This document shows, piece after piece, positions 1 through 64,000 of a DNA stretch of 64,000 bases. This DNA is from Solwaraspora sp. WMMD791 (GTDB taxonomy: Bacteria > Actinomycetota > Actinomycetes > Mycobacteriales > Micromonosporaceae), in assembly GCF_029581195.1 (NCBI RefSeq), contig NZ_CP120737.1, forward strand, positions 4,503,001-4,567,000. The letters are read 5' to 3'. The notes beneath the pieces were generated by a model that saw only the letters and a program-made list of their open reading frames with translations, was not told the origin of the DNA and did not search any database. A program made the translations under genes and the position numbers. Positions within the stretch are counted from its first letter, which is position 1, and every line of letters starts with the position of its first letter.

Positions 1-4
1 AACC

Positions 5-132
5 TCTGGACAAGTTGTGGACAGCCGGCCGCAGCCTGTGCACAACCTTGTGCACAGGCTGTGGAAAACTCGTTCGCCGCGCGGTCGACCCGGCGCTGAG
101 CTGGGGCTACGCTGTCCACAGCCGGTGGACAG
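5..132. promoter_or_regulatory. cluster of degenerate DnaA-box-like 9-mers with a 14-bp inverted repeat
   Basis: Several 9-mers lie within one mismatch of the actinobacterial DnaA box TTGTCCACA or its complement, at 5-13, 16-24, 37-45, 48-56 and 112-120; weaker ones are at 60-68 and 124-132. Positions 32-45 and 48-61 form a perfect 14-bp inverted repeat with a 2-nt centre, so it could also be a terminator of a gene left of the window. No exact consensus box is present. It lies upstream of the plus-strand gene starting at 238. DnaA binding is inference. Confidence 0.4.
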
Positions 133-237
133 AATTCGTCACCAGGCTGCTGGCCCGGGTACCGGCTAGTATCGGCGGTGACTGTGTCGCCGGCTCAGCC
201 GATCATGGCTGGATAGCGAAGGGGCGAGGCTCCGGCG

Positions 238-2295
238 GTGGACTACCGGGATTGGGAGTACGGCGACCGCGCTCCGCGTGAGCGGCGGCCTGCTCCTCGT
301 TGGTCCGATGACGCCGAGGTCGACCCGACGCCACGGTCGCGTCGCGCCCGGTACGCCGAGTCGGGTGACGCCGACGAACCGCCGCGAGGGCGTCGCCGAC
401 GCTACGACCCCGACGACGAGCCACCGGACCGGGGCGCTGGACCGGGCGGCGCCCGGTGGGCGCTGCCCGCCGGGCCGTCCGCCGCCGACCACTGGCAACC
501 GACCGACCACGGCAGCCGGTCCCCGGCGCAGGACCGGCCATGGGACGGGGGCCGGTCCGGGGACCGTGACCGACCGGCCGACTGGGACGACCGGGCAGCC
601 ACCGCGGGCCGGGGCGACCGGGGCGACCAGGCTGGGCGGGGCGACCGGGGCGGGCGGCATCGCGACGGCTCGTGGCAGATCCCGGAGCAACCCACGCGTA
701 GTCGCCGCCGGACGGTCGGCCGGCGTCGCGCACCCGAGGATCCGATCTCGGGCGGGCCGATCTCCGGCAGTCCCGCCTCGGGTGGACCGGTCTCCCCGGC
801 CCCGACCTCCGGCGGCCGTCGTGGCTGGCAGCGCGACCCGCCGCTGAGCGACGCCGGGCCGGTCAGCCGCTGGTCCGACGAACCGCGCACCTCCTGGTCC
901 GACGAACCGCGCACACCATGGTCCGACGAACCGAGTACGTCGTGGTCCGCGCCCCCGGCCAGATGGTCACCGGCACCCGGTGACCGCCCCGCCGACGACG
1001 ACAGTTGGCTCTCCCGTGGCCCGGACCGCGAACCGGACGACCTGGCCGACGCGCCACCCCGGCGGCGACGGCGACGTAGCGGCGAGGCGGGGCCGCGTCG
1101 CGGGTACGACGACACCGCGCAGTGGCTGCCCGACGACGCCCCACCGGGCCGGCGTACCGACAGCGCCCGACGACCGGTGCCCCGGCAGCGTGCGATCGGC
1201 GGTCGTGGCGACGGCGGACCAGGCGAGCACACCGTCGGCTGGTCCCGCGACGACCGGTGGTCGGCCGCCGCCGACCACACCAGCGAATGGTCCCGCGACG
1301 ACGCATGGTCGGCAGCAGCCGACTACACCAGCGAGTGGACCCGGCCGCCGGCTGACGACCGGCAACGCGAGTCCGGCCGGGCCGTTCGCCGTACCCGCGC
1401 CGCCCGCCGCGAGATCGAGGCACCGAGGCGGGAGCAGCCACGCGAGATCGACGGTTGGTCGCGTACCGCGTCGGCGCCGCGCGCGATCGGCCCGGGCCCG
1501 TCGGCGGCGCCGACCAGCGCGGGCCGGGGCCACCGCGACGGCGGGGACGACCCGGCGCTGTTCGACGGCTGGCGGGCCGCCAGCGACTACACCCAGCAGT
1601 GGGACCGGGACGACGATCCGCAGAGCTGGCCGACCGGCAGTCGGACCGGGGCCCGCAAGCGACGTGCGCTGGAGGCCGGCGGGTACGCCGACGAAATCCC
1701 GCCGGTCGACCCGTGGCCCGAGGTCGAACCTGGCCGCGAAGGCACCTTCTGGTCCGGGACCCGACTGGCCGCCGACGACCCCCGGTGGGTCGAGACGCCG
1801 TCGTCCGCCCCTCGGTCGCCGGTGGTGGCACTGCCCAGCGCCCCGCGCTCGCGGGTACTGCCGGAGCAGCGGCCACGCCCCCGGTACGAACCACCGTCGC
1901 AGCGGCGGCTCACCTACCGCATCGACGACGAACTCATCGACGCCGACCAGGGCGGTTACCTCTCTTCGTTGCTCTACACGGCGGCCTGGTACGCCCTGCC
2001 GGTGGTGGCGTTCCTGATCTGGAGCCTCACCCTGGACGGCACCCCCGCCACGAACGACTGCGTCCTGGGCGTGGACGGCGACTGCCTGTCCGCCCGTGCC
2101 CAGGCGATCAGCTCGCTGCTCGCGGCGGCACCCGCTTTCGCGTACGCGCTGATGATCTCCCTGGTCCTCGCCGTCCTGATCCGGTGGGTGAGCGGGACCT
2201 GGCGGGCGTCGAGTGTCGGCCTGGCGGCGGCCGTCATCGGAGGTGGCATGTCGCAGGTCGTGGCGAGCGCCATCACCGGTCAGCCGATCGGTTGA
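238..2295 (+). CDS. disordered Arg/Asp/Trp-rich protein with C-terminal membrane segments
   Basis: I do not recognise a named family for this 685-residue protein. Residues 1 to about 560 are low complexity, rich in Arg, Asp, Pro, Gly and Ser. They contain a short tandem repeat of the form WSDEPRT (near residues 215-235) and a longer repeat built on WSRDDxWSAAADxTSEW (near 335-370). The last 110 residues are ordered and carry three hydrophobic segments (about 574-600, 624-651, 657-680), with two cysteines between the first two. This suggests a long cytoplasmic disordered region tethered to the membrane. The GTG start at 238 has GAGG about 8 nt upstream. It probably is not co-transcribed with the lipoprotein gene, which begins 93 bp later. 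Function unknown. Confidence 0.75.
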   Translation: MDYRDWEYGDRAPRERRPAPRWSDDAEVDPTPRSRRARYAESGDADEPPRGRRRRYDPDDEPPDRGAGPGGARWALPAGPSAADHWQPTDHGSRSPAQDRPWDGGRSGDRDRPADWDDRAATAGRGDRGDQAGRGDRGGRHRDGSWQIPEQPTRSRRRTVGRRRAPEDPISGGPISGSPASGGPVSPAPTSGGRRGWQRDPPLSDAGPVSRWSDEPRTSWSDEPRTPWSDEPSTSWSAPPARWSPAPGDRPADDDSWLSRGPDREPDDLADAPPRRRRRRSGEAGPRRGYDDTAQWLPDDAPPGRRTDSARRPVPRQRAIGGRGDGGPGEHTVGWSRDDRWSAAADHTSEWSRDDAWSAAADYTSEWTRPPADDRQRESGRAVRRTRAARREIEAPRREQPREIDGWSRTASAPRAIGPGPSAAPTSAGRGHRDGGDDPALFDGWRAASDYTQQWDRDDDPQSWPTGSRTGARKRRALEAGGYADEIPPVDPWPEVEPGREGTFWSGTRLAADDPRWVETPSSAPRSPVVALPSAPRSRVLPEQRPRPRYEPPSQRRLTYRIDDELIDADQGGYLSSLLYTAAWYALPVVAFLIWSLTLDGTPATNDCVLGVDGDCLSARAQAISSLLAAAPAFAYALMISLVLAVLIRWVSGTWRASSVGLAAAVIGGGMSQVVASAITGQPIG

Positions 2296-2388
2296 CGGCC
2301 GTTCGGTCGTGGCAGGGTGCCCCGGCGGCGACGGTTCGACGACCGATCGAGCTGGTCCGGGCGGCGTAACCACTCGTACCATCGGTCG

Positions 2389-3627
2389 ATGCCCAGCAGA
2401 CCTCGGGCGGTCAGGCGCACCCTGACCGGCCTCGTCACGATGGTGCTGCTCGCCGGTTGCGGCGACGCGGCCGGCGCCGGGTCGGGGCCGGCCGGTACGG
2501 CGACCGACGCACCGACGTCGTCGCCGCCGGATCCCATCGCGACCGTGGCGTCACCCGGCGGCGACGCCGGGCTCGGCCCGGCCCCGCCGCCGGCCACCCC
2601 TGCCGGCGCGCCGAGCGCTGACGGCGGTTCCCCCGGCGAGCCTGCCGGCAACCCCGACGGGGCCGCCGACGTGCCGGCGCACGCGCGGGCGGTCGACACC
2701 AGCCGGCCCACCCGGACCGTCGGCGACGGCACGCCGGCCAGCTGCACCTCGGACGCGGTCGTGTCGGCGGTCGCCGCCGGCGGGATCCTCACCTTCGCCT
2801 GCGGCCCGCAGCCGGTGGTCATCGTGTTGAAGCAGACGGCGAAGGTACGCAACGCGGCCAGCCGGCGGGTGGTGCTCGACGGTGGCGGTCTGGTCACCCT
2901 CAGCGGCGGCGGCGAACGGCGCATCCTCTACATGAACACCTGCGACGAGGCGCAGGGCTGGACGACCTCGCACTGCAACGACCAGGACCATCCCGAGCTG
3001 GTCGTGCAGAACCTGACGTTCGCCGACGGCGACGCCACCGGCGAGCGGGTCGACGGCGGTGGCGGGGGCGCGATCTTCGTACGCGGCGGTCGGTTCCGGG
3101 TCGTCGACAGCCGGTTCGTCCGCAACCGCTGCGACCCGACCGGTCCGGACCTGGGCGGCGCGGCGATCCGGGTGCTGGACCAGTGGCAGGACCAACCGGT
3201 GTACGTGGTGGGCAGCACCTTCGGCGGCGCGCCGGACGACGGCGGAGTGTGCGCCAACGGTGGCGCACTGAGCAGCATCGGCGTCTCGTGGATCGTGTTG
3301 AACAGCGTGCTGACCCACAACGCGGCGGTCGGACATGGCGCGAACCCGGCGAAGCCGGGCACCCCTGGTGGTGGCAGCGGTGGCGCGATCTACGCCGACG
3401 GCAACCGGTTCACGGTGACCGTCGCCGGCAGCGTGGTCGCCGACAACACGGCGAAGGAGGGGGGCGGGGCGATCTTCTTCGTCAGCAACGACCGGTCCGG
3501 CACCTTGGAGGTGACCGGCTCGGTGCTGCGGCGCAACTTCAACGACGGCTTCGCCACGGCTGGCTACCCGGGGATCTTCTTTCTCGGTGCGGGAGAACCG
3601 GTGGTGGTCTCCAGCACTCTGCGCTGA
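2389..3627 (+). CDS. putative beta-helix-repeat lipoprotein
   Basis: The 412-residue product starts with a basic n-region and a hydrophobic stretch ending in the lipobox LLAGC, so it should be a lipid-anchored, surface-exposed protein. After a Pro/Ala/Ser-rich linker (to about residue 100) comes a domain resembling right-handed parallel beta-helix proteins. It has recurring Gly-rich turns such as DGGGGGAIFVRGG and GGGSGGAIYADGNRF, and runs ending in DSRF, GSTF and NSVL. Such folds are common in polysaccharide lyases and polymorphic outer-membrane-like repeats. No catalytic motif is obvious, so an adhesin or structural role is equally possible. Start chosen at ATG 2389 because the signal peptide begins there; an in-frame upstream start at 2317 would add an uncharacteristic arginine-rich leader. 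Confidence 0.75.
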   Translation: MPSRPRAVRRTLTGLVTMVLLAGCGDAAGAGSGPAGTATDAPTSSPPDPIATVASPGGDAGLGPAPPPATPAGAPSADGGSPGEPAGNPDGAADVPAHARAVDTSRPTRTVGDGTPASCTSDAVVSAVAAGGILTFACGPQPVVIVLKQTAKVRNAASRRVVLDGGGLVTLSGGGERRILYMNTCDEAQGWTTSHCNDQDHPELVVQNLTFADGDATGERVDGGGGGAIFVRGGRFRVVDSRFVRNRCDPTGPDLGGAAIRVLDQWQDQPVYVVGSTFGGAPDDGGVCANGGALSSIGVSWIVLNSVLTHNAAVGHGANPAKPGTPGGGSGGAIYADGNRFTVTVAGSVVADNTAKEGGGAIFFVSNDRSGTLEVTGSVLRRNFNDGFATAGYPGIFFLGAGEPVVVSSTLR

Positions 3628-3684
3628 TCCGGCACGGCTCCCGGCCGGCCTCCGGCACGACCCCGATCACGACTCACGCTCACG

Positions 3685-3720
3685 GCGAAGGGACCACACC
3701 GGTCGGTGTGGTCCCTTCGC
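3685..3720. terminator. bidirectional hairpin terminator between convergent genes
   Basis: A perfect 16-bp stem (3685-3700 with 3705-3720) and a 4-nt loop lie between the lipoprotein gene and the oppositely oriented rplI operon. There is no U-run, as is usual in high-GC actinobacteria. It is placed to stop transcription from both sides. Confidence 0.75.
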
Positions 3721-3743
3721 TGAGCTGCGCTCGGGTGGCCGGG

Positions 3744-4193
3744 CTACTTGGCCTGGAGCACGTTGAGGTTGAACGTCGCGGTGACGTCCGGGTGGAGCTT
3801 GACCTTCACCGGGTAGGTGCCGACCGACTTGATGTGGCCGGACAGCTCCAGCCGTCGACGGTCCAGCGCCGGCCCACCGGCGGTACGGACGGCGTCGACG
3901 ACCTCGGCCGGGGTGACCGAGCCGAACAGTCGACCGCCCTCGCCGGCCCGCGCGGTCAGGGTGACCGTGAGGTTCTCCAACTGCCCCTTGACCTCGTTGG
4001 CGTGGCCGAGGTCGCGGATCTCCCGTGCGGACCGGGCTCGCTTGATCGAGGTGACCTGCTTCTCCGCGCCCTTGGTCCAGGTGATCGCGTAGCCCTGGGG
4101 CAGCAGGTAGTTACGGCCGTAGCCGTTCTTGACCTCGACGATGTCCCCGGGGGAACCGAGCCCAGACACCTCCTGAGTCAGGATGATCTTCAT
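3744..4193 (-). CDS. rplI: 50S ribosomal protein L9 (bL9)
   Basis: The 149-residue protein begins MKIILTQEVSGLGSPGD and continues with VKNGYGRNYLLPQGYA, the signature of the L9 N-terminal domain. A helical connector (about residues 45-80) leads to the C-terminal rRNA-binding domain. Length is normal for the family. It is the last gene of the rpsF-ssb-rpsR-rplI operon, 14 bp after rpsR, with a GGAGG ribosome-binding site 7 nt before the ATG. L9 binds 23S rRNA at the base of the L1 stalk and supports frame maintenance. Confidence 0.97.
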   Translation of the reverse strand: MKIILTQEVSGLGSPGDIVEVKNGYGRNYLLPQGYAITWTKGAEKQVTSIKRARSAREIRDLGHANEVKGQLENLTVTLTARAGEGGRLFGSVTPAEVVDAVRTAGGPALDRRRLELSGHIKSVGTYPVKVKLHPDVTATFNLNVLQAK

Positions 4194-4207
4194 ATCGGTG
4201 CCTCCGC

Positions 4208-4447
4208 TCAGCGAGCCGTCGTGGTGTACGGCAGGAGCGCCATCTCACGGGCGTTCTTGACCGCACGGGCGATCTGCCGCTGCTGCTGGGAGGTCACTCC
4301 GGTCACCCGCCGGGCGCGGATCTTGCCGCGGTCGGAGATGAACTTGCGCAGCAGAGCGGTGTCCTTGTAGTCGATATAGGTGATCCCGTCCTTGTCGAGC
4401 GGGTTCACCTTCTTCTTCGGCTTGCGAAGTGCCGCAGCCTTGGCCAT
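4208..4447 (-). CDS. rpsR: 30S ribosomal protein S18 (bS18), cysteine-free form
   Basis: The 79-residue basic protein contains the core [19 protein letters not shown] and the tail segment [20 protein letters not shown] typical of S18. It pairs with S6 on the 30S platform. It has no cysteine, so it is the zinc-free C-minus type found in many actinobacteria alongside or instead of a zinc-binding paralogue. The start at 4447 has GGAG 8 nt upstream. An in-frame ATG at 4489 would add [14 protein letters not shown], but its upstream region overlaps the ssb stop and lacks a good Shine-Dalgarno sequence. Operon with ssb and rplI. Confidence 0.95.
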
Positions 4448-4490
4448 TGATCTTGCTCCTGGTTTGCGATCGCGGGCGTTGTTAGCCATA

Positions 4491-5006
4491 TCAGAATGGG
4501 GGTTCCTCGTCGAAGTTCCCGCCGCCCGATCGAGCAGACGAGGCAGCTGGCGCGGCCGTGGCCCAAGGGTCGTCGAAGTTTCCGCCGCCCTGGTTACCGC
4601 CGCCTCCGGAACCACCGAAGCCGCCGCCACCAGCTCCGGACCGGGACATCTTCTGCACCTTCGCCGTGGCGTACCGCAGCGACGGGCCGATCTCGTCCAC
4701 TTCCAGTTCGATGACGGTCCGCTTCTCGCCCTCGCGGGTCTCGTACGACCGCTGCCGCAGTCGACCCGAGACGATCACCCGGGCACCCCGCTGGAGCGAC
4801 TCGGCGACGTGCTCGGCCGCCTGACGCCACACCGTGCAGGACAGGAAGAGCGGCTCGCCGTCCTTCCATTCGCCGGAGGCCTTGTCCATGAACCGGGGCG
4901 TCGAGGCGACCCGGAACTTGGCCACCGCCGCTCCGGAAGGGGTAAAACGCAATTCAGGATCATCGGTCAGGTTGCCGATGACCGTGATGGTGGTATCTCC
5001 TGCCAT
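4491..5006 (-). CDS. ssb: single-stranded DNA-binding protein
   Basis: The 171-residue protein has an N-terminal OB fold (about residues 1-110) with [20 protein letters not shown] and the motif [22 protein letters not shown] Gly-rich linker ([17 protein letters not shown]) follows, then the acidic tip NFDEEPPF, the DPF-type tail that recruits replication and repair partners. It coats single-stranded DNA during replication. Start at 5006 was chosen because GAGGAG lies 6 nt upstream; the ATG at 5012 would sit directly on that site. Between rpsF and rpsR, the usual bacterial arrangement. Confidence 0.97.
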
Positions 5007-5107
5007 GACCATCTCCTCGCGCGCTCAGTCGATCCCTGGCTCAAGGCTGCCAGAGCCCTGTGACAGGTTCGATGCGGCGGCTGTCGGGCGTACCTGCTGG
5101 GACGCGG

Positions 5108-5398
5108 TCAGCGCGTTTCCGGCCGAATGACCTTGGTGCGCAGGACCGACTCGTTGAGCCGCAGCTGTCGGTCCAGCTCGGCGACGGCGTCCGGATTTGC
5201 CTGCAGGTCGATGACGGCGTAGATGCCTTCCGCCTTCTTGTTGATCTCGAAGGAGAGGCGGCGACGGCCCCAGACGTCGAGTTTCTCGACTGAGCCACCG
5301 GCGGTCCGGATCACGTTCAGGTACGTGTCGAGCGAGGGCGCGACCGTGCGCTCCTCGAGGCTGGGATCGAGAATCACCATGATCTCGTAATGACGCAA
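5108..5398 (-). CDS. rpsF: 30S ribosomal protein S6 (bS6)
   Basis: The 96-residue product reads [15 protein letters not shown] at the N-terminus, then [20 protein letters not shown], then [19 protein letters not shown], which defines S6. First gene of the rpsF-ssb-rpsR-rplI operon. The start is a TTG at 5398 preceded by AGGAGGTGAG at a spacing of about 9 nt; no ATG or GTG is available at the right place. S6 forms a heterodimer with S18 in the 30S platform. Confidence 0.96.
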
Positions 5399-5564
5399 GA
5401 CGTACTCACCTCCTGTGGGCTTGGCGGCCACGGTCCTTCCGTGGCAGGAGGTCCAGCGTCGTGGCGCGGGCGGCAGATCAGGTGACCTGGCGACTGCGCA
5501 ACCGGACAAGGATAGCTGGTCGTCGGCGACGAACATCGGTCCACCCCGGCTACCGGCAGTCGGG

Positions 5565-5590
5565 GTGCCACCGGCTGCGGCCGGTGGCAC
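5565..5590. terminator. possible hairpin in the rpsF upstream region
   Basis: A 10-bp perfect inverted repeat (5565-5574 and 5581-5590) with a 6-nt loop lies in the 321-bp stretch between rpsF and the small membrane-protein gene. It could terminate the minus-strand gene that ends at 5720, or belong to the rpsF leader. No other feature is seen in 5399-5719. Confidence 0.35.
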
Positions 5591-5719
5591 GGGATGCACG
5601 AGCCGCGGGGCGCCCTGTCCGCATTCTTTGGGTGGGACCTGGGGAGGAACGACCACACCGACGAGGTTGGACGAGAAGCGCCCCGCGGAGCCTGTGCAGT
5701 TGTCCGGCGGAGCCGGCCA

Positions 5720-5902
5720 TCAGGGCAGGTGTCGTGCCTTCTGCCCGTGTTGCACGATAATAACCCTGATCGCAGCTACAGACGTGCCAATCACCGTAAT
5801 TAACGCTACAAGCGCTAAAAGTCCGATTGGCTGCTCATGACCTGACAGGTCGGCAAGCCACGAGTCGGCGTGTCCGAGGCTGAAGGACAGCTGCGTCGAC
5901 AT
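5720..5902 (-). CDS. small single-pass membrane protein, 60 residues
   Basis: A 60-codon gene starts at ATG 5902 with AGGAGAG about 5 nt upstream. Residues 1-24 are polar (MSTQLSFSLGHADSW). Residues 25-52 form one transmembrane segment (PIGLLALVALITVIGTSVAA), and a short basic tail QHGQKARHLP follows, so the C-terminus is probably cytoplasmic. It is divergent from the endonuclease IV gene and upstream of the rpsF operon on the same strand. No family recognised. The good ribosome-binding site and clean membrane topology argue that it is translated. Confidence 0.65.
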   Translation of the reverse strand: MSTQLSFSLGHADSWLADLSGHEQPIGLLALVALITVIGTSVAAIRVIIVQHGQKARHLP

Positions 5903-6118
5903 GGTCTCTCCTGCCCGGACGGCGGGCCGGCACGCCAACCGAAGGCTCGGTCGGGCCGGACGTCCACCAGGACCAACGACCGCACACCGCCGGCGGTGAC
6001 GCCAGCCGGCGCGCGACCCCGGGACCGGGCGGCGGTACCGACGGTCGCGGCGTGGTGTCGGCCGCCTCGGGCCAACACCGTGCCCACACCCTCGGCCCGG
6101 CCACGTAGGCTCGCCCCC

Positions 6119-6910
6119 ATGCGTATCGGAGCCCACGTCGACCCCACCGACCCGCTCGCTGAGGCCACCGACCGTCACGCCGACGCCGTCCAGTTCTTCC
6201 TGGCCGATCCGCAGGGCTGGAAGGCCCCGACGCCACGGACCGACGCGGCCCGGCTGCGCGAGTCCGGCGTCGACGTCTACGTCCACGCGCCGTACGTCAT
6301 CAACGTCGCCACCTCCAACAACCGGATCCGGATTCCGAGTCGCAAGCTGCTGGTGAGCCACGCCGCCCACGCTCACGAGGTCGGCGCCAAGGGGCTCATC
6401 GTGCACGGTGGACACGTCAACCGTGGCGACGACCCGGCGGTGGGCTTCGCCAACTGGCGCAAGACCTTCGCCTACGCCAAGGAGCAGGGCGGATTCCCAC
6501 TCCCGGTGTTGATCGAGAACACCGCTGGTGGCGACAACGCCTGTGCCCGCCGGTTCGAATCGCTCGCCCGGTTGTGGGATGCCATCGGCGAGTTCGAGCC
6601 GGGCTTCTGCCTCGACACCTGCCACGCCCATGCCGCCGGCGAGGACCTGCTCGGCATCGTCGACCGGATCAAGGCGATCACCGGCCGGATCGACCTGATC
6701 CACGCCAACGGCTCGAAGGACGGCTTCGACAGCGGCCGGGACCGGCACGAGAATCTCCAGGCCGGGTCGATCGACCCGGAGCTCATCGTCGCAGCGGTCC
6801 GCGCCGCCGACGCACCGGTGATCGTCGAGACCCCCGGCGGGGCAGACGGCCAGGCGGCCGACATCGACTACCTCCGGCAACGCCTGGGTCAGCAGGACCC
6901 GCCGCGATGA
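6119..6910 (+). CDS. nfo: deoxyribonuclease IV (AP endonuclease)
   Basis: The 263-residue TIM-barrel protein carries the three metal-binding signature regions of endonuclease IV: IENTAGGDN, CLDTCHAHAAGED and HANGSKDGFDSGRDRHE. Additional ligands lie in HAPYVIN, VHGGHV and the final VETPGG. The enzyme hydrolyses the 5-prime phosphodiester at abasic sites in base excision repair, using three zinc ions. Start at ATG 6119 gives MRIGAHVD, the usual family N-terminus; an upstream in-frame extension is not family-like. The stop overlaps the start of the next gene by 4 nt (ATGA), so the two are translationally coupled. Confidence 0.93.
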   Translation: MRIGAHVDPTDPLAEATDRHADAVQFFLADPQGWKAPTPRTDAARLRESGVDVYVHAPYVINVATSNNRIRIPSRKLLVSHAAHAHEVGAKGLIVHGGHVNRGDDPAVGFANWRKTFAYAKEQGGFPLPVLIENTAGGDNACARRFESLARLWDAIGEFEPGFCLDTCHAHAAGEDLLGIVDRIKAITGRIDLIHANGSKDGFDSGRDRHENLQAGSIDPELIVAAVRAADAPVIVETPGGADGQAADIDYLRQRLGQQDPPR

Positions 6911-8892
6911 CCGACGAGAAACCGACGGCCGGGCCTGACCAGCCGGCCGACCCTGATACGCCGACCAAGGCCGACAGGCCGGCTCAGACCGACAATCCGA
7001 CCAAGGCCGAGGAACCGGCTCAGACCGACAATCCGACCAAGGCCGAGGAACCGGCCCAGACCGACGGGCCGACCAAGGCCGAGAAACCGGCCGAGCCCGA
7101 CAAGCCGGCCGAGCCGATTGACCCGTTCGTGTCCTTCGCGCCGGAACCGGAACGTCAGCCCGGTCGGCTTCGTCGCGCGGGCCGGGCCGTCGCCCGGCTG
7201 CTGGTCCACGAGTGGACCCTGGCCACCGTCGCGACACTCGCGGTCGCCGTGGTGATGACCTGGCCGACTCTGCGCTACCCGCTGTACACGATCCCGCAGG
7301 ACACCTTCGATCCGACTCTGCAGGCCTGGCAGATGGCCTGGTCCGGGCACATCCTGCTGACCGACCCCACACAACTGTGGCGGTCGAACACGTTCTATCC
7401 CGAGCCGTGGAGTTTCGCCTTCTCCGACACGCTGCTCGGCTACGCCCCGGCCGGAATGATCGGGGACGGCCCCGTCGCGGCCGTCCTCCGCTACAACATC
7501 GTCTTCGTACTCGCTCACGCGCTGGCGATGCTCGGCGCGTACGCGCTGATCCGGCAACTGGGCGCCGGACGTACCGCAGCGGCGGTCGGCGGTGCCGCGT
7601 ACGCGTACGCACCGTGGCTGCTGGCCCAGGCAGGCCACCTGCACATCGTCTCCAACGGCGGGATCCCGCTGGCGTTGGCGATGCTGGCCCGCGGGCACGG
7701 CTGGTCACTGCGGTACGGATACCGGCCACAACGGCGCAGCATCGGCTGGGCGCTGGCCGGCTGGCTGACCGCGGCCTGGCAGATCAGTCTCGGCTTCGGC
7801 ATCGGTCTGCCGTTCATCTACATCCTGGCGGTCGTCTGCCTGGTCTCCCTGATCATGTACGTCGTCCGGCGCGCCTGGTTCTGGCGGCCCCGCCGGCCGT
7901 TCGGCGCCGTCCTGCTGTTGACCGATCTTGCCGGCGGTGCACTCTTCGCCGCAGTCGGCGTACTGCTGGCGATCCCGTACTTCCGGGTCGCCGAACTGCA
8001 CCCCAACGCCGCCCGCACCCTCGACGACCTGGCCGCCTACTCGCCGCCGCTGGTGGGCTTCTTCACCGCGCCACAGGAGTCTCTGCTGTGGGGCGACCGG
8101 CACGCCGACGCCCGCGCCACACTGCCCTGGCACCCGGAGATGACGCTGCTGCCCGGGTTCGTGCTGTACGCGCTGGCCCTGGCTGGGCTGGTCTTCTCCA
8201 TCTGGACGCTGCGTCAGCGACTGCTGCTGCTCGCCGGAGTGCTGCTCAGCGGCATCCTCGCGATGGGCACCGAGTTCTTCGGCGGCACCTACACGTACGG
8301 TCTGCTGTTCGAGTACCTGCCGGGTTGGGACGGGATCCGTACGCCGGGTCGGATGATGCTGTGGACGACGCTGCTGTTGGCGATCCTCGCCGCCGGCGCC
8401 GTCGGGGCGTTCGTGCGCCGGGTCGACGACATCGCCCGGCAGCGGGTCACCGGACGCCCCGGCGGATGGTTGCGGCTGGCCACGCTGCTGCCACTGCTGC
8501 TGGTCCTGGTGGAGGGGCTCAACACCACCCCGCATCCGGCGGTGCCCGAGCAGCCGCAGATCATGCGGGTCGACGAGGGTCCGATCCTGGTGCTGCCCAG
8601 CGGTCAGAACCTCGACCAGCACGTGATGCTCTGGTCGACGACCCGGTTCCAGCCGGTGGTCAACGGCGGCAGCGGCTTCACGCCCGACCGGCTCGCCGAG
8701 GTACGCGAGGTGACCCGGACCTTCCCCGACCAGGCCAGCATCTCCTACCTGCGGGAGCTGGGCGTACGGACGGTGGTGCTCCGCCGCGACCGGGTCGCCG
8801 GCACGCCCTGGCAGACCACGATCGACCTACCGGTTGACGGGCTTGGCATCGAGCGTGCCGACATCGGCGACACGGTCGTCTTCCGGCTGTGA
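6907..8892 (+). CDS. polytopic membrane protein, GT-C glycosyltransferase-like
   Basis: The 661-residue protein has a cytoplasmic, charged, repeat-bearing N-terminus (about 1-90), then roughly ten hydrophobic segments. The first loop contains DTFDPTLQAWQMAW and WRSNTFYPEPW, resembling the acidic first external loop of GT-C lipid-linked sugar transferases. After the last membrane segment an extracytoplasmic domain of about 120 residues follows (from around 540). The substrate cannot be told. Start ATG overlaps the nfo stop. The 3-prime end overlaps the convergent gene by 66 bp. Could be a transporter-like integral membrane protein rather than a transferase. Confidence 0.75.
   Translation: MTDEKPTAGPDQPADPDTPTKADRPAQTDNPTKAEEPAQTDNPTKAEEPAQTDGPTKAEKPAEPDKPAEPIDPFVSFAPEPERQPGRLRRAGRAVARLLVHEWTLATVATLAVAVVMTWPTLRYPLYTIPQDTFDPTLQAWQMAWSGHILLTDPTQLWRSNTFYPEPWSFAFSDTLLGYAPAGMIGDGPVAAVLRYNIVFVLAHALAMLGAYALIRQLGAGRTAAAVGGAAYAYAPWLLAQAGHLHIVSNGGIPLALAMLARGHGWSLRYGYRPQRRSIGWALAGWLTAAWQISLGFGIGLPFIYILAVVCLVSLIMYVVRRAWFWRPRRPFGAVLLLTDLAGGALFAAVGVLLAIPYFRVAELHPNAARTLDDLAAYSPPLVGFFTAPQESLLWGDRHADARATLPWHPEMTLLPGFVLYALALAGLVFSIWTLRQRLLLLAGVLLSGILAMGTEFFGGTYTYGLLFEYLPGWDGIRTPGRMMLWTTLLLAILAAGAVGAFVRRVDDIARQRVTGRPGGWLRLATLLPLLLVLVEGLNTTPHPAVPEQPQIMRVDEGPILVLPSGQNLDQHVMLWSTTRFQPVVNGGSGFTPDRLAEVREVTRTFPDQASISYLRELGVRTVVLRRDRVAGTPWQTTIDLPVDGLGIERADIGDTVVFRL
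6958..7095 (+). repeat. in-frame 36-bp tandem repeat coding for 12-residue units
   Basis: Three full 36-bp units at 6988-7023, 7024-7059 and 7060-7095 encode TDNPTKAEEPAQ, TDNPTKAEEPAQ and TDGPTKAEKPAE. A decayed partial copy precedes them. The first two are almost identical at DNA level, so copy number could vary by slippage. The repeat lies in the disordered N-terminus of the membrane protein at 6907. Confidence 0.85.
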
Positions 8893-10455
8893 GGGTGAAC
8901 GTGCGCCGGCGGCTGGGCCGCCGGAGCCGAGCCAGCGGCGCAGCGAACTGATCCAGGCCGCGTCGGTCGCACCGTCGAACACCCCGCCGTCGGGGTCGTC
9001 GAGGTAGTTGCCGCGCACGACGTCACGCTCCGGGGCGAGAATGTCCCGGATGATGAACACGCACAGTGCCACCACCGTGGCCAGCCGCAGGGTGGCGGCG
9101 AGCACGAAGACCCCTTCGGGGATCACCGGGCTGCCGTTGGTGGCGCCGAGGAGTTGGCCGTAGAAGGCGAAGAAGTAGCCGATCTCGGCGGCCTGCCAGG
9201 CCAGGAAGGCGCCCCAGCGGGGTCGGGCCAGCACGATCAGCGGCAGCAGCCAGAGGGTGAACTGCTGGGACCACACCTTGCTGAAGATCAGGAAGGCGGC
9301 GACGACCAGGAAGGCCAGCGCGGCGAGCCGGGGCCGGCGCGGGGCGAGCAGCGCCAGTGCTCCGATGCCGAGGCAGGCCAGGCCGAACAGGACGTACGAC
9401 AGGGTGTTGAGGGTCGGGATGTTCGCGCTGAGCCACTGGAACGGGCCCTGGTCGCCGGGTGCGCCGGCGGCCCACTTGCCGTCGAGGTAGCGCCCGATGT
9501 ACCAGAGCGTCCCCCAGTCGATCGGCCGCTCCGAGTTCAGTTCGAAGAACCGCCGCCAGCCGTCGTTGGCCCAGAGGTAGACAGGCAGGTTGACGGCGAC
9601 CACGGTGGCCACCGCCACGGCGATCGCCGTGACCGTCGCCCGGATCCTGGCCGACCGCAGGCCCAGCACCAGGATCGGTCCGAGCAGGAACAGCGGCCAC
9701 ATCTTCGCGGCGCCGCCGATGCCGAGCAGGATGCCGGCGAGCACCGGGCGTTTCCTGGCCCAGGCGTAGAGGCCGAACGCGGCGAAGGCGATCGGCAGCA
9801 TGTCCCAGTTGACGGTGGCGGTCAGCACCAGGGCCGGGGAGAGCGCGAACATGGCGGCGTCCCATGGTCGGCGGCGGCGCAGCGCCAGGATCGTCGCCAC
9901 CGCTGCCACCGCGAGCGCGCAGAGCACGAGCGCGTTGGCGTTGTAGAACCACATCGCCTGGTTGAGGTCGGGCCGGTCGGCGCCGAGCGCGTGCACCGGC
10001 AGACCGAGTACGCCCATGAAGTAGCCGGTCACCACCGGGTACTCGACGGGGTGGTCCAGGTAGGGGACCTTGCCTTCGTTGAGGCCTTCGGCGTAGTAGA
10101 GGGCGAGGACGTCGGTGTAGCAGAACCGGGTGTACTGGATGTTGCTGTGCCAGCCACCGTCCATGCAGGGCGATTTCTGCACCCAGTGCGCCGCCAGGCT
10201 GAGACAGATCAACGCCAGCACCACCCGGGCCGCGGTCCAGAACCGCCCGGTACGGGCGGCGACCACGTCCTGCCCGGCCGCGTGCCGACCGAGTGGGCCG
10301 CCGATGGCCTCGGACAGCCCACGGACGAAGCCGTCGGCCCGGGACGGGTGGTCGACCGGTGCCGCGTCCGGATTGACACCGGTGCCGGTGTCGGGCTGCC
10401 CGACCGGCTCGTCGCGCTGAGCTTCATCGATGCTGTTCGGCGGCTGCACGCTCAT
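8827..10455 (-). CDS. glycosyltransferase family 87-like (DUF2029) membrane protein
   Basis: The 542-residue protein resembles the polyprenol-phosphate-mannose dependent alpha-mannosyltransferases (GT87), which build mycobacterial lipomannan-type glycans. It has a first membrane segment after about residue 75, then an external loop with LALYYAEGLNEGKVPYLDHP and VEYPVVTGYFMG; the acidic residues and PYxDxxxEYP pattern are family features. About ten membrane segments follow, with KMWPLFLLGP and SKVWSQQFTLWLLPL. Start chosen at ATG 10455 giving MSVQPPNS; the frame stays open upstream, but only through the terminator hairpin at 10528-10578. Its last 66 bp are antisense to the preceding membrane-protein gene. 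Confidence 0.8.
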   Translation of the reverse strand: MSVQPPNSIDEAQRDEPVGQPDTGTGVNPDAAPVDHPSRADGFVRGLSEAIGGPLGRHAAGQDVVAARTGRFWTAARVVLALICLSLAAHWVQKSPCMDGGWHSNIQYTRFCYTDVLALYYAEGLNEGKVPYLDHPVEYPVVTGYFMGVLGLPVHALGADRPDLNQAMWFYNANALVLCALAVAAVATILALRRRRPWDAAMFALSPALVLTATVNWDMLPIAFAAFGLYAWARKRPVLAGILLGIGGAAKMWPLFLLGPILVLGLRSARIRATVTAIAVAVATVVAVNLPVYLWANDGWRRFFELNSERPIDWGTLWYIGRYLDGKWAAGAPGDQGPFQWLSANIPTLNTLSYVLFGLACLGIGALALLAPRRPRLAALAFLVVAAFLIFSKVWSQQFTLWLLPLIVLARPRWGAFLAWQAAEIGYFFAFYGQLLGATNGSPVIPEGVFVLAATLRLATVVALCVFIIRDILAPERDVVRGNYLDDPDGGVFDGATDAAWISSLRRWLGSGGPAAGARSPSQPEDDRVADVGTLDAKPVNR

Positions 10456-10527
10456 GAACAGGAATCCTGCCGTACCCGACTGGCTTTCGTCTGCCCGCAC
10501 CCGGCATGTCGTCGCGACCGGTTCACA

Positions 10528-10578
10528 CACCGGTGGCCGGCGGCCAGGTCACGCTGACCTGGCCGCCGGCCACCGGTG
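10528..10578 (-). terminator. long perfect hairpin terminator after the PBP gene
   Basis: A perfect 24-bp stem (10528-10551 with 10555-10578) closed by a 3-nt loop stands 25 bp beyond the stop of the penicillin-binding protein gene and before the GT87-like gene, both on the minus strand. It is an unusually long stem without a U-run and should insulate the two genes. Confidence 0.8.
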
Positions 10579-10602
10579 CTGGTGCGGGGCCTGCTGACGT
10601 CG

Positions 10603-13575
10603 TCAGCCGGTCGGGGTCGGCAGCGTCGTCACGCCGCCGCCACCGCCACCGAAGTTGAATCCGGTTCCGGCGTCTCCGTCGTCCTGCCCACCGCTGTTGG
10701 GATCGGTGCCGTCACCGTTGTCACCGTTGCCCTGGCCACCGTTGTCGCCCTGTCCGCCGTTGTTGCCCTGTCCGCCGTTGTTGCCCTGGCCGTTGGCCGG
10801 CGGGGTGCCGTCGGGGCAGAAGATGACGCCCAACGGCCCGTCGCAGACACCGCCCCGGCCCGGCTCCGGCGTCGGCGGGGCCGGCGACTTGCCGTTGCCG
10901 GCGTCGACGCTGCCGATCTGCCGGGCCGCCGGGAAGCGCTCCAGGTCCATGCCCTTGTGCGCCTCGTTCATGAACCGCTGCCAGATGGTGGCGGGCAGCC
11001 CGCTACCGCCGATCTTGTTGTTGTTCTTGTCGCGGATCGCCTTGCGGTCCCCGACGTTGCCGACCCAGACGGCGGCGGCGATCTGCGGGGTGTAGCCGAC
11101 CATCCAGGCGTCACCGTTCTCGCCGCTGGACTCGTCGAGCTCCCAGGTACCGGTCTTGCCGGCGACGGCCCGCCCGCCACTGAGATCCTTGCCGATGTTG
11201 TCGGGGATCTTGGTCAGTACGTCGGTGAGATCCGCGACGACCTCCTGGCGGATCCGCTGCTCCGGTTTGAGCTGCTCGCCACCGACGTTGAGCCACTCGC
11301 CGGTGTTGAGGTTCTTCTGTTCGACCGAGACCACGAAGTGGGCCTTGTTGTAGACGCCCCGGTTGGCGAGGGTGGCCACGCCATTGGCGTGGTCGAGCAC
11401 CGTCACCGGGTACTGCCCGTACCCGACGACGTTGAAGAACGGCGAGGGCGCGACCTCCTTGGGGTCGACGCTGGTCAGGTCGTACGGCTTGTTGTCGGCG
11501 GTGTTCCACATCATGTTGATACCGGCGGCCTTGGCCATGCCGACGACCTTGTCCGCGCCGATCTGCTCCGTGACGTGGTAGAACGGCACGTTGTACGACT
11601 GGACGGTGGATTCCTCGAGCGTGCAGTACTCGCCGCAGCTGGCGTTGCGGCCGGCGTTCTGCACCTCGATCTCGGTGCCCTCGACCTTGAACGGCTTGGC
11701 GGTCCACCGGGAGTCGACCGAGATGTCGTTGTCCAGCGCGGCGGCCAAGGTGTAGATCTTGAACGTCGAGCCGGGCGAGTGTCCGCCGGTCCACTGGCCG
11801 TTCTCGTAGTTGCGCCCGGCGTAGTCGTGCCCGGTGCCGTTGTCGCCGCCGAAGTAGGCGAGCACCCGGCCGGTACTGGGCTCGATCGCGACCATCGCCG
11901 CCATCAGGTTCTCCGGCTGGCCGTCCATCGCCGAGCCCTTGGCCTGCCGCCAGATCGCCTTCTCCAGCGCGTCCTGCATCTTCGGGTCGATGGTCGTCGT
12001 GATCTTGTAACCGCCCTGCCGGAGCTCGGCGGAGCAGGTGTCCGGGGTGCAGATGCCCAGCTGCACCATCTCGTCCCGGACATAGTTGATCACGTTGCCT
12101 TCCGGCGTGTTGATCCCACAGTCGATGATGCAGCTGTTCGGATCGACCACCTTGACCGCCGGATACTCGGCCGGTCGTTCGGCCGCCGGCAGCCAGCCCT
12201 TCTCCACCATGCCGTCGAGCACGTAGTCCCAACGCCCCTTGGCCTCGGCCTCGTTGACCGCCGGGTCGAAGCCCTGGTGACCGGTGACCGAGTCCGGCTC
12301 GGGCTGCTTGATCACCGCGGCGATCACCGCGCCTTCGGCGACCGACAGATCGGCGACCGACTTGCCGAAGTACTGCTGGGCGGCGGCCTCGATGCCGTAC
12401 GCGCCCCGCCCGAAGTAGATGGTGTTCAGGTAGAACCCCATGATCTCGTGCTTTTCGTACTTGTCGTTCAGCTTCGAGGCGAGCACCGCCTCGCGGACCT
12501 TCCGCGCGTACGAAACCTCCTGCAGGTCCATCGCGTTCCGCGCGTACTGCTGGGTGATCGTGGAGGCACCCTGCCGGCTGCCGCCGGTGAAGTTGTTCCA
12601 CGCGGCGCGGGCGATGCCGACGTAGTCGATGCCGGAGTGGTCGTAGAACTTGCGGTCCTCGGCCGAGGCGACCGCCTGCTGCACGTGCTCCGGGATCTGC
12701 TCCACGGGCACGAAGACCCGGTTGAACTCGCCGAGCTTGGCGATGCGGGTGTTGCCGTCGTTGGCGTAGATCGAACTGGCCAACGGCAACGGCAGTTCCT
12801 CCGGCAGGGCCACCGTGGTCGTGTAGTACGTCCCACCGACCACCGCGCCACCGGTGAGCATGATCAGGATGGCGAAGGAGGCGATCAGCAGGTTGATCCG
12901 CCGCCGCTGCTTGGCCTTCTTGATGGCGGCGGGATCGTTGCGGCCGCCACGGCCGCGCCGGCCCGGTCCGCCGGGACCACCCGGTCCGCCGGGACCGCCG
13001 GGACCGCCGGGACCACCTGGCCCGTCCGGTCCGCCGGGACCGCCGCCGAATCCACCGGCGGGCGAGACCGGACGTACGCTGGCCCGCCCGACCGTCGCCC
13101 GGCCGACTCCTGCGCGGCCGGCGCTGCCGCCGACCGACGCGCTGCCGCTGACCGGGGCCACTCCACCGACGGAGGCGCGGCCACCGCTGACCGGGGCCAC
13201 GCCGCCGACCGAGGCGCGACCCGCCGAACCACCGACCGAGGCGCGACCCGCCGAGGCCCGACCGGCCGGGGCGCTGCCGCCGACCGAGGCGCGGCCACCG
13301 CTGACCGGGGCGCTGCCACCGACCGAGGCGCGACCACCGCTGACCGGGGCGCTGCCACCGACGGAAGCCCGGCCGGGCGTACCCGGGCCGGCGGGGGCGT
13401 CGCCGCCGTGCCACCCGGCGTCCGCGTCGGCCCGCCGGGCGCGGGAACGCGCCTGCCCGGGATCGTCCGGGCCGTGGCTCCAGCGGTGGTCATCCGGCTC
13501 TGATCCGTATCCGCCGCCGGTGCCTGATCCATAGGCACGCCCAGAGGCGGAGTGGGGTTCGCCGTACGAGTTCAT
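10603..13575 (-). CDS. class A penicillin-binding protein (transglycosylase/transpeptidase)
   Basis: The 990-residue protein polymerises and cross-links peptidoglycan. Residues 1-220 are a cytoplasmic low-complexity region with GRASVGGSAPVSG-type repeats and runs of GGPGGPG. One transmembrane helix follows at about 228-252. The GT51 domain shows EDRKFYDHSGIDYVG, GASTITQQYARN and the KHEIMGFYLNTIYFGRGAYG segment. The transpeptidase domain has the active-site SxxK as STFK (about residue 602), SxN as SYN (about 658) and KTG (about 805). The last 75 residues are GQGNNGGQGNNGG-type repeats. The catalytic domains are complete. It corresponds in class to the PonA1/PonA2 enzymes of actinobacteria. 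The DUF5318 gene lies 195 bp upstream on the same strand. Confidence 0.95.
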   Translation of the reverse strand: MNSYGEPHSASGRAYGSGTGGGYGSEPDDHRWSHGPDDPGQARSRARRADADAGWHGGDAPAGPGTPGRASVGGSAPVSGGRASVGGSAPVSGGRASVGGSAPAGRASAGRASVGGSAGRASVGGVAPVSGGRASVGGVAPVSGSASVGGSAGRAGVGRATVGRASVRPVSPAGGFGGGPGGPDGPGGPGGPGGPGGPGGPGGPGRRGRGGRNDPAAIKKAKQRRRINLLIASFAILIMLTGGAVVGGTYYTTTVALPEELPLPLASSIYANDGNTRIAKLGEFNRVFVPVEQIPEHVQQAVASAEDRKFYDHSGIDYVGIARAAWNNFTGGSRQGASTITQQYARNAMDLQEVSYARKVREAVLASKLNDKYEKHEIMGFYLNTIYFGRGAYGIEAAAQQYFGKSVADLSVAEGAVIAAVIKQPEPDSVTGHQGFDPAVNEAEAKGRWDYVLDGMVEKGWLPAAERPAEYPAVKVVDPNSCIIDCGINTPEGNVINYVRDEMVQLGICTPDTCSAELRQGGYKITTTIDPKMQDALEKAIWRQAKGSAMDGQPENLMAAMVAIEPSTGRVLAYFGGDNGTGHDYAGRNYENGQWTGGHSPGSTFKIYTLAAALDNDISVDSRWTAKPFKVEGTEIEVQNAGRNASCGEYCTLEESTVQSYNVPFYHVTEQIGADKVVGMAKAAGINMMWNTADNKPYDLTSVDPKEVAPSPFFNVVGYGQYPVTVLDHANGVATLANRGVYNKAHFVVSVEQKNLNTGEWLNVGGEQLKPEQRIRQEVVADLTDVLTKIPDNIGKDLSGGRAVAGKTGTWELDESSGENGDAWMVGYTPQIAAAVWVGNVGDRKAIRDKNNNKIGGSGLPATIWQRFMNEAHKGMDLERFPAARQIGSVDAGNGKSPAPPTPEPGRGGVCDGPLGVIFCPDGTPPANGQGNNGGQGNNGGQGDNGGQGNGDNGDGTDPNSGGQDDGDAGTGFNFGGGGGGVTTLPTPTG

Positions 13576-13769
13576 GTGTCACACCCTGCCGGTTGCGGTG
13601 ATGCGCGGCTGCGACACCACCGGTCTGCCGTGAGTTGGCCCACTGCCGGCACCGCAGCGGCACCAGCAGCCGAAAGCCACTTCATCAGAAATATCGTGAC
13701 TTGTCCGGTTAACCATTTACATTGCCCTGCCCACTCTCTGGTGCCTACGCAGCAGCCGGGCAAGGTGGT

Positions 13770-14228
13770 TCATCGGTCGGTCTCTCGCCTTCGATCGCCC
13801 GTCGCCATGCCGCCGGCCACCGCCAGCGCCGCGCCGGCCGGCGAACCGCCGTCGCCGGTGCCGAGCCCGTCCCGGCCGAGCAGGTACTGCTCGACCAGAT
13901 GGTTCCAGTTGCACAGGCGGCACACCTCGACGACGTACACCTGGAACTCACGCAGCGTCATCGCGAGCAGGGAGAGCTCGGCCCGGTTGCGGGCCTGCCC
14001 GGCGGACTGCTTCAGCTCGTCGCCGTAGATGTAGTGCACGTGGATGAGGTTCTCACGGCGGCAGATCGGGCAGCGCTGGTCGGTCGGCTCGCCGTGGAAC
14101 CGCGCGGCGTTCTTCAGGTAGGGAGAGGCGTCACAGACCTCGTAGGTGCCGACCCGGCCGGAGTGGACCTCGCGCAGCACTGCTCGCCGCTGGAGCGAGT
14201 AGTCGACGATCTGCCGCTGCGAACGCAT
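13770..14228 (-). CDS. DUF5318-type zinc-ribbon protein
   Basis: The 152-residue protein carries two Cys pairs, CPIC (residues 53-56) and CRLC (103-106). They are separated by a helical segment and followed by NWNHLVEQYLLG, as in the actinobacterial DUF5318 family, and probably bind one zinc ion. Its position upstream of the class A PBP gene is a recurring actinobacterial arrangement (family knowledge, not checked here). The last 30 residues are Gly/Ala-rich. Molecular role unknown. The start ATG at 14228 faces the PadR gene across a shared 176-bp intergenic region. Confidence 0.8.
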   Translation of the reverse strand: MRSQRQIVDYSLQRRAVLREVHSGRVGTYEVCDASPYLKNAARFHGEPTDQRCPICRRENLIHVHYIYGDELKQSAGQARNRAELSLLAMTLREFQVYVVEVCRLCNWNHLVEQYLLGRDGLGTGDGGSPAGAALAVAGGMATGDRRRETDR

Positions 14229-14339
14229 GGCCCCGAGGGTACGCGGTCCAGGTTGACATTGGCGACTGCCGTCACGATCAGTAGTCGTACGGATGCTCAG
14301 GAACAGTTTGCCCGTTGTCGGAATCCCGTCTACCGTGAC

Positions 14340-14360
14340 GATGTATCGGCGCGATACATC
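14340..14360. promoter_or_regulatory. perfect palindrome, probable PadR operator
   Basis: GATGTATC at 14340-14347 and its exact reverse complement GATACATC at 14353-14360 are separated by 5 bp. The site lies 45 bp before the PadR-family gene. PadR repressors typically bind ATGT-N-ACAT-type dyads in their own promoter, and this matches that pattern. It could also control the divergent DUF5318-PBP genes. Confidence 0.75.
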
Positions 14361-14404
14361 GAGCCGGTGAACCGGAGAAGACGACCTGGTGGGAGGGGTG
14401 CGGC

Positions 14405-15073
14405 GTGCTGGAACTCGCCATCCTCGGCCTGCTCCAGGAGTCTCCGATGCACGGCTACGAGCTCCGCAAGGAGCTCACCGCCAAACTCGGTGCGATCCGC
14501 GCCGCGATCAGCTACGGCTCGCTCTACCCCACCTTGCGCCGGCTGCAGACCAACGGCCTCATCGCCGAGGCCGACGAGCCGCCGGGCACCGAGGCGGGGA
14601 TTCCCGCGCTGACCAGCCGCCGCGGCCGGGTCGTCTACACCATCACGGCCGAGGGCAAGGAGCGGTTCGCCGAACTGATCGCCCAGACCGGCCCGGAAAC
14701 CTACGAGGACACCGGGTTCGGCGTGCACTTCGCCTTCTTCTCCCGGACCGACCGGGCCACCCGGCTGCGGATCCTGGAGGGCCGGCGACGCAAGATCGAG
14801 GAACGCAGGGAAGGGCTCCGCGACGTGCTCGGCCGCGCCGCCGAACGCCTCGACGCGTACACCCTCGAACTCCAACGGCACGGCCTCGACGCCTGCGAAC
14901 GTGAGGTGCGGTGGCTGGAGGAGCTGATCGCCAACGAGCGGTCCGGTCGGGCCCCGCGCACCGGCCATCACGAACCCACGAAATCCGAACCCGCAGCAAG
15001 CGAACCGCCTCCGCCTGGATCGACCAGGGAAGCTCCGCCCGGACAACCCGGAGACGAGCAGGAGCGGCTGTGA
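14405..15073 (+). CDS. PadR family transcriptional regulator
   Basis: The 222-residue protein starts [20 protein letters not shown], the hallmark of the PadR winged helix, and continues with [19 protein letters not shown] and [14 protein letters not shown] (beta wing). The C-terminal half (about 105-190) is a helical dimerisation region rich in Arg and Glu, followed by a disordered tail of about 35 residues. Start GTG 14405 has GGGAGGGG upstream. The gene is immediately followed by ino1, a linkage also known in mycobacteria and Streptomyces, so it probably regulates inositol synthesis and itself through the palindrome at 14340-14360. Confidence 0.93.
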
Positions 15074-15096
15074 CGAACAAGAAGGAGGCAAACGCG

Positions 15097-16176
15097 ATGG
15101 GCTCCGTCCGCGTCGCCATCGTCGGTGTCGGGAACTGCGCCTCGTCCCTGGTCCAGGGCGTGGAGTACTACCGCGGCGCCGACCCCACCGACCGCGTCCC
15201 GGGTCTCATGCACGTCACCTTCGGCGACTACCACGTCTCGGACGTGGAGTTCGTCGCGGCGTTCGACGTGGACGCCAAGAAGGTCGGCATGGACCTCGCC
15301 GAGGCGATCAACGCCAGCGAGAACAACACCATCACCTTCTGCGACGTACCCCCCACCGGGGTGCTGGTGCAGCGCGGCCCCACCTTCGACGGGGTCGGCG
15401 AGTACTACCAGGAGATGATCCAGGAATCCGACCAGCAGCCGGTGGACGTCGCCCAGGCCCTGCGGGACGCCCGCGCCGAGGTCGTCGTCTGCTACCTGCC
15501 GGTCGGCTCCGAGCAGGCCGCCCGGTACTACGCGCAGGCCGCCATCGACGCCGGTTGCGCGTTCGTCAACGCCCTGCCGGTCTTCATCGCCTCGGACCCG
15601 ACCTGGGCGCAGAAGTTCACCGACGCCGGGCTGCCGATCGTCGGCGACGACATCAAGAGCCAGGTCGGCGCGACCATCGTGCACCGGGCCCTGGCCAAGC
15701 TCTTCGAGGACCGCGGCGTCGAGCTGCTGCGGACCTACCAGCTCAACTTCGGCGGCAACATGGACTTCATGAACATGCTGGAGCGCACCCGGCTGGTCTC
15801 CAAGAAGATCTCCAAGACCCAGTCGGTCACCTCTCAGGTTCCCCACGAGATGGCCAAGAGCGACGTACACATCGGGCCGTCCGACCACGTGCCGTGGCTC
15901 GACGACCGCAAGTGGGCGTACATCCGGCTGGAGGGCCGTTCCTTCGGCGACACGCCGCTCAACGCCGAGCTCAAGCTGGAGGTCTGGGACTCGCCCAACT
16001 CCGCCGGTGTGATCATCGACGCGCTGCGCGCCGCGAAGATCGCCCTGGACCGGGGGGTCGGTGGCCCGATCCTCTCGGCTTCCTCCTACTTCATGAAGTC
16101 GCCGCCGGAGCAGTACGCCGACCACGACGCACGGCAGGCCGTCGAGGACTTCATCGCCAACAAGATCGAGCGCTGA
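15097..16176 (+). CDS. ino1: inositol-3-phosphate synthase
   Basis: The 359-residue protein converts glucose-6-phosphate to inositol phosphate, using NAD as cofactor. This is the first step towards phosphatidylinositol and mycothiol in actinobacteria. It opens with the Rossmann motif [15 protein letters not shown]. It also contains [20 protein letters not shown], the catalytic stretch [10 protein letters not shown], and [15 protein letters not shown]. Length is that of the actinobacterial short form. Start ATG 15097 was chosen because AAGGAGG precedes it by 8 nt; a GTG at 15070 overlapping the PadR stop is possible and would add nine residues. Likely one operon with padR. Confidence 0.95.
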
Positions 16177-16239
16177 GCCAGCCCGATCGGGCGTCGAGCC
16201 AACAAGATCGGGCGTCGAGCCACCGCTCGCCGCCGCTAC

Positions 16240-16282
16240 CGCGTGGGGCGGTCCGCCATGACCTGGTGGACCGCCCCACGCG
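16240..16282. terminator. hairpin terminator between ino1 and ogt
   Basis: A perfect 15-bp stem (16240-16254 with 16268-16282) with a 13-nt loop lies between the convergent ino1 and ogt genes. Just before it, a 17-bp sequence is directly repeated at 16185-16201 and 16206-16222. A related copy overlaps the ino1 stop region, so the end of ino1 appears partly duplicated. Confidence 0.7.
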
Positions 16283-16315
16283 CGTACGGCCCGGCCGCAC
16301 CGGGCCGCGCGTGGA

Positions 16316-16798
16316 TCAGCTCCACTCCTGACGGAACGCCACCCCGGCCTCCAACTCCAGCAGGTGCCGTTTCCGGGGCAGTCCGCCACCGAAGCCGACC
16401 AGTTTGCCGCCGGCGCCGACGATCCGGTGGCAGGGCACGATCACCGGGATCGGGTTGCGGTTGCAGGCCACCCCGACCGCCCGCGCCGCGAGCGGGTCGC
16501 CCAACGCGGCGGCGACCTCGCCGTACGTCTCGGTCTGCCCGTACGGGATCCCGGTCATCCGTCGCCACACCGCGCGTTCGAACGCGGAGCCCTGCCGCAC
16601 CGACAGCGGCACGGTGAATCCGGTCAGCTCGCCGGCGAAGTATCCGCGCAGCTCGTCGAGGGCAGCCCGCAGCGCCGGGTCCGGTGCCGTGGTCTGCGCC
16701 ACCCCCTCGACCCGACCGAACCGCACCCCGCAGACGCCGACGTCGTCGACCGCCACCGACAGATCACCGATCGGGGACTCCAGCACCGCCCATCGCAT
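16316..16798 (-). CDS. ogt: methylated-DNA--protein-cysteine methyltransferase
   Basis: The 160-residue suicide repair protein contains IPVIVPCHRIVGAGG with the acceptor Cys at residue 123. Upstream is the DNA-binding helix region PYGQTETYGEVAAALG plus the RAVGVACNRNP arginine-finger segment. It removes O6-alkyl groups from guanine. Start ATG 16798 gives MRWAVLESPIGDL, the normal family N-terminus; the open frame further upstream is arginine-rich junk. It follows the GNAT gene by 7 bp on the same strand and is probably co-transcribed with it. Confidence 0.94.
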   Translation of the reverse strand: MRWAVLESPIGDLSVAVDDVGVCGVRFGRVEGVAQTTAPDPALRAALDELRGYFAGELTGFTVPLSVRQGSAFERAVWRRMTGIPYGQTETYGEVAAALGDPLAARAVGVACNRNPIPVIVPCHRIVGAGGKLVGFGGGLPRKRHLLELEAGVAFRQEWS

Positions 16799-16805
16799 CC
16801 GCCGA

Positions 16806-17387
16806 TTATCCGCCGGGCGTCTGCGGCACCGTGGCCGCACCGTCCGGTGCCGTGGCCGGTGGCACCGGTGCCGACATGAACAGGGCCACCTCGTCGTCGT
16901 ACGGCGGCAGGTAGCGGGTGGTGTCGATGCCGGTCAGGGTGAACCCGAGCCGGCGATAGGCGCGTACCGCCGCGACGTTGACGTTCTGGGTCTCCAACCA
17001 GATCTCCCGGGCACCGTTGTCGCGGGCGGTGACCTGCACCATCCCGAGCAGCTCCCGGGCCAGGCCGCGCCGCCGGTACGCCGGTGCCACGTGCAGTTCG
17101 TTGAGCACCTGCCGGCCGTTCCACCGCTCGTAGGTCGTCGCCATGAAACCCACCGGCGCGGCGTCGACGACCGCCACCGCGTACAGATCCCACGGTCGGC
17201 TGCCGACGGTGACGCCTTCGGTCAGGTCGTACCGCTTGCGCAGCGGCGCGACGGTGCGCTCCCGGAGCGCGAAACCGTCCTCGGTCACCAGGACCTGATA
17301 GACGGAGGTGGCAGTGAAGGTGGTGTCAAGTTGGCGGATGGCAGCCAGGATGGTGCTGTCGACATTCTCCCGGACGATCACCTGCAC
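16806..17387 (-). CDS. GNAT family N-acetyltransferase
   Basis: The 193-residue protein has the GNAT acetyl-CoA loop as YRRRGLARELLGMVQ and the motif-B helix VRAYRRLGFTLTG. The segment GFMATTYERWNGRQVLNELHV supplies beta 4. The overall pattern, including EIWLETQNVNVAAV, resembles streptothricin-acetyltransferase-like members. The substrate cannot be inferred, and this does not show antibiotic resistance. The C-terminal 25 residues are a Pro/Ala tail. Upstream of ogt on the same strand. Confidence 0.85.
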   Translation of the reverse strand: MQVIVRENVDSTILAAIRQLDTTFTATSVYQVLVTEDGFALRERTVAPLRKRYDLTEGVTVGSRPWDLYAVAVVDAAPVGFMATTYERWNGRQVLNELHVAPAYRRRGLARELLGMVQVTARDNGAREIWLETQNVNVAAVRAYRRLGFTLTGIDTTRYLPPYDDEVALFMSAPVPPATAPDGAATVPQTPGG

Positions 17388-17477
17388 CAGTCAAGTGTCA
17401 CCGAGGTACCGCCGGCAGCGGCTGCCGAAACGCGCCTTGTCGATCGCCGATTCGGTCCGGTCTGAGGCCGGCCGACG

Positions 17478-17804
17478 TCAGCCGATGAAACGCAGGCGTT
17501 CCCGGGTGCCGTCCGGATAGGTCAGGTGGAGAGATCCCCCGTCGCGCTCGATGGCCTCGAGGATCGCGTCGTAGAGCAGGACCGAGCGGTTGAGGATGTC
17601 GGTCTTGGAGTCACCGGTCTCCCCGGCGATCTTCTCCAACGCGTGGATCGCCCGGGGTGTGAAGTTCGCCGTCACCCGGGTCAGTGCCCCGGTCGCCGGC
17701 GAGGCTTGCTCGCTCTGTTCACCGGGTGGTGTCGCCGAGTTGGACGAACGTCGGGAGCTCGGTGCCGACCGCACCTCGTCTGGCGTGTTCCTAAGTGGGC
17801 TCAT
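17478..17804 (-). CDS. small putative ribbon-helix-helix DNA-binding protein
   Basis: This 108-residue protein has a disordered first 40 residues. An ordered part then begins TRVTANFTPRAIHALEKIAGETGDSKTDILNRS, which looks like a ribbon-helix-helix fold (beta strand VTANFT, then two helices). A short C-terminal strand pair follows, LHLTYPDGTRERLRFIG. Such proteins are often repressors. Start ATG 17804 is preferred because AAGGAG lies 8 nt upstream; the GTG at 17822 would overlap that site. No partner gene is adjacent, so a toxin-antitoxin role is not supported. Confidence 0.65.
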   Translation of the reverse strand: MSPLRNTPDEVRSAPSSRRSSNSATPPGEQSEQASPATGALTRVTANFTPRAIHALEKIAGETGDSKTDILNRSVLLYDAILEAIERDGGSLHLTYPDGTRERLRFIG

Positions 17805-18350
17805 GACCGTTTTCTCCTTCACGTCACAAGGTCCTCAGCCACCGAGAGCCAACTGGGGTCACCCAAGGGCACCTCCCGTTGGTAACCCAGAGTAACCGGA
17901 CGGGCGTACGCTGTATATGATGCCATACGAACCCACAAGGTGTGCCCAACTTGTGCGCGATCGACGCATCTTGCAAGTACGATCACCACGTCCGCCGACC
18001 GGCTGGATCTTGCTGCGGCAAAGCTAGTCCCTCCTGACTGGCGAATCAATATCGAGATCGGAGGCTTCGGTCACGCCGGTCCACCTCGACCTACGCGCCC
18101 CCACGCTCGACGGTTCATGTGCCACCTCAGTCATCTGCCCCATGACGGAACGGTCCCGACAGACCCACCCCGGTTCTTGGTGACGACGTGACCACCGATC
18201 GCTACTTCCGCGCTCCTGCGGGCACTCAAGTTCGTTTCATGTGCGCGACATACTCATCTTGCCCGCCTCTTGGACTACTCTCCGTTGCATAGACTGCTGT
18301 ACGGTGGGGGCGATCGCTGAAGGTTCGGACGAGGGATGTGAGAGCGACGG
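17805..18350. other. 546-bp intergenic stretch, no convincing gene
   Basis: Between the ribbon-helix-helix gene and the plus-strand gene at 18351 the sequence is less GC-rich than its neighbours, and neither strand has a coding frame with a ribosome-binding site. Two open frames (17940-18191 plus, 17819-18049 minus) lack coding character. It probably holds divergent promoters; I found no clear repeat, hairpin or RNA gene. Confidence 0.4.
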
Positions 18351-18788
18351 ATGGCAGCAGCACCATCACTGGACAACCAGGCGGAGGACGACCGCCTGGC
18401 GAGTCAGGGCGACCACCACAGTCGCGAGATCGACCTGACGCACGAACGGCCGACAGCTAGAGCCGGCATCGTGTCCCTGGAACCGGACAAAATTGCTGTC
18501 TCGCTCGGAAACCGCCTGATCAACCTTGTAGGCGCGGTCGAGGTGAAGGGGGAGCTGCACCGAACGGTGAACGTAGCGATCCTGTGCCTGACCAGCCTGG
18601 CCACCGCCGGGCTGACCGCTGTGGTCTGCCGGTACGCGCAGGTGCCCTACTGGTGGCTCACCCTGTTGTCGGCCGTTCTCCTGGGTGCCGTCGTCTTTGC
18701 CGTCGGGCTGCGTCAGCTTCGCTCCGGCCAGGACCACGACTGCACACCCACAGCAAGTGCAGTCACCGAAGCCAGCAACGCCGAGTGA
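18351..18788 (+). CDS. uncharacterised two-helix membrane protein
   Basis: The 145-residue protein has a charged N-terminal half, including SLEPDKIAVSLGNRLINLVG. Two transmembrane helices follow (about 75-93 and 100-120, the second being LLSAVLLGAVVFAVGLRQL), then a polar tail. I do not recognise a family. ATG 18351 has GAGGGA 12-17 nt upstream, a loose spacing. Thirty base pairs after its stop a second small gene begins on the same strand, suggesting a two-gene transcription unit. Confidence 0.55.
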   Translation: MAAAPSLDNQAEDDRLASQGDHHSREIDLTHERPTARAGIVSLEPDKIAVSLGNRLINLVGAVEVKGELHRTVNVAILCLTSLATAGLTAVVCRYAQVPYWWLTLLSAVLLGAVVFAVGLRQLRSGQDHDCTPTASAVTEASNAE

Positions 18789-18818
18789 CGTCTCCGGCAA
18801 ACGCCAGAAGGGAACGAC

Positions 18819-19049
18819 ATGCCTCAGACCATCGACCTCAGGCTCGACCGCCGGTGGATCGTTCGCGTGACCTGGTCCCCGCAGCGGCTACTCCGTGACG
18901 GTCACGTCGAAAGGTGGGTCCTGGACAGCGACTCGCAGCTGCAGTCGCAACTGCTCACTCTCGCCACCGACCCGTGGGTGGAGAACATCCACTGTGAACG
19001 CTACTTCGGAACATTGCCGGCGCGGCGATACCGGGTGGTCGACAGCTGA
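18819..19049 (+). CDS. uncharacterised 76-residue protein
   Basis: The product begins MPQTIDLRLDRRWIVRVTW and ends in ERYFGTLPARRYRVVDS. It looks like a small compact beta-rich cytosolic protein with alternating hydrophobic and charged residues and a single Cys (position 67). AAGGGA lies 6-7 nt before the ATG. It follows the membrane-protein gene at 18351 closely and may act with it. No homologous family recognised. Confidence 0.5.
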   Translation: MPQTIDLRLDRRWIVRVTWSPQRLLRDGHVERWVLDSDSQLQSQLLTLATDPWVENIHCERYFGTLPARRYRVVDS

Positions 19050-19169
19050 GCCGGCGGTTCACCGGGGCCAGCGGCGATGTCGAGGCCGTCGGACGCTGGT
19101 CGCGGGGGTCGATGCGTCGGCTGATTCGTGCGTCGGCCTCCTTGCCCGACCCGGCTACCGTTCCAGGCT

Positions 19170-19694
19170 GTGGAGACGGGAACGTTGGTTTTCCTGGTCA
19201 TCGGCGGTCTCGGTGTGGCGGTGCTCGCCATCGGGCTGCTCGGCGGGGAGCTGCTGCACCTCGGTGACGTCAGCGCCGACGGTCCGGTGTCCCTGGAGGT
19301 GGTCGCCGGCTTCGCCGGAGCGTTCGGGTTCGCCGCCGCGATCGCCAACGAGTTGATCGGCGCCGACAGCGCCGGCCTGACCCTGGCCGCCGCCGCGATC
19401 GGCGTCGCCGCCGCGGTGCCGGTCGGCTGGCTGACCGCCCGGCTGTCCCGCGCCGCCCGGAACATGCCGACCGACGCGACCCCGCACCGCGCCGACCTGG
19501 TCGGCACCATCGGCGTGGTGATCACGCCGATCCACCCCGGCGGGTACGGCGAGATCCGGGTCCGCCTCGGCGGGCAACCGGTCAAGTTGAGTGCCCGCGC
19601 CGAGCGGTCGATCCCACTCGGTGCCGAGGTCTTCGTCGTCGAGGCGGTCAGCGACACCAGCGTCGTGGTCGAGCAGACCCCGTCAGTCGGCTGA
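19170..19694 (+). CDS. NfeD-like membrane protein
   Basis: The 174-residue protein has three or four hydrophobic helices (starting TLVFLVIGGLGVAVLAIGLL). A C-terminal beta-barrel follows (LVGTIGVVITPIHPGGYGEI to EVFVVEAVSDTSVVVEQ), the NfeD OB-fold that partners with flotillins. Start GTG 19170 was chosen so that the first membrane helix begins near the N-terminus; its ribosome-binding site is weak. It sits 61 bp before the flotillin gene, matching the conserved nfeD-floA arrangement. Confidence 0.85.
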   Translation: METGTLVFLVIGGLGVAVLAIGLLGGELLHLGDVSADGPVSLEVVAGFAGAFGFAAAIANELIGADSAGLTLAAAAIGVAAAVPVGWLTARLSRAARNMPTDATPHRADLVGTIGVVITPIHPGGYGEIRVRLGGQPVKLSARAERSIPLGAEVFVVEAVSDTSVVVEQTPSVG

Positions 19695-19755
19695 CAGCCC
19701 ACCCACCCAGCCCCGTCGGCAGAGGTCGTCCGGGCACCCCCACTGGAGGAACGCC

Positions 19756-21294
19756 GTGACCCCACTCCTCATCGCGATCATCGGCGCCGCTGCGCTGGTG
19801 CTCGTCCTCATCCTGTTCGTGCTCTCCCGGATCAAGGTCGCCGGCTCCAACGAGGCCTTCATCGTGACCGGGCGCAAGGGCCGCACCACCCAGGCGCTCG
19901 ACGGTTCCCGCTCCACCGACCTGTCCGGGCAGAAGGTCGTCATGGGCGCCTCGGTGTTCGTTCTGCCCGTCGTGCAGAAGCTGCAGGTGCTCGACCTGTC
20001 CAGCCGTCGGATCCACGTCGAGATCACCGGCGCGGTCTCCAAGCAGGGCATCCGAGCGAACCTGCAGGGTGTGGCGATCGTCAAGATCGGCGGTACGGAG
20101 GACGCCATCCGGGCCGCCGCCCAGCGGTTCCTGCACCAGCAGGACGAGATCGAGGACTTCACCCGCGAGGTGCTGGCCGGTGCGCTGCGCTCGATCGTCG
20201 GCCGGCTCACCATCGAGGAGATCATCCGGGACCGGGCGGCGTTCGCCAGCGCGGTCGCCGAGGAAGCCGAACACTCGATGACCAACCAGGGACTGGTGCT
20301 GGACACCTTCCAGCTGCAGGACATCATCGCCGAGGGGTCCTACCTGCAGGACCTGGGCCGGCCGGAGGCCGCCCGGGTACTCAAGGACGCGGCGATCGCC
20401 GAGGCGCGGGCCCGGCAGGCGGCCGAGCAGGAGCGGCTGCTTGCCGAGGAGGCGATCGCCGAGGCCAACCGCAACCTGTCGCTGAAGCAGGCAGCCATCC
20501 AGGCCGAGATCGACGCGGCGAAGGCGAAGTCGGCGGCGGCCGGTCCGCTCGCGCAGGCCGAACGCGACCAGGCGATCCTCTCCGAGCAGCAGAAGGTTGC
20601 CGAGCGCAACGCGGAGCTGAAGGAACGCCAACTCGACACCGAGGTCCGCAAGCCCGCCGACGCCGCCCGGTACCGGGTGGAGCAGGAGGCCGAGGCGGCC
20701 CGCAGCGCGGCGGTGCTGGCCGCCGACGCCGAACGGCAGGCGACGATCGCCGCCGCCCAGGCCGCCGCCGAACAGTCCCGGCTGACCGGTGAGGGCGAGC
20801 GGGCCCGACGGGCCGCGCTGGCCGAGGCGAACGCGATCGAGGGTGCCAAGGAAGGTGAGGCGGAGCAGCGACGCCGTACCGCCATCGCCGACGCGGTCGA
20901 GCGGGAGGGCAGTGCCGAGGCAGCCGCGATCCGGGCCCGGGGTGAGGCGGAGGCCGAGGCGATGGCCCGCAAGGCCGAGGCGTTCGCCGCGTACGGCGAG
21001 GCCGCAGTCCTCGACCTGCTGGTCAAGGTGCTGCCGCAGGTGGTGGAGGCGGCGAGCGCCCCGATGGGCTCGATCGACAAGATGACCGTCATCTCCACCG
21101 ACGGCGCGTCGTCGCTGACCAGGTCGGTGGCGAACAACGTGGCGCAGGGTCTGCAGCTCGGCAACGACCTGACCGGGATCGACCTGGCCGGTCTGCTCGC
21201 CCGGCTGGGCGGTGCCGGTGTCGAATCGGTCGTCACCGGGCGCACCGACCGCACTCCGGTGGCCGGTCCGTCCGGCGACGCCGGGCGCGGCTGA
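19756..21294 (+). CDS. flotillin-like SPFH/Band 7 protein
   Basis: The 512-residue protein has one N-terminal membrane helix (MTPLLIAIIGAAALVLVLIL). An SPFH domain follows (about 30-200), with EDFTREVLAGALRSIVGRLT and the FQLQDI segment. A long Ala/Glu/Arg coiled coil with Glu-Ala repeats runs over about 205-410. The C-terminal region has AVLDLLVKVLPQVVEAAS, the flotillin-type oligomerisation end. Flotillins scaffold ordered membrane domains and influence fluidity and wall synthesis. Start GTG 19756 has CTGGAGGA upstream. Forms a unit with the NfeD-like gene. Confidence 0.92.
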   Translation: MTPLLIAIIGAAALVLVLILFVLSRIKVAGSNEAFIVTGRKGRTTQALDGSRSTDLSGQKVVMGASVFVLPVVQKLQVLDLSSRRIHVEITGAVSKQGIRANLQGVAIVKIGGTEDAIRAAAQRFLHQQDEIEDFTREVLAGALRSIVGRLTIEEIIRDRAAFASAVAEEAEHSMTNQGLVLDTFQLQDIIAEGSYLQDLGRPEAARVLKDAAIAEARARQAAEQERLLAEEAIAEANRNLSLKQAAIQAEIDAAKAKSAAAGPLAQAERDQAILSEQQKVAERNAELKERQLDTEVRKPADAARYRVEQEAEAARSAAVLAADAERQATIAAAQAAAEQSRLTGEGERARRAALAEANAIEGAKEGEAEQRRRTAIADAVEREGSAEAAAIRARGEAEAEAMARKAEAFAAYGEAAVLDLLVKVLPQVVEAASAPMGSIDKMTVISTDGASSLTRSVANNVAQGLQLGNDLTGIDLAGLLARLGGAGVESVVTGRTDRTPVAGPSGDAGRG

Positions 21295-21331
21295 GCCGCC
21301 GGCCGCGCCACCACTACCGGAAATCCGCTGG

Positions 21332-21361
21332 CCGCCCGTCGGCCCACCTGCCGACGGGTGG
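21332..21361. terminator. hairpin terminator between convergent genes
   Basis: A 9-bp perfect stem (21335-21343 with 21350-21358), extendable by a few pairs including G-T, has a 6-nt loop. It separates the flotillin gene from the minus-strand gene that ends at 21362. Confidence 0.6.
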
Positions 21362-22000
21362 TCAGCGGCGCGACATCCGGGCCGTGTAGAGCGACGTCTG
21401 CTGGACCAGGGTGTCACCGTCGCATTCGTAGCTGGCCGGTTCGAATTCGGCGGTGAGTGCGTCGCGCTGGGGTGCGAGGCCGGCCCCGCTGAGGGTGACC
21501 GTGCCGTCGGCGACGACGTCGGTGAAGGCGACGGTGCCGTCGACGGCCCGGTACCGGTAGGAGACCTCACCGGTGACGGTGAGGGTCAGCGCGATCCCGG
21601 AGACCACACCGGCGAACGTCGTACCGTCGCCGTAGTCGGTCCTGCCGTGCCCGTCCGCCCGCAGCTCGACCCGGGCGCCCGGCCCGGTCCCGGTGAACCG
21701 GGTACGGCCGAACGGCTCGGGCAGGGCGACGTCCTCCTGGTAGTCGTCCACCTGCCAGCTGCCGACCACGCAGGGGTCGCCGCCGGCGGTGTTCAGCCGG
21801 TCGTCGTCGGCGCGGTCACCGTAGCGGACCACCAGCACGACCATGATCGCCGCGACGAGCAGCACGAAGGTCGTGGCGAGCGCGACGATCGGCACCAGGT
21901 ACGACCCGCCGCCACGCGGCACCCCGGATGACCCGCCGCCGGGCGGCGGGAACGGTGGCGGGAACGGTGGCGGGACGGACGGTGGCGGGTACGGCTGCAT
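21362..22000 (-). CDS. membrane-anchored protein with proline-rich N-terminus
   Basis: The 212-residue protein starts with a Pro-rich cytoplasmic stretch (PPPSVPPPFPPPFPPPGGG). One membrane helix follows (LVPIVALATTFVLLVAAIMV, about 35-57). The extracytoplasmic domain has CVVGSWQVDDYQ, a beta-rich core and a second Cys in EPASYECDG, possibly disulphide-linked. This looks like a lipocalin-like or META-like fold, but I cannot name it. Start ATG 22000 has GGGAGG 4 nt upstream; a GTG at 22018 is less likely. Confidence 0.7.
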   Translation of the reverse strand: MQPYPPPSVPPPFPPPFPPPGGGSSGVPRGGGSYLVPIVALATTFVLLVAAIMVVLVVRYGDRADDDRLNTAGGDPCVVGSWQVDDYQEDVALPEPFGRTRFTGTGPGARVELRADGHGRTDYGDGTTFAGVVSGIALTLTVTGEVSYRYRAVDGTVAFTDVVADGTVTLSGAGLAPQRDALTAEFEPASYECDGDTLVQQTSLYTARMSRR

Positions 22001-22041
22001 CCGACCTCCCGGGGGCACTGGAGCCGGCAGTGTGGTCGACG

Positions 22042-23523
22042 CTAGTCGGTGGCCGGCCCGATCCCTTCGGCCCGGGCCCAGCGCAGCAGTTCCGCCTCGG
22101 CCGCGTCACGGTCGAGCGGACCCTGCTCCAACCGCAGCTCCTTCAGGTGACGCCAGGCCCGGCCGACGATCGGACCCGGCGGTACGCCGAGCAACTCCAT
22201 GATCGCGTTGCCGTCGAGGTCCGGTCGCACCCGGGCCAGGTCCTCCTCGGCCTGGATCCGGGCGATCCGTTCCTCCAGCGCGTCGTAGTCGGCGGCGAGC
22301 CCGGCCGCCTTGCGCCGGTTGCGGGTGGTGCAGTCGGAGCGGGTCAACTTGTGCAGCCGGGTCAGCAGGTCACCGGCGTCGGTGACGTAGCGGCGCACCG
22401 CCGAGTCGGTCCACTCGCCCCGCCCGTACCCGTAGAACCGCAGGTGCAGGCCGACCAGCTTGGCCACCTGGGCGGTGGTCTCCTTCGGGTAGCGCATGGC
22501 CTTCATCCGGTGCCGGGTCAGCCGGGCACCGACGACCTCGTGGTGGTGGAAGCTGACCCGGCCGTCCGGTCCGACGGCCTTGGTCGCCGGCTTGCCGATG
22601 TCGTGCATCAGCGCGGCCATCCGCAGCACGAAGTCGCAGCCGTCGTCCTCCAGCCGGACGGCGTTGTTCACCACGGTCAGGGTGTGTTCGTACACGTCCT
22701 TGTGCTGGGCGTGTTCGTCGATCTCCAGCCGCAGTCCGGACAGTTCCGGCAGGAACCGGTCGGCGAGGCCGGCGTCGACCAGCAGCCGGAGACCGGCGAC
22801 CGGGTCGGCACCGCAGAGCAGCTTGGTGAACTCGTCACGGATCCGTTCGGCGGTGATCCGGTCCAGGTCGGCGGCCATCGTGCTCATCGCCGTACGGACG
22901 TCGGGGTGCACGGCGAACCGCAGCTGGGCGGCGAACCGGGCGGCCCGCAGCATCCGCAGCGGGTCGTCACCGAAGGACTCCTGCGGCGTACCGGGTGTCC
23001 GGATGATCTTCGCGGCGAGGTCGGCGATGCCACCGTACGGGTCGGTGAACTCGTGGTCGGGCAGGCTGACCGCCATGGCGTTGATGGTGAAGTCGCGCCG
23101 CCGCAGGTCGTCGCCGAGATCGGTGCCGTAGGCGACGACCGGGTTGCGGGTCACCCCGTCGTAGGCCTCCGCCCGGAACGTGGTGATCTCCAGGGTGAGG
23201 CCGCCGCGTCGGGCACCGATCGTGCCGAACTCGCGACCGGTCTCCCAGGTCGCCTCCGCCCAGCCCTTGAGCACCGCCAGGGTCTGGTCCGGGTGCGCGT
23301 CGGTGCAGAAGTCGAGGTCGTTGCCGAGGCGGCCGAGCAGTGCGTCGCGGACCGAGCCACCGACCAGGTGCAACTCGTGCCCGGCGGCGACGAACCGTCG
23401 GCCCAACTCGTCGGCGACGGGTGACACCCGCAGCAGTTCGGCGACGGCGTTGCGTTGCACGACGGTACGGGAGTCGGTGCTGGTACGGGCATCGGTGGCG
23501 CGGGGCGCGGAGGTCTCGGACAT
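22042..23523 (-). CDS. cca: CCA tRNA nucleotidyltransferase
   Basis: The 493-residue enzyme adds or repairs the 3-prime CCA of tRNAs. It has the nucleotidyltransferase motif LVGGSVRDALLGR followed by NDLDFCTDAHPD (catalytic Asp pair). It also has the DLRRRDFTINAMAVSL and DPLRMLRAARFAAQLRF motifs, and a C-terminal HD domain with RMAALMHDIGKPATK. This is the usual actinobacterial class II form (PcnA-like in mycobacteria). It lies upstream of the proline-rich membrane-protein gene on the same strand and is divergent from the gene at 23583. Confidence 0.95.
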   Translation of the reverse strand: MSETSAPRATDARTSTDSRTVVQRNAVAELLRVSPVADELGRRFVAAGHELHLVGGSVRDALLGRLGNDLDFCTDAHPDQTLAVLKGWAEATWETGREFGTIGARRGGLTLEITTFRAEAYDGVTRNPVVAYGTDLGDDLRRRDFTINAMAVSLPDHEFTDPYGGIADLAAKIIRTPGTPQESFGDDPLRMLRAARFAAQLRFAVHPDVRTAMSTMAADLDRITAERIRDEFTKLLCGADPVAGLRLLVDAGLADRFLPELSGLRLEIDEHAQHKDVYEHTLTVVNNAVRLEDDGCDFVLRMAALMHDIGKPATKAVGPDGRVSFHHHEVVGARLTRHRMKAMRYPKETTAQVAKLVGLHLRFYGYGRGEWTDSAVRRYVTDAGDLLTRLHKLTRSDCTTRNRRKAAGLAADYDALEERIARIQAEEDLARVRPDLDGNAIMELLGVPPGPIVGRAWRHLKELRLEQGPLDRDAAEAELLRWARAEGIGPATD

Positions 23524-23582
23524 GGGACCGCCAGACTATCCGCTGTGGCCGCCCCGGCAGCCGGCGGGCAGGATGAACCACC

Positions 23583-24575
23583 GTGTCGATTCCCGAGAGC
23601 CTGCGCGGCCTGACCACCGATCCGGCGTTCTGGGCGGCGTACCTGCCGCCGGCCGGCGAGCCGGTGCCCGGACACCACGCCGAGCTGCGGGTGTCGGTGC
23701 CGGTGGCCGGCGGCTACGGGCTGGTGCTGGAGATCGATCTGGCGTACGGCGAGTGTCTGCTCGGGCTGCGTCAGCCGGGATCCACCGAGCCGCTGCCGCT
23801 GGCCCGGCTCGACCCGGCCCGGCCGTACCCGACCGTGTTGCGCTGGGCGGAGCTGGACCTGATCGGTCAGCTGCTCGCCCTGGACGACCCGCAGTGGCGG
23901 CACCCGGGGCTGCTGGTGGCGTTGCTGCACCGGTACGCGTCGGCGGACGACCAGGTGGCCGCGCCGGACCGACCGGCGACGATGCTGGCGACCGCGCTGC
24001 GCGGGTTGTCCCGGTCGGTCGACGCCGAGTCAGGAGAGCCGGCGCAGGTGTCGGCGGCTGGTCCGGACCAGCCGCCATTGGCGCTGTTCGACGACCCCCG
24101 CTGGTGGCCGACGCCGGCCGCCGTCGACCCGCGGATCTTCGACGACGACGCGGTGGCCCGGCAGGTCGGCGACCATCTGGCGCACACCGGTGGGGTGCGC
24201 TGGCGGTACGCGGCCGGCTGGGGCTGGGTGGCGGCCGGGCCTGCCGACGGCGGCGGTACGCCACCGCGCACCCTCGGCGCCGAGTCGTTCCCGTTCGACG
24301 ACGTCGCCGAGCTGGTCCGCCGGGCGGCCGCCCGGCACCGGCGGCTGCTCGACGCGCCCTGGCGGCGGGCACCGCGGATCGCTCCGCTGCTGCAGCGGGT
24401 CCGCGAGTCCGGCGACCCGGCGGCGGTGCCGGCACTCGGCCGGGCGCTGGCCGACGCCGGCTGCGACCATCCGACCCTGCTGGACGCGCTGACCGCGCCG
24501 GTGGTGCCGGCCGAGGCGGCCTGGGTGGTCGACGCACTGTCGGGCATCGTCCCGGCCGACGACGACGGCCGATAG
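23583..24575 (+). CDS. uncharacterised 330-residue cytosolic protein
   Basis: The protein begins SIPESLRGLTTDPAFWAAYLP. The first 130 residues look ordered (strand-rich, with YGLVLEIDLAYGECLLGLRQ). The rest is helical and Ala/Arg-rich, with DDPRWWPTPAAVDPRIFDDD in the middle. There is no signal or membrane segment. It lies between cca and murJ in what looks like the plus-strand leader of the murJ unit, 55 bp upstream of murJ. Start GTG 23583. Family and function unknown to me; it may be restricted to Micromonosporaceae. Confidence 0.7.
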   Translation: MSIPESLRGLTTDPAFWAAYLPPAGEPVPGHHAELRVSVPVAGGYGLVLEIDLAYGECLLGLRQPGSTEPLPLARLDPARPYPTVLRWAELDLIGQLLALDDPQWRHPGLLVALLHRYASADDQVAAPDRPATMLATALRGLSRSVDAESGEPAQVSAAGPDQPPLALFDDPRWWPTPAAVDPRIFDDDAVARQVGDHLAHTGGVRWRYAAGWGWVAAGPADGGGTPPRTLGAESFPFDDVAELVRRAAARHRRLLDAPWRRAPRIAPLLQRVRESGDPAAVPALGRALADAGCDHPTLLDALTAPVVPAEAAWVVDALSGIVPADDDGR

Positions 24576-24630
24576 GCTCGTGCCGGCATCCGGCGTGGCG
24601 ATTCCGGCGTACCGACGGGGTGGAGGTCCG

Positions 24631-26460
24631 ATGGGCAACGGGTTGTACCGGAGCGCGAACGCCGGCCCCGGCGGGGGCGGCCCGGACCCGGACGGTGCCA
24701 CGATGATCTCGGTCGGCCCGGGCGGGCAGCCGCTGGTGGAGTCGTCGGCGCCGCCGGCCGAGCCGCCGACGGTGCTCGTCGGTGCCGCCGGTCCGGGTGG
24801 CCCCCCCGGCGGGCCCGGCGGGCCGGGCGGCGTCGCCGAGGCAGACCCGCACGAGAGCGGCAGCGCGGCCACCAACAGCGCGGTCATGGCGTTGGGCAGC
24901 CTGGTCAGCCGGGGTACGGGGTTCCTGCGCACCCTGGTGCTGACCGCCGCCCTCGGTGGTGCGTTGGTCGGCAACGCCTACACCACGGCGCAGATCTTCC
25001 CCGGCATGGTCTACGAGTTCCTGCTCGGCGGCATCCTGACCAGCGTCCTGGTGCCGGTGCTGATGCGGCGACGCAAGTCCGACGTCGACCAGGGACAGGC
25101 GTACGCACAGCGGCTGCTCACCCTGGCGGTGCTCGCACTCGCGGTGGCGACCCTGGTCGCGATGGCGGCGGCGCCGCTGCTGACGATTCTCTACTCCAGC
25201 GACGAGACCACCGGCGAGTTCCGGCGGCTGGTCACGCTGCTGTCGTACCTGATGTTGCCGATGATCTTCTTCACCGGATTGTCGGCGCTGGTCAGCGCGC
25301 TGCTCAACACCCGGGGGCACTTCGCCGCCCCGATGTGGGCGCCGATCCTCAACAACCTGGTCGTGATCGCCACTCTCGGCACGTACATCGCGGTCTTCGG
25401 GGCCCGGATCGTCAGTCCCGAGGAGATGACGGCGGGTCGGATCGTGCTGCTCGGCGGGGGCACCCTGCTCGGCGTGGTCGTGCAGGCAGCCGGCCTGGTC
25501 CCGGCACTGCGCAAGGTCGGGTTCCGGTGGCGTTGGCGGTTCGACTTCCGACAGCTGGGGCTGGCCGAGCTGGGCCGGCTCGGTGCCTGGATGTTCTGCT
25601 ACGTCGCGGTCAGTCAGCTCGGCCTGGTGGTGCTCTTCAACCTGCTCAACCGCGCCGGCGACGAGGACAAGGCCGGCCCGCTGATCTACAACAACGTGTT
25701 CCTGCTGCTCATGATGGCGCACGGCATCATCGCGGTCTCGGTGATCACCGCGCTGATGCCCCGGATGAGCAGTGCCGCCGCCGACGGCCGGCTCGACGAC
25801 GTCGCGGCCGACCTGTCGCGCGGCACCCGCACGGTGACCGCGGTGCTCGCGCCGATCGCGGTCTGTTACGCGGTGCTGGCCACGCCGGTGTCGTTCGCCC
25901 TGTTCCGGTACGGCGCCTTCAGCACCGAATCGGCCAGCGCCACGTCGGTGGTGCTGCTGGCCGCCGCCCTGGCGCTGGTGCCGTTCGCGGTCAGCCAGCT
26001 GTTCACCTTCGCGTTCTACGCGCTGCCGGACACCCGGACCCCGGCGTTGATCAACATTCCGGTGGTGGGGTTGCGGGTGCTGGTGCAGATCGGGCTGTTC
26101 GCCGCGTTGTCGGTGCAGTTCGCGGCGGCCGGGCTGATGATCGGCAACGGTGTGTCGTACCTGGCGGCGGCGGTGCTGTCGGCCTGGCTGGTCCGTCGGC
26201 GGGTGGGTCGGATCGGGTTCGGCGCCATCATGGCCACCTTCGGCAAGGTGGCGCTGGCGTCCGTCGGTGCGGCACTGGCCGGGTGGCTGGTGCTGATGGT
26301 GCTGCCGGGTGGCGACTCGCCCAGTCAGATCATGGCCTTCGTCCAGTTGTTCGTGGGCGGCGCGGTGATCGGGCTGACCTATCTCGGGCTCGCCGTGGTG
26401 CTGCGGATCCGCGAGGTGAGCGACCTGTTGTCGATGGTGCGCCGGCGGCTGGGGCGCTGA
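24631..26460 (+). CDS. murJ: lipid II flippase MurJ (MviN)
   Basis: The 609-residue protein has a disordered, Gly/Pro-rich cytoplasmic N-terminus of about 80 residues. The MATE-like fold of MurJ follows, with about 14 membrane helices. The first region reads NSAVMALGSLVSRGTGFLRT, with conserved Arg residues, and IFPGMVYEFLLGGILTSVLV and LPDTRTPALINIPVV are typical MurJ segments. It flips lipid II across the membrane for peptidoglycan synthesis. Start ATG 24631 has GGAGG 5 nt upstream. In mycobacteria MurJ is fused to a pseudokinase; here the pseudokinase is a separate gene 480 bp downstream. Confidence 0.95.
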   Translation: MGNGLYRSANAGPGGGGPDPDGATMISVGPGGQPLVESSAPPAEPPTVLVGAAGPGGPPGGPGGPGGVAEADPHESGSAATNSAVMALGSLVSRGTGFLRTLVLTAALGGALVGNAYTTAQIFPGMVYEFLLGGILTSVLVPVLMRRRKSDVDQGQAYAQRLLTLAVLALAVATLVAMAAAPLLTILYSSDETTGEFRRLVTLLSYLMLPMIFFTGLSALVSALLNTRGHFAAPMWAPILNNLVVIATLGTYIAVFGARIVSPEEMTAGRIVLLGGGTLLGVVVQAAGLVPALRKVGFRWRWRFDFRQLGLAELGRLGAWMFCYVAVSQLGLVVLFNLLNRAGDEDKAGPLIYNNVFLLLMMAHGIIAVSVITALMPRMSSAAADGRLDDVAADLSRGTRTVTAVLAPIAVCYAVLATPVSFALFRYGAFSTESASATSVVLLAAALALVPFAVSQLFTFAFYALPDTRTPALINIPVVGLRVLVQIGLFAALSVQFAAAGLMIGNGVSYLAAAVLSAWLVRRRVGRIGFGAIMATFGKVALASVGAALAGWLVLMVLPGGDSPSQIMAFVQLFVGGAVIGLTYLGLAVVLRIREVSDLLSMVRRRLGR

Positions 26461-26940
26461 GACCGCCGGCGACTCCGCAGCGGTACGGCGTACCCACGCC
26501 CTGTGGACCAACCTGTGGATAACTTCCGCTATCACGCTCGACAGCAGGTCATAGGCTGTGGATAACTCAGGAACAAGATCCTCGTTACGGGCGGTGTCCG
26601 GGCCTCGTCGGTCAGCCCGAGCCCGTCCGGGCGGTACAACGTATTATCAGCCGGAGAGGTTATGCGGCCGGTCGTGGCCTGGTGAGTCTGCCGGGCTCAG
26701 GTAGGCGCAGCGGCGCTGGTGGGCGGTGCGGGTGAGCATCGAGAGTGCTGCGGGAAGCTGGCATGTTGGTCGCTGCGGAACACAGGTAAGGTCGCTCTGG
26801 ACGGGTGCGTGCGACATCTATCGTAGGAAGCAACGTCCCACCGGCACCCGCCCGGTCAGCGACAGACACTGTGCGAGCAGCGGCGCGGCCGTTCGACCGA
26901 AGCGATCAACAAGGACCGGACGATCAACAAGGGAGGACGG
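26461..26940. promoter_or_regulatory. 480-bp intergenic region with two exact DnaA boxes
   Basis: TGTGGATAA, the complement of the classical DnaA box TTATCCACA, occurs exactly at 26514-26522 and 26557-26565, both in the same orientation. A degenerate copy is at 26502-26510. The rest of the region should hold the promoter of the pseudokinase-sigM operon; I could not single out -35 and -10 hexamers with confidence. No gene or RNA is visible. Confidence 0.6.
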
Positions 26941-28479
26941 GTGACCCAGGTCGGCGAAGGCCAAGAGGCGGACGAGGTCAGTCCGCCGATGATGGCCTTC
27001 GGTGCGCCAACCGTCGGCGAGATCCTCGCCGAGCGGTACCAGCTGGCTGCGCACGTCAACGACGACAGCGCCGGCCGGCAGGTCTGGCGCGGCGTCGACG
27101 TGGTGCTCCGTCGCCCGGTCGCGGTCGTGCTGCGCTACCCCGGCGGCGACTCCGCGATGGAGATGCTGCAGGCGGCCGTACGGGCCAGCCGGGTCATCCA
27201 CTCCAACCTCGTCGGCGTCTACGACGCGATCGACGAAGGCCAGCGGGCCTACGTGGTCCGCGAGTGGGTCGACGGTGACTCGCTGCGTGAGGTGATCGCG
27301 GCCGCCGGGCCACTCGACGCCGCCCGCGCGACGATGATCGCCCATTCGGTCGCCTCGGCGATCGCGGCGGTGCACGCCACCGGCATGGTGCACGGCAACA
27401 TCCACCCGGGCACGGTGATGATCGGCCACGACGGCCGGGTGGTGCTCGCCGACGCCCGTGCCGACGGCTCCGACACCTACGAGACCGACATCCGGGCCAT
27501 CGGCGGGGTGCTCTACTTCGCGATGACCGGGCACTGGCCGCATCACGAGGCGGGAGTCACCGCCCTGCCGGACGCGGTCCGCGACACCACCGGTGCGGTC
27601 GTCGCGCCCCGGCAGTTGCGTCCCGGCGTGCCGGCGTACGTCGACGACCTGACCATGGACCTGCTCGACCCGCGCCTCGCGCTGCCCTCGTCCGAGGTGC
27701 TCGCGGCCGAGTTGAGCCGGCTCGACGCGGCTACCGAGGAGCACTACCTCGACAGCGTCGGCCCGCTGCGTTTCACCGCGTCGACCGACGAGTCCGGTGA
27801 GCCGGCGCAGGCGTCCCGGCGCAAGATCGCGGCGGGCATCGCCGGTCTGGTCGTGATCGCGGTGACCGGGCTCTTCTTCGGCATCAGCGCCTTGGGCGGC
27901 GACGGTGACGACGGTGACGCCCAGTCGCCCGCACCGCAGACCCAGGCGAGCGCGACGCCCGGCACCGGGGAGACCGCTGCCCCGGCACCGCCCAAGCCGA
28001 TCCCGCTCACCGCCGATCAGGTGCGCATCGTCGACGCGGACGGGGCCCGCGACGAGCTCGATGGTGCCGAGGCCACGGTCGACGGGGACACCAGCACCGG
28101 CTGGGTGACCGACGCCTACGAGCGCAATCCGAACTTCGGCAACCTCAAGCGGGGCATGGGCGTGCTCATCGATCTGCAGGAGCCGCGGTCGGTGACCAGC
28201 GTCCGGGTGGAACTCTCCGCTTCCGGCAGCTCCGCCGAGCTGCTGGTCGGCCCGGCTGACCCCGGGTCGAGCCGGGACGGTGACAACGAGGTGGTCGACA
28301 CCTTCACCCAACGCATCGGTGAGCCGTTCGAGAACGCCGACGGCGCGACCCTGACCTTCAGCGGGTTCTCGCCCGACGAGACGTACCAGTACCTCATGGT
28401 GTGGATCACCAAGCTCCCGCCGATCGGCGGCGAGAAGTACCAGATCGGCGTCCAGGAGATAACGGTAGAGGGGCCATGA
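26941..28479 (+). CDS. membrane-spanning pseudokinase with discoidin-like extracellular domain
   Basis: The 512-residue protein has an N-terminal protein-kinase fold (about 30-265). The VAVK lysine is lost (RPVAVVLRYPG), HRDLKPxN is HGNIHPGTV, and DFG is replaced by DAR in VVLADARADGS, so it cannot phosphorylate in the usual way. A transmembrane helix lies at about 294-315. A linker and a beta-sandwich resembling F5/8 discoidin domains (about 360-508) follow, with GDTSTGWVTDAYERNP. This matches the C-terminal half of the mycobacterial MviN (Rv3910), whose pseudokinase binds FhaA to restrain wall synthesis. It overlaps sigM by 4 nt. Confidence 0.88.
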   Translation: MTQVGEGQEADEVSPPMMAFGAPTVGEILAERYQLAAHVNDDSAGRQVWRGVDVVLRRPVAVVLRYPGGDSAMEMLQAAVRASRVIHSNLVGVYDAIDEGQRAYVVREWVDGDSLREVIAAAGPLDAARATMIAHSVASAIAAVHATGMVHGNIHPGTVMIGHDGRVVLADARADGSDTYETDIRAIGGVLYFAMTGHWPHHEAGVTALPDAVRDTTGAVVAPRQLRPGVPAYVDDLTMDLLDPRLALPSSEVLAAELSRLDAATEEHYLDSVGPLRFTASTDESGEPAQASRRKIAAGIAGLVVIAVTGLFFGISALGGDGDDGDAQSPAPQTQASATPGTGETAAPAPPKPIPLTADQVRIVDADGARDELDGAEATVDGDTSTGWVTDAYERNPNFGNLKRGMGVLIDLQEPRSVTSVRVELSASGSSAELLVGPADPGSSRDGDNEVVDTFTQRIGEPFENADGATLTFSGFSPDETYQYLMVWITKLPPIGGEKYQIGVQEITVEGP

Positions 28480-29168
28480 CCGAACGCCGGGCTGACCTCG
28501 GCGACGACGAACTGCTCCGGGCGCACGTCGAGGGCGATCCGGAGGCGTTCGCCGAGCTGGTGAACCGGCACCGGGACCGGCTCTGGGCCGTGGCGCTGCG
28601 GACGGTGGGGGACCGGGAGGAAGCCGCCGACGCGCTGCAGGACGCGCTGCTGTCGGCACACCGTGGGGCGGCGCGCTTCCGTGGCGACTCCGCGGTCACC
28701 ACCTGGCTGCACCGGATCGTGGTCAACGCCTGCCTGGACCGACTGCGGCGGCGGCGGACCCATCCGACGGTCCCGCTGCCCGACGGCAGCCACGACGACG
28801 ACGGGGTGCGTGGCGTCGAACCGGCCGCGCCTGCGGTCGACCACGACACCGCGCTCGTCGTCCGGCAGGCCCTGGCCGAGCTGCCGGTGGAGCAGCGGGC
28901 CGCGCTGATCCTGGTCGACGTGCAGGGCTATCCGGTCGCTGAGGTCGCGGTGCTGCTCGGCGTCGCCGAGGGTACGGTCAAGAGCCGGTGTGCGCGCGGG
29001 CGGGCACGCCTCGCCGGACTACTCGGGCATCTTCGCCCGTACCGGGCGGACGTCGCTGTCGCCCCGCCCCGTGGGCCGGTGCCCTCGCTCACGCCACGGA
29101 ACCCCAGCCGGCTCGACGACGTCCCATCAAGGTCCGCACGCGGCGACAGTGCCAAGGAGGAACGGTGA
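28476..29168 (+). CDS. sigM: ECF RNA polymerase sigma factor, SigM-like
   Basis: The 230-residue protein has sigma region 2 (DELLRAHVEGDPEAFAELVN to FRGDSAVTTWLHRIVVNACL) and region 4 (ALAELPVEQRAALILVDVQG to LLGVAEGTVKSRCARGRARL). A disordered tail of about 45 residues follows. Its position between a MurJ-associated pseudokinase and trxB-trxA-cwlM near the origin is that of SigM in mycobacteria. ATG overlaps the preceding stop, and its own stop overlaps the anti-sigma start, so all three are translationally coupled. Confidence 0.92.
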   Translation: MTERRADLGDDELLRAHVEGDPEAFAELVNRHRDRLWAVALRTVGDREEAADALQDALLSAHRGAARFRGDSAVTTWLHRIVVNACLDRLRRRRTHPTVPLPDGSHDDDGVRGVEPAAPAVDHDTALVVRQALAELPVEQRAALILVDVQGYPVAEVAVLLGVAEGTVKSRCARGRARLAGLLGHLRPYRADVAVAPPRGPVPSLTPRNPSRLDDVPSRSARGDSAKEER

Positions 29169-30145
29169 CCGCCGACCGGTTCGCCGAGGTCGATCGGGAC
29201 CTGCTCGCCGACTATGTCGGTGGGGCGCTCGACGGCACCCCGGACCAGGTCGTGGTGGACCGGCTGATCGCTCAGCGGCCGGCCTGGCGGGCCGCTCACG
29301 ACGAGCTGGTCGACGCCTCCCGCCTGGTCCAGTCGATGCTGGCCGAGTGGGGCAGTCAGGCAGAGCCGATGCCGCAGGGCGTCGCCGACCGGATCACCGC
29401 GGCGCTCGCCGCCGAGCCACTTCCCGCCGCCGTACCGGCCATGCTTGCGGCGCCGCTGGCCGACCGCGCGGCACCCGAGCAGCTGGCACCGCCGGTGGAG
29501 ATCACCAGCGCGACCGGCCGCACCGGCACCACCCGCCGGGACGGCCGGCGCCGCCGGTGGCAGCGGTACGCCACCCCGGTCGCGGTCGCCGCTGCTGCCG
29601 CCGCGCTCGCCGGCCTCGGCCTGCAGCAGCTGCTCGGCGGCGGCTTCACCGACGACGCCAGCACCACGGCCGGCAGCGCGCCGGACAGCGCCGGCGGGGT
29701 GGAGTCCGCTCAGCAGGAGGGGTCGCCGAACACGATGATGGAGCCCGGGGCCCCCGCCACCCCGCGCATCCTGGCCTCGGGGACCGACTACCAGCGTGCG
29801 ACGCTCGCACCGGCCGTCGAGGCCGCCGTGGGCCGCGCCGGCGAGGACTACACCCAGCAGAGCCCGGACGACGTCGTCCTGCAGGAGGAGCCGACCCCGT
29901 CAGCCGCCCTCGGCCGCTTCACCGACCAGGCCGCGCTGGCCGACTGCCTGGCGAGCGTCACCGCCGAGCACGGCACCGGCGCACTCGGCGTCGGCGTGGT
30001 CGACCTGGCGCGCTTCGAAGGCGCCCCGGCGGTGGTCATCTCGTTCACCGACAGCTCCGGTGCCGACTGGATCTGGGTCAGCGGATCCCGCTGTGGGGTG
30101 CCCGCCGCCGGCGCGGATACCCGATACTCGACCCAGGTAGGGTGA
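29165..30145 (+). CDS. membrane anti-sigma factor, probable partner of SigM
   Basis: The 326-residue protein has a cytoplasmic N-terminal helical region (DLLADYVGGALDGTPDQVVV to PAWRAAHDELV) in the place of an anti-sigma domain, but without the zinc HxxxCxxC motif. A single membrane helix lies at about 139-160 ([20 protein letters not shown]). The extracytoplasmic domain of about 165 residues has two Cys. It presumably holds SigM inactive until a signal arrives from outside. GTG 29165 has AAGGAGGA upstream and overlaps the sigM stop (GTGA). Confidence 0.8.
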   Translation: MTADRFAEVDRDLLADYVGGALDGTPDQVVVDRLIAQRPAWRAAHDELVDASRLVQSMLAEWGSQAEPMPQGVADRITAALAAEPLPAAVPAMLAAPLADRAAPEQLAPPVEITSATGRTGTTRRDGRRRRWQRYATPVAVAAAAAALAGLGLQQLLGGGFTDDASTTAGSAPDSAGGVESAQQEGSPNTMMEPGAPATPRILASGTDYQRATLAPAVEAAVGRAGEDYTQQSPDDVVLQEEPTPSAALGRFTDQAALADCLASVTAEHGTGALGVGVVDLARFEGAPAVVISFTDSSGADWIWVSGSRCGVPAAGADTRYSTQVG

Positions 30146-30261
30146 CCGGGACGCACGGCGTGACGTGAGCCACGCCCGGCCCGGACGGGAATGCCGCCGC
30201 GACGCCGTGACGTTTGAATCAACAGTCGCCGATCGGCAACATCACACCTTGGGAGTCGGCA

Positions 30262-31218
30262 GTGGACGAGGTCCGCAACCTGATCATCATCGGCTCGGGT
30301 CCGGCCGGATACACCGCCGCGGTGTACGCCGCACGCGCCAACCTGAAGCCGCTCGTCATCGAGGGAGTGCAGTCGGGCGGGGCCCTGATGACCACGACCG
30401 AGGTCGAGAACTTCCCCGGCTTCCCGGACGGGATCATGGGCCCGGAGCTGATGGACTCGATCCGCAAGCAGGCCGAACGGTTCGGTGCCGAGTTCGTCAC
30501 CGACGACGTGACCCGGGTGGAACTGGCTGACACCGGCACCCCGGGTGCCGCCGAGGCGAGCACGGTCTACGTCGGCGAAACGGCGTACCGGGCCAAGGCC
30601 GTGATCCTCGCGACCGGCTCGGCGTGGCGTCCGCTGGGCGTCCCCGGCGAGCAGGAGTTCCTGGGTCACGGCGTCTCCTCCTGCGCCACCTGCGACGGCT
30701 TCTTCTTCCGGGGCCAGCACATCGTGGTGGTCGGCGGTGGCGACTCGGCCATGGAGGAGGCGACCTTCCTGACCAGGTTCGCCGAGTCGGTGACGATCGT
30801 GCACCGTCGCGACGAGTTCCGGGCGAGCCGGATCATGGCGGCCAGGGCCCTGGGCAACGAGAAGATCCGGGTCGAGTGGAACAGTGTCGTCGAGGAGATC
30901 CTCGGCACCGACGGTAAAGTCTCCGGGGTCCGGATCCGTAACACGCACAGCGGCGAGTCCACGACGCTCGACGTGACCGGGGTCTTCGTCGCCATCGGCC
31001 ACGACCCGCGCAGTGAGATGTTCCGCGGCCAGGTGGAGCTCGACGGGAACGGCTACGTGCTGGTCGACTCGCCGAGCACCCGGACCAGCGTCCCAGGCGT
31101 CTTCGCCGCCGGTGACCTGGTCGACCATACATATCAGCAGGCGATCACCGCTGCCGGCAGCGGTTGCGCGGCGGCGCTCGACGCCGAGCGCTACCTCGCC
31201 ACACTCGAAGAGGTCTGA
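30262..31218 (+). CDS. trxB: thioredoxin-disulfide reductase
   Basis: The 318-residue flavoenzyme has the FAD-binding [16 protein letters not shown], the redox motif CATCDG (Cys141/Cys144), the NADPH-binding [18 protein letters not shown] with HRRDEFRAS, and the closing [20 protein letters not shown]. It reduces thioredoxin with NADPH. Start GTG 30262 has GGGAG about 6 nt upstream; a TTG at 30214 is possible but adds a non-family leader. It is followed by trxA after 37 bp. Confidence 0.96.
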
Positions 31219-31255
31219 CCACCTGCGTCGCGGGCGGTCGAGAAGGAGGATTTCC

Positions 31256-31579
31256 GTGGGAGCTACCCGAGCGGTCACCGAAGCCAGCTTCACCAGCGAC
31301 GTGCTCATGTCCGACAAGCCGGTGCTGGTGGACTTCTGGGCTGAATGGTGCCAGCCCTGCCGCAAGGTCGCACCACTGTTGGAGGAGATCGCCGCCGAGA
31401 TGGGCGACAAGGTGGAGATCGTCAAGCTGAACATCGACGAGAACCCGGAGATCGCCCGCAAGTACCGGGTGATGTCGGTGCCCACGCTGACCGTGTTCAA
31501 GGGCGGCGAGCCGGTGCAGTCCGTCGCCGGTGCCCGGCCCAAGGGCGACCTGGTGAAGCTCATCGAGTCCGCCTTCTGA
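31256..31579 (+). CDS. trxA: thioredoxin with WCQPC active site
   Basis: The 107-residue thioredoxin fold shows VLVDFWAEWCQPCRKVAPLL with Cys32 and Cys35. The usual Gly between the cysteines is Gln, giving CQPC instead of CGPC. The cis-proline motif MSVPTLTVFKGG is intact. Start GTG 31256 has AAGGAGGA 6 nt upstream. Co-transcribed with trxB and ended by the hairpin at 31595-31634. The altered dipeptide would be expected to shift the redox potential; this is inference. Confidence 0.95.
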   Translation: MGATRAVTEASFTSDVLMSDKPVLVDFWAEWCQPCRKVAPLLEEIAAEMGDKVEIVKLNIDENPEIARKYRVMSVPTLTVFKGGEPVQSVAGARPKGDLVKLIESAF

Positions 31580-31594
31580 TCCGTACCGACCTGC

Positions 31595-31634
31595 CGGCGC
31601 CGGCCCGGGGCGGTACCGCCCCGGGCCGGCGCCG
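31595..31634. terminator. 40-nt perfect palindrome, trxA terminator
   Basis: Positions 31595-31634 are a perfect palindrome centred on GGTACC, followed by TTT at 31635-31637. As RNA it folds into a stem of up to about 18 bp. It lies 16 bp after the trxA stop. Its core GGGCGGTACCGCCC recurs in the terminator at 58418-58465. Confidence 0.8.
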
Positions 31635-31812
31635 TTTCCGTACCCAGATCGTTTCGTGCCCGCGTCGTTGCCCGCGTCGTTGCCGGCGTCGTTGCCGGCG
31701 TCCGTCCGCCGGGCACCCGTCCGGTCCGCATCGGGTCAACCCCGGTACGGTCGCCACGTAACCGGGTTACGCTCCGGACGTCCCGCTCGATCCAGGGGGA
31801 GGTCGGGGTCCC

Positions 31813-32970
31813 GTGCGTCCCATCCGCCGTGACGATCAGGGTCCCGCCGTGGCCGAGATCCGCTCGATCCTGGTCAACCTGGAGCTGCTGGCCCCCGACC
31901 CCGGAGCCGACCGGTTCGACGCGGCGACCGAGCACGCCGTACGCGCCTTTCAGCAGTGTCGTGGCCTGAGCATCGACGGACGGGTCGGTGCGGAGACCTG
32001 GCGGGCACTCAACGCCGCCCGGTGGCGGCTCGGCGACCGGGCGCTCTACCACTCCGTCGCCGACCCCCTGGTGGGTGAGGATGTACGGACCCTGCAGGAA
32101 CGCCTGCTGGAAATGGGCTACGACGTGGGCCGGGCAGACGGGATATACGGCAGCCGGACCGCCCGCGCCCTCACCCAGTTCCAGCGGGAGGTGGGGCTGA
32201 CCGCCGACGGCACCTGCGGCCCGTACACGATGCACGCGCTGCGCAGGTTGGGCCGCAAGGTCGTCGGCGGACGACCGCAGTGGCTGCGCGAGTCCGACGC
32301 CTTCCGCCAGTCCGGCCCGACCCTGGTCGGCAAGACCATCGTCGTCGATCCCGGTCACGGCGGACCGGACCGGGGTGTGGTGGTGACCGACGGCGACCTG
32401 AGCTGGTCCGAGGCGGACCTGGCGTTCGACCTGGCCGCCCGGCTGGAGGGCCGGCTGGCCGCCGCCGGCATGCGGGTGCACCTGACCCGTGGCCCGCACG
32501 CGACGACCGCCGTGACCGACCTGGAGCGCACCCGGACAGCCAACGATCTCGGCGCGGACCTGTTCATCTCGCTGCACGTCGACGGGCACACCAACCCGGC
32601 GGCGGAGGGGGTGGCGACATACCACTACGGCACCGGCAACGGTGCCACCTCGACGGTCGGCGAGCGCCTCGCCGGTCTGGTGCAGCGGGAGATCGTGGTG
32701 CGCACCGGGCTGCACGACTGCCGGGTGCACGCCAAGAGCTGGGAGTTGCTACGGCTGACCCGGATGCCAGCGGTCCGCGCCGACATCGGCTACCTCACCT
32801 GTGCCGGGGACCGGGCCAGACTGATTCGCCCCGACTTCCGTGACCAGGTCGCCGAGGCACTGGTGGCCGCGGTCCAGCGGATGTACTACCCGATGGAGCT
32901 GGACGTGCCGACCGGGTCGATCGACGTACGGACGTTGCGGGCCGCCATCGAGGCCACCGCGGACGCCTGA
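31813..32970 (+). CDS. cwlM: CwlM-like N-acetylmuramoyl-L-alanine amidase homologue
   Basis: The 385-residue protein has no signal peptide. It carries two peptidoglycan-binding-1 domains (GPAVAEIRSILVNLELL at about 10-70, EDVRTLQERLLEMGYDVGRA at about 88-150) and an amidase_3 domain (about 175-365). Zinc ligands His182 (PGHGG), Glu200 and His255 (SLHVDGH) are present. The catalytic Glu of the family appears to be Asp324 (RADIGYL). In mycobacteria CwlM is cytoplasmic, a PknB substrate and a regulator of MurA rather than a wall hydrolase, and the lack of an export signal fits that. GTG start. Stands between trxA and a convergent GNAT gene. Confidence 0.92.
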   Translation: MRPIRRDDQGPAVAEIRSILVNLELLAPDPGADRFDAATEHAVRAFQQCRGLSIDGRVGAETWRALNAARWRLGDRALYHSVADPLVGEDVRTLQERLLEMGYDVGRADGIYGSRTARALTQFQREVGLTADGTCGPYTMHALRRLGRKVVGGRPQWLRESDAFRQSGPTLVGKTIVVDPGHGGPDRGVVVTDGDLSWSEADLAFDLAARLEGRLAAAGMRVHLTRGPHATTAVTDLERTRTANDLGADLFISLHVDGHTNPAAEGVATYHYGTGNGATSTVGERLAGLVQREIVVRTGLHDCRVHAKSWELLRLTRMPAVRADIGYLTCAGDRARLIRPDFRDQVAEALVAAVQRMYYPMELDVPTGSIDVRTLRAAIEATADA

Positions 32971-32993
32971 GGCGGACCCTGACTCAGCCCCGG

Positions 32994-33653
32994 TCAGTTG
33001 GTCATCGCCCGGGTCGCCGGGCGCAGCAGACTCTCCGGGCTCATCGAGCCGAGCAGCTTCTCCAGCGCGTACTCCACGTCCGACTTCCACGACAGCGCGG
33101 TCCGCAGTTCCAGCCGCAGCCGTGGGAACCGGGGATGCTGGCGGACGGTCTTGAAGCCGACCGACAGGTAGAAGTCGGCCGGGGCGAGGCAGCTCGGTGG
33201 CCCGTCGTCGGCCAGGTCCGGGTCGACCGGCCGGGCGTCACCGAACGCCTCGATCGCCCGGACGCCCCGCTTGGTCAGATCCCGGGCGACGCCCTGCACC
33301 AGCATCCGGCCCAGCCCGCCACCGGCGAACGGTGGCACCACGTGGGCCGTGGTCAGCAGCACCGCGTCGGCCGACACCGGGGAGGTGGGGAAGGCCATCG
33401 ACCGGGGCAGGTACGCAGGCGGGGCGTACATGACGAAGCCGGCCGGCATCCCGTCGACGTAGGCGAGCTTTCCACAGGAGCCCCACTCGAGAAGGGTCTG
33501 GGAGACCCATGCTTCCTTCTCCAGGCCCGGATCACCGCAGGCGCGGGCGCGGTCGGCGGCGACCGGATCGAGCTCCCAGAAGACACACTGCCGGCAGGAA
33601 CCGGGCAGCTCCTCCAGCGTGTCCAGCGTCAGACTGACCAGACGTCGCGACAT
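32994..33653 (-). CDS. GNAT family N-acetyltransferase
   Basis: The 219-residue protein starts SRRLVSLTLDTLEELPGSCR and has a Cys-rich N-terminal part (CRQCVFWELD, a lone Cys in CGDPGLEKEAW, SCGKLAYVDG). The acetyl-CoA loop is PPFAGGGLGRMLVQGVARDL. C-terminal segments are ADFYLSVGFKTVRQHPRFPR and LELRTALSWKSDVEYALEKL. The conserved position next to cwlM near the actinobacterial origin is known, but the substrate is not. Start ATG 33653 has a GGGGGAA element upstream. Convergent with cwlM, 23 bp apart, with no obvious hairpin between. Confidence 0.88.
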   Translation of the reverse strand: MSRRLVSLTLDTLEELPGSCRQCVFWELDPVAADRARACGDPGLEKEAWVSQTLLEWGSCGKLAYVDGMPAGFVMYAPPAYLPRSMAFPTSPVSADAVLLTTAHVVPPFAGGGLGRMLVQGVARDLTKRGVRAIEAFGDARPVDPDLADDGPPSCLAPADFYLSVGFKTVRQHPRFPRLRLELRTALSWKSDVEYALEKLLGSMSPESLLRPATRAMTN

Positions 33654-33946
33654 GCGCGTTCCCCCACACCCCACCGGATCACGTCGTGAAACCCGCCGAG
33701 TTCCACCAGGCGCCGTCTCTTCGTCCCCAACCAGCGATCGTACGCCGCAACCGCCCGTCCGGGGAGGGGTCGGACAGTCCGAGAATGGCCGGTGGGGCCA
33801 ATCCCGATCAGCTGGTCCGACATGTGGGCGCGCACGGTAATGCCGAGGCCGTACGGCGACACGCCGGACTACCATCAAACGATCAGTGCGTGTCGCGGTC
33901 GGCCATCCCCGGCACCACCGGAGCGACGCGTATCGAGGTGAAGCTC

Positions 33947-35260
33947 ATGACCGGCACGACGCTCGACGACTACACCGACCGCTATGCCCGCCGGGTCCGC
34001 GGCATGACCGCATCCGAGATCCGGGCACTGTTCGCCGTCGCCAGTCGGCCCGAAGTGGTCTCGCTCGCCGGTGGGGCACCGTACGTCGCGGCGCTGCCGC
34101 TCGACGCCGTCGGCGAGATGCTCGGCCGGCTGGCGTCGGAGACCGGCACCTCCACCCTGCAGTACGGCATCGGTCAGGGCACCCTCGACCTACGGGAACG
34201 CATCTGCGAGGTGATGTCGCTGTCCGGCATCGACGTCTCCTCCGGCGCCTCCCCGGAGGACGTCGTGGTGACCGTCGGCGGCCAGCAGGCCCTCGACCTG
34301 GTCGCCCGACTCTTCCTGGACCCGGGCGACGTGGTGCTCGCCGAGGGGCCCACCTACGTCGGTGCCCTCGGCGTCTTCCAGGCGGCCCAGGCCCAGGTGG
34401 AGCACGTGCCGATGGACGCCGACGGGCTGATCCCCGAGGCCCTGGAGCAGGCGATCACCGAGGTCGCGAAGTCGGGGCGGCGGGCGAAGTTCCTGTACAC
34501 GATCCCCACGTTCCAGAACCCTGCCGGGGTGACCCTCACCGAGGAGCGCCGGGAGCGGGTGCTGGACATCTGTGAGCGGGCCGGCCTGCTGGTGATCGAG
34601 GACGACCCGTACGGCCAGCTCAGTTTCGACGGCGAGGCGCCCGCGCCGCTGCGGGCCCGCCGCCGGCACGGCGTGTTCTACCTGAGTACCTTCTCCAAGA
34701 CCTTCGCGCCGGGCCTGCGGGTCGGCTGGATCCTGGCGCCACACGCGGTACGCGAGAAGCTGGTCATCGCCAGCGAGGCACAGATCCTCTGCCCGAGCGC
34801 GTACGCGCAGGCCGCCGTCGCCACCTACCTGGCGACCATGCCGTGGCGGGAGCAGCTCAAGACCTATCGCGAGGTGTACCGGGAACGGCGGGACGCGCTG
34901 CTCGACGCCCTCGCCGATCTGATGCCCGCCGGCACCACCTGGACCCGGCCCAGTGGCGGCCTGTTTGTCTGGGCGTCGCTGCCGGAAGGTCTCGACGCCA
35001 AGGCCATGGTGCCCCGGGCGATCGCCGCGCGGGTCGCCTACGTGCCCGGGACAGGTTTCTACGCCGACGGCTCGGGGGCCGGCAACATGCGGCTGAACTT
35101 CTCCTTCCCGCCGCCGGAGCGGATCCGGGAAGGGGTCCGTCGACTCGCGGGTGTCATGGAACGGGAGGCCGCGATGCGGGAGGTGTTCGGCCCGGTCACC
35201 GGTGCCGGCACCCGGCGGCGACGCCCCGGCGCGGACACCCCCGGGCCCGACTTGGCATGA
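33947..35260 (+). CDS. PLP-dependent aminotransferase (class I/II, 2-aminoadipate-type)
   Basis: The 437-residue enzyme lacks any DNA-binding domain, so it is not a MocR regulator. Features are SLAGGAPYVAALPLDAVGE, LQYGIGQGTLDLRERIC, VTVGGQQALDLVARLFLDPG, TIPTFQNPAGVTL and EDDPYGQLSF. The PLP-binding lysine is in YLSTFSKTFAPGLRVGWILA. The pattern is that of LysN/alpha-aminoadipate and aromatic aminotransferases. ATG 33947 has GAGGTGA 5 nt upstream. The D-Ala-D-Ala ligase gene starts 7 bp after its stop, so both are one unit. Possibly an amino-acid supplier for the ligase. Confidence 0.9.
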   Translation: MTGTTLDDYTDRYARRVRGMTASEIRALFAVASRPEVVSLAGGAPYVAALPLDAVGEMLGRLASETGTSTLQYGIGQGTLDLRERICEVMSLSGIDVSSGASPEDVVVTVGGQQALDLVARLFLDPGDVVLAEGPTYVGALGVFQAAQAQVEHVPMDADGLIPEALEQAITEVAKSGRRAKFLYTIPTFQNPAGVTLTEERRERVLDICERAGLLVIEDDPYGQLSFDGEAPAPLRARRRHGVFYLSTFSKTFAPGLRVGWILAPHAVREKLVIASEAQILCPSAYAQAAVATYLATMPWREQLKTYREVYRERRDALLDALADLMPAGTTWTRPSGGLFVWASLPEGLDAKAMVPRAIAARVAYVPGTGFYADGSGAGNMRLNFSFPPPERIREGVRRLAGVMEREAAMREVFGPVTGAGTRRRRPGADTPGPDLA

Positions 35261-35267
35261 TTCGGGC

Positions 35268-36245
35268 ATGAGCCCACAGTCCGAGCCCACCACCGCCGCC
35301 CGTGACCTGCGGGTACTGGTTCTCGCCGGCGGCCTGTCCTACGAGCGGGACGTCTCCCTGAAGTCCGGCCGCCGGGTGCTTGACGCGCTGCGCTCCGCCG
35401 GCGTGGAGGCCGAGCTGCGCGACGCCGACATCACCCTGCTGCCGGCGTTGCGCGCCGACCCGCCGGACGCCGTCGTGATCGCGTTGCACGGTGCCACCGG
35501 GGAGGACGGTTCACTGCGCGGAGTGCTCGACCTGTGCGGCGTACCGTATGTCGGCTGTGACGCCCGGGCGGCCCGGCTGGCCTGGGACAAGCCGTCGGCG
35601 AAGGCGGTGCTGCAGGAAGCGGGCATCCCTACGCCGGACTGGGTGGCATTGCCGCACGACAGGTTCTCCGAGTTGGGCGCGGTGGCCGTACTGGACCGGA
35701 TCGTGGAGCGCCTCGGCCTGCCGCTGATGGTCAAGCCGGCGCAGGGCGGCTCCGGGCTGGGGGCCGCCGTCGTGCGCGAGGCCGCCGAACTGTCCGCCGC
35801 GATGGTCGGTTGTTTCGCGTACGACTCGACGGCCCTGGTCGAGCGGTACGTGACCGGCATGGACGTCGCGGTGTCGGTGGTCGACCGGGGCGACGGGCCG
35901 GAGAGTCTGCCGGCGGTCGAGATCGTGCCCCGCAACGGCGTCTACGACTACGCGGCCCGGTACACCGCCGGCCTGACCACCTGGCACGCCCCGGCCCGGC
36001 TCGACGACGAGGTGGCCGATCGGGTGGCGGCCACCGCCGTCGCCGCGCACCGCGCGCTCGGCCTGCGGGACGTCTCCCGGGTCGACCTGATCGTGGACCC
36101 GCAGGGTCAGCCGCACGTGCTGGAGGTCAACGTCTCCCCCGGGATGACCGAGACCTCGTTGCTGCCGCTCGCGGTAGAGGCCGCCGGGCTGGATCTCGGC
36201 CGGCTACTTGCCACCCTGGTCGACCGGGCCGCTGCCCGTCCGTGA
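35268..36245 (+). CDS. D-alanine--D-alanine ligase family protein
   Basis: The 325-residue ATP-grasp enzyme has GGLSYERDVSLKSGRRV, HGATGEDGSLRGVLDLCGVP, LMVKPAQGGSGLGAAVV and the omega-loop NGVYDYAARYTAG. Metal-binding residues lie in LEVNVSPGMTETSLLP. The omega-loop Tyr is of the D-Ala-D-Ala rather than D-Ala-D-lactate type. Actinobacteria usually carry the housekeeping ddl elsewhere, so this may be a paralogue making another D-Ala dipeptide. It follows the aminotransferase gene closely. Its end overlaps the convergent gene by 42 bp. Confidence 0.9.
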   Translation: MSPQSEPTTAARDLRVLVLAGGLSYERDVSLKSGRRVLDALRSAGVEAELRDADITLLPALRADPPDAVVIALHGATGEDGSLRGVLDLCGVPYVGCDARAARLAWDKPSAKAVLQEAGIPTPDWVALPHDRFSELGAVAVLDRIVERLGLPLMVKPAQGGSGLGAAVVREAAELSAAMVGCFAYDSTALVERYVTGMDVAVSVVDRGDGPESLPAVEIVPRNGVYDYAARYTAGLTTWHAPARLDDEVADRVAATAVAAHRALGLRDVSRVDLIVDPQGQPHVLEVNVSPGMTETSLLPLAVEAAGLDLGRLLATLVDRAAARP

Positions 36246-37196
36246 CCCCGCCGGGGCAGCGGCACCCGCTGTCGTCGCTGGCGACTGCGTCGGTACCGGC
36301 GTCTCCGACGCTGTCGTAGCGTCGTCGGACCCCTGGGCGTCCGGCCCACCGGTCGGCGGCGCCGTTTCGTCGTCCTCCGCGTCCGGAGCGTCGGCGTCGA
36401 CGTCGGCCGGGTCACCGGCGGCGTCGCCGTTCCGAGCGGTCAGCGCTTGCGCGGCGAGCTCGTCGAGGTCTGCGGCGGGCTCGATGTTCTCGATCGGCAG
36501 TACGGCGACCGCAACAGACCCGTCGCTGGCGGCCGGGCCGACGGCGGGAGCGTCCTCGTCGAAGTTGGTGTCCGGGTCGATCGGATGACTCGCCTGTTCG
36601 GTCAGGCTCGACGGGGCACGCCACTCGATCCGCGGTGGCTCGGCCAACGGCCGCCCGCCGAACTCGGCAAGCCAGGCCGCCACCAACGCCAGATTCTCCC
36701 GCCACCGCGACTCGGAGATCGGCGGCAGGATGCTGTCCCACAGCGAGAGGAACGTGCCCCGTAGCTGCAGCTGTCCGTACGGGCGGGCCAGGAACCACAG
36801 GTGCAGGTGCGCGGAGCCGTCACCCCATCGGTTGACGTGCACCCGCGCCACCCCGTCCAGGGACCGGATGGCGCGCTCCAGCCGTACCGTCAGCACACCC
36901 AGCTCGGCGGCGAGCAGGTTCGGCAGGTCCCCGAGGTCGAAGTGGGACCGGGACTCCAGGATCAGCACCATCGGCAGACCGGTCGGCCGATCCATGGCTC
37001 GTACTCGCCAGCGCTCACTCACCCAGATGTAGGCGTCGTCCGGCGCGGCGCAGGACGAGCACTCCGCCGTACCTTCCCCCTTGCGTGGCGGCTCGACGGC
37101 GACCGGGTCGTCGAGCTGTTTGACCCGCAGGTCACCTTCGAACGGGAAGGAAGGCCATCGCGCAAAATCGGGGATCGCGTCTGGGGTGTGGGGCAC
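36204..37196 (-). CDS. histidine-triad-like (HIT) protein with acidic tail
   Basis: The ordered part (about residues 1-220) contains NRWGDGSAHLHLWFLARPYG, a HxH-type motif with the strand arrangement of HIT nucleotide hydrolases, plus LILESRSHFDLGDLPNLLA and two Cys in AECSSCAAPDDAYIW. The last 100 residues are disordered and Asp/Ala/Thr-rich. The gene commonly sits beside parB in Micromonosporaceae-like genomes. The start is uncertain: GTG 37196 gives VPHTPDAIPDFARWP; ATGs at 37262 and 37280 add Arg/Gly-rich residues. The 3-prime end overlaps the ligase gene. Confidence 0.72.
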   Translation of the reverse strand: MPHTPDAIPDFARWPSFPFEGDLRVKQLDDPVAVEPPRKGEGTAECSSCAAPDDAYIWVSERWRVRAMDRPTGLPMVLILESRSHFDLGDLPNLLAAELGVLTVRLERAIRSLDGVARVHVNRWGDGSAHLHLWFLARPYGQLQLRGTFLSLWDSILPPISESRWRENLALVAAWLAEFGGRPLAEPPRIEWRAPSSLTEQASHPIDPDTNFDEDAPAVGPAASDGSVAVAVLPIENIEPAADLDELAAQALTARNGDAAGDPADVDADAPDAEDDETAPPTGGPDAQGSDDATTASETPVPTQSPATTAGAAAPAGSRTGSGPVDQGGK

Positions 37197-37339
37197 GACG
37201 CTGACCCTAACCGAGTCTGCCCGACCTGTCGTTCCCCGTTTCGGCCGGCCGCCGCCCGCCATGCGTGCCCGTCCCGCCAACCGGGCCGGACCGCCCCCCG
37301 CAGGACGGCATCAGAGACCGGCTACGGTGCTCACCGCTG

Positions 37340-37442
37340 CCGTCCACAGCGTTGTCCACAGAAGTTATCCACAGGCAGACAACCCGATCCACCCGCTGTT
37401 TCACGTGAAACGACGCGCCCTGTGGACAACGCCTGTGGACAA
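37340..37442. promoter_or_regulatory. cluster of exact DnaA boxes interleaved with a parS site
   Basis: Four 9-mers match a DnaA box exactly: 37352-37360 (TTGTCCACA), 37365-37373 (TTATCCACA), and in the opposite orientation 37421-37429 and 37434-37442 (TGTGGACAA). A near match lies at 37340-37348. A parS site stands at 37397-37412 between the two inverted pairs. The cluster lies in the 540-bp stretch 37197-37738 between the HIT-like gene and parB, which otherwise holds three more parS sites and no gene that I can support. Confidence 0.75.
37398..37411. promoter_or_regulatory. parS centromere site
   Basis: The perfect 14-bp palindrome GTTTCACGTGAAAC is the ParB binding site (consensus TGTTTCACGTGAAACA; here 15 of 16 bases match). 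It is flanked on both sides by DnaA-box pairs. Confidence 0.95.
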
Positions 37443-37641
37443 CGCGCCGCCGACTCACGCCGGCTGCCAACGGCACCGCGTACCGGTTGACCCCGACCCG
37501 AACTCTGTCTGTGGAGCCGGCGTTCGACCCGATCGTTGACGGCCCCTGCTCCTCAACGATCGAGTGGCGCGATGGTGACCCCGTACCGCAGGCTGCTGCC
37601 CCGGGCGAGCCGTGCATGCGCAGCCGAAGGCGGCTCGGCCC

Positions 37642-37655
37642 GTTTCACGTGAAAC
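37642..37655. promoter_or_regulatory. parS centromere site
   Basis: Perfect 14-bp core GTTTCACGTGAAAC, 12 bp from the next site at 37668. Both lie just downstream of parB. Confidence 0.95.
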
Positions 37656-37667
37656 GGGCCGAGCAGG

Positions 37668-37681
37668 GTTTCACGTGAAAC
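37668..37681. promoter_or_regulatory. parS centromere site
   Basis: Perfect 14-bp core GTTTCACGTGAAAC. Together with the copy at 37712 it brackets a GC-rich imperfect hairpin (about 37682-37711) that may terminate parB transcription. Confidence 0.95.
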
Positions 37682-37711
37682 GGCCCCGACCCGAACGCTG
37701 CGGGTGGGGCC

Positions 37712-37725
37712 GTTTCACGTGAAAC
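37712..37725. promoter_or_regulatory. parS centromere site
   Basis: Perfect 14-bp core GTTTCACGTGAAAC, 13 bp from the parB stop codon. Confidence 0.95.
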
Positions 37726-37738
37726 GTAACGCCGACGG

Positions 37739-38803
37739 TCAGTCCTGGTCGTCAGGAGCCTCTTCGCCGTCCATGCCGATGATTCCGACGATCCGCTCGA
37801 GGTCGTCGACCGTGGCGAACTCGATCGTGATCTTGCCCTTGCTCCGACCGATGTCCACCTTCACCCGGGTGTCGAACCGGTCAGAGAGTCGATCCGCCAG
37901 ATCAGCCAGCGCGGGCGCGTGGGGCTTCGGACGTCGCGGGGGCGTGCCCGGACGCTTCGCGGGCTCCTCGGTCGCCGCCAGAGCAACCAGTTCCTCGGTC
38001 GCCCGTACCGACAGACCCTCGGCGACGATCCGCAGCGCCAGCGCGTCCTGGGCCTCCGCGTCGTCGAGACCGAGCAGGGCACGGGCATGCCCTGCGGAGA
38101 GCACCCCGGCTGCCACTCGCCGCTGCACCTGAGCCGGCAGGTTCAGCAGGCGGATCGTGTTGGAGATCTGCGGCCGGCTCCGGCCGATCCGCCGCGCCAG
38201 CTCCTCATGCGTTGCCCCGAACTCCTCCAGCAACTGCTGGTAGGCGGCGGCCTCCTCGAGCGGGTTCAGATTGGCGCGATGGATGTTCTCCAGGAGCGCG
38301 TCCCGGAGCATCGCGTCGTCCTTGGTCTCCCGCACGATCGCGGGGATGCTCTCCCGGCCGATCGCCTGAGCGGCCCGCCACCGACGCTCTCCCATGACGA
38401 GCTCGTACTGCTCGCCACCGTCCAGCTGCCGCACGACGATCGGCTGAAGAAAACCGACCTGCTCGATCGAGACCTTCAGCTCCTCGAGCGCCTCGTCATC
38501 GAAGACCTGCCGCGGCTGCTTGGGGTTCGGGACGATCGCGTTCACCGACAGCTCGGCGAACCGGGCACCCGGCACCGGCGAGAGCCCGTCCTCGACCGGA
38601 GCCGGGGGTGTCTCCGACGGGTACGGCGGAGCCGGGTCGACACGCTCGGCGGTCGCCACCGGCGCCACCGGCGCCACCGGACCGGTGGGCCGGACGGCCG
38701 GCGGCGGCGCGACCTGCGTACCGGTCTGGGCAGGGGCGGGCGCCGCCGTAGGGATCAAGGCACCGAGCCCTCGACCGAGCCCGCCCTTTGGACGGTTCTT
38801 CAT
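37739..38803 (-). CDS. parB: chromosome-partitioning protein ParB (CTP-dependent clamp)
   Basis: The 354-residue protein starts with the basic [19 protein letters not shown] ParA-interaction leader and a Pro/Ala linker (20-75). The CTP-binding domain follows, with GFLQPIVV and GERRWRAA (Gly138 onwards) and [17 protein letters not shown]. The helix-turn-helix is [20 protein letters not shown]. The C-terminal dimerisation part is [20 protein letters not shown]. It loads at parS and slides as a clamp to organise and segregate the origin. ATG 38803 has GGGAGG upstream. 27 bp after parA. Confidence 0.97.
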
Positions 38804-38830
38804 GCCCTGCCTCCCGATCTACCCACAGTG

Positions 38831-39916
38831 TCAGAGATTGCGGACACGTCGCGCCGCTCCGCGTTCGGCAATTTCCTGCGCCGCCTCGAAGTAGCTCGTC
38901 GCGCCCCGCGAACCGGGATCGTAGGTCATCACCGACTGCCCGTAGCTCGGTGCCTCGGAAACCCGGACGTTGCGCGGGATCACCGCCTGCAGAACCTTCT
39001 CGCCGAAGTGGTTGCGGACGTCCTGCTCCACCGCGTCCGCCAACCGGGTACGGCGGTCGTACATCGTCAACAGGATCGTCGAGACGTCCAGCGTCGGGTT
39101 GAGGTGTTGCCGGACCAGGTTGATGTTGTTGATCAGCTGGTTGAGCCCTTCCAAGGCGTAGTACTCGCACTGAATCGGGATCAGCACCTCCTGGGCGGCG
39201 ACCAGCGCGTTGACCGTCAGCAGACCCAACGACGGAGGGCAGTCGATGAACACGTAGTCCAACTCGGCCGGGTAGGCGGTGATCGCCCGGGACAGCCGCG
39301 ACTCACGGGCGACCACCGAGACCAGTTCGATCTCGGCACCGGCGAGGTCGATGGTCGCGGGCACGCACCACAGATTGGGGATGCCCTCGACCGGCTGCGC
39401 CACCTCGGAGAGCGGGACGTTGTCGATCAGGCAGTCGTAGACGTCCGGCACCCCTGCATGGTGCGGGACGTTGAGTCCAGTCGAGGCGTTGCCCTGCGGG
39501 TCGAGGTCTACGACCATGACCCGGTTTCCGTGCAACGCCAGCGCCACGGCGAGGTTGACCGTGGTGGTCGTTTTTCCGACGCCGCCCTTCTGATTCGCGA
39601 CACACATCACCCGGGTCCGGTCCGGCCGGGGCATGGTCACCTCGCCGCTCGGGTTCAGAATCTGCACGGCGCGCAAAGCCTCCATTGCCAAGGGGGGATC
39701 ATCTTCTTCCCGGTTCGGTGTTTCACGTGAAACGTAGGGGGCGTCGACGGCCGATGGGCCCGGGCCCATCGACGGCGTCTGCGGCCCGGAACTCACCGCA
39801 GACGCCAGCACCGGTTCCCCAGCCTGCGGCGGTACCGCTGTCGGCGGTCCCACGGGTGCCGACGGCACGGCGACCGGCGCTGAACGTGCGGTCTGCGGTG
39901 CACCGGTGTCAGCCAT
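38831..39916 (-). CDS. parA: chromosome-partitioning ATPase ParA
   Basis: The 361-residue protein has a disordered N-terminus of about 75 residues. The deviant Walker A KGGVGKTTTTV (Lys110 onwards), VVDLDPQGNASTGLN, the Walker B region DYVFIDCPPSLGLLTVNAL, and RNVRVSEAPSYGQSV follow. It drives ParB-parS complexes through ATP-dependent DNA binding. Start ATG 39916 has GGGAGGA about 8 nt upstream; the frame stays open to 40213 but no comparable site exists there. Residues 62-66, VSRET, are encoded by a parS palindrome at 39720-39733. Confidence 0.95.
   Translation of the reverse strand: MADTGAPQTARSAPVAVPSAPVGPPTAVPPQAGEPVLASAVSSGPQTPSMGPGPSAVDAPYVSRETPNREEDDPPLAMEALRAVQILNPSGEVTMPRPDRTRVMCVANQKGGVGKTTTTVNLAVALALHGNRVMVVDLDPQGNASTGLNVPHHAGVPDVYDCLIDNVPLSEVAQPVEGIPNLWCVPATIDLAGAEIELVSVVARESRLSRAITAYPAELDYVFIDCPPSLGLLTVNALVAAQEVLIPIQCEYYALEGLNQLINNINLVRQHLNPTLDVSTILLTMYDRRTRLADAVEQDVRNHFGEKVLQAVIPRNVRVSEAPSYGQSVMTYDPGSRGATSYFEAAQEIAERGAARRVRNL
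39720..39733. promoter_or_regulatory. parS centromere site inside parA
   Basis: Perfect 14-bp core within the parA coding sequence, where it is read as Val-Ser-Arg-Glu-Thr (residues 62-66) in the disordered N-terminus. Confidence 0.95.
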
Positions 39917-40270
39917 CGATCTGGTCCTCCCATTCGACCAGTCGGGGGCGTACGAGGTTTCACGTGAAACCACCGCAGGGTCACCGCCCTGGCGATCGCC
40001 CGTCAGCCGTGGATCGTCGTACCTACCGTTGTCATGCACCGTGTCATCCCTGCCCGCCGTGGATGGATCGGCACCGCCAGCGCTCACGTCCGCGCTTTCG
40101 GGCGTGGCGTGCGGACCAGCAAGAGGCGGCATGATCGAGCCGTTACACGATGCCGCCCGGTCCACACTATCGACGCGCGGCCAGCCTACGGGGATCAGGG
40201 CCGGCGTGGCCACGGCCGACTGTCCGACGTGTCGCAGCCTTCACGTCAGGGCGGGCGGCCCGGGCGCGGA
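39917..40270. other. 354-bp region between rsmG and parA
   Basis: Apart from the parS site at 39957-39970 it holds no gene I can support. The parA frame remains open through it on the minus strand to 40213, so a longer ParA cannot be excluded. A parA-parB promoter should lie here. Confidence 0.4.
39957..39970. promoter_or_regulatory. parS centromere site upstream of parA
   Basis: Perfect 14-bp core GTTTCACGTGAAAC, 40 bp before the chosen parA start, so ParB bound here could affect the parAB promoter. It is also in the same reading frame as the site inside parA. Confidence 0.95.
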
Positions 40271-41158
40271 TCAGGAGCCGCCCCGACGCGGGCCGCCGCC
40301 CCGACCAGGACCACCGGCCGGATGGCCCTGACCGCCAGACCGACCCTGGCTCTGGGAACGGCCATGGCTCTCGGCGCGACCACTGCGGGCTGACCGGCCG
40401 CGACCCGTCGCTGCCCGGGATCGGGCCGAGGCCGTACCCGCCGTGCCACCCACCCGGCCGATCTCCACCACCGTCGTCGGCGGGTCGAGCCACCGCTCGC
40501 CGCACGTCCGCAGCACCGGCTCCGCACCACCCGCGCGGACCACCGCCCCCCGGTGCTCGGCCACCTCAGCGGCGGCCGAGCCGCCCTTCATCGCCAGCAG
40601 CCGACCGCCCGGCTCGACCAACGGCAGACACCAACCGACGAGCCGGTCCAGCGGCGCGACGGCTCGCGCGGTGACGATCGGGGCAGCGCAATCCGGACGG
40701 CTGCGGACCAGTTCCTCGGCCCGGCCCCGGACCACTTCCACCGCACCGGTCAGACCCAACAGGTCGACCGCCTCGGCCAGGAACGCGGTACGTCGGGCCA
40801 GCGGTTCGACGAGCACGACCGACAGGTCCGGCCGGGCGATGGCCAGCGCCAGCCCGGGTAGCCCGGCCCCGGATCCGACGTCCACCACGGTCGACCCGGT
40901 CGGCACCAACTCACCGAGGACCGCACAGTTGAGCAGGTGGCGGTCCCATAGCCGGGGCACCTCACGCGGGCCGATGAGACCACGGAGCGTGCCCTCGGTC
41001 GCCAACAGGTCGGCGTACCGGACCGCGAGCGGCAGCCGTTGCGGACCAAAGATCTCTGCGGCCGCCGTCGGCACCGCTGTGGACGGAACCGGCCCGGACA
41101 GGTGGTCCCCGTCCGGGCCGGTGGCCGCCCGGTCATCTGACTCGGGCTGAGGCGTCAT
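40271..41158 (-). CDS. rsmG: 16S rRNA (guanine527-N7)-methyltransferase
   Basis: The 295-residue protein has the RsmG core: RYADLLATEGTLRGLIGPRE, WDRHLLNCAVLGELVP, the SAM-binding VVDVGSGAGLPGLALAIARP, VLVEPLARRTAFL and VTARAVAPLDRLVGWCLPLV with LLAMKGGSAAAEV. It methylates G527 of 16S rRNA. The last 65 residues are an added Arg/Gly/Ser-rich basic tail, probably disordered. Start ATG 41158 is 4 bp after the jag stop, so the genes are coupled. Also known as gidB. Confidence 0.94.
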   Translation of the reverse strand: MTPQPESDDRAATGPDGDHLSGPVPSTAVPTAAAEIFGPQRLPLAVRYADLLATEGTLRGLIGPREVPRLWDRHLLNCAVLGELVPTGSTVVDVGSGAGLPGLALAIARPDLSVVLVEPLARRTAFLAEAVDLLGLTGAVEVVRGRAEELVRSRPDCAAPIVTARAVAPLDRLVGWCLPLVEPGGRLLAMKGGSAAAEVAEHRGAVVRAGGAEPVLRTCGERWLDPPTTVVEIGRVGGTAGTASARSRAATGRGRSARSGRAESHGRSQSQGRSGGQGHPAGGPGRGGGPRRGGS

Positions 41159-41162
41159 GGTG

Positions 41163-41777
41163 TCAGTCGGCCGGCCGGACGACGATCCGCCGAGTCGGTT
41201 CGACACCCTCGGATTCACTCAGTACGCCGTCGAGCGCGTTCACCACGTCGTGGACGCACTTGCGCTCGAACGCCGACATCGGCTCGAGCCGTACCGGCTC
41301 GCCGTACTCCTTGACCTTCTCCACCGCGTTCTTCGCGACGGCCGCCAACTCCTTACGGCGGTTGGCCCGGTAGCCGCCGACGTCGAGCAGCAGCCGACTC
41401 GGCGTACCGGTCTGCCGGAAGATCGCGAGCCGGGTCAGCTCCTGCAGCGCCTCCAGGGTGGCACCACGCTGTCCCACCAGCGCGCTGAGCTGCCCACCGA
41501 CCACCTCGACCACCGGCCGTCCGCCGGAGACCAACTCGTCGATGTCGCCGTCGTAGTCGAGGATGTCCAGCAGACCCTCGACATAGTCCGCCGCGATCTC
41601 GCTCTGCCGGAACAGATCGTTGTCGCTCGGCGCCGCAGCCGGCGGTGCCGCTGCCTCACCCGCCGCGTCGGCGTCATCTGCGTCGTCGATGTCGTCGTCC
41701 GCGTCCACCGCGGCCCCGGTCGGGGCCACCTCCTCATCCACGGATGAGTCGGTACTGGGCAGGCTGGTATCGGTCAC
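41163..41777 (-). CDS. jag: Jag/KhpB family RNA-binding protein (KH and R3H domains)
   Basis: The 204-residue protein has an acidic, Asp-rich N-terminus (to about 60). A KH domain follows (EIAADYVEGLLDILDYDGDI to VGQRGATLEALQELTRLAIF), then a C-terminal R3H domain (LEPMSAFERKCVHDVVNALD with EGVEPTRRIVVRP). Jag proteins bind RNA and influence division and envelope synthesis. GTG 41777 has GGAGATG at 7 nt; the frame is open upstream towards yidC, but without a suitable start signal. Between yidC and rsmG in the conserved rpmH-distal operon. Confidence 0.92.
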   Translation of the reverse strand: MTDTSLPSTDSSVDEEVAPTGAAVDADDDIDDADDADAAGEAAAPPAAAPSDNDLFRQSEIAADYVEGLLDILDYDGDIDELVSGGRPVVEVVGGQLSALVGQRGATLEALQELTRLAIFRQTGTPSRLLLDVGGYRANRRKELAAVAKNAVEKVKEYGEPVRLEPMSAFERKCVHDVVNALDGVLSESEGVEPTRRIVVRPAD

Positions 41778-41959
41778 GGTGTCATCTCCGTACTCGCTCG
41801 GCGGAACCGGTCGGTCCGCTGGTTTCCCGGGGCCGGCGGACGGGCGCCGAGCCTCCGGGGACGTCTGTGTCTCCCGCGGTGGGGCGGGTGGTGGTCCGGA
41901 CGAACATCGACAGGTGACCGGGACCGTACCGGTCACCGCGAGGCGTCCGAGCCGGACGG

Positions 41960-43012
41960 TCACCCCGGACGCTTGGCCGGGCGCCGCTTCTTCGGGTTGA
42001 CCGGTTTGGCACCCGGCTTGGGCTTGAGCGCCTCGTTGACCGGAGCCGGCTGCGGCTCGGGCTCCGCCTTCGCCCCGTTGGCCTTACGGGCGAAGATCCC
42101 GCCCGGCTTGGGCCTGGTGTCCGTGGTGGCGGCAGCGGTACGGGCCGAGCCGGCGGCGGGGCGGGTCGACGAGCGGGTGCCCGACCGGTCGGCCGGCTTG
42201 CCCTTGCCGGCAGGCATCGGCGGTGGCGGGAACTTGCGCAGCACCCACTGCTGCTGGCCCAGCGTCACCAGGTTGTTGACCACCCAGTAGATGATCACGC
42301 CGATCGGGAAGATGGCGCCGGAGACGAGCAGCGACGCGGGGATGCCGTAGAGCATCAGGCGCTGGATCATCTTCTGCTGCGGGTCCTCGGCCCAACCGGT
42401 CTTGAGGATCATCTGCCGGCTGGTCAGGTAGGTCGTCACGATCATGACCAGTACGAGGATCCCGGCGATCACCTTGACCGTGGTGCCGTTGGCACCCATC
42501 GCCGCCAGCTCCTCGGCGGTGGAGCCGAACTTGCCGGCGATCGGCGCGGTGAACAGGTTGGCCCGGGAGGCGTCGTAGTACTGCTCGGCGGTCCACCCGT
42601 AGAGGTCGACGTTGACGGTCTGCTCCGGGTTGAGCCGGCGCAGGATGTGGAACAGACCGAGGAAGACCGGGATCTGCAGGAACATCGGAAGGCAGCCCAT
42701 CAGCGGGTTGGCCTTCTCGACCCGGTACAGCTCCATCATTTCCTTCTGGAGCGTCTCCCGGTCACCCTTGTGCTTCTCCTGCAGCTCCTTCACCTTCGGC
42801 TGCAGCGCCTGCATGGCCCGCTGGGACTTGATCTGTTTGACGAAGACCGGGAACAGGACCACCCGGACGGTGACCACCAGGAAGACGATGGCCAGGATCC
42901 AGGACCAGTTGGTGCCGAGGACCTCCCGGGACGGCACACCGATCCGGTCCCAGGCCGAGTGCCAGAACAGGAGGATCCACGAGATCGCCCAGTAGATCCA
43001 GTCGAGACTCAA
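41960..43012 (-). CDS. yidC: membrane protein insertase YidC
   Basis: The 350-residue protein has the actinobacterial five-to-six helix YidC fold: [40 protein letters not shown] (with the key Arg), the cytoplasmic hairpin [40 protein letters not shown], and later helices to [20 protein letters not shown] long basic tail of about 90 residues ends in [15 protein letters not shown], likely contacting ribosomes. The start is TTG 43012 with GGAG 6 nt upstream, overlapping the yidD stop as TTGA. Confidence 0.96.
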
Positions 43013-43299
43013 TTCGGGGCTCCAGTCGCATCGGCACGGCGGCCGCCCGGCATCGGTACCGGGTCATATCCACCGGGGTGGAAGGGATGGCATCGCAGCA
43101 ACCGCCTGCCTGCCAGCAGCACTCCCCGTAGTGCACCGTGCCGGGCGATCGCCTCCTGGGCGTACGCGCTGCACGACGGGTAGAACCGACAGCGGGCCGG
43201 CAGAGCCGGGCTTATCCAACGACGGTACGCGACGATCGCCGCTGTCAGCAGGCGGCCACCCGGTGTCGCCGGCCGGGGCAGTCCGTCGGCGGAGTTCAT
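43009..43299 (-). CDS. yidD: membrane protein insertion efficiency factor YidD
   Basis: The 96-residue protein contains [36 protein letters not shown] and [18 protein letters not shown], the three conserved blocks of YidD with its three Cys. It assists YidC-dependent insertion. Its start overlaps the rnpA stop (ATGA) and its stop overlaps the yidC start, so the three are translationally chained. Confidence 0.96.
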
Positions 43300-43772
43300 C
43301 GCGCCTCCCCGGACCGGTTCCGGCCGCTGTCGGTCGCTGGCGGGGTGCCGGCGGTCGGCCGCCGGGCGGCACCGGTGGTACGGCGCTGCGCCCGTCCGCC
43401 GGACGACCGGCGGGCCGCCGTCAGCGCCGCGTCGAGATCAGTGGCGAGTTGGGCCGAGGAGCACCCGGCTGCCGGCGGCAGTGCCCGAACCACCATCGTC
43501 GCGCCGGCGGGCAGACCTGCCAGCCTCGGCCGGACCAGGTGTCGCAGCCGGCGGCGCACCGTGTTGCGGGTCACCGCGTTGCCTACCGCCTTGGACACGA
43601 TGAACCCGGCGCGGGCTCCCTGGACAGGAGCCGCCGCGCCGGGTTCGGTGACCGCTGGGCCCGGTGGAAGCAGCAGATGCACGACGAGTGACCCCCGACC
43701 GGCTCGCCGGCCACCGCGTACGATCTCGGAGAAGTCGGAACGGTGTCGGACGCGCTGTGCGGCGGCCAGCAT
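43296..43772 (-). CDS. rnpA: ribonuclease P protein component
   Basis: The 158-residue protein starts [20 protein letters not shown] and has the RNR motif region [25 protein letters not shown]. It is the protein subunit that helps RNase P RNA process tRNA 5-prime ends. It is longer than the usual 115-125 residues because of a basic, Thr/Gly-rich tail of about 35 residues. Start ATG 43772 lies 34 bp after the rpmH stop. Operon rpmH-rnpA-yidD-yidC-jag-rsmG. Confidence 0.95.
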
Positions 43773-43806
43773 GGCTGTTACATCCCCGCGACGCCGGCGA
43801 AGGCCG

Positions 43807-43944
43807 TCAGGCCGACAGGCGGGCGCGGCCCTTGGCGCGACGGGTGGCGAGGATGGCCCGGCCGGCGCGCGTACGCATGCGCAGCCGGAAGCCGTGGGTC
43901 TTGGCACGCCGGCGGTTGTTCGGCTGGTAGGTACGCTTGCTCAC
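43807..43944 (-). CDS. rpmH: 50S ribosomal protein L34 (bL34)
   Basis: The 45-residue basic protein reads [20 protein letters not shown] and ends in [10 protein letters not shown], the complete L34 sequence. The start is GTG 43944. It is divergent from dnaA across the repeat-bearing intergenic region, the classic arrangement at bacterial origins. The short length is normal for L34. Confidence 0.97.
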
Positions 43945-44004
43945 GTCAGTCACTCCGTCAGGTGTGGCCCCGGCCGGGGACCGGAGTCGGTGTCGTCATA
44001 ACCG

Positions 44005-44112
44005 GGTGCTACTGGTAACCGGTACTACTGGTTGACCGGTACTGCTGGTTGACCGGTGCTGCTGGCTACCGGTGGGTGGTCACCAAGTTGTGGTCACCGG
44101 TCTGTGGTTACC
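44005..44112. repeat. seven-unit degenerate tandem repeat upstream of dnaA
   Basis: Seven head-to-tail units of 16, 17, 17, 16, 14, 14 and 14 bp start at 44005, 44021, 44038, 44055, 44071, 44085 and 44099. Most follow GGT-N-CT-N-CTGG-TN-ACC, each ending in ACC and most containing a GGTNACC-like dyad. A 9-bp inverted repeat with a 4-nt loop follows at 44115-44136. The array lies between the divergent rpmH and dnaA genes. It resembles neither DnaA boxes nor parS, so it may bind another regulator. Confidence 0.75.
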
Positions 44113-44478
44113 AGTGTGCCTGCCTGTGCAGGCACAACACACCGGTCGAGTTTACCAGAGCACTCCAGTCCCCCCGACCTGCCCGGCCCACCCCCGTACC
44201 ACCTGGCCGCCGGGACCGGAGCACCCGACCAGCGGCACCGTCACCGATTTGCCGCACACCGACAACGACGGCCCGGCACCGCCGGTTGAACGGTCGTGGA
44301 TGACGCTGTTAGCGTGCGCGATTGCCGGTCACGCATCAGGCGACACCTGGCACCGGTTCATCGGCGAGGATCGACCAGCCAGGTCGGTCGCGGACACCGG
44401 TGACCACCGGGGCGTCGGACCGGTGGGGGGCGACTCGGGGCGGCCGACGGGGGAGCCGGGTCAGCAGTACACACAGGT

Positions 44479-44498
44479 TGTGGATAACTTGTGGATGA
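44479..44498. promoter_or_regulatory. two DnaA boxes in the dnaA upstream region
   Basis: TGTGGATAA at 44479-44487 is an exact DnaA box complement and TGTGGATGA at 44490-44498 differs by one base. They lie about 130 bp before the dnaA start and suggest autoregulation by DnaA. Elsewhere in 43945-44625 I see the tandem repeat and no gene. Confidence 0.7.
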
Positions 44499-44625
44499 CG
44501 GTCAGTTCAGCGGCCCGCGGCATGGCTCGTCGTACCTGTTCGAGAGCGGGACCGGTCCCGACCGGCAGCCAGCCACCGACAGTGGCGGCGCCGGGGTACT
44601 CGGATGCGATGGGGGTGGCGCAACG

Positions 44626-46434
44626 GTGGCCGAGACGATCGACCTCGGCGCGGTCTGGTTGGCGACCACGGACGAGTTGGCGGACGAGATCGTCTCCGCT
44701 CAGCAACGTGCCTATCTGCGGCTCACCCGGCTGCGCGCCATCGTCGACGACACCGCGCTGCTGTCCGTCCCCGACGCCTTCACCCGGGACGTGATCGAGT
44801 CCCGGTTGCGGCCGGCGATCACCGATGCCCTGTCGCGCCGGCTCGGCCGGCCGATCCAGGTGGCGGTGACGGTCCGCCCGCCCGAGGACGGTCACGGCCG
44901 TCCGGTCGGCACCGTGTACGGGACGGCCACCGTCGAGCCGAGGCTGACCGAGCTGGGAACGACCGACCTCGGTGCCGCCGTACCGGCGCTTGCGGACCGG
45001 CCGGGCGCGGACCCGGCGGACGGACCCCGACCCGGACCTGAGCCCGGCCCTGGACCGCATTCCGGTGCCGGCCGGCCGGTGGTGCCCGGCGCCCGCAGCG
45101 GTGACCAGGGAGCGCTCTTCGGCGACGAGTACGCCCGGGTGGTCGACGTCGATCCGCAAGGTGCCGACGGCGCAGCCCGTGGCGGCGCCGGTACGCACGA
45201 CGAGCATCCGCCCCCGTCCGAGCCTGAGCCACCGCCGCTGTCCGGGCCGCCGTCCGTCGACTACCGGCCACCGGACCAGCGCTACGGTGCGCGCTCCGAC
45301 CCGGCGGGCAGTCCGCCGGACAGCGGCCCGGGCCGGGGTGGCTACGATCATCGCGGCACCGGTCGCGACGACCGCCGGTTGAGTGGTCCGGGGGTGGACA
45401 CCGGCGGGAACCGGCTGAACCCGAAGTACATGTTCGAGACGTTCGTCATCGGCTCGTCCAACCGGTTCGCGCACGCCGCCTCGGTCGCGGTGGCCGAGTC
45501 ACCGGCCAAGGCCTACAACCCGCTGTTCATCTACGGCAGCTCCGGGCTGGGCAAGACCCACCTGCTGCACGCGATCGGTCACTACGCCACCACGCTCGGG
45601 CACGCCCGGTCGGTGCGGTACGTGTCGACCGAGGAGTTCACCAACGACTTCATCAACTCGCTACGCGACGACAAGACCAGCGCGTTCCAGCGTCGCTACC
45701 GGGACGTCGACATCCTGCTGATCGACGACATCCAGTTCCTGGAGAACCGGGAACGGACCCAGGAGGAGTTCTTCCACACCTTCAACACGCTGCACAACGC
45801 GAACAAGCAGATCGTGATCACCTCGGACCGTTCGCCGAAGCAGCTCGCCACGCTGGAGGACCGGCTGCGGACCCGGTTCGAATGGGGCCTGCTGGCCGAC
45901 ATCCAGCCGCCCGACCTGGAGACCCGGATCGCCATCCTGCAGAAGAAGGCGGCCCAGGAGCGGCTGTACGCGCCCCCGGACGTGCTGGAGTTCATCGCGT
46001 CCCGGATCGCCAACTCGATCCGGGAGCTGGAGGGCGCGCTGATCAGGGTGACCGCGTTCGCCAGTCTGACCCGGTCGCCGGTGGAGCTGGCGCTGGCCGA
46101 GGAGGTGCTGCGCGACTTCATCCCCGACGGCGCCGGACCGGAGATCACCGCCGACCAGATCATGGTGTCGACCGCCGACTACTTCGGGGTCAGCCTGGAG
46201 GACCTGCGCGGGCACTCGCGGTCGCGGGTCCTGGTGAACGCCCGGCAGGTCGCGATGTACCTCTGCCGGGAGCTGACCGACCTGTCGCTGCCCCGGATCG
46301 GGCAGGCGTTCGGTGGCCGGGACCACACCACGGTGATGCATGCCGACCGCAAGATCCGTCAGCAGATGGCCGAACGGCGGTCGCTCTACAACCAGATCGC
46401 CGAACTGACCAACCGGATCAAGCAGACCGCCTGA
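44626..46434 (+). CDS. dnaA: chromosomal replication initiator protein DnaA
   Basis: The 602-residue AAA+ protein has domain I (about 1-95, beginning [11 protein letters not shown]). A long disordered Pro/Gly/Asp-rich domain II follows (to about 260). The ATPase domain has [13 protein letters not shown] (about residue 304) and [20 protein letters not shown] (about 365). Domain IV has the DNA-binding signature [20 protein letters not shown]. It binds DnaA boxes and opens oriC. GTG 44626 was chosen on domain I homology; an ATG at 44491 is open in frame but overlaps the DnaA boxes. The long domain II is usual in actinobacteria. Confidence 0.96.
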
Positions 46435-47125
46435 CCGCGTACCCACAGGTTTTCCACAGGGGGTTGTCCACCGTCGGTGGACAACCCCCTTGTCGTTGGC
46501 ACCACCCTGGCGCCGCGTTGTCCACAGGCTGTGGAAGACGGCTGGGGAAACCGCTGTGGACAGTTACTCAGAGTATTCGTTTGTCCACAGCTCGCTGGCA
46601 GGCTGTGGACGGCCTGTTGAAGGTTCTGGGGACGAACGGACCCGCGATCGCCGGCACGTTACCCACAGCTGGGGACGAACCCTTGGGATAACCGGTGGAT
46701 AACCGGTGGATAACCTGGGGAGCCTGTGTGCGACCGGACGGCCTGTGGACGACGGGGCGGGTTGTACCCACCCTCATCCACAGCTCATCCACCCCCGTCC
46801 ACGCCAGCTGAGCTGCGTAAACGTGAGATGTCCACAGAGTGCACAGGACCGATGAAGACGATGAGATTTATCTTCTAGACAACAAAACCCAATCATCGGC
46901 GTTGGGGGGTTGTGTGGATGGAGCGGACAGAGGGTCCACCGCAGGAGGATGAGACCGGCCAAGCCTGGGGGCGGACGCACCACCGCCACGCTCTGGCCTA
47001 TCGTTCGGTGAGGTCCGTTGACCGACAGCAGCCGCACCGGGCGAGGCGGCCACCTCGCCGCCCGGTGCCACAGAAGATCGTTCGAGTCGACGCGGAGGCA
47101 CGCCCATGAAGTGCGGAGGCAAGGG
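46435..47125. other. oriC: chromosomal origin of replication oriC
   Basis: The 691-bp region between dnaA and dnaN holds many DnaA boxes in both orientations. Exact TTGTCCACA occurs at 46518-46526 and 46581-46589. One-mismatch copies are at 46450, 46464, 46476, 46555, 46659, 46694, 46705, 46744, 46774 and 46828, with weaker ones beyond. Two short direct repeats carry boxes 11 bp apart (46694/46705 and 46774/46785). An AT-rich stretch at about 46853-46895 is the likely unwinding element; it lies on the dnaN side. Confidence 0.93.
46458..46490. terminator. dnaA terminator hairpin built from two inverted DnaA boxes
   Basis: A perfect 15-bp stem (46458-46472 with 46476-46490) with a 3-nt loop follows the dnaA stop by 23 bp. 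Each arm contains a DnaA-box-like 9-mer (TTGTCCACC and its complement), so terminator and first oriC boxes coincide. Confidence 0.7.
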
Positions 47126-48259
47126 ATGAAGTTCCGGGTGGAGCGCGATGCGCTCGCCGACGCGGTCGCCTGGACGGCCAAGAGCCTGCCGAACCGGCCG
47201 TCGGTGCCGGTGCTGGCCGGAGCCATGCTGCGGGTCACCGACGGCTCGTTGCACGTCTCCGGGTTCGACTACGAGGTCTCCAGCCAGGTGACCGTCGACG
47301 TACAGGGCGACGCCGACGGCGCCGCCCTGGTCTCCGGCCGGCTGCTGGCGGAGATCACCAAGTCGTTGCCGGCGAAGCCCGTCGACATCGCCGCCGTCGG
47401 GGCGCACCTGGAGCTGGTCTGCGGCAGTGCCCGCTTCACTCTGCCGACGATGCCGGTGGAGGACTACCCGACGCTGCCGGAGATGCCCTCCAGCGCCGGT
47501 ACGGTGGACGCCCCCACCTTCGCCGCCGCCGTCGCCCAGGTGGCGGTCGCCGCCGGGCGGGACGAGACGCTGCCGATGATGACCGGCGTTCGGCTGGAAC
47601 TGAACGGACCGAAGCTCGCCATGCTCGCCACCGACCGGTACCGACTGGCGATCCGGGAGATCGACTGGCAACCGGACGACGCCGAGATCAGCCTCAACGC
47701 CCTGGTGCCCGCCCGTACCCTGGCCGACACGGCGAAGACCCTCGGGCCGATCGGTGGCGAGGTCACCATCGCTCTGGCTCAGGGCGGCGCTGGCGAAGGC
47801 ATGATCGGGTTCGCCGGCGGCACCCGCCGGACGACGAGCCGGCTGCTCGACGGGGCCAACTACCCGCCGGTCCGGTCGCTCTTCCCGAGCAGCCACAACG
47901 CCGAGGCGCGGGTGAGCGTCGCCGGTCTCGTCGAGGTGGTCCGCCGGGTGGCGCTGGTCGCCGAACGCACCACGCCGGTGCTGTTGAGCTTCAGCGCCGA
48001 CGGACTGGTGGTGGAGGCCGGCAACACCGAGGAGGCGCGGGCCAGCGAGGCGATGGAGGCGACCTTCACCGGTGAGCCGCTGACCATCGGCTTCAACCCG
48101 CAGTACCTGATCGACGGCCTGCAGAACCTCGGGGCGGCCACCGCCGTGTTCGCCTTCGTCGACGCGTTCAAACCGGCGGTGATCTCGCCGGCCGGCGAGG
48201 ACGACCAGATCATCCCCGGTTACCGCTATCTGATCATGCCCATCCGGGTAACCCGGTAG
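47126..48259 (+). CDS. dnaN: DNA polymerase III beta subunit (sliding clamp)
   Basis: The 377-residue protein has the three-domain clamp fold: KFRVERDALADAVAWTAKSL at the start, LPTMPVEDYPTLPEMPSSAG between domains 1 and 2, LAMLATDRYRLAIREIDW in domain 2, and the C-terminal FAFVDAFKPAVISPAGEDDQ then YLIMPIRV, which forms the partner-binding edge. ATG 47126 has GGAGG upstream. First gene after oriC. Confidence 0.97.
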   Translation: MKFRVERDALADAVAWTAKSLPNRPSVPVLAGAMLRVTDGSLHVSGFDYEVSSQVTVDVQGDADGAALVSGRLLAEITKSLPAKPVDIAAVGAHLELVCGSARFTLPTMPVEDYPTLPEMPSSAGTVDAPTFAAAVAQVAVAAGRDETLPMMTGVRLELNGPKLAMLATDRYRLAIREIDWQPDDAEISLNALVPARTLADTAKTLGPIGGEVTIALAQGGAGEGMIGFAGGTRRTTSRLLDGANYPPVRSLFPSSHNAEARVSVAGLVEVVRRVALVAERTTPVLLSFSADGLVVEAGNTEEARASEAMEATFTGEPLTIGFNPQYLIDGLQNLGAATAVFAFVDAFKPAVISPAGEDDQIIPGYRYLIMPIRVTR

Positions 48260-48333
48260 TCGCGGGGTATCGGCAACACCACGATCATCCGCCGGCAACC
48301 GTGACGATCGCGGCGACGGAAAGGGGACAGACC

Positions 48334-49209
48334 GTGCAGTTGGGCATCATCGGCCTGGGCCGGATGGGCGGCAACATGCGGGACCGGCTACGCGACGCCG
48401 GCCACCAGGCGTACGGCTATGACCGGGACCCGGCGGTGAGCGACGTCGGCAGCCTCGCCGAGCTGGTCGACCGGCTCGACGCCCCGCGCGCGGTCTGGAC
48501 CATGGTGCCGGCACCGGTGACCTCGTCGGTCGTCGACGAGTTGTGCGGTCTGCTGGCCGCCGACGATCTGGTGATCGACGGCGGCAACTCGCGGTTCAGC
48601 GACGACGCCCCCCGCGCCGCCCGGCTGGCCGAGCACGGCATCGGCTACCTCGACGTCGGCGTCTCCGGCGGGGTCTGGGGACGGCAGGCGGGCTACGGCC
48701 TGATGGTCGGCGGCGACGCCGATCACGTACGGCGGATGATGCCGATCTTCGACGCGCTCAAGCCATCCGGTGAACACGGCTTCGTCCACGCCGGCCCGGT
48801 CGGTGCCGGCCACTACGCGAAGATGGTGCACAACGGCGTGGAGTACGCGTTGATGCACGCCTACGCCGAGGGCTACGAGCTGATGCTTCAGGCCGACCTG
48901 ATCACCGACGTGCCCGGGGTGATCAAGTCGTGGCGGGAAGGCACCGTGGTGCGGTCCTGGCTGCTGGACCTGCTCGACGCGGCCCTCGACGAGGATCCGC
49001 AGCTGGCCGCGTTGCGCGGCTACGCCGAGGACACCGGTGAGGGGCGCTGGACGGTCGAGGAGGCGATCCGGCTCGGGGTGCCGATGAACGTGATCGCCGC
49101 GTCGCTGTTCGCCCGCTTCACCTCCCGGCAGGACGACTCCCCGGCGATGAAGGCGGTGGCCGCGCTGCGCAACCAGTTCGGCGGGCACGCCGTCCAGTCC
49201 AGCCCCTGA
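48334..49209 (+). CDS. gnd: 6-phosphogluconate dehydrogenase (decarboxylating), short form
   Basis: The 291-residue enzyme has the NAD(P)-binding [18 protein letters not shown], then [49 protein letters not shown] and [18 protein letters not shown]. It oxidises 6-phosphogluconate to ribulose-5-phosphate. The length fits the short YqeC-like class common near actinobacterial origins. GTG 48334 has AAAGGGG 6 nt upstream; a GTG at 48301 would add eleven residues. Between dnaN and recF, a conserved actinobacterial insertion. Confidence 0.94.
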
Positions 49210-49216
49210 CGCCCCT

Positions 49217-50362
49217 GTGTACGTCCGCCGGCTCGAACTGATCAACTTCCGCTCGTACGAGCGGGTCGACGTCACCTTCGATCCGGGTGGCAGCGTCCTG
49301 GTCGGGCCGAACGGGGTCGGCAAGACCAACCTCGTCGAGGCGCTCGGCTACCTGGCGACCCTGGGCAGCCACCGGGTGGCCACCGACGCGCCGCTGGTAC
49401 GGGTCGGTGCCGACAGCGCGATCATCCGCTGCCTGATCATGCACGACCAGCGGGAGCTGCTGGTGGAGCTGGAGATCGTGCCGGGTCGGGCCAACCGGGC
49501 CCGGTTGGGGCGGTCCCCGGCCCGGCGGGCCCGCGACGTGCTCGGCGCGCTGCGGCTGGTGCTGTTCGCCCCCGAGGACCTGGAGATCGTCCGGGGGGAT
49601 CCGGCCGAACGCCGCCGCTACCTCGACGACCTGCTGGTGGCCCGGTTGCCCCGGTTCGCCGGGGTCCGGGCCGACTACGACCGGGTGGTCAAGCAACGCA
49701 ACGCGCTGCTGCGCAGCGCCTACCTGGCCCGCAAGACCGGCGGTACGCGCGGCGGCGACCTGAGCACCCTGGACGTGTGGGACACCCATCTGGCCCGGCA
49801 CGGTGCCGAGCTGCTGGCCGGCCGGCTGGAACTGGTCGACGCCCTGGCCCCGCACGTGGCCAAGGCGTACGCGGCGGTCGCCGCCGGCCCTGCGGCGGCC
49901 GGCGTCGCCTACCGGTGCGCAGTCGACCTGCCGGTGCCCGACGGTGCCCGCCTGCCGGACCGGGCCGCGTTGGAGTCGGCGCTGCGCACGGCGTTGCAGG
50001 AGGCGCGGCGCAGCGAGGTGGAGCGCGGTGTCACCCTGGTCGGACCGCACCGCGACGACCTGCACCTGACGATCGGTGACCTGCCGGTCAAGGGGTACGC
50101 CAGCCACGGGGAGACCTGGTCGTGCGCGCTGGCGCTGCGGCTCGCCGCGTACGACCTGTTGCGTGGCGAGGGGATCGAGCCGGTCCTGGTCCTCGACGAC
50201 GTCTTCGCCGAGCTGGACACCGGCCGCCGGGAGCGGCTGGCCGATCTGGTGGCGGGTGCCAGCCAGCTGCTGGTGACCTGTGCCGTCGCCGACGACGTAC
50301 CGGTAGCGTTGCGCGGAGCACGCTTCGAAGTCTTCCCGGGAGGTGTCCGGCATGCCGGCTGA
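49217..50362 (+). CDS. recF: DNA replication and repair protein RecF
   Basis: The 381-residue SMC-like ATPase starts [19 protein letters not shown] and has Walker [21 protein letters not shown]. The signature region is PLTIGD-like ([20 protein letters not shown]), and Walker B with D-loop is [20 protein letters not shown]. It works with RecOR in gap repair and stalled-fork recovery. GTG 49217 begins 7 bp after the gnd stop. The stop overlaps the dciA start by 11 bp. Confidence 0.96.
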
Positions 50363-51011
50363 ACCGACACCGACCGACCCGACGCCTCGGCAGCCGCCTC
50401 CGCAGTCCGCTCCGCAGTCCGCTCGGCAGTCACCTCCGCAGCCACGTCCGCAGCCGGCTCCGGCGGAGCAGCCGGTGGTCCTGCCGCCGCCGTCGACCGG
50501 CCCGCAGCTGGCCCGCGCGGTGCTCGACGCCGCCCGGGCCCGCCGGGAGGCAGGGCGGTCGCGGCGTGGCGCGGGCGACGGCCGGGGGGGATCCGCCGGT
50601 GCGGGAGCCGGCGGTGGGCGACGGTTGCGCGGCTACTCCGGGCCGGGGCCGGATCCTCGGGATCCGCAGCTGTTCGGCGACGTACTGGCCCGGTTGGTGG
50701 CCGCCCGCGGCTGGCAGCGGCCGACCGCCGAGGCGACCGTCTTCGGGGCCTGGGAGCGGGTGGTCGGCGCGGAGATCGCCACGCACTGCCGGCCGGTCAA
50801 GCTCGAGGACGGTGAGCTGACCGTCGAGGCGGAGTCGACCGCCTGGGCGACCCAGCTGCGACTGCTCGCCCGGTCGTTGCTGCAGCGGATCGCCAAGGAG
50901 GTCGGCCACAACGTGGTCCGCAAGCTGCACATCCACGGTCCGGCCGCGCCGTCGTGGTCGAAGGGTCCCCGGCGGGTCCGGGGCCGGGGGCCGCGCGACA
51001 CGTACGGCTGA
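50352..51011 (+). CDS. DciA/DUF721-family replication protein
   Basis: The 219-residue protein has a Pro/Gln-rich disordered first 45 residues. The helix [17 protein letters not shown] and a Gly/Arg linker follow. The DUF721 domain (about 100-195) has [60 protein letters not shown] and [20 protein letters not shown]. DciA-type proteins load the replicative helicase in bacteria lacking DnaC. ATG 50352 has GGGAGG 8 nt upstream and overlaps recF, a conserved pairing. Confidence 0.9.
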
Positions 51012-51083
51012 GCGCGACACGTACGGCCGATCGGGTCGGGCCCCGCCGGTCGGGCCCCGGCGGTCGGGCCCCGGCGGTTCGGG
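51012..51083. terminator. GC-rich tandem repeat between convergent genes
   Basis: Short direct repeats of CGGTCGGGCCCCG (about 51033-51078) can form alternative GC-rich hairpins, and a 17-bp direct repeat spans the dciA stop (about 50993-51029). This is the only sequence between dciA and the convergent gene ending at 51084 and probably acts as a terminator. Confidence 0.4.
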
Positions 51084-51644
51084 TCAGGCCTCGGCGTCGG
51101 CGTAGACGGCGAAGCCCCGGTCGGCGCAGCGGCGGTAGAAGCGCGACAGCACGGCGAGCTCGGAGCGGGGGAAGCTCCACTGCGGCGCGTCGCCGGCCTC
51201 GTCGCGCAGCGCGTCGAGGCGGCTGTCCAGCCAGCGCAGCTGCTGTTCGGCGAGGCGGGCGTCGGCGAGGGCGTCGCGCAGGACCGCGCCGACGGTGTCG
51301 AAGGTGACGGTGTCGCCGTACCGGTCGTGGCCGGCCACGAAGCGCTCCAGCCCGCCGGCGATCCAGGCACAGCCGTCCGGGTCGATCACCGGGTCCTCGT
51401 CCTCGGCGGCGGCCTCGGTGGCGTACAGCACCCCGGTCAGGCCCAGCAGCAGGTCCACCAGCTCGGTGTACGCGGTGGCCCGGACACTGCCGGTCTTGGC
51501 CACGTACCCGGCGAGCGCGGCGGTCGGCGCGGCGACGTCGGCCTGCTCCGCGAGGTCACCGAAGTCGACGAACTCGGCCGGCGCCACCGGTTCGTAGAAC
51601 TCGCCGACCCGTGGCCACTGCACCGCGACGTTGTCCAGCCCCAT
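51084..51644 (-). CDS. uncharacterised acidic actinobacterial protein near gyrB
   Basis: The 186-residue protein begins GLDNVAVQWPRVGEFYEPVA. It is mainly helical with many Asp, Glu and Ala, including TAYTELVDLLLGLTGVLYAT, ARLAEQQLRWLDSRLDALRD and ELAVLSRFYRRCADRGFAVY. No signal, membrane segment or catalytic motif is evident. ATG 51644 has AAGGGTGA 10-11 nt upstream; a GTG at 51656 overlaps that site. Divergent from gyrB. I do not recognise a named function. Confidence 0.7.
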   Translation of the reverse strand: MGLDNVAVQWPRVGEFYEPVAPAEFVDFGDLAEQADVAAPTAALAGYVAKTGSVRATAYTELVDLLLGLTGVLYATEAAAEDEDPVIDPDGCAWIAGGLERFVAGHDRYGDTVTFDTVGAVLRDALADARLAEQQLRWLDSRLDALRDEAGDAPQWSFPRSELAVLSRFYRRCADRGFAVYADAEA

Positions 51645-52192
51645 CGCACACGTCACCCTTCTGCAGCTGATGGCGCGGACGGTTCAGCGGACGGGTCGAC
51701 TGCACCGCGGTGCCGCTGTCGGCGCGCCTGAGCGGTAGCGGCACTGTAGCGGCAGCGGGTCCGGGGCCTCACCACAGGTGGGTGCGGTGAACCCGGTGCC
51801 GGCAGTCGTGACCGCAGGTGTCGGAGGGCCCCGCATCATCCTCGCCGGGTGGTCAGGTCCGTGTGGGGGTGGTCGCGGTGGGTGGGGTGCGGCCGGCTAC
51901 GAACCTCTCAGCCGCTTTACGGGGGTGCCGCATCCCTGTTATGTCGGCTCGGCACAGTAGGATCGTAGGCAGAGACGAGGGAGACCCGCGCGTCGAGACG
52001 AGCGGGGCCCAGCCGTTCGTGATCCGCGGGTGCTCTGCGGCGTACGGCGCGTTTCGCCACCCGTCGGCGATCCACCCGAAGTTGCGGGTTGTCGGCCATG
52101 GTGCCGGTCCGCGCCCGCCCCGCTGCCGGGTGTCCGCCGAACCCCGCGTCCCTGTGCCCGTCGTGGCCAGGTGCGCGAGAAAGTGGCTGAGG
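51645..52192. promoter_or_regulatory. 548-bp upstream region of gyrB
   Basis: The frame of gyrB stays open through much of this stretch, but the translated leader is not GyrB-like. It should hold the divergent promoters of gyrB and the gene at 51644. A TAGGAT hexamer at 51958-51963 is a possible -10 element without a good -35. No repeat or DnaA box was found. Confidence 0.35.
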
Positions 52193-54136
52193 GTGTCAGC
52201 GCAGAAGAAGCAGGAGTACGGCGCCGAGTCGATCACCGTGCTGGAGGGCCTGGAGGCCGTCCGCAAGCGGCCGGGTATGTACATCGGCTCCACCGGTGAA
52301 CGTGGCCTGCACCACCTGGTCTGGGAGGTCGTGGACAACGCGGTCGACGAGGCGCTGGCGGGCCACTGCGACACCATCGACGTGGTGCTGCTGGCCGACG
52401 GCGGGGTGCGGGTCACCGACAATGGCCGTGGCTTCCCGGTGGACCTGCACCCGAAGCTGGGCAAGCCGGGGGTCGAGGTCGCGCTGACCGTGCTGCACGC
52501 GGGCGGCAAGTTCGACGGCAAGGCGTACGCGGTCTCCGGCGGTCTGCACGGCGTGGGCGTGTCGGTGGTCAACGCGCTGTCGGTGAAGATGGCCGTCGAG
52601 ATCCACAAGGACGGCTACGTCTGGCGGCAGCAGTACGCGAACTCGAAGCCGTCGCCGCTGGTCAAGGGCGAGGAGACGAACCGGACCGGGTCAGCGGTCG
52701 CCTTCTGGCCGGATCCCACGATCTTCGAGACCACCGAGTACGCCTTCGAGACGATCTACCGCCGGTTGCAGGAGATGGCGTTCCTCAACCGTGGGTTGAC
52801 CATCCAACTGCGTGACGAGCGGGTGACCGACGAGGACGGCAAGCACCGCGAGGTCACTTTCTGCTACAAGGGTGGTATCTCGGACTTCGTCCGTCACCTC
52901 AACAACTCCAAGAACCCGATCCACAAGAGCGTGGTCGAGTTCGGGGCCGAGGAGGAGGGCATGTCGGTCGAGATCGCCATGCAGTGGAACGAGTCGTACG
53001 GTGAGTCGGTCTACACCTTCGCGAACACCATCAACACCCACGAGGGTGGCACGCACGAGGAGGGCTTCCGGTCTGCCCTGACCAGCGTGGTCAACAAGTA
53101 CGCGACTGACAAGAAGCTGCTCAAGGGGGACGAGAAGCTCTCCGGCGAGGACATCCGGGAAGGGCTCGCCGCGATCATCTCGGTCAAGCTGGCCAACCCG
53201 CAGTTCGAGGGGCAGACCAAGACCAAGCTGGGCAACACCCCGGTGAAGAGTTTCGTGCAGCGGGTGTGCAACGAGTGGCTGGTGGACTGGCTGGACCGCA
53301 ACCCGGCCGAGGGAAAGATGATCATCACGAAGGCGACCCAGGCGGCCCGCGCACGGATCGCCGCTCAGCAGGCGCGCAAGTTGGCCCGGCGCAAGTCGCT
53401 GCTGGAGTCCGGGTCGATGCCGGGCAAGCTGGCCGACTGCCAGTCGACCGATCCGCGCGAGTCCGAGGTCTTCATCGTCGAGGGTGACTCGGCGGGCGGT
53501 TCGGCCAAGCAGGGGCGGGATCCGCGTACCCAGGCGATCCTGCCGATCCGCGGCAAGATCCTGAACGTGGAGAAGGCCCGGATCGACCGGGTGTTGAAGA
53601 ACAACGAGGTCCAGGCGCTGATCACCGCGCTGGGCACCGGCATCCACGACGACTTCGACATCGAGAAGCTGCGGTACCACAAGATCGTGCTGATGGCCGA
53701 CGCCGACGTCGACGGCCAGCACATTCAGACGCTGCTGCTGACGTTGCTGTTCCGCTTCATGCGGCCGTTGGTCGAGCTCGGCCACGTCTACCTGGCGGCG
53801 CCGCCGCTGTACAAGATCAAGTGGAACCGCAAGGGCGACGACGCGCAGTACGCCTACTCCGACCGTGAGCGTGACGGTCTGATCGCGCTGCGGCAGCAGA
53901 AGAAGCCCAACGCCAAGCCGGACGACATCCAGCGGTTCAAGGGTCTGGGTGAGATGAACTACCCGGAGTTGTGGGACACCACGATGAACCCGGCGACGCG
54001 TACGCTGCGTCAGGTGACTCTGGACGACGCCGCAACCGCCGACGAGTTGTTCAGCGTCCTGATGGGTGAGGACGTCGAGGCGCGACGGTCGTTCATCCAG
54101 CGCAACGCCAAGGACGTCCGGTTCCTGGACATCTAG
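52193..54136 (+). CDS. gyrB: DNA gyrase subunit B
   Basis: The 647-residue protein has the GHKL ATPase ([68 protein letters not shown]). The transducer domain and the TOPRIM domain follow, with [20 protein letters not shown] (about 426-445) and [20 protein letters not shown]. The C-terminal segment [20 protein letters not shown] is present. With GyrA it introduces negative supercoils. GTG 52193 gives [20 protein letters not shown], the family N-terminus. Confidence 0.97.
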
Positions 54137-54186
54137 CGACCTCGGTCGGCCGGTCCTGGCCCGTAACCCGGACCGGCCGGACCGAG

Positions 54187-54226
54187 TTATCCACAGCTTC
54201 GCGAGATTCCACAGCCGTTATCCACA
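54187..54226. promoter_or_regulatory. pair of exact DnaA boxes between gyrB and gyrA
   Basis: TTATCCACA occurs exactly at 54187-54195 and 54218-54226, in the same orientation and 31 bp apart. A degenerate copy (GATTCCACA) is at 54205-54213. The whole gyrB-gyrA spacer is 125 bp, so bound DnaA would sit just upstream of gyrA. Confidence 0.7.
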
Positions 54227-54261
54227 GCGGTATGACGGTATAAGTCTGATAAGGGTTAACT

Positions 54262-56805
54262 GTGACGGATACTCCCGAGTCCTTCGACAGCGAGTCGGAC
54301 AGCGCAGCAGCCGCAGCGGCCACCCCCGCCGCCGCAGCGGTCGCCGGCCACGACCGCATCGAGCCGGTCGGGCTGGAAGTCGAGATGCAGCGCTCCTACC
54401 TCGACTACGCGATGAGCGTGATCGTCGGGCGGGCGCTACCGGACGTACGGGACGGACTCAAGCCCGTCCACCGCAAGATCCTCTACGCGATGTTCGACTC
54501 CGGCTACCGGCCGGACCGGGGCTACGTGAAGTGCTCCCGGGTCGTCGGTGACGTGATGGGCCAGTTCCACCCGCACGGCGACTCGGCCATCTACGACGCG
54601 CTGGTGCGGATGGCCCAGCACTGGTCGCTGCGCTACCCGCTGGTCGACGGCAACGGCAACTTCGGCTCACCCGGTAACGACCCGGCTGCGGCCATGCGCT
54701 ACACCGAGTGCAAGCTCGACCCGCTGGCGATGGAGATGCTGCGGGACATCGACGAGGACACCGTCGACTTCCAGGACAACTACGACGGGCGGGCAAAGGA
54801 GCCGGTGATCCTGCCGGCCCGGGTCCCCAACCTGCTGATCAACGGCTCCGAGGGCATCGCGGTCGGCATGGCCACGAAGATCCCACCGCACAACCTGCGG
54901 GAGATCGCGGCGGCGGTGCAGTGGTGCCTGGAGAACCCGGAGGTCGACGAGGCCGACACGCTCGAAGCGCTGCTCGGGATCGTCAAGGGCCCGGACTTCC
55001 CGACCGCCGGTCTGATCGTCGGCACCGCAGCGATCCAGGACGCCTACCGGACCGGTCGCGGGTCGATCCGGATGCGGGCCGTGGTCGAGGTCGAGGAGGA
55101 CAAGAAGGGGCGCACCGCGCTCGTCGTCACCGAGTTGCCGTACCAGGTCAACCCGGACAACCTCGCCGAGCGGGTCGCCGAGCTGATCAAGGAAGGCAAG
55201 ATCGGCGGGATCGCCGACATCCGCGACGAGACGTCCGGGCGTACCGGCATGCGGCTGGTGCTGGTGCTCAAGCGGGACGCGGTCGCCAAGGTGGTGCTCA
55301 ACAACCTCTACAAGCACACCCAGCTGCAGGAGACGTTCGGCGCCAACATGCTGGCGTTGGTCGACGGGGTGCCGCGCACGCTGAACCTGGCGCAGTTCAT
55401 CCGCTACTACGTCGAGCATCAGATCGACGTGATCCGGCGGCGGACCGCGTACCGGCTGCGCAAGGCCGAGGAACGCGCCCACATCCTGCGCGGTCTGGTC
55501 AAGGCCCTGGACATGCTCGACGAGGTGATCGCGCTGATCCGGCGCTCGCCGACGGTCGAGGATTCCCGGCAGGGCCTGATGCGGCTGCTCGACGTCGACG
55601 AGATCCAGGCCACCGCGATCCTGGACATGCAGCTGCGCCGGCTCGCCGCACTGGAGCGCCAGAAGATCATCGACGAGCTCGCCAAGATCGAGCTGGAGAT
55701 CACCGATCTCAAGGACATCCTGGCCAAGCCGGAGCGGCAGCGCAGGATCGTCTCCGAGGAGCTGGGCGAGATCGTCGCCAAGTGGGGCGACGAGCGGCGG
55801 ACGCAGATCGTGCCGTTCGACGGCGAGGTCTCGATGGAGGACCTGATCGCCCGCGAGGACGTGGTGGTCACCATCACCCGGACCGGGTACGCCAAGCGGA
55901 CCAAGGTCGACCTCTACCGCTCGCAGCGTCGGGGCGGCAAGGGCGTCAGCGGGGCGACGCTGCGCCAGGACGACATCGTCAGCCACTTCTTCGTCGCGTC
56001 CACCCATGACTGGATGCTGTTCTTCACCAACAAGGGCCGGGTGTACCGGGCCAAGGCGTACGAGCTGCCGGAGGCGTCGCGTACCGCCCGGGGCCAGCAC
56101 GTCGCGAATCTGCTGGCCTTCCAGCCGGACGAGCACATCGCCCAGGTCATCCAGATCCCGAACTACCAGGTGGCGCCCTACCTGGTGCTGGCCACCCGCA
56201 ACGGTCTGGTCAAGAAGACCAAGCTGGAGGAGTTCGACTCCAACCGGTCCGGCGGGATCATCGGCATCAACCTGCGTGATGCCGACGAGCTGGTCGGCGC
56301 CGCCCTGGCCTCGGCGACCGACGATCTGCTGCTGGTCTCCAAGAACGCCCAGGCGATCCGGTTCAACGCCACCGACGAGGCGCTGCGGCCGATGGGCCGG
56401 GCCACCTCCGGGGTGATCGGGATGCGGTTCACCGACACGGACGAGTTGCTGGCGATGGCGGTCGTCCGTGAAGGTATGGACCTGGATGTTTTGGTGGCCA
56501 CCAACGGGGGGTACGCGAAACGGACCCCGATCGAGGAGTATCCGGTCCAGGGCCGGGGAGGCAAGGGCGTGCTGACTGCCAAGATCACCGAACGCCGCGG
56601 TGGTCTGGTCGGTGCGGTCGTGATCAGTCCGGATGACGAGCTCTTCGCGATCACCAGCAACGGTGGCGTGATCCGGACTCCGGTGAAGCCTGTACGACGT
56701 ACGCGGGATCGGAACACAATGGGGGTAAAGCTCATGGACCTCCCGGACGGCGTGACCATCGTGGCGATTGCTCGCAATGCCGACGAGCCTGACGAACAGG
56801 ACTAG
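54262..56805 (+). CDS. gyrA: DNA gyrase subunit A
   Basis: The 847-residue protein has the breakage-reunion domain with [40 protein letters not shown] (quinolone-determining region with Ser108 and Asp112, the sensitive-type residues) and the catalytic Tyr147 in AAMRYTEC. A long coiled coil follows, then the C-terminal beta-pinwheel with the GyrA box QRRGGKG (in [13 protein letters not shown]) and repeated blades. GTG 54262. It forms the A2B2 gyrase with the upstream gyrB product. The N-terminus has a short Ala-rich extension. Confidence 0.97.
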
Positions 56806-56808
56806 TTG

Positions 56809-57816
56809 ATGACGGAGACCCAGGCGAAGTCGGGGGCCACGGGGGCCTCGGCGGCCCCGGTCGACGAGGAGTCCGCCGCTGGAGGCCCGGCAACGGCCAC
56901 CGGGCGGGCCGCCGTCGGCCGGGCCAGCGTCCCAGCCGACTCGCCGGCGCCGAAGTTCACCCGGGCACCGGGCATGCCGCCCCCACCCGACAAGCCCGCC
57001 GACGACGCCGGCAGCGACGCCGGTGCCGAGGACGGATCAGCCCGAGCCGGCGGCACCGGCGACCGCGCCACCGGTGGCGCGCTCACGCTTGGCGGCGGTG
57101 CCGCCTCGTCCGGAAGGTCGGCCACGCCAGTGACGTCGGCACCTCCAGTTTCCTCCGCCCCACCGGCCAGCTCCGGGAGCGGATTCACCGGCGGGGCACT
57201 CGGTGCCACCGCCGCCAGCGGCACCGCCACCCGGCCCGGTCTCGGCGTGGGCTCCACTCAGCCGCTCGGCACGGTAGGTGCCACGAAGACAGGCACCGCG
57301 CCGGGTTCCCGCAGCGGACTCGGATCACCAACCGTACGTACCGTCGGGGCGGCCGGCACGGCGGCCGGCTCCGCAGCCGTCGGTGCGGCACGGGTCGGGG
57401 GCGACGGCGCCCGGACGGCCCGCCCCGGGGTCAGCTCGGCGGCGTCGCGCGGACCGCGTCGCGCCCGGCTGAACCTCAAGCGCATCGACCCGTGGTCGGT
57501 GATGAAGTTCTCGTTCGCGGTCTCCCTGGTGCTGTTCATCGTGGTGATCGTGGCGACGTCCGTGCTCTACCTGGCGCTGGACGCGATGGGTGTCTTCGAG
57601 AGCGTGAACACCAGCCTCGGTGACCTGATCGGCACCGGTACCGGCGAGGGCCCGACGTTCCGCGTCACCGCCCAGGGCGTGATCGGCAGCGCGGCGCTCT
57701 TCGGTCTGGTGAACGTCGTGCTCTACACCGCGCTGGCCACCCTCGGCGCGTTCATCTACAACGTCTGCGCCGACCTGGTCGGCGGGATCGAATTGACCCT
57801 GGCCGAGCGGGACTGA
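56809..57816 (+). CDS. DUF3566 membrane protein
   Basis: The 335-residue protein has a disordered Ala/Gly/Pro/Ser-rich N-terminus of about 210 residues. The DUF3566 domain follows: RLNLKRIDPWSVMKFSFAVS, two membrane helices (SFAVSLVLFIVVIVATSVLY and the stretch LFGLVNVVLYTALATLGAFI) and the closing YNVCADLVGGIELTL. The family almost always follows gyrA in actinobacteria and is linked to division and envelope roles. ATG 56809 begins 3 nt after the gyrA stop, so it is in the gyrase operon. Confidence 0.93.
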   Translation: MTETQAKSGATGASAAPVDEESAAGGPATATGRAAVGRASVPADSPAPKFTRAPGMPPPPDKPADDAGSDAGAEDGSARAGGTGDRATGGALTLGGGAASSGRSATPVTSAPPVSSAPPASSGSGFTGGALGATAASGTATRPGLGVGSTQPLGTVGATKTGTAPGSRSGLGSPTVRTVGAAGTAAGSAAVGAARVGGDGARTARPGVSSAASRGPRRARLNLKRIDPWSVMKFSFAVSLVLFIVVIVATSVLYLALDAMGVFESVNTSLGDLIGTGTGEGPTFRVTAQGVIGSAALFGLVNVVLYTALATLGAFIYNVCADLVGGIELTLAERD

Positions 57817-57833
57817 CCCGTCCGGAGATCTGA

Positions 57834-57878
57834 ACGCGTGGCCGGAACGGGCAAAACCAGCTCGTCCCGGCCACGCGT
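57834..57878. terminator. hairpin terminator of the gyrase operon
   Basis: A perfect 12-bp stem (57834-57845 with 57867-57878) lies 17 bp after the DUF3566 gene and before the tRNA-Ile gene. The remaining DNA to 57986 shows no gene and should hold the tRNA promoter. Confidence 0.7.
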
Positions 57879-57986
57879 GACCCGGTAGTCTTCCGGGGTC
57901 CGGCGCACCACTCGTCGGGCATCCGGCGGATCCGGCCCCGAGTTGGGTGCCGTACGGCCGGTGCGGTAACCTTGCTCGTCGCGTAC

Positions 57987-58060
57987 GGGGCTATAGCTCA
58001 GTCGGTTAGAGCGCAGAGCTGATAACTCTGAGGTCGCTGGTTCGATTCCAGCTAGCCCCA
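57987..58060 (+). tRNA. tRNA-Ile (GAT anticodon)
   Basis: A complete cloverleaf of 74 nt: acceptor GGGGCTA pairs with TAGCCCC, the D arm is AGCTCAGTCGGTTAGAGC, the anticodon stem CAGAG/CTCTG encloses CTGATAA with anticodon GAT at 58021-58023, and the T arm has GCTGGTTCGATTCCAGC. The 3-prime CCA is not encoded, so the CCA-adding enzyme (cca at 22042) is needed. Confidence 0.97.
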
Positions 58061-58094
58061 CTCCACGACAGTCGAGCGTAAGGGGATCAGCCCC

Positions 58095-58223
58095 ATGGCC
58101 AAGAAGCTCCTGATCATCGCGGCGGTCATCGGTGTGGCCGCGCTGATCGCCAAGAAGGTCAAGGAAACCAGCGACGAACGCGCGCTGTGGCACGAGGCGA
58201 CCACCGCTCCCGACCTGCGCTGA
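58095..58223 (+). CDS. DLW-39 family small membrane peptide
   Basis: The 42-residue peptide reads MAKKLLIIAAVIGVAALIAK, then KVKETSDERALWHEATTAP and DLR. It has a basic start, one hydrophobic helix (about 4-20) and an acidic amphipathic end with a Trp. The placement between tRNA-Ile and tRNA-Ala near gyrA, the length and the sequence pattern match the actinobacterial DLW-39 family of unknown function. AAGGGG lies 8 nt before ATG 58095. Confidence 0.85.
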   Translation: MAKKLLIIAAVIGVAALIAKKVKETSDERALWHEATTAPDLR

Positions 58224-58287
58224 CCCAACCCCTGGTCCCTTCCGCACCACGGCCGTAAGCCGCCGGAGTGTCGCTCGGGGACCGTAC

Positions 58288-58363
58288 GGGGCCATAGCTC
58301 AACTGGCAGAGCACTGCCTTTGCAAGGCAGGGGTTAGGGGTTCGAGTCCCCTTGGCTCCACCA
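58288..58363 (+). tRNA. tRNA-Ala (TGC anticodon)
   Basis: A 73-nt cloverleaf plus encoded CCA: acceptor GGGGCCA/TGGCTCC (with one G-T pair), D arm AGCTCAACTGGCAGAGC, anticodon stem CTGCC/GGCAG with loop TTTGCAA and anticodon TGC at 58321-58323, and T arm AGGGGTTCGAGTCCCCT. CCA is encoded at 58361-58363, unlike the tRNA-Ile 230 bp upstream. Confidence 0.97.
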
Positions 58364-58417
58364 ACAGCGCCTTGACGGTTCATCCTCGGCGATTCAGCCG
58401 CTGAGTGAGACACGACG

Positions 58418-58465
58418 CACTGGTGGGGGTGGCTGGGCGGTACCGCCCAGCCACCCCCACCAGTG
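58418..58465. terminator. 48-nt perfect palindrome, bidirectional terminator
   Basis: Positions 58418-58465 are a perfect palindrome centred on GGTACC, with arms of 24 nt. It separates the tRNA-Ala gene from the convergent RTX-repeat gene and abuts that gene's stop codon. It shares the 14-bp core GGGCGGTACCGCCC with the trxA terminator at 31595-31634. Confidence 0.82.
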
Positions 58466-58466
58466 G

Positions 58467-59048
58467 TCAGTCGACGACGACCTCGCATTCCGCCGGGTGA
58501 CCGGTCAGCCAGGACCGGATGGTGTCGTTACCGCTGTTGCCGTAGCAGGCGTCGAGTTGCGCGCCGCTGGTCTCGGCCATGTTGATCCCACCGAAGATCG
58601 TGTCGGGGCCGTCCCCACCGTAGATGTCGTCGTTGTCCTCGTTGCCGCGCAGGGTGTCGCCCCCGACCTGGCCGTAGATGGTGTCGTCGCCGGTGCCACC
58701 CCAGATCTCGTCGGCGCCACCGGTCACCACGACGCCGAGGCCTTCACCCCACAGGAAGTCGTCTCCGCCCTCCCCGAAGATGCGGTCGGCGCCCTGGCCA
58801 CCGTAGACGGCGTCCACTCCACCGCCGGCACAGATGACGTCGTTGCCGCCCTGACCGTCGATGATGTCGCTGCCGGACGAGCCACGGATCACGTCCCGCC
58901 CGCCCGTTCCGTCGATCGTGCCGGAGCCACTGATGGTCACCGCCTCGCCGTCGCAGGTGTGGGTCGCGACGGCCGGCCCGGCCGGCCCGACCACCGCAAG
59001 CGCCGTGGCGACCGTCACCAGGATTCCGATACCTACGTACCTGCTCAC
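58467..59048 (-). CDS. secreted RTX-type calcium-binding repeat protein
   Basis: The 193-residue protein has a signal peptide (VSRYVGIGILVTVATALAVV, likely cut after AVA). About nine or ten nonapeptide repeats of the GGxGxDxIxG type follow (for example GGQGADRIFGEGGDDFLWGE and GGTGDDTIYGQVGGDTLRG), forming a calcium-stabilised beta-roll. Cys residues near the N-terminus, middle and C-terminus may form disulphides. No attached enzyme domain is present. GTG 59048 has AAGGAG 5 nt upstream. Divergent from the regulator gene at 59245. Confidence 0.87.
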   Translation of the reverse strand: MSRYVGIGILVTVATALAVVGPAGPAVATHTCDGEAVTISGSGTIDGTGGRDVIRGSSGSDIIDGQGGNDVICAGGGVDAVYGGQGADRIFGEGGDDFLWGEGLGVVVTGGADEIWGGTGDDTIYGQVGGDTLRGNEDNDDIYGGDGPDTIFGGINMAETSGAQLDACYGNSGNDTIRSWLTGHPAECEVVVD

Positions 59049-59244
59049 CGTTGCTCCTTCCGCTCTGCCCGTCGCGCCGTCCGCGACCGGCGCCATCAGG
59101 ATCGCGACGGTGATCACGGACGGCTCAGCGCCGCGTCACGGCCGGATTGCCGACACAGGCCTTGCCACCGACGCCGGTCCCGATCAGCCTGTTCCTGCCC
59201 GAAGAGGGACGAGCCTGTCCCACCGGAGAGGCAGGTGAGCAGCG

Positions 59245-61356
59245 GTGCGTTCGTCGGGGCCGGGGCATCGACGTCCGGATTGCCGGCTCGTGGTCGCCGC
59301 CGCCGGCTACGGCAAGACGACCGCACTGCTCCGTTGGTTCCCGCCGTCGAGCGCCCGCTGGTGGCGAGGGCCGGACACGACACCGCAACGGCTGCTCGAC
59401 GAGATCCGGTCGCCCACCGACGACCGACCACTGATCATCGACGATCTGCCCCGGCTGTCCGCCGAAACGGCACAGGCCATGGCGGCGGTCGTCGACGACC
59501 TGCCGCACACCGCGACGGTGGTGCTGTCCGGCCGCTGGCCGCTGGCGGCCCCGGCGGCCAGCGGAGTCGGCCGGCACCGGTGGCAGGAGGTCGGTCCGAC
59601 CGACCTGACGCTAACTCCGGAGGAGGTCGGTGAACTCCTCGCCGCCGAACATGGACTCTCCGATCCGGGCCTCGCGGAACACGTGCACGGGGCGACCGGT
59701 GGCTGGCCGGCGCTCGTCGCGCTGACCGCCGAGACGATACGGCTGGACGGCGTGCCATCGGGCGACCTGGTGCGGGCTGTCAGCCAGCCTGGCAGCCCAC
59801 TGGCGACGTATCTGACTGGTGAGGTGCTGGCCGGACTGCCGTCGGCGGCGGTCCGGCTGCTGCGGTGCGCCGCCGACCTGACACCGTTCAGCGCCGACCT
59901 GGGTCGGGCACTGGGTCACCGGCAGGCAACGGCGACCGTACGGTTGCTGCGCCGCATCGGACTGTTGACGCGTGCCGGTGCGGCACCGGTCGTACCGGGT
60001 GGGTCCGCTCCGATGGCACGCGTCGTGCCGGTTGTCGCCGAGGTGGTCCGGCAGCGGCAACCGGTCCGGCAGCGGCAACCGGTCCGGGGGCACGCGCAGC
60101 TTGCCGCGAACGCCGCCGCCTGGTACGACCAGCATGGACCGCCGGTGGCTGCGGCCCGTGCCTACCGGCGGGCCGGTGTCGACGAGCAAGCCGCCCGTGT
60201 CCTCACCGAGCATGGCGACCGGATGCTCGCCGCCGGGCAGGCGGCCGAGGTCGCGGAGCTGGTCACCGGGCTGCCCGAGCCGCTCGTCAGCCGTCGGCTA
60301 CGACTGCTGCTCGGCGACGCGTTGCGTACGATCGGCGACCTGACCGGTGCCGAGCATGCGTACGACGCGGCGCGTGGGTCCGACTGGGACGCTGGTCTGG
60401 CCTGGCGGGTGGGGCGCATCCACTATCAGCGTGGAGACGCCCAGGCGGCGCTGGAAACATTCGCCCGTGCCCGCGTCGGTGAAAGTGACGGTGGCGGGGA
60501 CAGCGACGGCGGGGGCCGGCCGTCCTCGTCGCCCGACGTGGCTCTTCTGCTGGCCTGGACCGCGCATGCCCAACTGCTGGCCGGCGAGGTCGAGGTCGCT
60601 ACCGGGTACGCCCGGCAGGCGCTCGCCACCGCAGCCGCCACCGTCACCTCACCGACTGGGGACCGCACCGGCAGCGACGGCGCACTGGCCACCGCACACC
60701 TCGGCATGGCCCTGTGCCGGGCGGTGGCAGGCGACGCCGCCGGCAGCGAGGAGCACTTCGCGATCGCGCAGCCGATCGCCGAACGGATCGGCGACGTGCT
60801 GCTGCTCACCCGCATCCACACCAACCGCACCTATCAGCTGCTGCGCACCGCCCGGTACGCGGAGGCGCTGGTGGCCGCGCAGCTGTCCGCCCGGTACGCG
60901 GCCGTCGCCGCCGCGCCCAGCCTGCACGCGATCGCGATCAGCAACGAAGCGGAGGCGTTGGCGATGCTCGGTCGCTACGACGAGGCGGCCGCACGGTACG
61001 CGACGGCGCTCACCCGCTACCAGCGCGCGGGCTCGCGCCGGTTTGCCAACGCCCTGCTGGGCATGGCCGAGCTGTACCGCCGTCGGGGCTGGCGGGAACA
61101 GGCCCGCGCCGGCTACGAGGAGGTGGTCCGCGTCGGCGAGGCCATGGGTAACACGTACGTGCTGGTGCCGGCGTTGGCCGGACTGGCGCTGGTGGTGCTG
61201 GACGACGACGCCGTCGCGGCGGCCAGCTACGCGCACCGGGCCACCGACCTGGCCGTCGAGGAGTTCGCCGTACCGGCACTGTTGGCAAGGGGGTGGGTGG
61301 CCCGACGCGGCGGCGACATCGTCGGGGCCGCCACGCTGGCAGACCGGGCGGCCTAG
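59245..61356 (+). CDS. STAND ATPase/TPR regulator, N-terminal part cut by an in-frame amber codon
   Basis: 703 codons. Walker A is AAAGYGKTTALLRW (about residues 17-30), as in MalT-type STAND regulators, and a Walker B-like RPLIIDDLPRL follows. A winged-helix region lies near about 215-245. A long helical, TPR-like region covers about 290-700 (EAEALAMLGRYDEAAARYAT, AELYRRRGWREQARAGYEEV). It ends with TAG at 61354-61356, directly followed in the same frame by the gene at 61357. The junction reads ADRAA-stop-VARGRRDRAG, which looks like one interrupted protein of about 1068 residues. Could be a pseudogene, a sequencing error, or a coupled two-gene form. GTG start 59245 has no strong ribosome-binding site. 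Confidence 0.7.
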   Translation: MRSSGPGHRRPDCRLVVAAAGYGKTTALLRWFPPSSARWWRGPDTTPQRLLDEIRSPTDDRPLIIDDLPRLSAETAQAMAAVVDDLPHTATVVLSGRWPLAAPAASGVGRHRWQEVGPTDLTLTPEEVGELLAAEHGLSDPGLAEHVHGATGGWPALVALTAETIRLDGVPSGDLVRAVSQPGSPLATYLTGEVLAGLPSAAVRLLRCAADLTPFSADLGRALGHRQATATVRLLRRIGLLTRAGAAPVVPGGSAPMARVVPVVAEVVRQRQPVRQRQPVRGHAQLAANAAAWYDQHGPPVAAARAYRRAGVDEQAARVLTEHGDRMLAAGQAAEVAELVTGLPEPLVSRRLRLLLGDALRTIGDLTGAEHAYDAARGSDWDAGLAWRVGRIHYQRGDAQAALETFARARVGESDGGGDSDGGGRPSSSPDVALLLAWTAHAQLLAGEVEVATGYARQALATAAATVTSPTGDRTGSDGALATAHLGMALCRAVAGDAAGSEEHFAIAQPIAERIGDVLLLTRIHTNRTYQLLRTARYAEALVAAQLSARYAAVAAAPSLHAIAISNEAEALAMLGRYDEAAARYATALTRYQRAGSRRFANALLGMAELYRRRGWREQARAGYEEVVRVGEAMGNTYVLVPALAGLALVVLDDDAVAAASYAHRATDLAVEEFAVPALLARGWVARRGGDIVGAATLADRAA

Positions 61357-62451
61357 GTGGCGAGGGGCCGGCGGGACCGGGCGGGGCTCGCCGACGCGCT
61401 GGAGTTGCGGGCGGCGGCGGCGACCGATCCGGTCCGGGTCCGCGAGGCGTTGCGTGAGGCACAGGCGATCTGGAGCGGGACCGGGGCGCAGCTGGAGGCG
61501 GCCCGCCTGCTCGTCGCGCTCGGGCGCCTGCCGACCGCCGGCACCGACGACCGGCTGGAGGGCCTGCTCGCGGCCGAGCGGCTCGCCGCTGCCGGTGCCC
61601 TGGTGGACCGACCGGGGATGCGGACCGTGCCCGCTGGCACCACAGCGATGGATGGCACCGTGGCGACGGCCGCCACCGGGACGTCGGACGATGGCGGGGT
61701 CGTCATCCGGGCGCTGGGCAGGTTCGAGGTCCGGATCGCCGGCCGGCCGGTGCCGGCGTCCCAGTGGCAGTCCCGTAAGGCCCGTGACCTGCTGCGGATT
61801 CTGGTCGCCCGGCGGGGGCGACCGGTTCCCCGGGGCGAGCTGAGTGAGCTGCTGTGGCCGGGCGAGGAGCAGGAGCGGACCGGGCACCGGTTGTCGGTGC
61901 TGCTCTCCATCGTTCGAGGAGTGCTCGATCCGGCGAAGGATCTCCCGGCCGACCATTTTCTCGTCGCCGACCAGGGCAGCATTGCCCTGGACCTGACAAA
62001 GGTCCGGGTGGACGTGGAGGACTTCCTGGTCCAGGTCGCGCACGGCCGTCGGTTGCTGGAGCGGGCAATGGTGGAGCCGGCGCGGACGATGCTCCGCGCC
62101 GCCGACCGGGAGTACCGCGCGGACGTGTTCGAGGACGAGCCGTACGACGACTGGTCCCGGCCGCTGCGGGAGCAGGCGCGGGCGGCGTACCTGGACCTGT
62201 TGCGGATGCTGGCCCGAGCGGACCGGGCCGGGGCGGTCGGTTGCCTGCTCCGGCTGTTGGAGCGGGATCCGTACGACGAGCCGGCCCATCGTGGGCTGGT
62301 GCGTGCGCTGGTCGCGGCCGGCCAGCACGGCGAGGCCCGCCGGGCCTTCGACCGGTACGCCGAGGCGATGCGTGAGATCGGCGTACGGCCACCGGACCGA
62401 CTTCTGCTGATGCCCACCCGACCCCGCCCCGGCTCCGCTGCGGTTCAGTGA
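61357..62451 (+). CDS. SARP-type C-terminal part (winged helix plus BTAD) of the interrupted regulator
   Basis: 364 codons in the same frame as the preceding part. About 110 residues of helical repeat continue the TPR region. An OmpR-like winged helix then starts at IRALGRFEVRIAGRPVPASQ (about 110-205), with KARDLLRILVARRGRPVPRG and ELSELLWPGEEQERTGHRLS. A bacterial transcriptional activator domain covers about 220-350 (DVFEDEPYDDWSRPLREQAR to GEARRAFDRYAEAMREIGVR). Such domains activate secondary-metabolism genes. The first codon GTG touches the TAG of the upstream part; no good ribosome-binding site precedes it, so expression may need re-initiation or readthrough. Confidence 0.7.
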   Translation: MARGRRDRAGLADALELRAAAATDPVRVREALREAQAIWSGTGAQLEAARLLVALGRLPTAGTDDRLEGLLAAERLAAAGALVDRPGMRTVPAGTTAMDGTVATAATGTSDDGGVVIRALGRFEVRIAGRPVPASQWQSRKARDLLRILVARRGRPVPRGELSELLWPGEEQERTGHRLSVLLSIVRGVLDPAKDLPADHFLVADQGSIALDLTKVRVDVEDFLVQVAHGRRLLERAMVEPARTMLRAADREYRADVFEDEPYDDWSRPLREQARAAYLDLLRMLARADRAGAVGCLLRLLERDPYDEPAHRGLVRALVAAGQHGEARRAFDRYAEAMREIGVRPPDRLLLMPTRPRPGSAAVQ

Positions 62452-63350
62452 AACGTGGGGCTGAGCAGGATGGCGTACCCGGTCAGTTCGCCGTCGTCGC
62501 TTCCGTCGTCGCTGGCGTCGTACCGCCGCGCCCCGGGGTCGTCCCAGGTCGGCTGATCCGGCCGGGGCACCTGGTCGGCTCGGGCACCGGCCAGGTTCAG
62601 CACCGGGTGGGGTACGAGCGCGGTGAGCATCGCGCCCCGACCCCGGACGCTCGCGCCGACGCCGTAGACCCGCTGGTCGGACCCGGCGGCCCCGACGGTG
62701 ACGGTCTTCGGCCAGGTGGCGTCGGTCCCGGTCGTGGCGCTGCGTCGGACGCCGGGCGTACCGTCGACGCTGGTCGGCCGTTTGCAGATGGCGTACGCGG
62801 TGACCCGGGCCGGGGTGGTGCCGCCGACGTGTACGCGCACCCGCCGCAGGTCCTGATCGGGTGTCACCTCGTCGAGGTGGGCGGCGACGGCACCGTCGAA
62901 CCGGAAGCCGGTGCCGGTGACCCGCGTCGGGTCCGGGCAGCTCGCGGCGGCCGTGGCACCGTCGACGGTGGTCGACGCCTGCCGGTGCGGTGGGTCCGAC
63001 GAGACGTCGCAGACGGCGATGGCCTCCACGGACCAGTCGGCGGTGTGGCCGTTCCGGGCGGCGGCTTCGACGGTCACCGACGACAGCGTCTGGTCGGGGG
63101 CGATCGCGGTCAGCGCCACGGCACCGGCGCCGTCGATGATCCGGCCGCCCGCCCCGAAGACCGACTGTCCAGCTTGTGGGCAGTGCACGGTCACCGATTT
63201 CACCGGTACGGGGTCGTGTCCGCTGACGAGCACCGCCAGGTCGGGTAGCTCACCCGGCCGGGCCGCCGTGACCGGAGTCACCACCGTGGCGACCAGGACG
63301 ACCACGAGCGTCGCCGCTGCGGCGACCTGCCAGTTCCGTTTCCTGCTCAT
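62445..63350 (-). CDS. secreted or membrane-anchored protein of unknown function
   Basis: The 301-residue protein has a signal sequence (SRKRNWQVAAAATLVVVLVA, cut possible after VTAA). Two or three similar beta-rich modules of about 80 residues follow, each with a Cys and a phrase like SVTVHCPQAGQSVFGAGG, SCPDPTRVTGTGFRFDG or TVTVGAAGSDQRVYGVGASV, then LTAIAPDQTLSSVTVEA or LDEVTPDQDLRRVRVHV. This repeat pattern (gGgxIxdGxGaVaLTaixPd) suggests a surface or spore-coat beta-sandwich protein. It overlaps the end of the regulator gene by 7 bp in convergent orientation. No family named. Confidence 0.7.
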   Translation of the reverse strand: MSRKRNWQVAAAATLVVVLVATVVTPVTAARPGELPDLAVLVSGHDPVPVKSVTVHCPQAGQSVFGAGGRIIDGAGAVALTAIAPDQTLSSVTVEAAARNGHTADWSVEAIAVCDVSSDPPHRQASTTVDGATAAASCPDPTRVTGTGFRFDGAVAAHLDEVTPDQDLRRVRVHVGGTTPARVTAYAICKRPTSVDGTPGVRRSATTGTDATWPKTVTVGAAGSDQRVYGVGASVRGRGAMLTALVPHPVLNLAGARADQVPRPDQPTWDDPGARRYDASDDGSDDGELTGYAILLSPTFH

Positions 63351-63531
63351 GCTGCTCTCTCCCTCGTCGGGGCACCAATCGGGGCGTACTCAGGGTGCGC
63401 CGCCACGTCACGGTGGCGTCATGGTGCGCGGCCGGGCCCGGGGACCGTGACCGGAGCATGACTTCACCCTGACCACGTGGTGGCACGGTGACGTGCGCCG
63501 ATGTCCGGTGCTCATCCAGAGGGGAACAGTC

Positions 63532-64000
63532 ATGAAGAAGCTACGTACCGCAATCGTTCCGGGCCTGGTGCTGCTCGCACTCGGTGCGGTGCTGGTGGGG
63601 CAGGCCCCCGCGACCGCGCGGCAGCTGATTGACGACGACCTGGCCTATGCGGCCGACGGCAACGGGGTCGTGGCCTGCAACGGCGGTGCCCAGATCGCCA
63701 GCATGGTGCGCCTCAACGACAGCCCGGTCTCCATCGGGGAGACCGCCAACCCGGTGCAGGTGCCGGGTGCGGTGGTCCCGTTCGTGGTGCCGGCCGGCAC
63801 CAGCGCCCAGGTCCTGGTGACGTTCGATGCCGAGGCGCGGCTGACCGGCCAACCCAACACCTTCGCCACTGCGGCGGACTTCCTCCAGGTGCAGATTCTG
63901 CTCGACGGGGCGCCGATGCCGCCGGACAACGACCTGATGTTCACCACGGACATCGGCCAGTCCACCGCCACTCAGGCATGTAAGCGGGTCGGCCAGGGCA
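63532..64000 (+). CDS. secreted protein, cut by the window end
   Basis: ATG 63532 follows GAGGGGA at about 7 nt. The 156 visible codons begin KKLRTAIVPGLVLLALGAVL, a typical signal peptide ending around PATA. A beta-rich domain follows, with ADGNGVVACNGGAQIASMVR, VPFVVPAGTSAQVLVTFDAE and two Cys. There is no stop before 64000, so the gene is partial. It looks like an extracellular beta-sandwich protein of unknown function, next to two other secreted-protein genes and the SARP-type regulator. Confidence 0.7.
   Translation, partial: MKKLRTAIVPGLVLLALGAVLVGQAPATARQLIDDDLAYAADGNGVVACNGGAQIASMVRLNDSPVSIGETANPVQVPGAVVPFVVPAGTSAQVLVTFDAEARLTGQPNTFATAADFLQVQILLDGAPMPPDNDLMFTTDIGQSTATQACKRVGQG

Follow-up and report, generated by a model that had tools for sequence, protein, structure and literature searches.

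The link between the start of replication and movement of the newly copied origin is still poorly understood in bacteria, and few DNA sites have been described at which both machineries come together. The question raised by the present locus is whether such a site lies in the spacer between parB and a conserved neighbouring gene of Solwaraspora sp. WMMD791 (Micromonosporaceae), where DnaA boxes surround a parS site. The window, by which we mean the whole stretch of 64 kb that was analysed, carries dnaN, oriC, dnaA, yidC, jag, rsmG, parA, parB, the spacer and the conserved neighbouring gene, in that order. The names yidC, jag and rsmG are presumptive and were given from reading of the sequences. 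Positions of the features are collected in Table 1.

Table 1. Features of the parB-neighbouring gene spacer and its surroundings, in window coordinates except for the window itself (contig coordinates).
Feature	Position	Strand	Basis or remark
Window	4503001-4567000		64-kb piece of the 6.93-Mb single-contig genome
Composite element	37346..37449	-	104 bp, read in parB direction; alignment A1, 36 loci
Outer DnaA box TTGTCCACA	37352..37360	+	Exact sequence match
Inner DnaA box TTATCCACA, facing the tandem pair	37365..37373	+	Sequence match and alignment A1
24-nt arm, inner box to parS	37374..37397	.	Partly conserved by column counts
Perfect parS GTTTCACGTGAAAC within box array	37398..37411	.	Exact in 35/36 A1 rows
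Inner DnaA box TTGTCCACA, 9 nt from parS	37421..37429	-	Sequence match and A1
Outer DnaA box TTGTCCACA, tandem to the 37421 box in 13-bp register	37434..37442	-	Sequence match and A1
Additional perfect parS, parB-proximal part of spacer	37642..37655	.	Sequence match
Additional perfect parS in spacer	37668..37681	.	Sequence match
Additional perfect parS in spacer	37712..37725	.	Sequence match
Neighbouring gene	36204..37280	-	Start uncertain
parB	37739..38803	-	NCBIfam TIGR00180, above cut-off
parA	38831..40213	-	Best NCBIfam matches ParA-type, below cut-offs; adjoins parB
oriC (dnaA-dnaN intergenic region)	about 46435..47017	.	12 boxes with at most one mismatch; bounds approximate, ORF starts being mechanical

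A preliminary description of this DNA had reported four exact DnaA boxes, as two inverted pairs, on either side of a parS about 9 kb from oriC. We found every one of these sites at the position claimed for it, and the distance from the element to oriC is as described. All four boxes are exact matches to TTRTCCACA, but only one is TTATCCACA and three are TTGTCCACA. According to excerpts of PMC4285127, the latter is the high-affinity box of S. coelicolor and M. tuberculosis. The two pairs do face each other across parS, but each is itself tandem (13-bp register, 4-bp gap). Exact boxes were said to be more numerous here than in oriC. This is correct for TTRTCCACA (four versus two), but not if one mismatch is allowed, in which case oriC has 12 sites. 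The neighbouring gene had been named HIT, a name that our searches do not bear out: no Pfam family was matched at 0.001 (a single, irrelevant match appeared at 10), and none in NCBIfam. Perfect parS sites number six in the 6.93-Mb genome and all fall within 2.6 kb, four of them in the spacer and two within parA.

Across the whole genome there are 48 occurrences of TTRTCCACA versus 19 of the pattern read backwards. Four of the 48 sit within 91 bp, and the probability of finding three more sites no further than 82 bp from a given one is ~3e-11 if sites are spread uniformly. A chance origin of the box cluster is ruled out by these counts and by the clustering probability. Over many loci, boxes of the form TTNTCCACA have a density of 19.1 per kb in the element (39 loci), which was itself chosen for its boxes, compared to 5.1 per kb in oriC (30 loci), 0.2 in the rest of the spacer (37 loci) and 0.011 in coding sequence.

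Judged by ParB, the relatives of the window belong to the Micromonosporaceae. Conservation was evaluated using 80 parB loci, 20 stretches from further relatives and the window; 56 of these are from the Micromonosporaceae and 45 from outside the family. In the family, the spacer often includes a non-coding unit of ~90 bp that consists of two tandem boxes in 13-bp register, 9-10 bp, parS, ~24 bp and an inverted box. The motif picked 27 copies, two of them inverted, and a profile was built from the 25 in the same orientation. At 45 bits or more, the profile matched 39 of the 56 family loci (14 of which were not seeds) and none of the 45 others. The 17 family loci without a match include early-ending contigs and loci in which boxes are present but parS is displaced or missing. 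From -37 to +49 around parS, 69 of 87 columns are above the largest value in the flanks (0.37 bits), and column information averages 1.05 bits versus 0.066 in the flanks. Conservation measured in this way is partly circular, because 25 of the 39 loci were picked by the motif.

Alignment A1 comprises 36 of the 39 loci. Omitted were L012, a near-copy of L014; L019, which has lost the facing box; and L032, from which the inner parS has gone. Bases 4-9 are invariant in the first two boxes and base 3 varies, as would be expected from the tolerance of DnaA; TT(G/A)TCCACa is the box reported for an Actinoplanes oriC in the part of PMC3364876 consulted. The tandem pair and parS are present as searched in 35 of the 36 rows, the facing box reads TGTGGA in 34, and parS is exact in 35. 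The distance from the second box to parS is 6-12 bp in 35 of the 36 loci, a property for which they were partly selected.

A sequence model made from A1 (R1) matched at least 98 of 121 family genomes, representing at least 34 of 44 genera, at E ≤0.001; many of these genomes contributed to A1, and the place was not confirmed for each match. Independently of any profile, we surveyed the 900 bp upstream of the neighbouring gene in the 117 of these 121 genomes in which that gene was found (a few best matches, e.g., in G096, are at the level of a second copy and may be another gene). A box was defined as T[T/C/A]NTCCACA, and one mismatch was allowed in parS. A box is located within 60 bp of parS in 88 of the 117 genomes and 29 of 42 genera: 46 genomes (17 genera) have box, parS and box at core spacing, 15 have parS and one of the two boxes at core spacing, and in 27 a box within this distance is spaced in some other way. 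The other 29 genomes have box and parS further apart (four), parS only (seven), a box only (one) or neither (17). They are spread across 16 genera and include all seven genomes of g12, four of the five of g5 and all four of g13, as well as g14 and g15. Thus, the Micromonosporaceae do not depend on the unit.

Of the 78 exact parS sites that the 56 family loci contain in the 900 bp before the neighbouring gene, 45 are accompanied by a box no more than 60 bp away, compared to 2 of the 171 exact sites elsewhere in these loci (Fisher p 1e-25, with relatedness of loci not corrected for and loci without a detected neighbouring gene counted as elsewhere). The pairing of box and parS is neither chance nor peculiar to the genome of the window. 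The preliminary description had made its reading depend on conservation in relatives, and this is what we found: boxes and parS are kept together with tight spacing in much of the family, 29 of 117 genomes being without the pairing at this place.

The distance between convergent boxes in the 117 surveyed genomes is 55 bp in three, 56 bp in 28 and 57 bp in 28. Distances of 69 and 70 bp, which equal 56 and 57 plus 13, occur in 24 and 20 genomes. Lesser peaks are at 25 bp (6 genomes), 82 bp (6), 93 bp (4), 106 bp (4) and 68 bp (3). Tandem boxes are spaced by 13 bp in 54 genomes, 12 bp in five and 36 bp in four. The fourth box is present at the spacing seen in the window in six of seven genomes of its genus. 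A looser search that allowed 54-59 bp recovered a convergent pair in 75 of the 117 genomes, and every one of these pairs is at 55-57 bp. In 18 of the 75, the loop contains no parS (genera g2, g3, g16, g19, g26, g32 and g39; in the two cases from g39 the array is denser and differently built). Fifteen of these 18 genomes still have a parS no more than 60 bp from a box; the exceptions are G007, G021 and G103. Thus, ParB in the loop is not strictly required. Given that box spacing outlasts the loop parS, we conclude that the box array is the stricter constraint and proximity of parS the looser one.

The position of the unit is far more variable than its internal spacing. Unit and parB are separated by about 60 bp to 5 kb across loci. 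In the 53 genomes with box, parS and box (a looser count than the 46 given above), parS is 62-786 bp from the protein-match start of the neighbouring gene, and the unit is inverted relative to this gene in seven, all from g29 or g30; box spacing is retained in the inverted units. A role as a fixed promoter part of the neighbouring gene is ruled out by the variable distance and the inversion. Coding constraint on the unit is unlikely because spacings differ by single bases between loci (56/57, 9/10) and the unit occurs in both orientations.

Divergent genera have the neighbouring gene and lack the unit. In g13, the best match to the neighbouring gene is far from parB or on another contig; going by its score, it is likely the true neighbouring gene and not a second copy. 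No boxes or parS were identified near this match in the 4.6-4.7 kb read in each of four genomes (4/4). An R1 match in G074 led to a second place, on the gyrA side of oriC, in G074, G055 and G018. All three genomes examined have a convergent pair there, at 56 or 57 bp, followed ~70 bp past the pair by a common palindrome with one mismatch to parS and, 23-34 bp beyond, by a further box. The unit is 21 kb (G018) and 26.5 kb (G055) from dnaN; in G074 it lies about as far beyond gyrB. The profile scores are weak (27, 20 and 28 bits) and parS is outside the pair. The arrangement suggests that the unit was relocated in g13, with independent origin as an alternative.

We found no full unit outside the Micromonosporaceae, either with the model (246 genomes of the class) or with the pattern (296 genomes of the phylum). 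The R1 search returned nine genomes at E 1e-4, of which three belong to the family and the other six have partial matches (24-30 bits), and the strict parS-gap-box pattern occurs in two of the 296 genomes, both from the family. Among the 45 non-family loci, 13 of 130 parS have a box within 60 bp (two one-mismatch variants included), and ten of the 13 fall in five loci from Amycolatopsis and Prauserella. Loci L049, L064, L071, L073 and L086, from these two genera, have an arrangement of parS, DnaA box and parS in about 100 bp upstream of rsmG. This array may be an independent pairing of both site types. All nine f19 g65 genomes read (L238, L240, L242, L243, L245-L247, L251 and L253) have a box ~85-190 bp from parS; its location hardly varies and is roughly 1.1 kb upstream of parB.

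Several other box and repeat sites were observed. Two tandem TTATCCACA boxes, 31 bp apart, are located between gyrB and gyrA (54187-54226). G005, G006 and G009 have a pair at the corresponding position (30 bp), and none was found in G004; control of gyrA by DnaA via these boxes is possible. The interval between a murJ-like and a kinase-like gene (26502-26565) has two TTATCCACA boxes 43 bp apart, with identical spacing in four of four relatives (G004, G005, G006 and G009). The DnaA box upstream of dnaA (44479-44498) is kept in all four relatives examined, and autoregulation of dnaA via this box is probable. At 5-120, ~46 kb from oriC, imperfect boxes are dense and include two TTGTGCACA in opposite orientation; G004 and G006 have a full box at the corresponding position, and none is among the boxes listed in G005. 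Elsewhere in the genome of the window (G000:C1) there are three tandem box pairs, each exactly 19 bp apart (3078829/3078848, 4131929/4131948 and 4136414/4136433), the latter two separated by 4.5 kb. In the Actinoplanes-like loci L024, L038 and L099, many parS sites and short tandem repeats, e.g., GGTGCC, are located downstream of parB.

What, then, could the unit do? We propose, with moderate confidence and from the arrangement of the sites, that the spacer carries a cis-acting DnaA-binding control site within the centromere, at which DnaA occupancy and ParB loading influence one another. DnaA would bind both arms of boxes and build a local complex. ParB would load at parS and then slide over or against the boxes, and each protein would affect the occupancy or loading of the other. 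An element ~9 kb from oriC is copied very soon after initiation, which makes a twofold output likely: DnaA would be withdrawn or reset after initiation, as by E. coli datA or DARS, and this reset would be linked with the loading of ParB onto the centromere just replicated. Coupling of DnaA and ParB is plausible in view of two precedents, DnaA action at parS in Caulobacter and the rctA/parS2 locus of V. cholerae. It is doubtful that ParB goes as far as being the switch of an initiator-resetting site, with loading at the loop parS joining or parting the facing DnaA arms. If it did, the site would belong to a new class, and only a centromere that is freshly replicated and loaded with ParB would allow the nucleotide state or the free amount of DnaA to be reset. 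The preliminary description had invoked control of DnaA of the SpoIIIE/Soj type. We know of no role for SpoIIIE as a regulator of DnaA. Soj (ParA), however, is a B. subtilis precedent for such control, according to the consulted part of the review PMC6399470.

Influence could also run in one direction, with DnaA beside parS licensing or triggering movement of the centromere and acting on segregation, not the reverse. This would be comparable to Caulobacter, where DnaA boxes are likewise paired with parS near oriC, DnaA binds parS, and low DnaA levels move unreplicated parS (PMC6399470, in part). The 15 of 18 genomes that keep a parS within 60 bp of a box after its loss from the loop are consistent with this idea. 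However, spacing between boxes is stricter than that between box and parS, suggesting that the main constraint comes from a DnaA complex, and other parS in the region are mostly without boxes. We thus consider a purely one-way role somewhat unlikely. The main ordinary alternative is an operator through which DnaA (and ParB) control transcription of the neighbouring gene. The unit is indeed found upstream of this gene (the one place that the survey covered) and, in several genera, much nearer to it than to parB. The alternative is weakened by the range of distances to the gene and by the inverted units, by the divergent genera that have the gene without the unit, and by g13, where the gene has no boxes or parS in any of four genomes and a similar unit is located elsewhere in all three examined. 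In our judgement it is unlikely.

Plain titration, with the unit as a high-affinity sink for DnaA near oriC and parS incidental in a parS-rich region, would fit the further conserved box clusters around oriC in the genus of the window. Clusters in S. coelicolor and B. subtilis are also said to repress untimely initiation (PMC5742627, in part). Yet an incidental parS is hard to reconcile with the large excess of nearby boxes at parS upstream of the neighbouring gene (45/78 versus 2/171) and with the 6-12 bp between second box and parS in 35 aligned loci, partly selected for this distance; we regard titration by itself as quite improbable. Facing boxes are complementary, and the inverted repeats might thus be read as an RNA hairpin, a terminator or attenuator of parB. 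The spacer has ten Rfam matches up to E 1, none at the family cut-off and most to animal microRNA models. However, of the 156 cells given by box positions 1-3 in 52 genomes, 20 are unpaired and 48 are G-U, and the complementarity is explained by the palindrome that the DnaA sites form. A hairpin is extremely improbable.

If the spacer is a DnaA-ParB control site of the kind proposed, it offers a direct test target for coupling: a deletable unit of ~90 bp with tight geometry, in a family rich in antibiotic producers. The natural variants (loop parS lost, unit inverted, similar unit elsewhere) are ready-made controls. We found no description of this composite in the titles, abstracts and passages searched of the open-licence literature.

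Short clusters of DnaA boxes outside oriC are also a feature of E. coli DARS1, DARS2 and datA. In DARS, boxes II and III have one orientation and box I the other, whereas the essential datA boxes share one direction (PMC5742627, in part). The unit described here has the former orientation, given its tandem pair and the facing TGTGGA (35 and 34 of the 36 aligned rows), and boxes that face each other do not share one direction as those of datA do. Judged by sequence, box polarity therefore resembles that of DARS more closely than that of datA. The spacing is different: boxes in the bioD-uvrB spacer of K-12, which we take to be DARS1 from its location, converge at 14 bp and are tandem at 12 bp, compared to 55-57 and 13 bp here. 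Furthermore, the facing boxes here have a parS between them. To our knowledge, Actinobacteria lack the E. coli IHF used by datA and DARS2.

Within the Actinobacteria, the clusters of Streptomyces coelicolor are similar in that they are DnaA boxes outside oriC; those repress untimely initiation (Smulczyk-Krawczyszyn et al., 2006, as cited in the consulted part of PMC5742627). Here, too, several high-affinity boxes are grouped over a short distance in non-coding DNA outside oriC. The rctA/parS2 locus of Vibrio cholerae chromosome II also brings ParB and an initiator to one locus, and the locus is presumed to titrate the initiator, but that initiator is RctB rather than DnaA and the chromosome is a secondary one (PMC6399470, in part). 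A parallel in the type of sites exists in Caulobacter crescentus, whose parS has DnaA boxes (Mera et al., 2014, via the consulted part of the review PMC6399470). In both cases DnaA boxes are within or next to an origin-proximal parS, and initiator and ParB share one locus. However, the bacteria are unrelated, and the unit described here has two facing arms of boxes with tight geometry, recurs as a box near parS in 29 of 42 genera, and can keep its box pair after loss of the inner parS. A centromere site with initiator boxes was thus already known from Caulobacter, and this composite is a variant with its own geometry.
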